From Actinomycetota bacterium (lineage in GTDB: Bacteria; Actinomycetota; Acidimicrobiia; IMCC26256; JACPCJ01): 44,577 bases of DNA. A program made the position numbers and the translations under genes. The stretch is taken from contig JACPCJ010000056.1 in NCBI GenBank assembly GCA_016179865.1, positions 1 through 44,577 on the forward strand, read 5' to 3'. The notes under the pieces were generated by a model. It worked only from the letters and a program-made list of their open reading frames with translations, ran no database searches and had not been told where the DNA came from. Below are positions 1-44,577 of this stretch, piece by piece. Positions within the stretch are counted from its first letter, which is position 1. Every line of letters begins with the position of its first letter.

Positions 1-447
1 GAAGTCCCGAGCGTGGTTGTTGCCGAGGTTCCCCACGTCGACCCCGGCCGCGGCCATGGTCTCCGCCGCCGACGGCGGGGCCCGGAACGTGAACTCCTTC
101 CCCGCCTGGGCCGCGCCGCCGTCGGTGATGGCCATCTCGACGTTGACCAGCGCGAGGTCGGCCTCCGAGAGCGGGGGCACGAGGCTGGCGAACGGGTCTC
201 GTTTCGCCGACTCGCTGCGGTCCATCAGCACGTCGCCCCCTGCGTAGAGCGTCCATTCCAGGGGTGGGGGCTCGGTGGTGGTCGTGGTCGGGGGGGCGGT
301 GGTGCTGGTGCTCGTCGAGGAAGCGCCGGCGGCGAACGCGTGGTCAGCCCCGAGGCGCTTTGACAGCAGGGCTACGTCGCCGCTGGTGCCCGCCGCGAGA
401 GCAGCGAGGGCGAGAAACCAGAGGACGCGCCGGAAGACCCGTCGCAC
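1..447 (-). CDS. CapA-family (PGA_cap metallophosphatase) protein, N-terminal part, truncated by window edge
   Basis: Not in ORF track (GTG start, runs off the window). Manual translation from GTG at 447: VRRVFRRVLWFLALAALAAG...LEWTLYAGGDVLMDRSESAKRDPFASLVPPLSEADLALVNVEMAITDGG...FTFRAPPSAAETMAAAGVDVGNLGNNHARDF; signal/TM segment, then CapA-like GDVLM, NVE and NNHA motifs. Confidence 0.8.
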   Translation of the reverse strand, partial: MRRVFRRVLWFLALAALAAGTSGDVALLSKRLGADHAFAAGASSTSTSTTAPPTTTTTEPPPLEWTLYAGGDVLMDRSESAKRDPFASLVPPLSEADLALVNVEMAITDGGAAQAGKEFTFRAPPSAAETMAAAGVDVGNLGNNHARDF

Positions 448-467
448 CTCACGAGGTTACGGAGCGG

Positions 468-1664
<1,197 letters not shown>

Positions 1665-1818
1665 GGCTCCTCGCAGGATCAGAAGGATCAGGCGTACGGC
1701 GTTGCGGGGGATTCTCCCCGCGGCCCTTGAAATCCTACCAGATCGGTCAGGTATTCCCAAGGGCTGAGGGGGTTCACGCCTGCGGCTGAGCGATTGCGCC
1801 TACATTGCCGGGATCGAC

Positions 1819-3324
1819 GTGAACCAACCCCCGTCCGGCCCCGCGCTCGGCCCCCCGCCCGGTCCGCCCCCGAGCCCCCCTCCGGGTCCGCCGAGCCCCC
1901 CGAGCCCGCCGCCGAGGAAGCGGCGGCGCTGGCTGTGGCTCGTGCTCGCAGTCCTCGTGGTCGGTGGGGGCGTGGTTGGCGCGTTCGTCGTGGCGAGCGG
2001 CGGCGGCGACGACTTTCCCGGCGAGTGGGACCCTCGAGTCGAGCCCCTGGCCAAGGTGGCCGAGCGGGAGCGTGACCTCGACTTCAAGCACCCCATCGCG
2101 GTGAAGTTCCTGACCCCTGACGAGTTCGAGGAGGAGATCACCGACCTCAACCTCACCGACGAGGACATCGAGGAGATCGAGGCCTACCAGGGCGCTTTCC
2201 GTGCCCTCGGTCTCCTCGAACCCGGCGTCGACATCCTCAACGAGCTGAAGGAACTGCTCGGAGGCCAGACGCTGGCGTTCTACGACCCCGAACGCGAGGC
2301 GGCCTTTGTTCGGGGCACGAAGATCACGGTGGGCGTCGAGGTCACCCTGGTGCACGAGCTGACCCATGCCCTCCAAGACCAGCACTTCGACCTCACCCGC
2401 GACGAGAACCCGGACTGGACGTCGGGGCAGACCATCGGATACCAGGCCCTCTACGAGGGTGACGCCGTGCGCATCGAGAACGAATACGTCGCCTCCCTCG
2501 GATCCGACGACGCCGATGCGTACGAGGCGGAAACCGAGCGGGAGGTTGAGCGGGCCGAGGAGACCGACGTACCCCCGATCTTCGAGGCGTTCTTTGGTGC
2601 GCCCTACCTCTTCGGCGACCCGCTCCTGGCGCTCCTCGACGAAGAGGGCGGGAACGATCGCGTCGACGAGGCCTTCAGCAAACCGCCGACGACCGAGGAG
2701 AACCTCATCGACCCCTTCACCTTCATCGAGGGGGAGCAGGCGGAGAAGGTCGCCGAGCCGAAGCTCCGGGAGGGCGAGGACGAGATCCTCCGCGACGACT
2801 TCGGCGCCCTGAGCTGGTTCTTCGTCCTCGGCGAGCGCATCGGGCTCGACGAGGCGCTGGCGGCGATCGACGGGTGGGGTGGCGACGCCTTCGTCGTCTA
2901 CGAGGCCCGGGGGCGCTCATGCGTCCGGATCGCCTTCCAGGGTGACACCCGGGCCGACACCGAGGAGATGGCGACGGCGATCTCGTCCTGGGCCGACGCC
3001 ATGCCCGAGGGCGCGGCCCGCCTGCTGCGGGCTGGTGATGTCGTCACCCTCCAGTCGTGCGATCCCGGCGACGACGCCGCGCTCTCCGTCCCGGGCCGGG
3101 CCAATGAGCTGTCGCTCATCCCCGCCGCCCGCGCTTACCTCGCCCTGGGTGCCCTCCAGAGCGGGGCGTCCGACGACCAGGCCCAGTGCATCGGGCGCCA
3201 GTTCATCGCCGCGCTGTCGGAGGACCAGCTCCTGTCCATCGAAGATCTGCTGTTCGCCGAGGAAGTTCCGCCCGAGATCGACCGCCTGTTCGAAGACGTC
3301 GGTCTCGAGTGCGCGGAGGCCTGA
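1819..3324 (+). CDS. Membrane-anchored putative zinc metallopeptidase (HELTH motif), Pro-rich N-terminus
   Basis: ORF 501 aa; PPPGPPSPPSPPPRKRRRWLWLVLAVLVVGGGVVGAFVV TM segment; VTLVHELTHALQDQHFDL HExxH motif; GTG start. Confidence 0.75.
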   Translation: MNQPPSGPALGPPPGPPPSPPPGPPSPPSPPPRKRRRWLWLVLAVLVVGGGVVGAFVVASGGGDDFPGEWDPRVEPLAKVAERERDLDFKHPIAVKFLTPDEFEEEITDLNLTDEDIEEIEAYQGAFRALGLLEPGVDILNELKELLGGQTLAFYDPEREAAFVRGTKITVGVEVTLVHELTHALQDQHFDLTRDENPDWTSGQTIGYQALYEGDAVRIENEYVASLGSDDADAYEAETEREVERAEETDVPPIFEAFFGAPYLFGDPLLALLDEEGGNDRVDEAFSKPPTTEENLIDPFTFIEGEQAEKVAEPKLREGEDEILRDDFGALSWFFVLGERIGLDEALAAIDGWGGDAFVVYEARGRSCVRIAFQGDTRADTEEMATAISSWADAMPEGAARLLRAGDVVTLQSCDPGDDAALSVPGRANELSLIPAARAYLALGALQSGASDDQAQCIGRQFIAALSEDQLLSIEDLLFAEEVPPEIDRLFEDVGLECAEA

Positions 3325-3325
3325 C

Positions 3326-4091
3326 CTACACGCGCTCGATCAGCGGCGGCAGTACGTCGGCGATCCGGTCCTGGAATACGGCGTGGGCGTGCGGGTCGAA
3401 CGGGGTGTCCTGCCCGTTCACGACGACCAGCTTCGCCCCCGCCGACAGCGCGTACTCGGGGAGGTAGGCGACGGGGTACACGGTCAGCGACGTTCCCAGC
3501 GCCAGGAACACGTCGGATCGGCTGGCCGCCGACTCGGCCCTGGCGATCACGGCCGGTTCGAGGTTCTGGCCGAAGCTGATGGTGGCCGACTTGAGGATCC
3601 CGCCACACCGTTCGCACGGCGGGTCGTCCTCACCGTGGCGTACGCGGTCGAGGGCGGTGTCCATGGGGTTGCGGTCGCCGCAGCTCATGCACACCACCTC
3701 GCGCACGTTGCCGTGCACCTCGACGACGATGTCGGGTGACGATCCCGCCCGATGGTGCAGGCTGTCGATGTTCTGGGTGACCAACGTGTCGAGGTGGCCC
3801 TTCCGTTCCAGCTCGGCGAGGGCGAGGTGGCCGGGCCCGGGCTGGGCGTCCCAGATCGGGCTCGTGAGCCGGTTCTGCCACGCCGCCACCCGTACGTCCC
3901 GGTCGGCAAGATAGTGCTGAAGGGTGGCCTGCTTCTCGGCCCCGGGGTTCTTCGTCCACACGCCCTGGGGCCCGCGGAAGTCGGGGATGCCCGAGTCGGT
4001 GGAGATGCCCGCCCCCGTGAGGGCGACCACGCAGCGGGCGGCCCCGGATCCAGCCCGCCACCTCGTCGAGCAGTGCTTCATCGACGGCCAT
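3326..4091 (-). CDS. Sir2-family NAD-dependent protein deacylase; apparent N-terminal frameshift (ATG 4081 in tracked frame, likely ancestral ATG 4091)
   Basis: CVVALTGAGISTDSGIPDFRGPQGVW, TQNIDSLHHRAG, VEVHGN, CxxC...CxxCGG zinc motif, LGTSLTVYPVAYLP. Confidence 0.9.
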
Positions 4092-4099
4092 GCGAGCCG

Positions 4100-4507
4100 T
4101 CAGCGTAAGGACGCGTCGTCGAGTCGGAGGTGCATGACCCGGGCGATGGCGGCGAAGTCTCGATCCTGAGCGAGAACGGCGGCGCCGTGGCGGGAAGCCA
4201 CGCTGGCGATCATGCAGTCGACGAAACCCCTGGGCGTGAAACCGGCGGCGCGGCATCGGCGGAAGACCTTCACCGCCCCGTCGAAGTCGACGGTGGGTAC
4301 GAAGGGGAGCAGGCGCTGGCGCTTCAGGAGCCGGCGGAGGCGGGCGGCATTGAGTTCGTCGGTGGCCCCGGCCACGACCTCCATGAGCACGGGTTCGGTC
4401 ACTCCGACCCCGTCGTCGGAGTCCACAAGCTCGGTGAGGCGGAGGTCAACGGGGCTGCCGGTGGCTCGATCGAACTCGACCCAGGCCGATGTGTCGGCGA
4501 GGATCAC
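4100..4507 (-). CDS. vapC: VapC-type PIN-domain toxin
   Basis: GTG start overlapping the vapB stop (GTGA); VILADTSAWVEFDRATG...FVDCMIASVASRHGAAVLAQDRDFAAIARV PIN motifs. Confidence 0.88.
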   Translation of the reverse strand: MILADTSAWVEFDRATGSPVDLRLTELVDSDDGVGVTEPVLMEVVAGATDELNAARLRRLLKRQRLLPFVPTVDFDGAVKVFRRCRAAGFTPRGFVDCMIASVASRHGAAVLAQDRDFAAIARVMHLRLDDASLR

Positions 4508-4725
4508 CCGTCCTCTTCCAGGTGCGGTGGGAGGTGGTCCTCCGGGATGTGGTCGATCAGGCGCGCGCCCCGCATCGAGAGCGCCTCTTCGCGGGTCATG
4601 GGCTCTTCGGCAAGCCGCTCGAGGGCGAGGTGGACTGCCTCCGTCTTCGTGCGGAGCCCGTACCGGCGCATGATCGCCTCGACGTAGGTCTCTTCGATTT
4701 CGATGTTCGTCCTCCTCCGTGCCAT
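4504..4725 (-). CDS. vapB: VapB-type antitoxin
   Basis: MARRRTNIEIEETYVEAIMRRYGLRTKTEAVHLALERLAEEPMTREEALSMRGA; directly upstream of PIN gene. Confidence 0.85.
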   Translation of the reverse strand: MARRRTNIEIEETYVEAIMRRYGLRTKTEAVHLALERLAEEPMTREEALSMRGARLIDHIPEDHLPPHLEEDG

Positions 4726-4735
4726 ACACGAAACA

Positions 4736-4750
4736 TACACGTGACGTGTA
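4736..4750 (-). promoter_or_regulatory. Putative VapB operator TACACGT-G-ACGTGTA; minus-strand -10 TATGTT (4732-4737) 6 nt before ATG
   Basis: 7-bp perfect arms; -10-like hexamer overlaps its edge immediately before the vapB start. Confidence 0.6.
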
Positions 4751-4766
4751 GGAGTGGTGTACCCAG

Positions 4767-5192
4767 TCACCCCGCAGGCGGGCGGACCTCGATGATCTCC
4801 AGGAGCTGCTCGAGCCCACGGAAATCGTCCGGGTTCGCCGTGTAGAGGGGAAGCCCGTGCGCCAGGGCCGTTGCCGCGATGAGCATGTCGGGCGTGCGCC
4901 GGCCGCGCACCCGGCGACCGGCCTGGATCACGCTCGCCGCGACCCGTCCGTAGGCCCGCGCTGCTGCCTCGTCGAAGGGCAGCGCGTCGAAGGTCGTCTC
5001 CGCCCGCTGGAGGCGGTCCTGGCGTGCGGCTCGCTCGACCGGATCGTCGGTTGCATGAGGGCCGACCGCAAGCTCCGCAAGCGTGATCGTTGAAACGGCA
5101 CCCTCGTCGGGGAGGTCCCTGGTGTCGAACCGCTCGAAGGCGATGACCACGGACGTGTCGAGCAGTCCCCGCACGTCAGCGGCGTCAGACAC
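4767..5192 (-). CDS. PIN-domain toxin (VapC-like)
   Basis: GLLDTSVVIAFERFD...TPDMLIAATALAHGLPLYTANPDDFRGL PIN motifs. Confidence 0.88.
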   Translation of the reverse strand: MSDAADVRGLLDTSVVIAFERFDTRDLPDEGAVSTITLAELAVGPHATDDPVERAARQDRLQRAETTFDALPFDEAAARAYGRVAASVIQAGRRVRGRRTPDMLIAATALAHGLPLYTANPDDFRGLEQLLEIIEVRPPAG

Positions 5193-5439
5193 GCGGTGTC
5201 GGGTCCGGGTCGATCCAGCGGTCGATGTCGGCGCGGAGCCGATCGAGGTCCACGGCAGGAGCGCCCCGGAAGGCCTCGATCATCGCCGCCTTCGGCACGA
5301 ACCGCCGGCGCTCGATGGGAACGAGATCCGCGATCGGGACCCCGTTGCGGGTGACGATGTACGACTCGCCTCGATCGATGCCCCTCATGATCTCGCCGCT
5401 CTCGTTTCGCAGTTCGCGTTGCGTGATCTTCCTGGCCAC
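5185..5439 (-). CDS. Phd/YefM-type antitoxin
   Basis: VARKITQRELRNESGEIMRGIDRGESYIVTRNGVPIADLVPIERRRF prevent-host-death family signature; GTG start; paired with PIN gene. Confidence 0.85.
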   Translation of the reverse strand: MARKITQRELRNESGEIMRGIDRGESYIVTRNGVPIADLVPIERRRFVPKAAMIEAFRGAPAVDLDRLRADIDRWIDPDPTPRV

Positions 5440-5446
5440 GAGGGAC

Positions 5447-5465
5447 AGCGTAGCACGCGTGCTAC
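5447..5465 (-). promoter_or_regulatory. Operator/promoter of PHD-PIN module: perfect 16-bp palindrome GTAGCACGCGTGCTAC (5450-5465), minus-strand -10 TACGCT (5447-5452), 7 nt before GTG 5439
   Basis: Exact palindrome read in sequence with -10-like hexamer overlapping its end. Confidence 0.65.
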
Positions 5466-5474
5466 CAAGTCGCA

Positions 5475-6134
5475 TCAGGCGGCGTCCTGGCTGGACGGAT
5501 GGCGGGCCTCGGCGGCGACGGAGCGTTCGACTTCGTGGTGGCGGGTCGACGCCCACGCGGCGGCCTCTCGACACACCGTGGGCTGGTAGCCGAGGTGGTG
5601 GAGGGAACGCTCGATCATGTCGGGGTCGTTGCCCAGTTCGGCGAGCAGGAACGCCACCCTCCGGGCGCGCCGTTCGGCGATCTGGCGGGGGCCGTCGCTG
5701 CGGCGCATCCAGTCCTCGTGCATCTCCTGCACCCCGTCGGGAAGCCGGCGCACGTGGCGGCGGGCGACGGGGGGCAGGTTTCGCCGGACGGCGAGTGTGG
5801 CGTCGGGCTTGGCGAAGGCGAGGTCGAACTGGAGGAGGCGGTCGATGCTGCGGAACAGCGGCGAGTTCCGGCCCTGGCGGGGGCCGAGGCCCAGGGCCTG
5901 CGCCGTCGCCGCCACCGGCAACTCGATGAGGTCGGCGTCGGGGGCCTCGTCGAATCGGTGGGCCAGGTTGCGCATGAGGAGGAGGGTCGTCGGTCCCAGC
6001 GTCGGCAGCCAGAAGGTCTCCACATACAGGGATCGGGGGTCGTGTCCCAGGGTGTCGATCACCGAATCGGGCCAGGGCCGGATGCGGAGCGTGGGCGGGT
6101 CGGTCGCGGGGGCGGGGAGCAGCAGCTCGGTCAC
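5475..6134 (-). CDS. Conserved actinobacterial protein of unknown function (Arg-rich, possible winged-helix)
   Basis: RIRPWPDSVIDTLGHDPRSLYVETFWLPTLGPTTLLLMRNLAHRFDEAPDADLIELPVAATAQALGLG; strong SD AAGGAGGTCCCC before GTG 6134. Confidence 0.8.
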   Translation of the reverse strand: MTELLLPAPATDPPTLRIRPWPDSVIDTLGHDPRSLYVETFWLPTLGPTTLLLMRNLAHRFDEAPDADLIELPVAATAQALGLGPRQGRNSPLFRSIDRLLQFDLAFAKPDATLAVRRNLPPVARRHVRRLPDGVQEMHEDWMRRSDGPRQIAERRARRVAFLLAELGNDPDMIERSLHHLGYQPTVCREAAAWASTRHHEVERSVAAEARHPSSQDAA

Positions 6135-6259
6135 GGGGACCTCCTTCGAGCGGGTCTGCTTCCGCTAAGCGCGTTCGAGGCCGAAAACGCGACCGAGACT
6201 TCTCACGAACTTTGTGTGTCTGCCGCGCCATAGGAGGCGCGGAGATCCAAAGAATCGGG

Positions 6260-6886
6260 TCAGGGGAGGAGGGTGACGGGGACGCCGGGGGCGTAGGCGT
6301 CGGGCTCGCGGCGGAGGTTGATGCCCGCCCGGGCCTCGTACGTGCCGGGGGCGACGCCCTCGGTCACGATGCGGATCGACCACGTGCGGGTCTCGTGGGG
6401 CCCGATGTGGTCGGGCTTGAGGGCGCTGGCGCACACCATCGCCTCGGTGACCGCCTGTCCGCCCTGGTAGAGACCCTGCTCGGTCTCGCACAGCGACGGG
6501 TGGGTGAGGTCGACGTCCTGGTCGGTCGGGTTCTCGGCGGTGAGCACGCCCCGCACGTCTGAGCCGGCGGGAACCTCGGTGGCCTCGAGGGCCAGCGAGA
6601 GACGCAGGGCAGCGGCGCCGGCGGGCGCCGGAGCGACCGTGGTCGTCGTCGTGGTCGGTTCGGGGACCGGGGTGGGCTCGGGCGCCGGCGCGGTGGTCGA
6701 AGTCGTGGTGGTTGGTGCCGGCTCGGCGGCCGTCGTGGTCGTCGTCGGCGCCTCGGCCGGGGTCGAGTCGTCGGTCGCCGCCACCCGGGCGCCGAGCACC
6801 TCGGTGTCGGGCGCGCCCGAGCCGCACGCCGAGGCCGCCAGCAGGGCGGCCGTGGCGGCAGCCAGTCGGAGGAAGGGCCGGGCCAT
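6260..6886 (-). CDS. Putative lipoprotein with Thr/Pro-rich linker and C-terminal Ig-like domain
   Basis: MARPFLRLAAATAALLAASACGSG lipobox, TTTTT-rich linker, C-terminal beta-rich segment. Confidence 0.75.
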   Translation of the reverse strand: MARPFLRLAAATAALLAASACGSGAPDTEVLGARVAATDDSTPAEAPTTTTTAAEPAPTTTTSTTAPAPEPTPVPEPTTTTTTVAPAPAGAAALRLSLALEATEVPAGSDVRGVLTAENPTDQDVDLTHPSLCETEQGLYQGGQAVTEAMVCASALKPDHIGPHETRTWSIRIVTEGVAPGTYEARAGINLRREPDAYAPGVPVTLLP

Positions 6887-6933
6887 CAGGTGCACGTTCG
6901 GCGCCACGACCTGAGAGTCCTTCCCGATCGTGC

Positions 6934-6967
6934 CATGCGGGAGTCGCCGGGGGGCGACTCCCGCATG
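6934..6967. repeat. Perfect 15-bp inverted repeat with GGGG loop (CATGCGGGAGTCGCC-gggg-GGCGACTCCCGCATG)
   Basis: Read directly; in the intergenic region between two divergently transcribed genes. Confidence 0.9.
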
Positions 6968-7109
6968 ATTGCCCGATTCGCGGCCTTTCTCGACCCCGGG
7001 GTGGCGTCGCGCTTCCCGGCCAGGTCGCCGCACCGCACTCCGGAGCGCCGGACTCCGGACTGGTCCCGGCTCCCGTTGCCACCGAGGGCCGCCGGTACGC
7101 TGGGCAGCG

Positions 7110-8564
7110 ATGACCGACGACGCCCGCCGCACCGACTCCGGCATCGAGATCGAGCCCGTCTACTTCCAGGCCCACCTCGAGGGATTCGAGCCCGATCAGG
7201 CGTTGGGGAGGCCGGGCGAGCCGCCCTACACCCGCGGCGTCTACGCCTCGATGTACCGGGAGCGCCCCTGGACCATGCGCCAGTACGCGGGGTTCGGGAC
7301 GGCCGAGGAGACGAACCAGCGTTTCCACTACCTCCTGGAGGCGGGCCAGACCGGCCTGTCGTGCGCCTTCGACCTCCCCACCCAGATGGGCTACGACTCC
7401 GACCACCCCCGCGCCCACGGCGAGGTGGGAAAGGTCGGGGTCGCCATCGACTCGCTCGAGGACATGGAGCGGCTGCTCGACGGGATCCCGCTCGACCGGG
7501 TGACCACGTCGATGACCATCAACTCGACCGCCCCCATCCTCCTCCTGCTCTACGAGCTGGTGGCCGAGAAGCAGGGCGTGGCCTCCGATCAGATCGGGGG
7601 CACGGTCCAGAACGACCTGCTGAAGGAGTACGTCGCCCGGGGCACGGTGCAGGAGCTGGCCTTCACGCTCTCGAACGCCATCGCCTATGTGGAGGCGGCG
7701 GTCGCCGCCGGCCTCGACGTCGACGAGTTCGCCCCCCGGCTCTCATTCTTCTGGAACGGCCACAACAACTTCTTCGAGGAGGTGGCGAAGTTCCGGGCGT
7801 CGCGGCGCATGTGGTACCGGATCATGACCGAGCGGTTCGGGGCGAAGGACGAACGCTCGAAGCTCATGCGCTTCCACACCCAGACCGGCGGTTCCACCCT
7901 CACGGCCCAGCAGCCCGAGAACAACATCGTGCGGGTGGCCCTGCAAGGGATGGCCGCCGTGCTGGGCGGCACCCAGTCGCTCCACACCAACGGCTTCGAC
8001 GAAGCCCTCGGGCTGCCCACCGAGCGGGCGGCGAAGATCGCCCTGCGCACCCAGCAGATCGTCGCCTACGAGTCGGGGGTCACCGACACCGTCGACCCCC
8101 TCGCCGGCTCGTACTTCGTGGAGTGGCTGACCGACCAGGTCGAGGCCAAGGCGTGGGAGTACATCGAGAAGGTCGACGCCATGGGCGGGGCGGTGGCGGC
8201 CATCGAGGCCGGCTACATGCAGGCCGAGATCGAGAACTCGGCCTTCGAGTGGGCCCGGGCCGTGGACGGCGGGAGCAAGGTCATCGTCGGGGTCAACCGG
8301 TTTGTGGACGAGAGCCCCGAGCCTGCGGACGTGTTCCCGATCGACCCCGAGCTGGAGCGGCGCCAGTCGCAGCGGGTGGCCGAGCTTCGGGAGCGGCGCG
8401 ACAGCGCCGCCGTCAAGAAGGCCCTGGAGGATGTGCGGTCGGCGGCCCGGGGCGACGCCAACCTGCTCTACCCGATGAAGGACGCCCTGCGGGCCTTTGC
8501 CACCCTCGGCGAGGTCAGCGACGTCCTGCGCGAGGAGTTCGGCGTCTACCAACCCAGCCGGTAG
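7110..8564 (+). CDS. Methylmalonyl-CoA mutase, large (catalytic) subunit without B12-binding domain
   Basis: [62 protein letters not shown]...[23 protein letters not shown]...[24 protein letters not shown]. Confidence 0.93.
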
Positions 8565-8568
8565 GGCG

Positions 8569-8796
8569 TCAGCTCGCCTCCCGGAGACGGCCCTCGGGAG
8601 GACAGGAGACGGCGAGGGCTTGGCGGGCCCGGGCCACGCCGGCGAGGCCCCGGGCCCGGGCGGCACGGTCGAGCCGGCGGCGCGCGAACCGCGATGTCGA
8701 GGCCCCGCTGATCAGTTCGAGCTGGCCGGCGTTGTGGCCGGAATTCCGCCCGGTCTCCATGGCCCCATCATCGCGGCCGGGTGTGACAGTTTTCAT
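8569..8796 (-). CDS. Small Arg-rich hypothetical protein (75 aa)
   Basis: MKTVTPGRDDGAMETGRNSGHNAGQLELISGASTSRFARRRLDRAARARGL; ATGA overlap with upstream gene stop suggests translational coupling. Confidence 0.4.
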   Translation of the reverse strand: MKTVTPGRDDGAMETGRNSGHNAGQLELISGASTSRFARRRLDRAARARGLAGVARARQALAVSCPPEGRLREAS

Positions 8797-9638
8797 CGCC
8801 CGGTTGACAGGGGGCGTCTGCGGGCTTGCCCTGCGAGGTCGGCGAGCCTGCGGGCGGTCGTTCGGGGCAGGTGCACCACTTCCCGCCACGTGAAGCGACC
8901 GGGGAGCCAGCCCGTGGCGGCGACAACCGCCGTTTCCCGCCGAGCGTCGTAGACGGGCTGGTCTCGGTGTTGCTGACCGTCGAGTTCGAGGAAGAGGCCG
9001 ATTTCCTCCCACGACAGGTCGACCCGGCCCACGATTTCATCGTGACCGTTCCGGACTTCGAGCTGTCTCGTCGGTGGCCCGAGGTCGGGAACCTCACGGG
9101 CCAGTTGGACCATGAGGGTCTCGAGAAGGCTCTCGGTCGGTGGAGCGCCGGGCGGCCGGAGGGCCAACACCCGACGAATCCGAGCGGTGCCGGGCGTCCT
9201 TGCCCGCGCCAGTGCAGGGAGGGCGGCTTCGAGCTCTGCGACCGACGCGAGGCGCTTACGGAGGGCGGACTCGAAGGCTTGCTCCCAAACGTCGTCGTCG
9301 AGCGTCGGTGCGAGATCAACCAGGGTTTGGAGGCCGTCCGCGCACCGCATCCCGTCGACGTTGAGTTCTCCGGTCACGGGCCCGCGAAACCGTCGCCCGG
9401 GGGTGTCGAGCACGACGGCGTCCAAGCCGTGAAGGACTCCCGCCAGCGCCCCCCGAGCGACGCCGTCGGCGGCCAGCACCCCGGCACGGGCCTGGTCGAA
9501 CAGATCCGGCTCGCCAGAACCCTCTGCGTAGACCCCGCGCATGACCTTTGTCCATCGCCCCGTTCTCTCGCCCCAGCGAAGGGTCGACGGGCTGAGCCCG
9601 AGCGACTGGGCCTCCGCTGTCGTGAACAAGCGCCGCAT
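8793..9638 (-). CDS. AbiEi-type N-terminal domain / DUF559-like protein
   Basis: MRRLFTTAEAQSLGLSPSTLRWGERTGRWTKVMRGVYAEG (AbiEi-like wHTH) ... VGRVDLSWEEIGLFLELDGQQHRD (DUF559/endonuclease-like); SD GGGGAGG. Confidence 0.75.
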   Translation of the reverse strand: MRRLFTTAEAQSLGLSPSTLRWGERTGRWTKVMRGVYAEGSGEPDLFDQARAGVLAADGVARGALAGVLHGLDAVVLDTPGRRFRGPVTGELNVDGMRCADGLQTLVDLAPTLDDDVWEQAFESALRKRLASVAELEAALPALARARTPGTARIRRVLALRPPGAPPTESLLETLMVQLAREVPDLGPPTRQLEVRNGHDEIVGRVDLSWEEIGLFLELDGQQHRDQPVYDARRETAVVAATGWLPGRFTWREVVHLPRTTARRLADLAGQARRRPLSTGR

Positions 9639-9810
9639 CGACGCCTCCCCGCATTTGGCGCCGCGCAGTGGTCGTGATCTGGCCCGGAAACGGGCTTGGC
9701 ACGACATCTGCGTGGCGTGAAACCGCTCGCAAGGGGAAGCAGCAGGGGAAGCGGCCATGACCAGGTTCGGAACGCCCAGCATGGCGTTGGGGTGTGACAA
9801 TGACGGTTGG

Positions 9811-10955
9811 ATGGATTCACGGGACGTTGTCGTCGTCGGCGGGGGGGTCATCGGCCTCGGGGTGGCGTGGCGGTGCGCGCAGCGAGGTCTGACGGTCACG
9901 GTGGTCGACGACCGGCCCGGGCGGGGGGCGTCCCACGCCGCCGCGGGCATGATCGCCCCGGTGTCCGAGGTGACCTACGGCGAGGAGACGCTCCTCACCC
10001 TCACCATGGAGTCGGCGAGGCGCTGGCCCGGTTTCGCCGCCGAGCTGGAGCGGGCGTCGAGCCACCCCATCGGCCACCTGCGGGAGGGCTCGCTCGCCGT
10101 CGCCCTCGACGCCGACGACAACCGCGCCCTCGAGGCCCTCTTCCGCTTCCAGCGCTCGCTCGGGCTCGACGCCGAGCGCCTGACCGGGAGCGAGTGCCGC
10201 GAGCTGGAGCCGGCCCTGGTGCCCGGGGTGCGGGGGGGCGTTCTGGTGCGGGGAGAGCAGCAGGTCGACAACCGGGCCACGACCGCCGCGCTCCTCCTGG
10301 CATGCGAACGGGCCGAGGTCGAGCTCGTCGCCGCCCGGGCCGACGAGGTGCGCTTTGTGGGCGACCGGGTCGTGGGAGTGGCCGTCGGGGGCGAGCCGAT
10401 CGAGGCCCCGGTCACGGTGCTGGCGGCCGGCGCCTGGTCGGGCAGCCTGCCCGGCCTCCCCCCTGGAGTGCTCCCGCCCGTCCGGCCGGTCAAGGGCCAG
10501 ATCCTGCGGCTCATGTCCCCCGGAGGCGGGAAGGACCGGCTGCTCCAAAGGGAAGTGTGGGGCCGGGTCGAGGGCCGCGAGGCGTACCTGGTCCCGCGGG
10601 CCAGCGGTGAGATCGTGGTCGGCGGCACGGTCGAGGAGCAGGGGTTCGACACCACCGTCACGGTGGAGGGGGTGCGGGCCATGCTGACCGCCGCCTTCAC
10701 CCTCGTGCCCGGGATCGACGAGTGCGAGTTGGTCGAGGCCACGGCCGGCCTGCGCCCGGCCACCCCCGACAACGCCCCCGTCCTCGGCCCGTCGGCGCTC
10801 GATGGCCTGGTGCTCGCCACCGGCCACTACCGGCACGGCTTCCTCCTGCTCCCGGTCACCGCCGACGCCGTCGCCGAGGTCGTGGTGAGCGGCCAGGTGC
10901 CCGAGGAGATCCGGGCGTTCTCGATCGACCGCTTCACCCGGGCGGGAGCACCGGC

Positions 10956-10959
<4 letters not shown>
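9811..10959 (+). CDS. thiO: Glycine oxidase ThiO
   Basis: MDSRDVVVVGGGVIGLGVAWRCAQRGLTVTVVDDRPGRGASHAAAGMIAPVSE...[41 protein letters not shown]; followed by thiS and thiG. Confidence 0.92.
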
Positions 10960-12028
<1,069 letters not shown>

Positions 12029-12044
12029 TCGCATCCCTCGGTGG

Positions 12045-12116
12045 TGTCGCCAAACAGCGACACTGCTAAATTGTCGTCGAGTAGCGACATTGCTACATTG
12101 TCATACTATGGCGACA
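12045..12116 (+). promoter_or_regulatory. hipBA operator array: three TGTCR-N8-CGACA inverted repeats at 12045-12062, 12072-12089, 12099-12116; -10 TACTAT (12104-12109) inside the third
   Basis: Direct reading; exact 27-bp periodicity. Confidence 0.8.
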
Positions 12117-12409
12117 TGGAGCATACCGTGAGCCGCATTCGCACCGTGCGGGATCTCGCAAACACGATTCGCGGGCATCGCCGGGAGCGCGGCTGGACCC
12201 AGGCCGAGCTCGCCCGCCGAGCACAGGTCTCACGGTCGTGGCTGATCGATGTTGAGGCGGGCAAGAGGCCGACCGTGGAGTTCGGTCGGATTCTTCGCGT
12301 GCTCGATGCGCTCGGCATCGATCTCACGACCGCGACCCCCATGCGCACCGACGCCGAAGCGGCGGTTCCACTCGACCTGGACGAGCACCTGGATCGATAT
12401 CGTCCGTGA
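12116..12409 (+). CDS. hipB: HipB-like XRE-family antitoxin
   Basis: TVRDLANTIRGHRRERGWTQAELARRAQVSRSWLIDVEAGKRPTVEFGRILRVLDALGIDL HTH; start ATG 12116 preferred over tracked 12041. Confidence 0.88.
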   Translation: MEHTVSRIRTVRDLANTIRGHRRERGWTQAELARRAQVSRSWLIDVEAGKRPTVEFGRILRVLDALGIDLTTATPMRTDAEAAVPLDLDEHLDRYRP

Positions 12410-13683
12410 CCGCAAACACTCTCGTCGTGGCGCTGCACGGAGTCGTCGCCGGCACGCTGACGCGCACGCGTACGGGCCTGCGCTTTGAGTACGCGGATGC
12501 CTATCGACACGACCCGTCGGCAACCCCGTTGTCGGTCGCCATGCCCCTCGCGGTCGAAGCACACACGCACGCGACCGTCGGGCCATGGGTACGCGGGCTC
12601 CTGCCCGATGACCTCGAGGTCCTCAGGCGGTGGGCACGCCACTTCGACGTGCGCGGCACGGCACCGTTCGACCTCCTTGCGGCGCCGATCGGTGAAGACT
12701 GCGCAGGCGCGGTCCAGTTAGCGAAACCGGAACGGATCGACGAAGTCCTCGCGCGCCCGGGAAGTGTCCACTGGCTGAGCGAGGCAGACCTGGCTGATCG
12801 TCTCGCCACACTCCGCACCGACGGTGCGAGTTGGCTCGGGCCTGACTTCACGGGGCAGTGGAGCCTCGCCGGACACCAGCCAAAGACCGCTCTCCGTCAC
12901 GAGGATGGTCGGTGGGGTGACCCCCGCGGCGCAGCCGCCACGACGCACATTCTCAAACCGGCGATTGCGGGCCTTAATGACCACGACCTCAATGAACACC
13001 TGTGTCTCGGTGCAGCTCGAAGAGCGGGCCTCGTCGTCGCGCGCACCGGTCTCGATCGCTTCGGGGACCACAGCGCGGTCGTCGTGGAGCGCTACGACCG
13101 GCGATGGGAGGCGGGCGACGTGGTGCGAGTTCACCAAGAAGACGTCTGCCAGGCGCTCGGGGTACTCCCTGACGGCAAGTACGAATCGGATGGCGGACCT
13201 TCGGCACGCGACGTCGTCACCTTGCTCCGTTCAGCCATCCCGGCTGGCGCGGCGGAAGATGCAACGTGGCGGTTCTTCGACGCGCTGGCGTGGAACTGGA
13301 TCATTGCCGGAACCGACGCGCACGCGAAGAACTACTCGCTGCTCCTCAGCGGTGATCAAGTTCGGCTCGCGCCGATGTATGACGTCGCCTCGGCGTTGCC
13401 GTACGGCTTTCATCCCCCGAAGTTGCACCTGGCGATGAAGATCGGGGGCGAATACCAGCTGAGCATCATCGAGAAGCGCCACTGGGTCCGCCAGGCCAAG
13501 GTCGCTTCGCTTGATCCAGACGCCGTGCTCGCACGGGTACATGCGCTGGCCCACCGCGCGCCCGATGCCTTCTCCGACGTCGCCAGTGCACCCGAGATCC
13601 GAGCGCTCGACAGCCCGCTCACAGCACGACTCGTCGATGCCGTCACCGCGCGAGCGCAGGAGTGCCGACGCCTCCTGTCATGA
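12406..13683 (+). CDS. hipA: HipA-like serine/threonine kinase toxin
   Basis: GLLPDDLEVLRRWA...FSLAGHQPKTAL-like segment (QWSLAGHQPKTALRHEDGRW), THILKPAIAGLNDHDLNEH, NWIIAGTDAHAKNYSLLLSGDQVRLAPMYDVAS; GTGA overlap with hipB. Confidence 0.92.
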   Translation: MTANTLVVALHGVVAGTLTRTRTGLRFEYADAYRHDPSATPLSVAMPLAVEAHTHATVGPWVRGLLPDDLEVLRRWARHFDVRGTAPFDLLAAPIGEDCAGAVQLAKPERIDEVLARPGSVHWLSEADLADRLATLRTDGASWLGPDFTGQWSLAGHQPKTALRHEDGRWGDPRGAAATTHILKPAIAGLNDHDLNEHLCLGAARRAGLVVARTGLDRFGDHSAVVVERYDRRWEAGDVVRVHQEDVCQALGVLPDGKYESDGGPSARDVVTLLRSAIPAGAAEDATWRFFDALAWNWIIAGTDAHAKNYSLLLSGDQVRLAPMYDVASALPYGFHPPKLHLAMKIGGEYQLSIIEKRHWVRQAKVASLDPDAVLARVHALAHRAPDAFSDVASAPEIRALDSPLTARLVDAVTARAQECRRLLS

Positions 13684-13702
13684 GCGAGGACGTCACGACG
13701 TG

Positions 13703-13840
13703 TCAAAGGGCGCACTCCCAGAGCGCGGACATCGGTACAGCCCACAGGCCTTCACCGAACGAGAGGGGTTCCGGCCCGGTGTGCAGCACCACCCCGCCCA
13801 CGAAGCGTTCCCCGGCGCGGCGGCGAAGATGGCGGAGCCC
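13703..13840 (-). pseudogene. C-terminal remnant of a DUF4143-type ATP-binding protein
   Basis: Manual translation to TGA at 13703: GLRHLRRRAGERFVGGVVLHTGPEPLSFGEGLWAVPMSALWECAL*, matching the typical DUF4143 C-terminus pattern; no start or upstream ATPase domain. Confidence 0.65.
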
Positions 13841-13878
13841 GGCGGATAAGGCCGCCGCTCGTGCAGCGAGACGGCGGG
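13835..13878 (+). repeat. Imperfect direct repeat copy A of 15373-15416
   Basis: gagcccggcggataaggccgccgctcgtgcagcgagacggcggg vs gaacccgccggataacgtcgccgctcgtgcagtgggacggcgag: 37/44 identical by hand alignment. Confidence 0.75.
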
Positions 13879-13879
13879 T

Positions 13880-14071
13880 CTACGACCCCGCCTCGCCGAA
13901 GGCCTCCCGGGCTGATCTGGCGACCCGCTCTGCGGCGGTGACCAGACCACGGATGCGCTCACTTGCGACATCGGCCATGTCTGCTGGATCCCGGCCCTCG
14001 ATCGACCAGGGATTCAGGGAGTCGAGGTCGTCGGGGGCAAACCGGTCACGGTCAGGCGACGGCGCGCTCAT
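13880..14071 (-). pseudogene. Short HEPN-like C-terminal fragment (63 aa) next to MNT gene
   Basis: FAPDDLDSLNPWSIEGRDPADMADVASERIRGLVTAAERVARSAREAF resembles the C-terminal part of HEPN proteins (LNPxxxEaRYPxDxPdxs...A..L...A..V), lacking N-terminal helices. Confidence 0.5.
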
Positions 14072-14420
14072 ACACGACTTCGCCTTCGCGTGATGGCCAG
14101 TAGAACATCGTGCCGTTGACGTCCTTCTTCCGTTCGAACTCCGCCACATCGGTCACGACGACGTCGCACGGGATCGGGGCAGTGATGGCCCGACGTATGG
14201 CGCCCATCAGGTCGACTCGTGTCCCCGGATCGACTTCATCGAACACAACAAGGAGGTCCAGATCGCTGTCGGGGCTCTCGTCGCCACGACCCACGGAACC
14301 GAAGACGATCACCTTCGCCGGGTTGAACTCGCGGACGACGTCGCCGACCGCGGTTGACACCCATTCACGCAGGGTCTTGCCGTTCCACCTTCCATCGGCG
14401 AACACGGCTTGTTGGCTCAT
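14052..14420 (-). CDS. MNT-type nucleotidyltransferase-domain protein
   Basis: AKVIVFGSVGRGDESPDSDLDLLVVFDEV GSxxRG(x)nDxD motif; DVVVTD. Confidence 0.88.
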   Translation of the reverse strand: MSQQAVFADGRWNGKTLREWVSTAVGDVVREFNPAKVIVFGSVGRGDESPDSDLDLLVVFDEVDPGTRVDLMGAIRRAITAPIPCDVVVTDVAEFERKKDVNGTMFYWPSREGEVVYERAVA

Positions 14421-14666
14421 GCGACGACTTCCGAGAGCCGACCCTCGTGAGGGTGAAACTTGACGCGGGCATTCACACGCCAATTCTCCCACGCCGATCC
14501 CCTTGTGGGCGCCTTCCCGCGATCTGAATGGTCCCGGCAGGGCGCCGCAGGCCAGGAAGGGGCGGAGTGTGAAGGCGGCGCGAGGGTGGCCAGCTTGATC
14601 CTGGAGATGCTGGCCCGGACAGGAGTCCCCGAGCTGGCGACGGATTCTCGCGGGCATTGCCTGACG

Positions 14667-15080
14667 TCAGAGCGCGTCGGCGAGCATCTTGAGAAAGGCC
14701 GCGGGGGAGTAGACGGGGAGGCGATTCGACAGGCCGAGAAGGTGCTTGTCGCCGGAGACGATGACCGCCGAGACGCTGTGGGCGAGAGCGATCAGGTAGT
14801 CATCGCCCGGGTCGGGCGATCGGAGTGCGGGAGGGTCGTCGGGGTCGTCGTGAGCGTCCGCCCCCCGGCGGAGCAGCTCAACGAACTCTCCGGCCTCGCG
14901 GTCGCTGATGCGGGCGCGCAGCTTCGGGTACGCAAGCGCGCGTTCGAGCTCTGCCAGCACCTTTGGCGAGACGACGAGTTCGTAGGCCCCCTCAAGCCAC
15001 GCGCTGAGAACCTTCGCAGGGGAGCCTCGAGGCGTGAGCAACCCCGAGATGAGGACGTTGGGGTCGAGGACGACCCTCAC
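14667..15080 (-). CDS. PIN-domain toxin (PIN_3-like)
   Basis: MRVVLDPNVLISGLLTPRGSPAKVLSAWLEGAYELVVSPKVLAELERAL...PGDDYLIALAHSVSAVIVSGDKHLLGL. Confidence 0.88.
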   Translation of the reverse strand: MRVVLDPNVLISGLLTPRGSPAKVLSAWLEGAYELVVSPKVLAELERALAYPKLRARISDREAGEFVELLRRGADAHDDPDDPPALRSPDPGDDYLIALAHSVSAVIVSGDKHLLGLSNRLPVYSPAAFLKMLADAL

Positions 15081-15083
15081 GGG

Positions 15084-15314
15084 TCAGCGCTTCGGGCGGC
15101 GGCTGGAATGCTGCGCTTCGACGGCCAGCTCGACGGCCGTCGCCTCCGACAGGTCGCTCCGCTCCCACAGCCGGTCAAGGAGGTCGAGGCCCAGGTGTCG
15201 CCGCAGGGCTTCCTCGATGACCTCCCCGTCACCCCGACCCGTGCGTGCAGCGCGAACCTTCACCGCCCGAAGAACGTCCTCATCGATGGTGAGCGTAGTA
15301 CGCGTCTTTGCCAT
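15084..15314 (-). CDS. RHH/VapB-type antitoxin
   Basis: MAKTRTTLTIDEDVLRAVKVRAARTGRGDGEVIEEALRRHLGLDLLDRLWERSDLSEATAVELAVEAQ; 3 nt upstream of PIN gene. Confidence 0.85.
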   Translation of the reverse strand: MAKTRTTLTIDEDVLRAVKVRAARTGRGDGEVIEEALRRHLGLDLLDRLWERSDLSEATAVELAVEAQHSSRRPKR

Positions 15315-15320
15315 AGCAGC

Positions 15321-15338
15321 ATCATAGCATCTAGATGC
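15321..15338 (-). promoter_or_regulatory. Operator/promoter: palindrome GCATCTAGATGC (15327-15338) abutting minus-strand -10 TATGAT (15321-15326), 6 nt before ATG 15314
   Basis: Exact 12-bp palindrome and consensus-like -10 read in sequence. Confidence 0.65.
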
Positions 15339-15372
15339 GACACCTGGGCTTTGAACCGACCCTGGCAGCAAC

Positions 15373-15416
15373 GAACCCGCCGGATAACGTCGCCGCTCGT
15401 GCAGTGGGACGGCGAG
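15373..15416 (+). repeat. Imperfect direct repeat copy B, covering the promoter and start codon of the PaaK-like gene
   Basis: See 13835-13878. Confidence 0.75.
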
Positions 15417-16679
15417 GACCCAGCCCACCGGGCGCGCCATCGCGACCGGTTGCTCCGCGACTATGCGCGGCGCGAGCTGGGCGTGTTTACGCCGTTCTAC
15501 CGGCGCCACCTGAAGGAGCTGGGCGTCGATCCCCGCCGGGTGCGGTCGCTCGCCGATCTGAGCCGGGTCCGGGTCGTCACGCCCGACGACCTGCTGGCCG
15601 AGCCCGAGGAGTTCCTGGCCCACCCCTCGCTGACGGATCTCACCAAGAGCGGTGAGCCGAGGCTCGCGCTCTCGCTGTCCCTCGCCAAACTGACGCGACG
15701 ACTCGACGGGGTCAACCGCGGTGTCGTGGAGCCCCGGTACAAGCCGATCGCCTGGCTCCGGTCGGGCGACGTGCCCCTCGGCTACACGGACGCTGACCTC
15801 GACTTGCTGGCCGAGGCCGGGAGCCGGGTGCTTTCCCTGGCGGGGCTCGACCGCAGCGACGTGCTCGTCGGGCTGACGGGTGGCGGCGCCGATCTCGCCC
15901 ACTGGCAGCTCGTACTGGGTGCGCGCCGGGCCGGGATCACCGCGCTCCACCTCGGGCCGGAAGCCGCGCTGCAAGCCGTGGTCGAAGCCCGGCCCACCGT
16001 GCTCGCCGGTGCCCCGGACGCATTGCTGCGAGCGCTCACGGCGATCGACGAGGTGCCGAGCCTGAGGGCCGTGCTCGTCGTCGGCGCTGATCCCGGGCCG
16101 GGCGAGCGGGACGCGCTGGCGCGGGCCGCGGGCGCGGTCGCTACGGAGCCGCCGGCGGTCGTCGCCTCGTGGGCTCCGCCCGGAGCGCGGGCCCAGTGGG
16201 GTGAGTGCCCGGACGGCGACGGGTACCACACGTTCCCCGACCTTGAGATCCTGGAGGTCGGCCGGGGTGGCGCCATTCACCCGGGCGGGGCCGGCGAGGT
16301 GCTGTGGTCGGCGCTCGGGTGGCGGGGCACGGTGGCCTTCCGGCTCGACACGGGCGTGCGGGCCGAGGTGATCGACGACCGCTGCAACGCCTGCGGGCGT
16401 CGTGGTCCCCGCGTGGTCACCGGGTCGCGCGCCGGGCTCGAGGCACTGTCGGTGATCGAGGACCACGATGGGGTCGCCGAGTTCCTGGTCGAGTTCGGGA
16501 TGCGAGACGGCGCGGCCGAGCTGGTCGTGTTCCTCTCGCCAAAGCGGGGCGCCGACGCCGTCGAGATTGTGGAAGACCTCGATGGCGAACTGGCCGCGAC
16601 GCAGTACGTCGTGCTTCCCCGCAAAGACCTCGACCGCCGCCTGGCCAAGGCCGGATCACGGGTGGTCGACCGCCGGTGA
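15399..16679 (+). CDS. PaaK-like (phenylacetate-CoA ligase-related) adenylate-forming-fold protein
   Basis: VQWDGEDPAHRARHRDRLLRDYARRELGVFTPFYRRHLKELGVDPRRVRSLADLSRVRVVTPDDL...SGDVPLGYTDADLDLLAEAGSRVLSLAGLDRSDVLVGLTGGGADLAHWQLVLGARRAGITALHLGP...TVAFRLDTGVRAEVIDDRCNACGRRGPRV; GTG start. Confidence 0.75.
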   Translation: MQWDGEDPAHRARHRDRLLRDYARRELGVFTPFYRRHLKELGVDPRRVRSLADLSRVRVVTPDDLLAEPEEFLAHPSLTDLTKSGEPRLALSLSLAKLTRRLDGVNRGVVEPRYKPIAWLRSGDVPLGYTDADLDLLAEAGSRVLSLAGLDRSDVLVGLTGGGADLAHWQLVLGARRAGITALHLGPEAALQAVVEARPTVLAGAPDALLRALTAIDEVPSLRAVLVVGADPGPGERDALARAAGAVATEPPAVVASWAPPGARAQWGECPDGDGYHTFPDLEILEVGRGGAIHPGGAGEVLWSALGWRGTVAFRLDTGVRAEVIDDRCNACGRRGPRVVTGSRAGLEALSVIEDHDGVAEFLVEFGMRDGAAELVVFLSPKRGADAVEIVEDLDGELAATQYVVLPRKDLDRRLAKAGSRVVDRR

Positions 16680-16766
16680 TCTGCCGACCGGTGAAAGTGC
16701 CGCGAGAGGCTCGCCGGTAGACTCGCTCGCCACGGCGGGCTCTCCGTCGTGTCTGAAGGACCTCCT

Positions 16767-17702
16767 ATGACGACGCTGTCCGAGCCGACTGATGCCCGAG
16801 TCATCGGTTCGCGCCTCGGCCTCCGTGAGCAGGTTGGCCAGATCTGGGCCTACCGGCACCTGCTCCTACGCATGGTGCGCAAGGAGCTGAAGGTCAAGTA
16901 CAAGAACAGCTTCCTGGGGTTCTTCTGGTCGATGCTGAACCCGGCCCTCTACCTGGTCGTGTTCTGGCTCGTGTTTCAGGTACTGCTGCAGGCGGGGATC
17001 CCGAACTTTCCCATCTACCTGCTGTCGGGGCTCCTGGCGTGGAACGTCTTCTCAACGGGGCTGAGTTCGGCCGCTGTCTCGATCACGATGAACGGTGCAC
17101 TCGTCTCAAAGGTCTACTTTCCGAGAGAGATCCTGCCGCTCGCATCGGTTGGCGCCGCCCTCGTTCACTTCTTCCTCCAGAGCGTGGTGCTCCTGGCGGC
17201 GCTCGTTGCGTTCCGGTACGACGTGTCGTTCGCCCATGCTCTCGCGATCCCGCCCGCGCTCGTTTCCTTGCTCCTCCTCACCAGCGGGCTGGCCATCTTC
17301 CTGGCCGCCGCCAACGTCTACCTGCGCGACACCCAACACCTTGTCGAGCTGGGCCTCCTGGCGTGGTTTTGGATGACACCCATCGTGTACCAGCAGCAGA
17401 TCATCGCCAGCCGCCTCGATGGCAAGTCGTGGGAGTGGGTTCAGTGGCTGAACCCGATGACATCGGTCGTGCTGGTATTTCAGCGAGGCATCTTCAATGT
17501 GGTGTCGACGGCGAACAGTGGTTCAAGCGTTCGGCCGATCGCTGACACCCCGGGAGCCGTTCTACGCATCCTTCCGTCGGGCATGGACGCGGGGTGGTAC
17601 CTCGCCCACATCGGCGCGGTGGCGTTGGTCGGGATTGTGATCTTGATCCTGGCGCTTGCCTTCTTCGGGCGGGTCGCCGGCAACCTTGCCGAGGAGATCT
17701 GA
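16767..17702 (+). CDS. ABC-2 type polysaccharide export permease (Wzm/TagG-like)
   Basis: YRHLLLRMVRKELKVKYKNSFLGFFWSMLNPALYLVVFWLVFQ...KVYFPREILPLASVGAALVHF...NVYLRDTQHLVELGLLAWFWMTPIVY. Confidence 0.93.
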   Translation: MTTLSEPTDARVIGSRLGLREQVGQIWAYRHLLLRMVRKELKVKYKNSFLGFFWSMLNPALYLVVFWLVFQVLLQAGIPNFPIYLLSGLLAWNVFSTGLSSAAVSITMNGALVSKVYFPREILPLASVGAALVHFFLQSVVLLAALVAFRYDVSFAHALAIPPALVSLLLLTSGLAIFLAAANVYLRDTQHLVELGLLAWFWMTPIVYQQQIIASRLDGKSWEWVQWLNPMTSVVLVFQRGIFNVVSTANSGSSVRPIADTPGAVLRILPSGMDAGWYLAHIGAVALVGIVILILALAFFGRVAGNLAEEI

Positions 17703-17703
17703 G

Positions 17704-19026
17704 GTGGCACCCGCGATCCAGATCAGCGGCGTCTCGAAGCGGTTCCGCCTGTACCACGAGAAGTACCAGTCGCTGAAGGAGCGCGTCATCCATGCCGGGC
17801 GCGTCCCCTACGAAGACTTCTGGGCGCTGCGGGATGTTTCGTTTGAGATCGAGCAGGGCGAGACCTTTGGTTTGGTCGGGCACAACGGCTCGGGCAAGTC
17901 GACTCTCTTGAAGTGCATCGCCGGGATCCTGCGCCCCACGAGCGGCGAGATCCGGACCCGCGGGCGCCTGGCGGCGATGCTCGAGCTGGGAAGCGGCTTC
18001 CATCCGGATCTGACCGGGCGTGAAAACGTCTACATGAATGCGTCGATCCTCGGCTTCCCGGAGCGCGAGATCGACGCCAAGTTCGACGACATCGTGGCCT
18101 TCGCCGAAGTCGAGGAGTTCATCGACCAGCAGGTCAAGCACTACTCGTCCGGGATGTACCTCCGGCTCGGATTCGCGGTTGCCGTTCACCTCGACCCCGA
18201 CATCCTGCTCATTGACGAAGTGCTGGCGGTCGGTGATGAGGCCTTCCAGCGAAAGTGTCTCGACCGGGTGCACCAGTTCCAGCGCGAAGGCCGAACCATC
18301 GTCATGGTTACGCACAGCGCAGATACGGTCCGTCAGGTCTGCGACCGGGCGGCGGTGCTGGATCACGGTGAACTGATCACCGTTGCAGAGCCCGGCGAGA
18401 CCATTCGCGTACTTCGGGAGCGGCTGTTTCCTGGCGAAGCTCTGCCCGAATCTGCGGACGGGGAGCTACCGGGCTTCGCAGCTGCTGAGGGGGTTGAGGG
18501 GGTTGAGGGGGACGAGACTCCACCTCCACTGGATCCGAGTAGGGACCAGGCGAGACTCCGCAACCTGCTCGCACGCATCCTCGACGTGTCATTGGAGTAC
18601 CCGGGATCGACCGAGCGCCCTTACCTCGAGGCGGGTGACCCGCTCATCATCCGCGTGTCTTTCAAGGCCACCGTCGAGCTCGACGACTTCGTTGCCGGAA
18701 TCGCGATTCACGACGACGAATGGCGACACCTCTTCGGCACAAATACGCACCTACTGGGAATGGACTTCGGCACGGTGAGCGGTCGGGGTGCAATCGAGTT
18801 CCGGATCGACAGCGTTCCCTTCCTCGATGGCACCTACCACCTCACCATCGGCCTGACGAACAGCCCGGACACCCTCATCTATGACTGGTGGGAGGGAAAG
18901 ATTCAGTTCGAGGTGATGAACCCGAGCCGGGATGTCGGCACGGTTCGCGTTCCGGTTGCCGTGACCATGGAGACCGAGCTCGAACCGGCCCGTGCGAGGA
19001 AGCGCAGACGCCTGTCTGCTTCATGA
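17704..19026 (+). CDS. ABC transporter ATPase Wzt-like with C-terminal carbohydrate-binding (Wzt_C-type) domain
   Basis: GLVGHNGSGKSTLLKCIAGILRPTSGEI...LELGSGFHPDLTGRENVYMNASILG...YSSGMYLRLGFAVAVHLDPDILLIDEVLAVGD; C-terminal beta-rich domain; GTG start. Confidence 0.93.
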   Translation: MAPAIQISGVSKRFRLYHEKYQSLKERVIHAGRVPYEDFWALRDVSFEIEQGETFGLVGHNGSGKSTLLKCIAGILRPTSGEIRTRGRLAAMLELGSGFHPDLTGRENVYMNASILGFPEREIDAKFDDIVAFAEVEEFIDQQVKHYSSGMYLRLGFAVAVHLDPDILLIDEVLAVGDEAFQRKCLDRVHQFQREGRTIVMVTHSADTVRQVCDRAAVLDHGELITVAEPGETIRVLRERLFPGEALPESADGELPGFAAAEGVEGVEGDETPPPLDPSRDQARLRNLLARILDVSLEYPGSTERPYLEAGDPLIIRVSFKATVELDDFVAGIAIHDDEWRHLFGTNTHLLGMDFGTVSGRGAIEFRIDSVPFLDGTYHLTIGLTNSPDTLIYDWWEGKIQFEVMNPSRDVGTVRVPVAVTMETELEPARARKRRRLSAS

Positions 19027-19049
19027 CTCGAGAAGGGTAAGGAGATCTC

Positions 19050-19802
19050 ATGACTGACCAAACGCCGCCCCCGCCGCCCCCGCCGCCCCCGCCGCCGGGG
19101 CCGGGTGGGAGCACCTGGTCTGACACGGGTGCGGCCGACGTGCAGGGCCAGGTGCAGCGGGCTGGTGCCCGGGGTGGTGGCGCCACGGCCTGGCAGGGGG
19201 GCGGGACGATCTGGAACGAGCCGGTCCTCGTGATCAACCAGAAGGCCAAGCTCATCGAGGTCACCAACGAATACAACGTCTACGACCAGAACGGCACCCA
19301 GCTCGCCGTCGTGCGCCAGACCGGTCAGAGCGGGCTTCGCAAACTGCTGCGGGTGCTGACCTCGTTCGACCAGTTCCTGACTCACCGTCTCGAGGTGTAT
19401 GCCCCCGACGGCTCGGTGCAGATGCGCCTCACTCGCCCCGGGAAGATCTTCAAGTCGCAGATCATCGTGGCTGACGCCGGCGGGGCCGAGGTGGGCCGGG
19501 TCGTGCAGGAGAACGTGTTCGGCAAGAAGCGCTTCCGCCTCGTCGCCGCCGGCCAGCAGTACGGGCGGATCCAGGCTGAGAACTGGCGGGCGTGGGACTT
19601 CGCCATCGTCGATCACGCCGGAACCGAGGTGGCCCGGGTGACCAAGACGTGGGAGGGGCTCGGCAAGGCCATGTTCACCACCGCCGACCACTATGTGCTC
19701 CACCTACACCGACCCCTCGACGACCCGTTGCGCTGGTTGGTCATCGCCTCGGCCCTCTCGATCGACACCGCCCTCAAGCAGGACTCCTCCGGCTTCAACT
19801 GA
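19050..19802 (+). CDS. Phospholipid scramblase/LURP-one-like protein with poly-proline N-terminus
   Basis: MTDQTPPPPPPPPPPPGPGG...PVLVINQKAKLIEVTNEYNVYDQNGTQLAVVRQ...RLEVYAPDGSVQMRLTRPGKIFKSQIIVADAGGAEVGRVVQENVFGKKRFRLVAAG. Confidence 0.8.
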   Translation: MTDQTPPPPPPPPPPPGPGGSTWSDTGAADVQGQVQRAGARGGGATAWQGGGTIWNEPVLVINQKAKLIEVTNEYNVYDQNGTQLAVVRQTGQSGLRKLLRVLTSFDQFLTHRLEVYAPDGSVQMRLTRPGKIFKSQIIVADAGGAEVGRVVQENVFGKKRFRLVAAGQQYGRIQAENWRAWDFAIVDHAGTEVARVTKTWEGLGKAMFTTADHYVLHLHRPLDDPLRWLVIASALSIDTALKQDSSGFN

Positions 19803-19815
19803 TTCCCCCATGAGC

Positions 19816-19866
19816 GCTTTTGGGTGCCGAACTGGCCCGTCAGGGGCCAGTTCGGCACCCAAAAGC
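19816..19866. terminator. Perfect 23-bp stem / 5-nt loop hairpin without U-tract (putative I-shaped terminator)
   Basis: GCTTTTGGGTGCCGAACTGGCCC-gtcag-GGGCCAGTTCGGCACCCAAAAGC, 13 nt after the scramblase-like stop. Confidence 0.75.
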
Positions 19867-19909
19867 ATCGGGGGAGGGTCTGCGACCGGCGTCGGTACAC
19901 TCGGCTCTC

Positions 19910-21091
19910 GTGTCTGAGCACGCCCCGGGCGACCTCGCCTGCCTCGACTACGCCGCCACGACGCCCCTGCGGCCCGAGGCGCTGGCAGCCATGGAGCCGG
20001 TGTGGCGCGAGAACTTCGGGAACCCGTCGGGCACCCACGAGATCGCCCGGCGTGCGAAGACGATCATCGAGGAGGCCCGCGAGCAGGTGGCGGCCGACCT
20101 GGGGTGCGAGCCCCGGGAAGTCGTCTTCACCGGCGGCGGGAGCGAGGCCGACAACCTGGCCCTGAAGGGCGCCGCCTGGGCCGCGCGGGAGCAGGGCCGG
20201 GGCGAAGTGATCGTCGTGTCGGCCTTCGAGCATCACGCCGTCCTTGACGCCGCCGAGCGCCTGTCCCGGGGCGGCTTCGAGGTCCGCCACGCCCCCGTGT
20301 CGGCGGGGGGCGTCGTCGACCTCGACGCCCCCGTGGATCTGCTGGACGACCGCACCAGCGTGGTGTCGGTGATGCTCGTCAACAACGAGGTGGGAACGAT
20401 CCAGCCGTTCGACGAGGTCGCCACTCTGGTGCGCGAGCGGGCGCCGCGGGCCGTGCTCCACACCGACGCCGTCCAGGCGCCTCAGTGGTGCGACGTGGCC
20501 GGGGCCACCGCCGGAGCCGACCTCGTCGCTGTTTCCGCCCACAAGTTCGGCGGGCCCAAGGGGACGGGCGCGCTCGTCGTCCGGGGCTCGACCCGGCTCG
20601 TGCCCCTCGTCGACGGCGGGGGTCAGGAGATGGGCCGCCGTTCCGGCACCCACAACGTGGCCGGGATCGCCGGGCTGGCGGCGGCGTTGCGAGCGACGGC
20701 CGAGGGCCGGGAGCAGGAGGCCACGCGCATCGGCAGCCTCCGGGACCGTCTCGCCAAGGGCATCACCGAGGCCATCCCCGACGCCTGCTTCAACGGCGAC
20801 CGGGCCTTCCAGACGGCAGGGATCTGCCACGTCGGATTCCCGGGTGTCGAGGCCGAGACCCTCCTCCTGATGCTCGACCGCGACGGCGTGTGCGCCGCCG
20901 CCGGCTCGTCGTGCCAGTCGGGCTCGACCGAGCCCTCCCACGTGCTCTTGGCGATGGGCGTGCCCCGGGCCGAAGCCCTGTCGTCGATCCGGCTCACCCT
21001 CGGCTGGCCCTCGACCGACGCCGACGTCGACCGCGCCCTCGAGGTCATCTCGGCCGCGGTCGAGCGCCTCCGGGCCCGACCCACCCGCTGA
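19910..21091 (+). CDS. Cysteine desulfurase (NifS/IscS class)
   Basis: CLDYAATTPLRPEALAAMEPVWRENFGNPSGTHEIAR...VVSAFEHHAVLDAAERL...AVSAHKFGGPKGTGALVVRGSTRLVPLVDGGGQEMGRRSGTHNVAGIAGLAAAL...AAGSSCQSGSTEPSHVLLAMG; GTG 19910 preceded by TACACT-N8. Confidence 0.94.
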   Translation: MSEHAPGDLACLDYAATTPLRPEALAAMEPVWRENFGNPSGTHEIARRAKTIIEEAREQVAADLGCEPREVVFTGGGSEADNLALKGAAWAAREQGRGEVIVVSAFEHHAVLDAAERLSRGGFEVRHAPVSAGGVVDLDAPVDLLDDRTSVVSVMLVNNEVGTIQPFDEVATLVRERAPRAVLHTDAVQAPQWCDVAGATAGADLVAVSAHKFGGPKGTGALVVRGSTRLVPLVDGGGQEMGRRSGTHNVAGIAGLAAALRATAEGREQEATRIGSLRDRLAKGITEAIPDACFNGDRAFQTAGICHVGFPGVEAETLLLMLDRDGVCAAAGSSCQSGSTEPSHVLLAMGVPRAEALSSIRLTLGWPSTDADVDRALEVISAAVERLRARPTR

Positions 21092-21113
21092 GACGGTCGA
21101 CGTGCCAGTCAGC

Positions 21114-22139
21114 ATGCGGGTGCTCGTGGCCATGAGCGGCGGGGTGGACTCGTCGGTCGCCGCCGCCCTGCTCCGAGACGAGGGTCACGACGCCGTCGGC
21201 GTCACCCTCAAGCTCTGGGGCGGCGAGTCCGACTCCGGGTGCTGCTCGGTGAGCGACGTGGAGGACGCCCGCCGGGTGGCCGCCCAGCTCGGGATCGCGC
21301 ACTACGTCTTCAACCTGACCGACGACTTCACGGCCTCGGTGGTCGACCCCTACCTCGCCGACCACGCCTGGGGCCGCACGCCGAACCCGTGCGTGGAGTG
21401 CAACCGCTCGATCAAGTTCGGGCGCCTCCTGGAGCGGGCGATCGACATGGGCTTCGACGCCGTGGCCACGGGTCACCACGTGCGAGTGCGGGACGAGGGG
21501 GCGGCGCGTCGCCTGCTCCGGGGCTCGGACGCGGCCAAGGACCAGTCGTACGTGCTCTACATGCTGGGCCAGCCCGAGCTGTCCCGTTCGCTGTTCCCCA
21601 TTGGCGAACTGACCAAGGACGAAGTCCGTCGGGTGGCCGCCGACCTCGGCCTGCGGACGGCCGCCAAGGCCGAGAGCATGGACGTGTGCTTCATCAAGCG
21701 TGGTGACCGCTCCCGGTTCCTCGCCGACCACCAGGTGTTCCGGCCCGGCGTGATCGCCGACGTGTCCGGGCATCCGCTCGGCACCCACGAGGGGTTCGCC
21801 CGGTTCACCGTGGGCCAGCGCCGGGGGGTGGGGGTGGCGACGGGGGAGCGGCGGTATGTGGTCGCCGTCGACGCCCCGACGGCGACGGTCACGCTCGGGT
21901 CGCGCGACGACCTGCTGCGCGAGACGGCGCCCGTGGAGCAGCTCCGCTTCGTGCACGAGCCCCCGCCTCCGGGCGAGCCGCTCACCTTCCAGACCCGCGC
22001 CCACGGGGCCCTGGCCCCCGGCGTGCTCGACGGCGAGACGGTCGTGTGGAACGAGCCCCAGCCCCGCGTGGCCCCCGGCCAGGTCATCGCCTGGTACCGG
22101 GGCGACGAGCTGCTCGGCGGCGGCATCGCCGCCCCATAA
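21114..22139 (+). CDS. mnmA: tRNA 2-thiouridine synthesizing protein MnmA (TrmU)
   Basis: MRVLVAMSGGVDSSVAAALLRDEGHDAVGVTLKLWGG...PNPCVECNRSIKFGRLLERAIDMGFDAVATGHHVRV...AKDQSYVLYMLGQPEL. Confidence 0.95.
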   Translation: MRVLVAMSGGVDSSVAAALLRDEGHDAVGVTLKLWGGESDSGCCSVSDVEDARRVAAQLGIAHYVFNLTDDFTASVVDPYLADHAWGRTPNPCVECNRSIKFGRLLERAIDMGFDAVATGHHVRVRDEGAARRLLRGSDAAKDQSYVLYMLGQPELSRSLFPIGELTKDEVRRVAADLGLRTAAKAESMDVCFIKRGDRSRFLADHQVFRPGVIADVSGHPLGTHEGFARFTVGQRRGVGVATGERRYVVAVDAPTATVTLGSRDDLLRETAPVEQLRFVHEPPPPGEPLTFQTRAHGALAPGVLDGETVVWNEPQPRVAPGQVIAWYRGDELLGGGIAAP

Positions 22140-22148
22140 CCCCAAACT

Positions 22149-23915
22149 TTGGATCTTCGCGTGTCCTATAGGGGGGTAGACACCCAAAGTTCGAGGCGGG
22201 GGGACTCGCCGGACGCCTTGTGGCGGCGGCGGTTCCGGGCGGCCCGGGTCAGCTTGCCCGCCTGGGCCCGCGAGGCGCCGGAGCGGTGCGTCTACGCCTC
22301 CAACGCGTCGGGGAAGTGGGAGGTCTACGCCTGGAACCTCGCCGCCGACGAGCACCGCCAGGTGACCGACCGCCCGGAAGGCACGCTCCGGGCGAAGCCC
22401 GACCCCACGGGCGAGCAGATCTGGTGGTTCGACGACGACCAGGGCAATGAGTACGGCCGGTGGGTGCTCGAGCCCTTCGCAGGCGGTGACGGGCCGCGGC
22501 CCGCGGCCCCCGACCTGGCCCCGGCGTACGGGGCAGGGCTGGCCCTCGCCCCCGGCCTGGCGGTGATCGGGCGCTCCGACGACGGGGGCACCACCATCCA
22601 CGCTGTCCGAGGAGACGGCCCGGCCGAGCTGCTGTACGAGCACCGGGAGGACGCCGGGGTCGGGGGGCTCTCGCGAGACGGCGCCCTCCTCGCCATCACC
22701 CACTCCGAGCACGGCGACTCCCGTCACCCCGACCTGCGGGTGCTCGACCTTGCCGGCCTGTCGGTAGCCGACCTCTCCGACGGGCCGGGGCGGGGCCTGT
22801 ACCCGCTCGGCTGGTCCCGCGTCCCGGGCGACCAGCGCCTTCTCGTCGAGCACGAGCGGGGGGAACAGGCCCGTCCCCTCGTGTGGTCGCCCGAGACGGG
22901 CGAGGAAGTGCTCGTGGAGGTCGACCTGCCCGGCGAGGTGAGCGCGTCCTGGTACCCCGACGGCGAGTCGCTGCTCCTCGTCCACGACTTCCGGGGCCGG
23001 AGCGAACTCTTCCGCCACGACCTCGCCACCGGCGCCCTCGAGCCGCTGCCGACCGAGCCGGGGACGGTCACCGGGGCCCGGATCCGTCCCGACGGCGAGC
23101 TGTGGTACTCGTGGTCGAGCGCCGGGCGGCCGCCCGAGGTTCGCCGCAGCGCCACCGCTGACGGGGTCCTCCTGCGCCCACCTGGCGAGGGAGCCCCGCC
23201 AGGCGTGGCTTACGACGACCTCGCCGTCGACGGGGTGCATGGCTTCCGCCCCGAGAGCCACGACGTCGACGCCTTCGCGCCCGAGGCCCAGGCGTGGGCC
23301 GACCACGGCTTCGCCGTCGCCCTCGTCAACTACCGGGGGAGCACCGGCTACGGGCGGGAGTGGCGGGACGCCATCGAAGGGCGCCCCGGCCTCACCGAGC
23401 TGGAAGACGTCGCCCGGGTGCGCGACCACCTGGTCGCCGCCGGTCTCGCCGACCCGGAGCGGACGGTGCTGGCCGGCCACTCGTGGGGCGGCTACCTCAC
23501 CCTCCTCGGCCTCGGAACCCAGCCCGAGCGGTGGGCGCTCGGCATCGCCGGCGTGCCCGTGGCCGACTACCTCGCCGCCTACGAGGACGAGATGGAACCC
23601 CTGAAGGCGTTCGACCGGGCCCTCTTCGGGGGGAGCCCCGACGACGTTCCGGAGAAATACGTCGAGCGATCACCCATCACGTATGTGGATCACGTGCGGG
23701 TGCCCGTGATGATCCTGGCGGGGGAGAACGACCCCCGCTGCCCCATCCGCCAGATCGACAACTACCTGGGCCGGCTCGCCGGCCTCGGGAAGCCCCACGA
23801 GGTGTACCGCTACGACGCCGGCCACGGCTCTCTCGTCATCGAGGAGCGCATCCGCCAGGTCGAGGCCATGATCGCCTTCGCCGCCCGCCACCTCGGCACG
23901 GCCGAGCCCGCATAG
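22149..23915 (+). CDS. S9-family prolyl oligopeptidase-like serine peptidase (start uncertain, TTG 22149 or further 3')
   Basis: Beta-propeller-like N-terminal part; VNYRGSTGYGREWRDAIEG...VLAGHSWGGYLTLLGLGTQPERWALGIAGVPVADY...AGENDPRCPIRQIDNY...YDAGHGSLVIEERI. Confidence 0.9.
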   Translation: MDLRVSYRGVDTQSSRRGDSPDALWRRRFRAARVSLPAWAREAPERCVYASNASGKWEVYAWNLAADEHRQVTDRPEGTLRAKPDPTGEQIWWFDDDQGNEYGRWVLEPFAGGDGPRPAAPDLAPAYGAGLALAPGLAVIGRSDDGGTTIHAVRGDGPAELLYEHREDAGVGGLSRDGALLAITHSEHGDSRHPDLRVLDLAGLSVADLSDGPGRGLYPLGWSRVPGDQRLLVEHERGEQARPLVWSPETGEEVLVEVDLPGEVSASWYPDGESLLLVHDFRGRSELFRHDLATGALEPLPTEPGTVTGARIRPDGELWYSWSSAGRPPEVRRSATADGVLLRPPGEGAPPGVAYDDLAVDGVHGFRPESHDVDAFAPEAQAWADHGFAVALVNYRGSTGYGREWRDAIEGRPGLTELEDVARVRDHLVAAGLADPERTVLAGHSWGGYLTLLGLGTQPERWALGIAGVPVADYLAAYEDEMEPLKAFDRALFGGSPDDVPEKYVERSPITYVDHVRVPVMILAGENDPRCPIRQIDNYLGRLAGLGKPHEVYRYDAGHGSLVIEERIRQVEAMIAFAARHLGTAEPA

Positions 23916-24057
23916 GCGGTGCCGTGGGGAAGCGGCCGGGCGCTTCACGCCACGTAGTCGTCGTGATTCCGCTGACGCGCCGCCGCGATCACGACGTCTG
24001 CGCGGCAGGAAACGGCCCGGGCGACGTTGGCCGTCACTTCCGATGGCTGAGTCGCTA

Positions 24058-24954
24058 TCAGATGGGGAGGCGCCGCCGAGCGGCCTCGCGCAGGGCAGCC
24101 CCCGGGCGGGCGAGGCTCACGATGACCGCGGCCGCCTGGGCGACGTCCACCTCTCGGCGGTTGCGGCCAACGACCGGCACCGGCAGGGGTTGGGTGAGCG
24201 AGGCCGCGAGTTCGCCACCGCGGGCGCCCAGACGGAGGTCGACCGCATCGCCCGGCCAGGGCTCGGGTGGCGGTCCGAGTGCGCCGAGGTGATCGCGGGG
24301 GAGCAGGATCGGGTGGGCGAGCGTGAGCGGGTCGTGGACGACGACCCCGCCAGGAACGAACACCAGCCAGCGCCGTGAGAGGGCGTGGAGGGAGCGCCCG
24401 AGGACGGCGACCACGGGAACGCCCGCCAGCAGGGCCAGGACTCCGGCACCCCAGCGCTCGGAAGCCAAGAGCAAGGGGGCGGCAGCCAGCGCGGCGCCGA
24501 CCAACAGCGTGGCCAGCGGGGCGAGGGCGAAGCGCACGGCGGGCGGGGAGCGCAGGGGTGACCGGCGCTCGTCGCCGTAGGCGCCGCCGTTTACGAACGG
24601 GCCCGCCACCTCGGGCGTGAGGCAGAGCCCCGTCACCAAGAGCGCGTGGACGAGGGCGGGCAGCGCGTCGGCGAGATCGCGGCCGGGGGTGGTTGCCACC
24701 GCCACGCCGAGGCTGAGGGGGCCGAGCAGGCGGACGCCGGTCAGGCCTGCCGGCCGCGGGGCGAGCACGGCGACGACGCCGGCGCCCCAGGCGGCCCAGG
24801 CCAGGGCCTCGGCGACGGCGTCCTCGGGGCCCGTCCAGGGTTCGAGGGCGGAGGCGAGCGGGGGCGCAAGGGCCACCGGCAGCCCGAGCCAGAGCACCCG
24901 GAGGGTCCACAGGAGGAGCCGCTCGTTCCGGTCGTTCCGTTCCGGGGTGGCCAT
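24058..24954 (-). CDS. Hypothetical multi-TM membrane protein
   Basis: 298-aa ORF with several hydrophobic segments; -10-like TATAAG/TAGTAT upstream. Confidence 0.75.
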   Translation of the reverse strand: MATPERNDRNERLLLWTLRVLWLGLPVALAPPLASALEPWTGPEDAVAEALAWAAWGAGVVAVLAPRPAGLTGVRLLGPLSLGVAVATTPGRDLADALPALVHALLVTGLCLTPEVAGPFVNGGAYGDERRSPLRSPPAVRFALAPLATLLVGAALAAAPLLLASERWGAGVLALLAGVPVVAVLGRSLHALSRRWLVFVPGGVVVHDPLTLAHPILLPRDHLGALGPPPEPWPGDAVDLRLGARGGELAASLTQPLPVPVVGRNRREVDVAQAAAVIVSLARPGAALREAARRRLPI

Positions 24955-24966
24955 GGGGGCCGTTCT

Positions 24967-24972
24967 TATACT
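24967..24972 (+). promoter_or_regulatory. -10 element TATACT for 25006 CDS, overlapping the divergent -10 of 24954 CDS
   Basis: ttcttatactacg, AT-rich island in GC-rich context. Confidence 0.5.
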
Positions 24973-25005
24973 ACGAGCGCCCTCGCCCCCCGCTCCGGTG
25001 GAGTC

Positions 25006-25230
25006 ATGCCTGACGTTCGGCTCGTCGACCTTCAGCTCATCCGCCGCTACAGCTTGGCGGTCCGCCAGGAATCGGCCGACGCCGCCGAACTGCTCGAAGT
25101 CCTCGACGCCGACCGGGCCGCGCTCCAGAAGGCGGTGAAGGGTCGGGCTCCCCGAGCCCGGAGCACCAGCACGGGGCGCGCCAGTCGCACCTCGACCAGT
25201 CGCACCTCGACCACCCGCCGGGCGCGATGA
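25006..25230 (+). CDS. Small hypothetical protein (74 aa) with Ser/Thr/Arg repeat tail
   Basis: SD-like GGTGGA; MPDVRLVDLQLIRRYSLAVRQESADAAELLEVLDADRAALQKAVKGR...; ATGA overlap with next gene. Confidence 0.55.
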   Translation: MPDVRLVDLQLIRRYSLAVRQESADAAELLEVLDADRAALQKAVKGRAPRARSTSTGRASRTSTSRTSTTRRAR

Positions 25231-26171
25231 CCCCCCGTCCTCGAACCCTCACCGCGGGGCTCCCGACCTCGATCGGGAGCCTGCCCCACGTCGACGCCGC
25301 CGCCGCCGCCCAGCTCGTCCTCGCCAAGCAACCGACGCTCCCGGCGGTTCCCGAGCTTCCCGGCCTCAGGCCCGCCGAAGGAATGATCGAGCGCTGGCTC
25401 CGCTTCGATGACCCTGCCAACGTGCAGATCGACGAAGAGGCGAACGCCGGCGCCTTCGCCTTCGTTGCCGCCGCGGCCGCCGACCCGCCGCGGGCCGTGA
25501 AGGCCCAGGTGGCGGGGCCCCTCACCCTCGGCGTGGCTCTGGTCGACTCCGGGATCGCCCCGACGGAAGCCTTTGAGCGCGCTGCCCGCCTTTCGGAAGC
25601 GGCGGCGGCGGCGACGGTCGGGTTTCTGGCCAAGCGCCTCCCCCACTCAGAGGCGGTGCTCTTCCTCGACGAGCCGGCGCTGACGGCGTGGGCCTCCGAC
25701 TCGGCTCCCATCGAACGGGAGCAGGCCGTCGACATTCTCTCTGGGGTGCTGGCCGGCATCGATGCCGTGACCGGTGTGCACGTGTGCGGCGAGGGCGACC
25801 GGCGCATGGCGATCGAGGCCGGCCCGGCCATCGTGGGCTTCGAAGTTCGCCCGTCGGTGCTTGACGACGGCGTGGCCATCGCCCGCTACCTCGACGCCGG
25901 GGGCTGGATCGCCTGGGGAGCCGTCCCCACCGACCGCCCCGTCGGCGAGCGCGTCGAGCACTGGTGGAAGGCCCTGGTGTCGCTGTGGTGCGACCTCACT
26001 CGGGGCGGGTGCGACCCCGTCACCCTGCGGACCCAGGCCCTCATCACGCCGGCGTGTGGGCTCGCCGGCCACTCGGAGGACCAGGCGGCGACGATCCTCG
26101 ACCTGTGCGTCGAGATCGGCGAGCGGGTCCGCGAGCAGGCCATCGCCACCCGCCTCACGGTGGGTGCCTGA
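25227..26171 (+). CDS. Cobalamin-independent methionine synthase (MetE C-terminal)-like / UROD-like protein
   Basis: TSIGSLPHVDAAAAAQLVLAKQPTLPAVPELPGL...KAQVAGPLTLGVAL...FLDEPAL...GVHVCGEGDRRMAIEAGPAIVGFE...ITPACGLAGHS; located just upstream of ligA. Confidence 0.85.
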   Translation: MTPRPRTLTAGLPTSIGSLPHVDAAAAAQLVLAKQPTLPAVPELPGLRPAEGMIERWLRFDDPANVQIDEEANAGAFAFVAAAAADPPRAVKAQVAGPLTLGVALVDSGIAPTEAFERAARLSEAAAAATVGFLAKRLPHSEAVLFLDEPALTAWASDSAPIEREQAVDILSGVLAGIDAVTGVHVCGEGDRRMAIEAGPAIVGFEVRPSVLDDGVAIARYLDAGGWIAWGAVPTDRPVGERVEHWWKALVSLWCDLTRGGCDPVTLRTQALITPACGLAGHSEDQAATILDLCVEIGERVREQAIATRLTVGA

Positions 26172-26237
26172 GTTTCTCCAGCGTCTGAGGCGCGTTACGG
26201 CGCGCATTCGCACTTAACTCACCGCAGACGCAGGTAG

Positions 26238-28286
<2,049 letters not shown>

Positions 28287-28688
28287 CTATCCCACGCGGA
28301 ACGTCCAGGAGAAGCTGGCGCCGTCATCGCGGGTCTTGGCCTTGTCCCAGTAGACGACGGTGATGCGGTGGGTGCCGGCGCGGAACTCCCGGATCTCCTT
28401 GCCCGGGCCGGGGCTGAAGAAGACCTGTCCCAGCGACTCGACGCTGGTGGCCTGGAAGCCGGGGATCTCGCGGCCGTCGATCATCAGCACGCCGGTGTGG
28501 TCGTCGGAGAGGTCGACGCCCACGTTTCCCTGGGGCGCGATCAGCGCCCCGTCGGTGGGGATGATGCGTTGGATGGCGTCGGGGAGCGTGACCTCGTCAG
28601 ACTCGGCGGCGAGGAAGCCGGCGACGACGAGGCCGATGGCGGACGCAACCGCCACCGCCATCAGTCCGCTGCGCACGTAGGGGTGCAT
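28287..28688 (-). CDS. Hypothetical protein with N-terminal TM/signal
   Basis: 133-aa ORF; MHPYVRSGLMAVAVASAIGLVVAGFLAAE... Confidence 0.75.
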   Translation of the reverse strand: MHPYVRSGLMAVAVASAIGLVVAGFLAAESDEVTLPDAIQRIIPTDGALIAPQGNVGVDLSDDHTGVLMIDGREIPGFQATSVESLGQVFFSPGPGKEIREFRAGTHRITVVYWDKAKTRDDGASFSWTFRVG

Positions 28689-28704
28689 CGGTCCGCTCCG
28701 CGTC

Positions 28705-29064
28705 TCAGTTCAACGACGCGTCGGGGAGGTGCGTCTCGGGAAAAGCAGACAGGGCGAGGCCAAGGAGCACGAGACCCCCGGTGGATGCCCCGAGCACGAG
28801 CAGCCGTGGGATGAGATCGAGGGATGGGTTCAAGAGCCCGATCACGAACACGCTGGCCTCCCAGAGGGTGAGGAACATGAATGCCCCGTGGCGCCGGCGG
28901 ACGAGCGCCGCGCAAAAGGGGAACTTCGCCAGCAAGAAGGCAGGCACGAGAGGCGGCGCGTTCCCGACGAAGAGGACACCTCCGAGGAGGGCGACGTTCT
29001 CGAGGGCGAGAAACCCGGCCGCAGCGGGAAGCGCCCAGTCACGGTCTCGCTGGCGTGCCGTCAC
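28705..29064 (-). CDS. Small multi-TM membrane protein
   Basis: 119-aa ORF; GTG 29064 with TACGGT-N7 upstream. Confidence 0.75.
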   Translation of the reverse strand: MTARQRDRDWALPAAAGFLALENVALLGGVLFVGNAPPLVPAFLLAKFPFCAALVRRRHGAFMFLTLWEASVFVIGLLNPSLDLIPRLLVLGASTGGLVLLGLALSAFPETHLPDASLN

Positions 29065-29098
29065 TCGCCCGACCGTACCAGCGGCGTGCCGCCTGGAT

Positions 29099-29455
29099 TC
29101 ACCGGACGGGCCGGGGGTCCTCGTCGACGATCATGCGGGAGAGGCGCCGGTGGAAGACCTCGATCCGCGTGCGCACTTCGGAGTCGGGCAGGTCGTCGTA
29201 GACGGCCTCCAAGACCTTGTAGAGCCGCTGGTACACGTGGGCCTCCACGTCGTAGGCGAGGTGTTTGTCGATGGGCGCCATCCCCATGCGGAGCAGCACG
29301 GCGGCGAAGACCTTGGCGATCATGAGGGGGAGGCGGTCGCCGGTTCGCTCGGTTTCCGACTCCAGGAAGTCGACGAGGCGCTCCATGGCCGGGCGGTTCC
29401 ACATCTCGCCCCGCTCGATGAATCCCTCGAGCGCCGCCACCACCTCCGGGTTCAT
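29099..29455 (-). CDS. Hypothetical protein
   Basis: MNPEVVAALEGFIERGEMWNRPAMERLVDFLESETERTGDRLPLMIAKVF...; ATG 29455 with TACCTT-N7 upstream. Confidence 0.75.
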   Translation of the reverse strand: MNPEVVAALEGFIERGEMWNRPAMERLVDFLESETERTGDRLPLMIAKVFAAVLLRMGMAPIDKHLAYDVEAHVYQRLYKVLEAVYDDLPDSEVRTRIEVFHRRLSRMIVDEDPRPVR

Positions 29456-29531
29456 GGTGCGAAAGGTACCGGACTCCACCCGATCGCAGCCGATGGGTAC
29501 GTCGATGTTACGGGTGTGGCTTATGATGGAA

Positions 29532-31421
29532 ATGATGTTGATGATGAACCCGGTTGACTTCGCCGGCCAGACGCTCGCGGGCCGCTACCGGCTCCTGCAC
29601 CCCCTCGGTGCCGGCTCGGGCGGGCGGGCGTTCGTGGCCCACGACACCCAGCTCGGCCGCAAGGTCGCCGTCAAGGTGCTCCACGAGGGCCTCGCCTCCG
29701 ACCCCGGCTTCCTCGATCGCTTCCGGGCCGAGGCCAGGGCCGTGGCGTCGCTCCACCACCCCAATATCGTGACGCTGCACGACTGGGGCGAGGACCCGGT
29801 GGCGTTCATGGTCTTCGAGCTGCTCCAGGGCGGGAGCCTGGCCGGGATGCTGCGGGCCGGCCATCGCCTCACCGCCGCCCAGGCTTCCCACCTCGGCTCC
29901 CAGGTCGTGGCGGGGCTGGAGCACGCCCACGAGCGGGGGCTCGTGCACCGCGACGTCAAGCCCGCCAACCTCCTGTTCGACGACCGGGGCACGGTGAAGA
30001 TCGCCGACTTCGGCCTCGCCCGGGCCCTGGCCGAGTCGGGCGCCACCGAACCCGTGGAGGGCGTCGTGGGGACCGCCCGTTACCTCGCCCCCGAGCAGGC
30101 CACCGGGGAGACCCTCGACGGCCGGGCCGACCTCTACTCCCTCGCACTCGTCCTCGTGGAAGCGGTGGTCGGTGATGTGCCGCTTCGAGGTGACGGGCCC
30201 CTCGCCACCTTGAGCCTTCGAGCCTCGACCCCGATCGAGGCCCCCGTCGAGCTGGGCGCCCTGGGCGTGGTGGTGGAACGAGCCGGGCTCCCGTCACCCC
30301 TCGAGCGGTACCCCGACGCCCCCGCCATGGGCCGGGCCATCACGGCGGCGGCGGCGATGCTTCCCGAGCCGGAGCCGCTCCCGGTCGTGGGGCTCGGCAT
30401 CGATCTCACCGAGCCCGAGCCGACCGAGATGGGGATCCCGGTCGCGCGTTCGGAGCCGCTGACCCAGGCCACCACCGAGGCGGTCGAGGCGGTGGAGGCG
30501 GTCGAGGCGGTGGAGTCCGAGGGCGAGGTGGCTCCGGAGGACGTGCCCCGGCGCCGGCGCCTGCTCATTCCTTGGGTCGTGGGCCTCGCGGCGGGGGCGG
30601 CGCTCGTGGCCGCGGCGTGGGCCCTGGGCCAGGCCGGCGGCCCCCTGGTGCACGCTCCCAACCTGGTCGGCGGCACCGAGGAGATCGCGTCCACGTCGGT
30701 CGCCGGGGTCGGTCTGTCGCTCGACGTGGAGGACCGTGTCTATTCGGCCGACCCCCCGGGCACCATCGTGCGCCAGTCGCCGGCGCCCGGCGACGGCCTC
30801 CGCCGGGGCCAGAAGGTCGGCGTGGTGGTGTCGCGTGGCGCCGAGCCGGTCGACCTTCCGCCCGCTACTGGGCGCCCGGAGGCCGAGGCCCGCGAGGCCC
30901 TGGAGGCGGCCGGGTTCGAGGTCAGCGTCGAGCAGCGCTTCGACGACGCCGCCCCGGTGGGGGAGGTCATCCTTCAGGAGCCGTCGGCGCGGCGGGCTCC
31001 GCAGGGCTCGTCGGTGACCCTGGTGGTGTCGAAGGGTCCCGAGCCCGTGGTGCTGCCCAACGTCATCGGGCGCACGGCCGACGAGGCCGAGGCGACGCTT
31101 TCCGACCTGCGGTTCGACGTGCTGCGCACGGAGGAGTTCAGCGACACGGTCGAGAAGGGACGGGTCATCCGCCAGGACCCGGTGGCCGGGGCCGAGGCCG
31201 TCCCCAGCTCGGAGGTCACGATCGTGATCTCGAAGGGCCCCAACCGGGTGACGATCCCCGACGTGCGGGGGCTCACCGTCGAGGACGCCACGAACAAGAT
31301 CGAGGCGGCCGGCCTCGAGGTCGACGTCGTCGGCTACAAGCCCGGGGGCAGGGTGAAGAGCCAAGACCCCGAAGGCGGCCTCATGCTTGAGCGGGGCCGC
31401 ACCGTCACCCTGTTCGTCTGA
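29532..31421 (+). CDS. Serine/threonine protein kinase with C-terminal PASTA domains (PknB-like)
   Basis: FAGQTLAGRYRLLHPLGAGSGGRAFVAHDTQLGRKVAVKVL...GLVHRDVKPANLLFDDRGTVKIADFGLARAL...GTARYLAPEQATG; TM at WVVGLAAGAALVAAAWAL; about four PASTA repeats. Confidence 0.94.
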   Translation: MMLMMNPVDFAGQTLAGRYRLLHPLGAGSGGRAFVAHDTQLGRKVAVKVLHEGLASDPGFLDRFRAEARAVASLHHPNIVTLHDWGEDPVAFMVFELLQGGSLAGMLRAGHRLTAAQASHLGSQVVAGLEHAHERGLVHRDVKPANLLFDDRGTVKIADFGLARALAESGATEPVEGVVGTARYLAPEQATGETLDGRADLYSLALVLVEAVVGDVPLRGDGPLATLSLRASTPIEAPVELGALGVVVERAGLPSPLERYPDAPAMGRAITAAAAMLPEPEPLPVVGLGIDLTEPEPTEMGIPVARSEPLTQATTEAVEAVEAVEAVESEGEVAPEDVPRRRRLLIPWVVGLAAGAALVAAAWALGQAGGPLVHAPNLVGGTEEIASTSVAGVGLSLDVEDRVYSADPPGTIVRQSPAPGDGLRRGQKVGVVVSRGAEPVDLPPATGRPEAEAREALEAAGFEVSVEQRFDDAAPVGEVILQEPSARRAPQGSSVTLVVSKGPEPVVLPNVIGRTADEAEATLSDLRFDVLRTEEFSDTVEKGRVIRQDPVAGAEAVPSSEVTIVISKGPNRVTIPDVRGLTVEDATNKIEAAGLEVDVVGYKPGGRVKSQDPEGGLMLERGRTVTLFV

Positions 31422-31437
31422 CCCGCACCCGCCCTTT

Positions 31438-31480
31438 TTGGGCCTCTTGCTCCACAGAATGTGCGCACCGAGAGGCCCAA
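31438..31480. repeat. 10-bp inverted repeat TTGGGCCTCT...AGAGGCCCAA with 23-nt loop (possible terminator)
   Basis: Read in sequence, between kinase stop and vapB. Confidence 0.6.
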
Positions 31481-31496
31481 TTGCGGGAGTGACGAA

Positions 31497-31519
31497 TCTG
31501 CCATATGATCTGGCAGATG
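31497..31519 (+). promoter_or_regulatory. vapB operator/promoter ATCTGCCA-tatgatc-TGGCAGAT with -10 TATGAT (31504-31509) in the spacer, 7 nt before ATG 31517
   Basis: 8-bp perfect arms, -10 exactly between them. Confidence 0.75.
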
Positions 31520-31720
31520 CGAACGACGCTCGATATCGACGACGACCTCATGGAACGGCTGATCGAGCGGCATCGTGACCTGTCGAAGACGGAGGCCATC
31601 GAGACGGCCATCCGGTGCTACTTGCAGCGAGACGCCGCCGACCGCCTCCGGGCGCTCGCCGGCCAGCTCGACGTGGAGGACGTCTCGGCCGAGCTTCGGC
31701 GCGCCGATCGCACGACGTGA
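31517..31720 (+). CDS. vapB: VapB-type antitoxin
   Basis: MRTTLDIDDDLMERLIERHRDLSKTEAIETAIRCYLQRDAADRLRALAGQLDVEDVSAELRRADRTT. Confidence 0.88.
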   Translation: MRTTLDIDDDLMERLIERHRDLSKTEAIETAIRCYLQRDAADRLRALAGQLDVEDVSAELRRADRTT

Positions 31721-32109
31721 GCGTCCTGCCCGACACGTCGATCTGGGTCGGTTATTTCCGCGGGGGCGACCAGAAGTCGACGGACGAGATGTCGGCCCTC
31801 ATCCACGACGACGAAGCGGTCATGTGTGGGCCTGTGCTGGCCGAACTTGTTGTCGGAACGAAGCCTGAATCGAGGGTGACGCTCTACGAGGCCGTCGCCG
31901 GGCTGCGTTGGGCGTCACTCAGTCATCGGGCCTGGCGGCGAGTCGGGGAGGTCGGGTCAGCGCTGCGAGCGGCCGGGATGTCGGTTCCACTCACCGACAT
32001 CGAGATTGCTGTTTCCGCGGTCGAGGCGGATGCCGCGCTCTGGTCGCTCGACACCGACTTTGAGCGCGTCGCCACCGCGGTCCCGGAACTGCGCCTGCAC
32101 CGGCCCTGA
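31717..32109 (+). CDS. vapC: VapC-type PIN-domain toxin
   Basis: VSVLPDTSIWVGYFRGGDQKSTDEMSALIHDDEAVMCGPVLAELVVGTK...VPLTDIEIAVSAVEADAALWSLDTDFERVA; GTGA overlap with vapB. Confidence 0.88.
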   Translation: MSVLPDTSIWVGYFRGGDQKSTDEMSALIHDDEAVMCGPVLAELVVGTKPESRVTLYEAVAGLRWASLSHRAWRRVGEVGSALRAAGMSVPLTDIEIAVSAVEADAALWSLDTDFERVATAVPELRLHRP

Positions 32110-32209
32110 CCGAAGCGGGCACGGCGCCGCCGCATTTCTTGACCGGCGGGTCGGAAAACTAACGTCGGGCGTTCCCACGACCATGAGCGAGTAGGCAAAG
32201 GAGCCCCCC

Positions 32210-33088
32210 ATGGGTGCACTCGACGGGCGCGTCGCCATCATCACTGGAGCCGGCCGGGGCATCGGCCGCGAGCACGCACTCTTGTACGCCAGCGAGGGGG
32301 CCAATGTCGTCGTCAACGACCTCGGAGGATCAGCCGACGGCACCGGCGAAGACGTCGGGCCGGCCCAGGAGGTGGTGAACGAGATCACCGCCATGGGCGG
32401 CGAGGCCGTCGCCAACACCGACAACATCGCCGACTGGGAGGGTGCCCAGCGCCTCATCAACCAGGCGATTGAGACCTTCGGTGACCTGCACGTGTTGGTG
32501 AACAACGCCGGCATCCTGCGCGACCGGGTGCTGGTGAACATGACCGAGGAGGAGTGGGACGCCGTCATCCACGTCCACCTGAAGGGCCACTTCTGCCCGA
32601 CCCGCTTCGCCGCCGCCTACTGGCGGGAGCAGACGAAGGCCGGCAAGGAAGTCAAGGCCAACATCGTCAACACGTCGTCGACATCGGGCCTCCTGGGCAA
32701 CGCGGGCCAGACCAACTACGGCGCCGCCAAGGCCGGCATCGCCGCCTTCTCGATCATCTGTGGCATGGAGCTGGAGCGCTACGGCGTGCGCAGCAACGCC
32801 ATCGCCCCCGCCGCCCGTACCCGGATGACCGAGCAGACGCCGGGCCTCGGCGACATCGTCAAGGCTCCCGAGGACGAGGCCAAGTTCGACGTGTGGAACC
32901 CGGCCAACATCTCGCCGCTCGTCGGCTACCTCGGCACCGAGGACTGCCCCTTCAACGGCAAGACCTTCTTCATCCAGGGCGGCACGGTGCGGCTGTTCCA
33001 GGGCTGGACCATGACCGAGACCCTGGAGAAGGACGACCGCTGGACGGTGGCCGAGCTCGAGTCGGAGATGAAGCTCTTCGTGTCGTAG
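32210..33088 (+). CDS. Short-chain dehydrogenase/reductase (SDR)
   Basis: LDGRVAIITGAGRGIGREHALLYASEGANVVVNDLGG...VNNAGILRD...TSSTSGLLGNAGQTNYGAAKAGIAAFS; SD AAAGGAG. Confidence 0.95.
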   Translation: MGALDGRVAIITGAGRGIGREHALLYASEGANVVVNDLGGSADGTGEDVGPAQEVVNEITAMGGEAVANTDNIADWEGAQRLINQAIETFGDLHVLVNNAGILRDRVLVNMTEEEWDAVIHVHLKGHFCPTRFAAAYWREQTKAGKEVKANIVNTSSTSGLLGNAGQTNYGAAKAGIAAFSIICGMELERYGVRSNAIAPAARTRMTEQTPGLGDIVKAPEDEAKFDVWNPANISPLVGYLGTEDCPFNGKTFFIQGGTVRLFQGWTMTETLEKDDRWTVAELESEMKLFVS

Positions 33089-33089
33089 C

Positions 33090-34442
33090 TCAGGCGTCGA
33101 ACCGACGGGCCCCGTCGGCGACGGCCTGGCGGGCGACGGTGGCCCGGCGTCCGACCGTCCATCGGGCGACCAGGGTCCGCGGCAGCCGCAGGAGAACGGC
33201 GACGATGACTCGGGCGCGGCGCCTGACGAAGTACGGCTGTGGGCGCCGTCGGGCCCGGAGCCGTTGGAACACCTCGCTGCGCATGAACCGCCACCAGTCG
33301 CCCACGTAGCGGCGGAGCTCGCGGCGCCAGACCGGACCGGGCGCGTTCTTGGCCAGCGTCAGGAGCGCATTGCGGTGGGAGTAGTGATCGGCGATCGCCG
33401 AGCGATGCCCGACGATGGCCCCCCGCACGTGCCGGGCTCGCGACTCGGGCACGTAGACGTAGCGCCAGCCCCGGAGCCGCCCCCGCCACGACAGGTCGAG
33501 TTCCTCCGAGTACAGGAACAGGCCGGCGTCGAGGAGGCCCACGTCCCGCAGGTAGGCGGCGTCGAGGAGGACCACGGCGCCCGTCCAGGCAAAGACCTCG
33601 ACCGCCTCGTCGAAGTGGGGACCGTCGGGCTGCCCGTAGCCCCGTTCGGCGCCGTAAGCGCCGTCCACGAGGCGGGCGCCGGCGCTGTTGATGACGTCGA
33701 AGTTCGGTCCGCCGACCAGCAGGTCGACGTGACGGAATCCCGGTCCGACCTCGGCGTTGGTGGCGGTCCCCGCGTCGTCGAAGACGAGGGGTTTGGTGCG
33801 GTCGGCGTCGACCTGGAGCCGGAACTCGGCCGGTTCGTCCTGACCAGTGGGGACGGGGAGGAAGAGCGTGGCCTCGGGACCCGTCCACCGGAAGTGCGGT
33901 GCCGCCGGTTCGCGCTCGAGCGGGAAGGACCCCTCGGGAAACACGGTGTGGTCCCAGCAGTCCTCGCCGTCGCGCACGATCTCGCTCACCCTCACCCCGA
34001 GGGTGCGCTCGTCACCGCCGCCCGGTTCCCAAGGCTCGGTGCGGACGCCGACGCGACGGTACGACGGTTCGAGGAACACCCGGGGGTTGGCGGCGCCGAT
34101 CTTCGGGTCGCTGGCGACCGCGTCGACCAGGGGCGCGAGCCACCCGGGCTCGACGAAGGCGTCGGGGTTGACGAGGGCGACGTAGTCGACGCCGTCGAGA
34201 TCGGCCAGGGCGAGGTTGTTGCCACCGGCGTAGCCGAGGTTGCGGCGGCTGCGCAGGAGCGCCACGTTGGGGAATTGGCTTGCGATCTCGTCGGCGCTGC
34301 CGTCGGTGGAGGCATTGTCGACGACCACCACGTCGAGGGCATCCGGCGACCACTCCGTCTTGGCCAGATGTTGGAGGCAGCGGAGCACGTGTTCGCCGCC
34401 GTTGAAGTTGACGACGACGACCCGCACCCTCGGGGAGCTCAT
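33090..34442 (-). CDS. Family 2 glycosyltransferase (rhamnosyltransferase-like) with internal insertion
   Basis: VVVVNFNGGEHVLRCLQHL...DVVVVDNASTDGSADEIA...NLGYAGGNNLAL...VNPDAFVEPGWL...GLFLYSEELDLSWRGRLRGWRYVYVPESRARHVRG. Confidence 0.92.
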   Translation of the reverse strand: MSSPRVRVVVVNFNGGEHVLRCLQHLAKTEWSPDALDVVVVDNASTDGSADEIASQFPNVALLRSRRNLGYAGGNNLALADLDGVDYVALVNPDAFVEPGWLAPLVDAVASDPKIGAANPRVFLEPSYRRVGVRTEPWEPGGGDERTLGVRVSEIVRDGEDCWDHTVFPEGSFPLEREPAAPHFRWTGPEATLFLPVPTGQDEPAEFRLQVDADRTKPLVFDDAGTATNAEVGPGFRHVDLLVGGPNFDVINSAGARLVDGAYGAERGYGQPDGPHFDEAVEVFAWTGAVVLLDAAYLRDVGLLDAGLFLYSEELDLSWRGRLRGWRYVYVPESRARHVRGAIVGHRSAIADHYSHRNALLTLAKNAPGPVWRRELRRYVGDWWRFMRSEVFQRLRARRRPQPYFVRRRARVIVAVLLRLPRTLVARWTVGRRATVARQAVADGARRFDA

Positions 34443-34502
34443 GTCACCTTCTTGGTACCGGATTCCGCGCCCAGGGCGGGATTCAGAACCAAGAACAGGG
34501 TG

Positions 34503-34838
34503 TCAAGGGGGAGGAGGCGGTGGTGGCGCGTCCGCTGACGGGGCGTCGCCGGGCGGGGGCGGGGGGGCAGGGGTGTCAGCCACGGCGGCCGGAGCCTCGC
34601 CCGATACGGCCTGGGCGACGGCCGCGGGCGGAACGATGTCGGTCTTGAGGCCCCGTGGCTCGCCTCCACCCCAGGGGCGGACGGCCACGAGGATGCCGAG
34701 CACGATGCCGACGACGAGGGCGATGGTGAGGACGGGGCTGTCGAGCGGAACGATGCCGAACAGGGCGAGGTCAAGGGCCAGGAAGATCCCGAAGACGATC
34801 CCCGAGATCACACCCAAGATGGGACGCCGCCGTCTCAT
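34503..34838 (-). CDS. Small two-TM membrane protein with Pro-rich C-terminal tail
   Basis: MRRRRPILGVISGIVFGIFLALDLALFGIVPLDSPVLTIALVVGIVLGILVAVRPWGGGE...APPPPPPP; ATGA overlap with upstream gene. Confidence 0.75.
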   Translation of the reverse strand: MRRRRPILGVISGIVFGIFLALDLALFGIVPLDSPVLTIALVVGIVLGILVAVRPWGGGEPRGLKTDIVPPAAVAQAVSGEAPAAVADTPAPPPPPGDAPSADAPPPPPPP

Positions 34839-35407
34839 GGCTTGCCCCTCGCCGCAAGACCCAGACCGGCGGCGGCCGCGGCGCTGACGGCGGCCGAGCC
34901 GAGGCTGGCGGCGTTGACGGCGCTGCCGGCGATCTCGACGTCGATCGAGCCGCTGCACGTCGTGCCCGCTTGCGTGTGGCTGCCGCTGGCGGTGGCCTTG
35001 AGGCCGCCGAGAAGCCCGGCCGGGAGGTCGAGGTCATAGGTAGTGGAGTCGGCCGTGCTCACCTTGTCGGTGTCGCCGCCCCAGCTCCACGTCTCGATGG
35101 TGGGGTCGTCGAGGCCGGGGATGAGGTCGAGGCCGGGCGCCACGTCGAGGCTGATGCCTCCTGAGTACGGCATCTCGTCACTGGGGCTGGCCACGGTGAT
35201 GCTGCCCTCGTAGTCCACGTCGGCGGCGCGGGGGATCTTGTAGCGCTCCGTGCTCTCGGCGTCCACGGCGACCGAGGTGCCGTCGTCGCCGCTGATGACC
35301 CCCGACGCCGTGCACTCGGGGCTGAGCGACGCGCCCGCGGGGCCGGCGAACAGCAGAAGGGAGAACCCCATCGCCAACCCGCAGATGGTCAAGAACCGCC
35401 GAAGCAC
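34835..35407 (-). CDS. Secreted/membrane-anchored hypothetical protein
   Basis: VLRRFLTICGLAMGFSLLLFAGPAGASLSPECTASGV... signal peptide; C-terminal hydrophobic Ala-rich segment; GTG 35407 chosen from promoter position. Confidence 0.75.
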   Translation of the reverse strand: MLRRFLTICGLAMGFSLLLFAGPAGASLSPECTASGVISGDDGTSVAVDAESTERYKIPRAADVDYEGSITVASPSDEMPYSGGISLDVAPGLDLIPGLDDPTIETWSWGGDTDKVSTADSTTYDLDLPAGLLGGLKATASGSHTQAGTTCSGSIDVEIAGSAVNAASLGSAAVSAAAAAGLGLAARGKP

Positions 35408-35414
35408 GGGCCGC

Positions 35415-35443
35415 ACTCTAGGGAGCCTTCTGGTGGCGGTCAA
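35415..35443 (-). promoter_or_regulatory. Sigma70-type promoter: -35 TTGACC (35438-35443), 17 nt, -10 TAGAGT (35415-35420), 7 nt to GTG 35407
   Basis: Read directly on the minus strand. Confidence 0.7.
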
Positions 35444-36228
35444 TCACCATCACCCTTCGCGCTGGTCTGGCTCCGGCCGCGCTCCACGATGCTCGCCCGG
35501 CGGCGCTCGACCTCCTCGGGCTGCACGCGCCAGGCGACGAACTCCTCGCGCTCGAGCTTCCAGCAGTCATCGAGGGTCATGGCGACGCCGAGGTCGTAGT
35601 TGCGCTTCAGTCGCCGGAGGGTGCGTTGGTCGTTTCCGGCGACGTCGCGGGCAAGGTCGAGGGCGGTGGCGAGGAGCTGTTCGTGGGGGACGACGTGGTT
35701 GACGAGCCCGAGCCGCAGCGCCTCGGCGGCATCCACGAAGTTGCCGGTGAAGCTCATCTCCCTGGCCTTGCGGATGCCGACGGCCTGGGGCAGAAGGGGC
35801 GTCATGCCGCCCCCGGGGAGGGCTCCGACGCGGGCGTGGGTGTCGGCGAAGCGGGCCCGGTCGGAGGCCACGAGGAGGTCGCAGTTGAGGGCGATCTCCA
35901 AGCCGCCCGTTACCGCGGGCCCGTTCACCGCGCCGATGACGGGCTTGGTCATTCTCCACAGGACGGAGAACGGGTTGGCGTTGACGCTTCCGGTGCCGAC
36001 GAGGTTGGCGGCCGTCGAGCCCAGTTCGCGCAGGTCAAGGCCGGCGCAGAAGGCCGGGTCGGCACCCGTGAGCACGATGACGCTGACGGCGTCATCGGTC
36101 TCGGCGTCGTCGAGGGCGTCGGCGAACGCCGCCATGACCTCCGAGTTCAGGGCGTTGCGAGCCTCGGGGCGGTTGAGCGTGATCGTGCGAACGGCATCGT
36201 CGGTTCTGGTCAGGACGACTTCAGCCAC
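35440..36228 (-). CDS. Enoyl-CoA hydratase/isomerase family protein
   Basis: AVRTITLNRPEARNALNSEVMAAFADALDDAETDDAVSVIVLTGADPAFCAGLDLREL...KPVIGAVNGPAVTGGLEIALNCDLLVASDRARFADTHARVGALPGGGMT. Confidence 0.95.
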   Translation of the reverse strand: MAEVVLTRTDDAVRTITLNRPEARNALNSEVMAAFADALDDAETDDAVSVIVLTGADPAFCAGLDLRELGSTAANLVGTGSVNANPFSVLWRMTKPVIGAVNGPAVTGGLEIALNCDLLVASDRARFADTHARVGALPGGGMTPLLPQAVGIRKAREMSFTGNFVDAAEALRLGLVNHVVPHEQLLATALDLARDVAGNDQRTLRRLKRNYDLGVAMTLDDCWKLEREEFVAWRVQPEEVERRRASIVERGRSQTSAKGDGD

Positions 36229-36246
36229 GTGCGGGAGCGTAGGGGG

Positions 36247-36843
36247 TCAGGTCGTATCGGTGCGCTCGGCGACCCTGTCGAGCACGGCAACCATGACGGA
36301 ACGCAGCCGGGCCCTGACGTCATCGTCGGTGCCCGCCCAGATGTCGCGACCGCCGCTTGCGAGCACGATCACGACCTCGCCGGTGTCGACATAGAGACCC
36401 TCCACGAAATCGGAGGTGATCCCGACTTGGGGGTCTGTCAAGCGGATGGCGAAGTAGGCCTCGTCGCCAAGACCGTCGGCCGCATCGAGCCGGAACTTCC
36501 CGCCCTCGAAGGTCTTGCTCACCTCCGACTCGAAATCGCCCTCGCCACGCGAGAGCACCTCGAAGAACAAGTCGGCTTGGTACGGGTTGCCCTCGTCGGT
36601 CGGCCAGGCGCACTGGCCGTTCTGGGGCTCGATGACCTCGTGTTTGGCGGCATGGCCGACGAGCCGCTCGACCTCCTCGGCCGTGATCAGAGCGCGGCAC
36701 ACGCTGCGCTCGGCGGCGGGGGGGAAACCGCGGGGCTTGCTGGTTGTGGTGGCGAGGCCCGCGGTCGTCGGCGCCGAGCTCTGGTCGCCGCTGTCGTCGC
36801 CTGTGAAGGAGAGGACGATCAGGCCCACGAGGAAGGCGGCCAC
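36247..36843 (-). CDS. Membrane-anchored hypothetical protein (start uncertain)
   Basis: VAAFLVGLIVLSFTGDDSGDQSSAPTTAGLATTTSKPRGFPPAAERSVCRALITAEEVERLVGHAAKHEVIEPQNGQCAW... Confidence 0.7.
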   Translation of the reverse strand: MAAFLVGLIVLSFTGDDSGDQSSAPTTAGLATTTSKPRGFPPAAERSVCRALITAEEVERLVGHAAKHEVIEPQNGQCAWPTDEGNPYQADLFFEVLSRGEGDFESEVSKTFEGGKFRLDAADGLGDEAYFAIRLTDPQVGITSDFVEGLYVDTGEVVIVLASGGRDIWAGTDDDVRARLRSVMVAVLDRVAERTDTT

Positions 36844-37009
36844 GATGCCGAGCTGGAAGCGGAGGGAGGGGCGACGTCGTGCGATCGGCCATTCTCGCGT
36901 CGCTGATCCCTGCGAATTTGGTTTCGTTTTTCACATCCCGCCGCGGTGACTTCGCCAAGTTCGGTGCTGGGGGGCGCGGTCCGCGTAACTGTCACACCCA
37001 GATGCGACC

Positions 37010-38272
37010 ATGGCCGACATGGAGATCATCTGGCTGTTCACAGGTCTGTTCATGGGGTTGGCGTTGGGTTCCGGCGCCGCGGCGCTGGTCTACCGCTCTC
37101 GCCTGGCGGCGGCGTCGGCCCGCTCGGCCGCCACCGAGCAGCAGATCGAGCACGAGCGCGAGCTGGCGAGCCAGAAGCTGGCATATGCCGAAGAGGTCAA
37201 TGCCCGTCTCGACGAGCGCCTGCGGGCCGTCTCGGGTGACGCTCTGCGCACCAACAGCGAGACATTCCTCCAGCTCGCCAGCGCCACGTTCGATCCCATC
37301 ACCCAGCGGCTCGACAGCTTCGACCGCCAGCTCCAGGACTTCCGGACTTCTCACGGGTCGATCTCTCAGCACCTGTCGTCGGTGGCTCGCGAGACGTCCA
37401 ACTTGACCAATGCCCTGCGCAAGCCGAGCGTGCGGGGTCGGTGGGGTGAGATCAGCCTCCGCAACGCCGTCGAAGCGGCCGGGCTGAGCGCCCACTGCGA
37501 CTTCACGGAGCAGGCCACCGTCGAGAGCGACGAGGGTCGTCGCCGCCCCGACATGGTGGTGCGGTTGCCCGGCAACCGGCAGGTGGTGGTCGATTCCAAG
37601 GTGCCGCTCGAGGCCTACCTCGAAGCGGCCAACACCGAAGACGAGGTGACGCGCGCCGCGAAGATCGCGGAGCACGCCGCTCAAGTGCGCAAGCACGTCC
37701 AGGAACTCGCCAAGAAGAGCTACTGGGAGCAGTTCGACCGGGCGCCGGAGTGCGTGGTGATGTTCCTGCGCCTCGAAGCGACCTTGGCCGCCGCCCTCGA
37801 AGCGGACTCGGGGCTGTTCGAAGAGGCCGCCCGGAGCCGGGTCATCCTCGCCACCCCCAGCACGCTCGTCGGGGTTCTCTTCGCCATCGGCCAGGCGTGG
37901 CGCCAGGAGGCCGTCGCCGAGAACGCCGAGCGCATCAGCGAGATGGGGCGCGAGCTTTACAAGCGCCTGGCCACGATGGGTGACCACTTCGCCAAACTGG
38001 GGCGCGGGATCAAGAGCGTCGTCGGCACCTACAACGACACCGTCGGGTCCCTCGAGGGGCGTGTCCTGGCGACGGCGCGCAAGTTCGACGCCCTGGGTGC
38101 GGCCTCCGGCGACATCGACATTCTCAACCCGGTGGAGTCGGCGCCCCGCCCCCTCACCTCCGAAGAGCTGGTGGCGGGCGACGCCCGTGTCTTCGAGCTC
38201 CCCGCCGAGCTCCCCGCCGAGGTGGCCATCGACGACGATGATTACGGCACGCTCGGCCGAGCCGCCCGGTAG
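37010..38272 (+). CDS. rmuC: DNA recombination protein RmuC
   Basis: RGRWGEISLRNAVEAAGLSAHCDFTEQ...RRPDMVVRLPGNRQVVVDSKVPLEAYLEA...LATPSTLVGVLFAIGQAWRQEAVAENAERISEMGRELYKRLATMGDHFAKLGRGI. Confidence 0.95.
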   Translation: MADMEIIWLFTGLFMGLALGSGAAALVYRSRLAAASARSAATEQQIEHERELASQKLAYAEEVNARLDERLRAVSGDALRTNSETFLQLASATFDPITQRLDSFDRQLQDFRTSHGSISQHLSSVARETSNLTNALRKPSVRGRWGEISLRNAVEAAGLSAHCDFTEQATVESDEGRRRPDMVVRLPGNRQVVVDSKVPLEAYLEAANTEDEVTRAAKIAEHAAQVRKHVQELAKKSYWEQFDRAPECVVMFLRLEATLAAALEADSGLFEEAARSRVILATPSTLVGVLFAIGQAWRQEAVAENAERISEMGRELYKRLATMGDHFAKLGRGIKSVVGTYNDTVGSLEGRVLATARKFDALGAASGDIDILNPVESAPRPLTSEELVAGDARVFELPAELPAEVAIDDDDYGTLGRAAR

Positions 38273-38370
38273 GCCCGGTCGTCCCCTGGCCCCGTTCTTG
38301 GGTCCTTCGTTGCGCCCCCGCCGCGAGAAGTCGGGCCAAGAATGAGCTGGCGTCGGTAGCCTCGGCGTCC

Positions 38371-39258
38371 GTGCCGAGCCTGCGGACCGGGTACGTCGTC
38401 GCCAACGGGGTCCGGGTGTTCTACGCCGAGGCCGGGCGGCAGGCCGACCCGCTGGTGCTCTTCTGTCACGGCTTCCCCCAGCTTTCCTTCGCCTGGCGCC
38501 ACCAGCTCCCGCCCGTGGCCGAGGCGGGGTTCCGGGCCGTGGCCATCGACATGCCCGGGTACGGCCGGTCCGACAAGCCCGACGTCTCCTACGACGTCGT
38601 GTGGCTCGCCGGCGTCCTTGCCGGGCTGGTTCCAGCCCTCGGGCACGAGCGTGCCGTCTTCGTCGGCCACGATTGGGGCGGGGCCGTTGTGTGGCCGCTG
38701 GCCCGCCTCCACGCCGAGGTGGTCGCCGGGGTGGCGGGGATCAACATGCCCGACCTGCCGCACCTTCCCGTGGCGCCCGTCGAGCTGATCCGGGCTGCCC
38801 GTCCCGAGCGACCCAACTACATGGTGCAGTTCCAAGAGCGGGGCGCGGCCGAGTTCTTCCTCGAACTCGACGTGGACGGGTTCCTCGAGATGATGTTCCG
38901 CACGCGGACGACGGTGAACGTCGCCGCCTTCACCGACGAGGCGATGGCCGTGTACGCGGAAGCGTTCCGGCCCGACGGAGCGCTGACGCCACCCCTCGAG
39001 TACTACCGGAATCTCGATCGGAACTGGGAGCTGACCGCCCACCTGGCCGACACCAAGATCGAGGTGCCGTGTCTGATGGTGACAACGGACGGCGACCCGA
39101 TGCTCACGCCGGCCATGGCCGAAGGGATGGAGGAGCGGGTCCCTGATCTCGAACGGGTGCACATCACCGAGTGCGGTCACTACACGCCCGAAGAGCGCCC
39201 GGCCGAACTGACGGCGGCGCTCCTCGGATTCCTCAGCCGGCTCTCCCGCTGGGCCTGA
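38371..39258 (+). CDS. Alpha/beta hydrolase (epoxide hydrolase-like)
   Basis: VLFCHGFPQLSFAWRHQLPPVAEAGFRAVAIDMPGYGRSDKP...AVFVGHDWGGAVVWPLARLHAE...ITECGHYTPEERPAE; GTG start with TAGCCT-N8. Confidence 0.93.
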   Translation: MPSLRTGYVVANGVRVFYAEAGRQADPLVLFCHGFPQLSFAWRHQLPPVAEAGFRAVAIDMPGYGRSDKPDVSYDVVWLAGVLAGLVPALGHERAVFVGHDWGGAVVWPLARLHAEVVAGVAGINMPDLPHLPVAPVELIRAARPERPNYMVQFQERGAAEFFLELDVDGFLEMMFRTRTTVNVAAFTDEAMAVYAEAFRPDGALTPPLEYYRNLDRNWELTAHLADTKIEVPCLMVTTDGDPMLTPAMAEGMEERVPDLERVHITECGHYTPEERPAELTAALLGFLSRLSRWA

Positions 39259-39278
39259 CGAGCCGGGCCTGACGAGCG

Positions 39279-40166
39279 GTGCGGCGCCTCGGCTCTTCCG
39301 TCCTCGCCGTGGTCGGCGCCCTGGCCCTGCTTGCCAGTGCCGGGGCCACCTGGGCCCGGGCCGAGCTGCTCGACCGGGAGCGCTTCGCCGAACTCGCGAC
39401 GACGACCCTGTCTTCGACCGAGGTCAGTGAGCTTGTCGCCCGGGAGATCACCGACCGGGTGCTGGCGGGGGCCCCGCCGGAAGTTCCGCGCCCGCAGGTG
39501 GAAGCGGAGGTGCGTCGCGCCGTCGCGACGCCGGAGTTCCGATCCGTGTTCCGCGAGGCCGCCGTAGAGATCCACGCCGTGCTCATGACCGAGCGGCCCG
39601 GCGGGCCGCTCGCCGTCGATCTCTCGGGGGCGGCGTCGATTGTCCGTTCGGCGGTGGCGCGGGTCGACCCGCGGGCGCCCGACCTGATCCCGCTGGAAGG
39701 GCTGTCGAGCGTCGACCTGGCCGAGGAGGGCGACCTGCCCAGCCTCCGGGCCCTCGACCGGGCGGCCGGCGGCGGTGGCGGCCTGCTGTTGGCGCTTGGC
39801 GCGGCCGCGGTTACGGCGGCAGCGCTCATGGATCGCCGCCCTCGAATTCCCGTGGCGCTGGCGGGGGCCGTCGTGGCGGCGGGGGCGACGGCGGCGCTGG
39901 CCGGCGCCTCGGCCGTGCCCGTCGTGGTCGGCGCCCGCATCACCGATCCGGGGGTGGAGCAGGCCGTAGAGGCCGTGCTCGGCGACCTGTTGTCGGGGAT
40001 GCGGCTGGCGGCGGGGGCGACGGCGGCGCTGGGGTCGGCGGTGGTGGCGCTGGCGTGGGCGCTGGGCCGCCGGGCCAAGCCCGCCCTCCTCTCGCTGTTA
40101 CCCGCGGTAACCGGTCGCAGTGAACGATCTCCGCGAGAAAGCGGAAGGGATGAGCCGCCGGATTAG
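39279..40166 (+). CDS. Hypothetical membrane protein
   Basis: 295-aa ORF, GTG start; N-terminal and C-terminal TM segments, Ala-rich. Confidence 0.75.
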   Translation: MRRLGSSVLAVVGALALLASAGATWARAELLDRERFAELATTTLSSTEVSELVAREITDRVLAGAPPEVPRPQVEAEVRRAVATPEFRSVFREAAVEIHAVLMTERPGGPLAVDLSGAASIVRSAVARVDPRAPDLIPLEGLSSVDLAEEGDLPSLRALDRAAGGGGGLLLALGAAAVTAAALMDRRPRIPVALAGAVVAAGATAALAGASAVPVVVGARITDPGVEQAVEAVLGDLLSGMRLAAGATAALGSAVVALAWALGRRAKPALLSLLPAVTGRSERSPRESGRDEPPD

Positions 40167-40249
40167 CGGCGGCCGGCGTTGGGCTTGCGGCCCTTGTTGG
40201 CCTTGTTACGGCGGGAGCGCAGCCGGCGCTTCTTCGTCTTCTTGCTCAT
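40163..40249 (-). CDS. 28-aa basic protein, candidate ribosomal protein bL37-like
   Basis: Not in ORF track (too short). Manual translation MSKKTKKRRLRSRRNKANKGRKPNAGRR*; 43% K/R with KANKGRKPNA tail resembling actinobacterial bL37 (…SKANHGKRPN…). Confidence 0.75.
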   Translation of the reverse strand: MSKKTKKRRLRSRRNKANKGRKPNAGRR

Positions 40250-40288
40250 GAAGTTGGGGAGCCTACCCGGTCAGTAGCCTGAGCCTCG

Positions 40289-41347
40289 ATGGAACGCCTG
40301 GGCCTCGTCGGCCTTCCCAACGCCGGAAAGTCGGCCGTCTTCAACGCCCTGACCGGAATGGACGTTCCAGTGGCGCCGCACCCGTTCTCGACCACCGAGA
40401 CCACCGTAGGCATCGCCCGGGTCCCCGACCCCCGGGTCGAGCGGCTGGCCGAGATGTCGCACTCCAAGAAGGTGGTCCACGCCACCGTGGAGGTCACCGA
40501 CATCGCCGCCCTCGTGAAGGGGGCCAACACGGGCGAGGGTCTGGGCAACCGGTTCCTTGGCTCGTTGCGAGAGGCCGACGCCCTGGTGTTCGTGCTCCGG
40601 GCCTTCGACGACCCGAACGTCCCCGGCGAGTCCGATCCCACCGAGGCGTTGGCGACCCTGGAGCTGGAGCTGGTGATGGCCGACCTGGAGTCGGTGACCT
40701 CGCGCCGGGAGCGCCAGCGCAAGGCGGTCAAGGGTGACCCCGCACTGGCGGGCGAGGTTGCGGCGCTCGAGCGCGCCGAAGCTGTGCTTGGCGACGGCAC
40801 CCCGCTGTATCGGAGCGGGCTGAGCGACGACGACCGGCGGCTCCTGGCTCCGGCGTTCCTCCTGACCAACAAGCCCGCGCTCGTCGTCCTCAACCTCGGC
40901 GAGGACGACGTCGAACGGGCGACGGAGTTGGCGGCCAAGTTCGGCGACGACGCGCTCGCCGTGTGTGCTCAACTCGAGATGGAGGCCAGCCGGCTGGACC
41001 CCGACGAGCGCGCCGAGCTGCTCGAGGGCCTCGGGCTCGGCGAGGGCGTCGTGCCGCGCGTGGCCGCCGCCGCCTACCACCTGCTCGGCCGCCGGACGTT
41101 TCTCACGACCGGCGAGGACGAGAGCCGCGCGTGGACCTTCCGTGCCGGGGCCAGCGCGCCGGAGTGCGCCGGCGTCATTCACTCCGACCTCCAGCGAGGC
41201 TTCATCAAGGCCGAGGTCGTCGGCTGGGAGGAGCTGCTGGAGATCGGCTCGTGGGCGAAGGCCAAGGAAGCGGGCCGCCTCCGAGTGGAAGGCAAGGAGT
41301 ACGTCGTCCAAGACGGCGACGTCCTCGAGATCCGATTCAACGTGTGA
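40289..41347 (+). CDS. ychF: Redox-regulated ATPase/GTPase YchF (Obg family)
   Basis: MERLGLVGLPNAGKSAVFNALTGMDVPVAPHPFSTTETTVGIARVPDPRVERLAEM...VHATVEVTDIAALVKGANTGEGLGNRFLGSLREADALVFVLRAF. Confidence 0.93.
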   Translation: MERLGLVGLPNAGKSAVFNALTGMDVPVAPHPFSTTETTVGIARVPDPRVERLAEMSHSKKVVHATVEVTDIAALVKGANTGEGLGNRFLGSLREADALVFVLRAFDDPNVPGESDPTEALATLELELVMADLESVTSRRERQRKAVKGDPALAGEVAALERAEAVLGDGTPLYRSGLSDDDRRLLAPAFLLTNKPALVVLNLGEDDVERATELAAKFGDDALAVCAQLEMEASRLDPDERAELLEGLGLGEGVVPRVAAAAYHLLGRRTFLTTGEDESRAWTFRAGASAPECAGVIHSDLQRGFIKAEVVGWEELLEIGSWAKAKEAGRLRVEGKEYVVQDGDVLEIRFNV

Positions 41348-41366
41348 AGGCGACGGCGAAGCGGCG

Positions 41367-41723
41367 ATGGCGAGGGAGCGAGACGAGGACACGGGCGGGA
41401 ACTGGCTCCTCGCCGAGGGGCGAGTGCTCGCCGCCCTCGAGGTGGCGGCCAGCCGGGCCGACCGCCGCCGGGGCCTCCGGGGCCGGGACGAGTTCGAGGG
41501 GGCGCTCTTGCTTCGACCCTGCCGCCAGGTCCATAGCTTCGGGATGCGTTTTCCCATCGACGTGGCGTTCTGCACCGACGACGGCGAGGTCCTCCGGGTC
41601 AGCACCCTCCGTCCGGGACGGATCTCGACAGTGGTGCCGCGAGCGGCCTTTGTGATCGAGGCCCGCGCCGGGTCGTTCGCCCGGTGGGGTCTGAGTCCGG
41701 GAGAGCGGCTGGAGATCACGTGA
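41367..41723 (+). CDS. DUF192 family protein
   Basis: MARERDEDTGGNWLLAEGRVLAALEVAASRADRRRGLRGRDEFEGALLLRPCRQVHSFGMRFPIDVAFCTDDGEVLRV. Confidence 0.85.
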   Translation: MARERDEDTGGNWLLAEGRVLAALEVAASRADRRRGLRGRDEFEGALLLRPCRQVHSFGMRFPIDVAFCTDDGEVLRVSTLRPGRISTVVPRAAFVIEARAGSFARWGLSPGERLEIT

Positions 41724-42574
41724 CTTCCACAAAGGGGGCACTCGTCCTCGTGGCGACCCCGATCGGCAACCTGGGCGACCTCTCGCCCCGGGCGACGGCC
41801 GAGCTGGCGGGGGCCGACGTCATCGCCGCCGAGGACACCCGCCGGACCCGCAAGCTGCTGACCCACGCCGGCATTCCGGGCGGCCGGCGCCTGGTGGCCT
41901 TCCATGAGCACAACGAGGCCCAGATGGCACACCGCATCGTGGAGGACGTCCGGAAGGGCCAACGAGTCGTGTGCGTGACCGACGCCGGGACCCCGGCCAT
42001 CTCGGATCCCGGCGCCCGGGTGGTGCAAGCGTGCATCGCCGCCGGGCTCCCGGTCGAGGTCGTGCCTGGCCCCAGTGCGGTGCTGGCGGCCCTCGTGCTG
42101 TCGGGCTTCCCGACCGACCGCTTCGTGTTCGAGGGATTTCTCCCCCGGAAGGGGAGGGAGCGCGCGGCGCGCCTCGACGCCCTCGCGGCCGAGTGCCGGA
42201 CCGCAGTCCTCTTCGAGGCGCCGCCGCGCCTGGCCGCAACCCTGGCCGAGCTGGCCGAGCGACTGGGCCCCGCCCGGCCCGTTGCCCTGGCCCGGGAGCT
42301 CACCAAGCTGCACGAGGAGATCTGGCGGGGCACCCTCGGCGAGTGCGTGGACGCGCTCCCGATCGCGGCCCGGGGTGAGGTGGCCGTCGTCCTCGGCCCT
42401 GCCGCCGAGCCGTCGGCTCCGTCAGACGGCGAGGTCGCCGATGCGCTCGATGCCGAACTCCGGGCAGGTGCCAGCGCCCGCGACGCTGCCGCCTCGGTCG
42501 CTCAGCGCCTCGGCATCGCCAAGCGCCGCGCCTACGACCTCGCGGTCAGGCGGAAGGCTCAGCGGTCGCGTTGA
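41720..42574 (+). CDS. rsmI: 16S rRNA (cytidine-2'-O)-methyltransferase RsmI
   Basis: ALVLVATPIGNLGDLSPRATAELAGADVIAAEDTRRTRKLLTHAGI...CVTDAGTPAISDPGARVVQACIAAGLPVEVVPGPSAVLAAL...FEGFLPRKG; GTGA overlap. Confidence 0.95.
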   Translation: MTSTKGALVLVATPIGNLGDLSPRATAELAGADVIAAEDTRRTRKLLTHAGIPGGRRLVAFHEHNEAQMAHRIVEDVRKGQRVVCVTDAGTPAISDPGARVVQACIAAGLPVEVVPGPSAVLAALVLSGFPTDRFVFEGFLPRKGRERAARLDALAAECRTAVLFEAPPRLAATLAELAERLGPARPVALARELTKLHEEIWRGTLGECVDALPIAARGEVAVVLGPAAEPSAPSDGEVADALDAELRAGASARDAAASVAQRLGIAKRRAYDLAVRRKAQRSR

Positions 42575-42803
42575 GCTGACGGAGGCAGTCGCCACACACC
42601 GGCCGGTCGCGGAACGACCGCAGGTCGTCGGCGCTCCCGCAGAAGAGGCAGGCATCCTCGACCTTGCGCAGGACGATCTGGTTGTCCTGAACACTGATGT
42701 CGACGTGCGTGCCCTCCGACAGCCCGAAGTGGCGCCGGATTTCGGCGGGAAGGACCAGGCGACCGAGGTCGTCGATCTTGCGCGACACGCCGGTGTTCTT
42801 CAC
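42546..42803 (-). CDS. AbrB/SpoVT-domain regulator with C-terminal zinc ribbon
   Basis: MKNTGVSRKIDDLGRLVLPAEIRRHFGLSEGTHVDISVQDNQIVLRKVEDACLFCGSADDLRSFRDRPVCGDCLRQL. Confidence 0.92.
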   Translation of the reverse strand: MKNTGVSRKIDDLGRLVLPAEIRRHFGLSEGTHVDISVQDNQIVLRKVEDACLFCGSADDLRSFRDRPVCGDCLRQLNATAEPSA

Positions 42804-42922
42804 GGGTTCTCCACCGGATCAAACCCCCGAGCCCCTCGCGCAAGTGCAACGTATCGTAGCGTCGCCGCCCGCCACCCGTTGCGGGCCACAACGCGGCGAC
42901 AACGAAAGGTTCCTACCCGCAC

Positions 42923-44434
42923 ATGGGAAAGTTCTACGTCACGACGCCGATCTACTACCCCAACGATGTTCCCCATATCGGCCACGCCTACACCACGGTT
43001 GCCGGTGACGTCCTCACTCGCTGGCGCCGGATGTGGGGCGACGACGTCTTCTTCCTGACCGGGCTCGACGAGCACGGCCAGAAGATCTTCCGCACCGCCC
43101 AGGAACAAGGGGTGGAGCCGCAGCAGTTCGTCGACGCCATGGCGCCCCGCTTCACCTCGGTGTGGGAGCTGCTCGGCATCCGCAACGACGACTTCATCCG
43201 CACCTCGGACGAGCGCCACCGCGCCGCCGTGCAGGCTTTCCTCCAGGCCGTCTACGACGCCGGAGACATCGAGCTCGGCACCTACGAGGGCTTGTACTGC
43301 GTCAACTGCGAGGCCTACTACACCGAGGACGAGCTGCACGGTGGCGACTGCCCGATCCACGAGCGCCCGGTGGAGCGGGTGCAAGAGGAGAACTACTTCT
43401 TCAAGCTCTCGCGCTATGAGCAGCGGCTCCTCGATCACTACCAAGCGCACCCGGAAGCCGTCCGGCCCGAGATCCGTCTCAACGAGGTGCTCGGCTTTAT
43501 CAAGCAGGGGCTCGCCGACTTTTCGATGAGCCGCACGTCCATCGATTGGGGGGTGCCGCTTCCCTGGGACGGCAAGCACGTCACCTACGTGTGGTTCGAC
43601 GCCCTGTTCAACTACTGCTCGGCCATCGGCTACGGGGCCGACGACGAGCGCTTCCGCCACTACTGGCCCGTCGACTACCACCTGATCGGCAAGGACATTC
43701 TCCGGTTCCACGCCGTGTACTGGCCGGCGATGCTGATGGCCGCCGGGCTGGACCCCCCGCAGTGCGTGTATGCCCACGGGTTCTTGATGGTGGGGGGCAA
43801 GAAGATGTCGAAGACGGGCCTCACCCAGATTCACCCCGCCGACCTGGTCGAGGAGTTCGGCGTCGACGGGTTCCGCTACCACTTCCTGCGCGATCTTCAG
43901 TTCGGGCCCGACGGCGACTTCAGCTACGAGTCGATGGTGGCGCGCTACAACGCCGACCTCGCCAACAACTTCGGGAACCTCGCCAACCGGGTGCTCGCCA
44001 TGTCCGCCAACTACCTCGGCGGCGTGACGCCCGAGGGCCGGGAAGACGCCCTGAGCGGGCCGGCCCACGACGCCTTCGAGCGACTCTGCTCCGGCCTGGA
44101 GCGCCTCGACTTCGCCGGGGGGTTCGGCGCCGTGTGGGACCTCATCGGCGCCACCAACGCCTACATCGAGGACCGCCAACCCTGGGAGTTGAACAAGGCG
44201 GGCGAGGCGGCGAAGGTGGCGGACGTCCTCGGCGACTGCCTCGAAGCCCTCCGCTTGGTCGCGCTCCTGGCGGCGCCGCTCATCCCCGGTGCGGCCAGCG
44301 AGCTGTGGCGCCGCCTAGGCCTCCCCGGAACGCCCGAGGACCAGCGCTTGCCCTCCGCCGCCGAGTGGGGTCAGCTCCCGGGTGGGCTGGCGCTCGAACG
44401 CGGCACGCCGCTGTTCCCCCGGATCGACACGTAG
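42923..44434 (+). CDS. metG: Methionyl-tRNA synthetase
   Basis: FYVTTPIYYPNDVPHIGHAYTTVAGDVLTRWRRMWGDDVFFLTGLDEHGQKI...GKDILRFHAVYWPAMLMAAGLDPPQCVYAHGFLMVGGKKMSKTG. Confidence 0.98.
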   Translation: MGKFYVTTPIYYPNDVPHIGHAYTTVAGDVLTRWRRMWGDDVFFLTGLDEHGQKIFRTAQEQGVEPQQFVDAMAPRFTSVWELLGIRNDDFIRTSDERHRAAVQAFLQAVYDAGDIELGTYEGLYCVNCEAYYTEDELHGGDCPIHERPVERVQEENYFFKLSRYEQRLLDHYQAHPEAVRPEIRLNEVLGFIKQGLADFSMSRTSIDWGVPLPWDGKHVTYVWFDALFNYCSAIGYGADDERFRHYWPVDYHLIGKDILRFHAVYWPAMLMAAGLDPPQCVYAHGFLMVGGKKMSKTGLTQIHPADLVEEFGVDGFRYHFLRDLQFGPDGDFSYESMVARYNADLANNFGNLANRVLAMSANYLGGVTPEGREDALSGPAHDAFERLCSGLERLDFAGGFGAVWDLIGATNAYIEDRQPWELNKAGEAAKVADVLGDCLEALRLVALLAAPLIPGAASELWRRLGLPGTPEDQRLPSAAEWGQLPGGLALERGTPLFPRIDT

Positions 44435-44577
44435 TGCACCAACCCGGAAGTCACGCACACGTCTCGCCGGCCCTCGACGCCCCTCGCGACGTCCTCCTCC
44501 TCGACGCAGCTTGTGGCTGCGCCTTCGTCGTGTGTCCTTGCGAGGAACGCCGAATGGCTCGGCGATCCGAGCACGGG

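Follow-up and report, generated by a model that had tools for sequence, protein, structure and literature searches.

Tandem HipB-type palindromes upstream of an Actinomycetota hipBA operon: predicted autorepression operators and their counterparts across bacterial phyla

In Escherichia coli, HipB dimers bind the palindrome TATCC-N8-GGATA cooperatively at four sites in the hipBA promoter and bend the DNA by 70 degrees (PMC3376134, PMC3920265). In E. coli K-12 these four copies are spaced 28, 39, and 28 bp apart, and the PDB contains complexes of HipB with O1–O2 and of HipA–HipB with O2–O3. The terminal Trp of gram-negative HipBs binds HipA (PMC3376134). In Legionella pneumophila HipBST, HipB binds three evenly spaced 18-nt inverted-repeat operators (PMC10653801). 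Based on interrogation of a 44,577-nt contig of an Actinomycetota bacterium (JACPCJ010000056.1; hereafter the window), we propose that a hipBA locus encoded there belongs with these known autorepression arrays; a spacing rule and a two-residue recognition code, both drawn from sequence comparison, are the part of wider interest. The features of the locus are as follows.

12044–12072, plus strand: weaker, possible second promoter-like unit, GTGTCG-N17-TAAATT, its -10 preceded by TGC, read directly
12045–12062, no strand assigned: predicted operator 1, TGTCGCCAAACAGCGACA, read directly; same array type in 55/71 related loci
12071–12076, plus strand: proposed -35, TTGTCG, which runs into operator 2 from the left and is followed by a 17-bp spacer to TACATT in a register common to relatives
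12072–12089, no strand assigned: predicted operator 2, TGTCGTCGAGTAGCGACA, read directly, between the proposed -35 and -10
12091–12099, plus strand: proposed extended -10, TGC-TACATT, whose hexamer (12094–12099) shares its last base with the first of operator 3
12099–12116, no strand assigned: predicted operator 3, TGTCATACTATGGCGACA, read directly, over the predicted transcription start
12118–12121, plus strand: Shine-Dalgarno sequence GGAG, 6 nt before the GTG, read directly
12128–12409, plus strand: hipB, probable start GTG, 93 aa, XRE/Cro helix-turn-helix antitoxin (Pfam HTH_31, HTH_3)
12406–13683, plus strand: hipA, predicted 425-aa kinase toxin (Couple_hipA and HipA_C), overlapping hipB by 4 bp

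The genes downstream of the palindromes constitute a genuine hipB–hipA operon, as judged from their sequences, comprising an XRE antitoxin and a complete HipA kinase in that order, with the frames coupled by the overlap at 12406–12409. HipA has an N-terminal Couple_hipA domain and a C-terminal HipA_C kinase domain, both scoring far above cut-off, and matches solved E. coli HipA structures (E = 3e-45); the equivalents of E. coli S150, K181, D309, N314, and D332 are all identical. The equivalent of the hipA7 position D291 is Asp by pairwise alignment and Ala by multiple alignment, and because of this disagreement it was left out of the argument on HipA–HipA contacts. Beside hipBA, the minus strand (14052–15323) encodes an MNT-like nucleotidyltransferase and a PIN toxin with an RHH antitoxin; since these adjoin hipBA, the region downstream of thiO-thiS-thiG looks like a small toxin–antitoxin cluster.

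HipB, encoded immediately upstream of hipA, is an XRE-type protein with a HipB fold: the AlphaFold2 model (pLDDT 87) has as its top Foldseek matches in the PDB the HipB proteins of Legionella, Shewanella, and E. coli, and the NCBIfam model couple_hipB scores 68.8 bits, just below its cut-off of 71.65. The third helix spans residues 36–43, and the recognition helix is at Arg36-Ser37. The C-terminal Trp is absent from the window HipB, which ends DRYRP; most of the collected relatives lack it too, and it is thus not a family-wide feature. A preliminary description had placed the hipB start at ATG 12116. However, the HipB N-terminus of relatives (M-x-I-R-T) has its counterpart at GTG 12128 (M-S-R-I-R-T), which lies 11 nt from the end of operator 3, within the commonest range (9–12 nt) for relatives with a Shine-Dalgarno-preceded start. 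ATG 12116, which overlaps the GGAG Shine-Dalgarno sequence, is less likely. The start is therefore probably GTG 12128.

Upstream of hipB, three 18-bp palindromes of the form TGTCR-N8-YGACA begin at 12045, 12072, and 12099, exactly 27 bp apart from start to start, just as had been described; tandem 5-N8-5 palindromes at this place are a feature expected of hipBA, a persistence-type, type II toxin–antitoxin system. TGTC opens all six half-sites, and five of the six read TGTCG. A scripted search for the exact pattern in the window returned these three sites only, whereas an automatic repeat search of the window missed the array. The inner CGNNCG is partly lost in all three copies, leaving palindromes weaker than those of most relatives, so the affinity of the window operators may be lower. 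That core is usually kept in relatives, where the middle N8 is accordingly not free.

To place the array in its family, 80 hipA relatives were collected, and the regions upstream of 71 hipB–hipA loci were searched for 18-base palindromes defined without any motif, with shuffled sequences as control; the relatives in all counts given here are not independent samples. The search yielded 147 palindromes compared with 21.5 in shuffles. Distances between palindrome pairs peak at 26, 27, and 28 bp (10, 17, and 16 pairs, versus about 0.04 expected) and at multiples of these. Chains of two to five palindromes at 26–28 bp precede 55 of the 71 loci (0.7 in shuffles) at a threshold of six of nine pairs, below which the window locus and 15 other hipA-linked loci fall. 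Absence of such repeats from orthologous hipBA loci had been named beforehand as a refutation of the operator reading, and they are conserved. The usual operator in relatives is TGTCnnCGwwCGnnGACA. Chained loci occur in Actinomycetota, Acidobacteriota, Alpha- and Gammaproteobacteria, Planctomycetota, Verrucomicrobiota, Gemmatimonadota, Chloroflexota, and one Binatia genome (about nine phyla, with groups assigned from record titles). The pitch is 27–28 bp in Actinomycetota and mostly 26 bp in Alphaproteobacteria. Searches of plasmids and viral contigs added few close relatives; on one viral contig (IMG/VR; L172:1995-2180), hipB is preceded by at least five predicted HipB operators spaced at 27 bp, exceeding the number at most chromosomal loci.

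The 27-bp period could, in principle, reflect nine codons of a longer HipB N-terminus translated from GTG 12041, as the frame is open from that position and 27 is divisible by three. We give this protein-coding explanation next to no credence: the 26- and 28-bp periods of relatives break the frame, the conserved M-x-I-R-T begins downstream of the array, and in-frame stops are found in 72 of 102 arrays. The preliminary description was thus right to distrust a start at 12041, given the in-frame stop between array and HipB in those 72 arrays of relatives, although the codon there is GTG and not ATG as it had stated.

An indication of what binds the array is the covariation between HipB recognition-helix residues and operator bases among the 102 loci with arrays. 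Arg at helix residue 2 accompanies G at operator base 2 (79/82), and Gln accompanies A (12/13), a signal partly confounded with ancestry because residue 2 largely separates the HipB subfamilies. Helix residue 3 tracks bases 4–6: C4 is found where this residue is Gln, G4 where it is Arg or Glu, ACC at bases 5–7 where it is Lys, and an E. coli-like TATnC where it is Ala. Half-sites are more alike among loci sharing residue 3, and this still holds where HipA identity is under 35%. In a clade-block permutation over 34 clade-by-residue units, the observed value was reached in 4/1000 permutations for base 4 and 0/1000 for base 5; bases 2, 3, and 6–8 were not significant against residue 3 in the same permutation. 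Read onto loci added later, and tallied by eye where the helix begins with S-R or similarly, the residue-3 rule fits 10 of 11 (Gln 5/6, Arg 4/4, Lys 1/1). The Arg36-Ser37 of the window HipB fits TGTCG, with the Ser37 preference defined by only five independent units. In the phage 434 repressor, the counterparts of these two helix residues are Gln28 and Gln29, classical base-reading positions. Because the operator bases track the HipB recognition-helix residues, HipB is the near-certain ligand of the array. The literature searched, which lay outside the main hipBA structural papers, contained no description of a family-wide spacing rule or of the two-residue code.

Alternatively, the array might bind another host regulator acting on hipBA from outside, for example a stress repressor or a LexA-like protein; the 2.5-Mb genome holds 22 TGTCR-N8-YGACA sites, and the 19 outside the array compare with four for a reversed-pattern control. 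We regard this as very improbable. None of these 19 sites adjoins another, with clustering confined to the three before hipB, and the dependence of operator sequence on the HipB helix holds across phyla. Furthermore, the genome carries another hipBA locus (L294, contig C123), which encodes a diverged HipB with helix S-E-R-T and is preceded by other palindromes, TCGGCATGATCATGCCGA; a different helix paired with different palindromes argues against a shared external regulator. We therefore return to HipB: very probably, on conservation and covariation, the three palindromes are, as had been proposed, operators for HipB, whose dimer, encoded just downstream, would autorepress hipBA.

The proposed promoter lies across operators 2 and 3. 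Over the 102 arrays, the best TATAAT register is a hexamer ending at operator base 1 (mean 3.01 of 6 matches; 39% with at least four), ahead of the next-best register (mean 2.45). In the window this register gives TACATT (12094–12099), probably the -10, and the proposed promoter scores 4/6 at the -35 and 4/6 at the -10, plus TG. An automatic scan at standard threshold returned no promoter, and the proposal thus rests on the family register. TACTAT, the -10 named at first, is indeed part of site 3; it lacks a -35 partner at 17 bp and falls outside the conserved register. From these positions, we infer that transcription starts within operator 3. The possible second promoter-like unit (12044–12072) stands exactly one period (27 bp) upstream of the proposed hipBA promoter.

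On the predicted array, one HipB recognition helix would address each half-site, with Arg36 meeting the G that is invariant in TGT and Ser37 lying close to bases 4–5. HipB or HipB–HipA on operator 2 would sit between the -35 and -10, and on operator 3 would cover the transcription start; a complex splitting the promoter elements and another covering the start would render the operon autorepressed. If HipB were lost, the array would empty and synthesis would resume. With a pitch of 26–28 bp, neighboring complexes on the bent DNA would be offset by roughly half a turn, as in E. coli HipB–HipA complexes on adjacent operators. The period had been singled out as an oddity; given that 26–28 bp is the family norm and that E. 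coli has 28/39/28, half-turn placement of neighboring HipB dimers, as read from operator positions, is the known hipBA geometry.

Among 219 non-redundant hipBA loci, the 26–28-bp spacing accounts for 78 locus counts, and about half have no detected 26–28-bp chain (weak palindromes or other subfamilies). Minor groups at 37–40 bp (about a dozen loci) and 48–50 bp (five loci), not all independent, partly interrelated, and possibly including a few chance palindromes, lie about one and two helical turns beyond 26–28. Two sets of HipB subfamilies carry TTTATGCGAACGCATAAA (L147, L151, L154, L146, L143) and TTCCCGATCGGGAA (L183, L205, L208, L211), with spacings of 39 and 49–50 bp, respectively. HipB might bind the array with a pitch that reflects only where promoter elements must be placed, and not cooperative HipB–HipA contacts, since the -35 and -10 occupy fixed places in the unit. 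We consider this unlikely: many arrays have three to seven operators, above what a promoter needs, and the operators of one locus are evenly spaced in 47 of 56 cases, against 18 expected; other subfamilies step by about one turn, and E. coli O2–O3 are 39 bp apart. Cooperative, HipA-assisted filling is likely the reason for the conserved pitch.

A single rule across bacteria is a more tentative proposition, to which we give somewhat less than even weight: HipA would bridge HipB dimers at a fixed helical phase (26–28 bp, or longer by about one or two turns), and two helix residues would set the operator word. If the phased-array rule were true, operator number would set the amount of toxin parked on the promoter. 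On these findings, hipBA operator arrays, so far studied in a few proteobacteria, reach across about nine phyla, and two testable rules emerge, namely a spacing near 27 bp and the prediction of operator bases 2 and 4–5 from HipB helix residues 2 and 3. Such rules would let operators be assigned from sequence alone, would predict cross-talk between hipBA modules in one cell, and would supply sets of independent repressor–operator pairs.

Among known systems, the window shares with relatives (L017, L052, L066, L110, and others) a 26–28-bp palindrome array and the same promoter register with hipBA downstream, although the relatives have stronger palindromes with a CGNNCG core and arms that follow the HipB helix. 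The Legionella HipB (8ezt) is the closest solved structure to the window HipB; unlike the window, which encodes a single full-length 425-aa HipA, Legionella HipBST has a toxin split into HipS and HipT, and its operators are separated by 53-bp gaps (71 bp center to center). The Shewanella oneidensis HipBA–operator structures (PDB 4pu3/4pu4) share the HipB fold (Foldseek ranks 4–6) and show a HipB–HipA–DNA ternary complex, although the HipA sequence match to the window is only 4e-20. E. coli K-12 O1–O4 are likewise 18-bp 5-N8-5 palindromes upstream of hipB–hipA (PMC3376134), with an O1–O2 and O3–O4 pitch of 28 bp, near the 27 bp of the window, and an AT-rich stretch resembling a -10 between O3 and O4, in agreement with the early reading of a common layout with different arms. 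The window differs in having TGTCG/CGACA in place of TATCC/GGATA, three sites rather than four, a spacing of 27 bp throughout where E. coli has a 39-bp gap, and a HipB helix with R-S rather than Q-A; arms other than TATCC/GGATA are expected because Arg replaces Gln at helix position 2.
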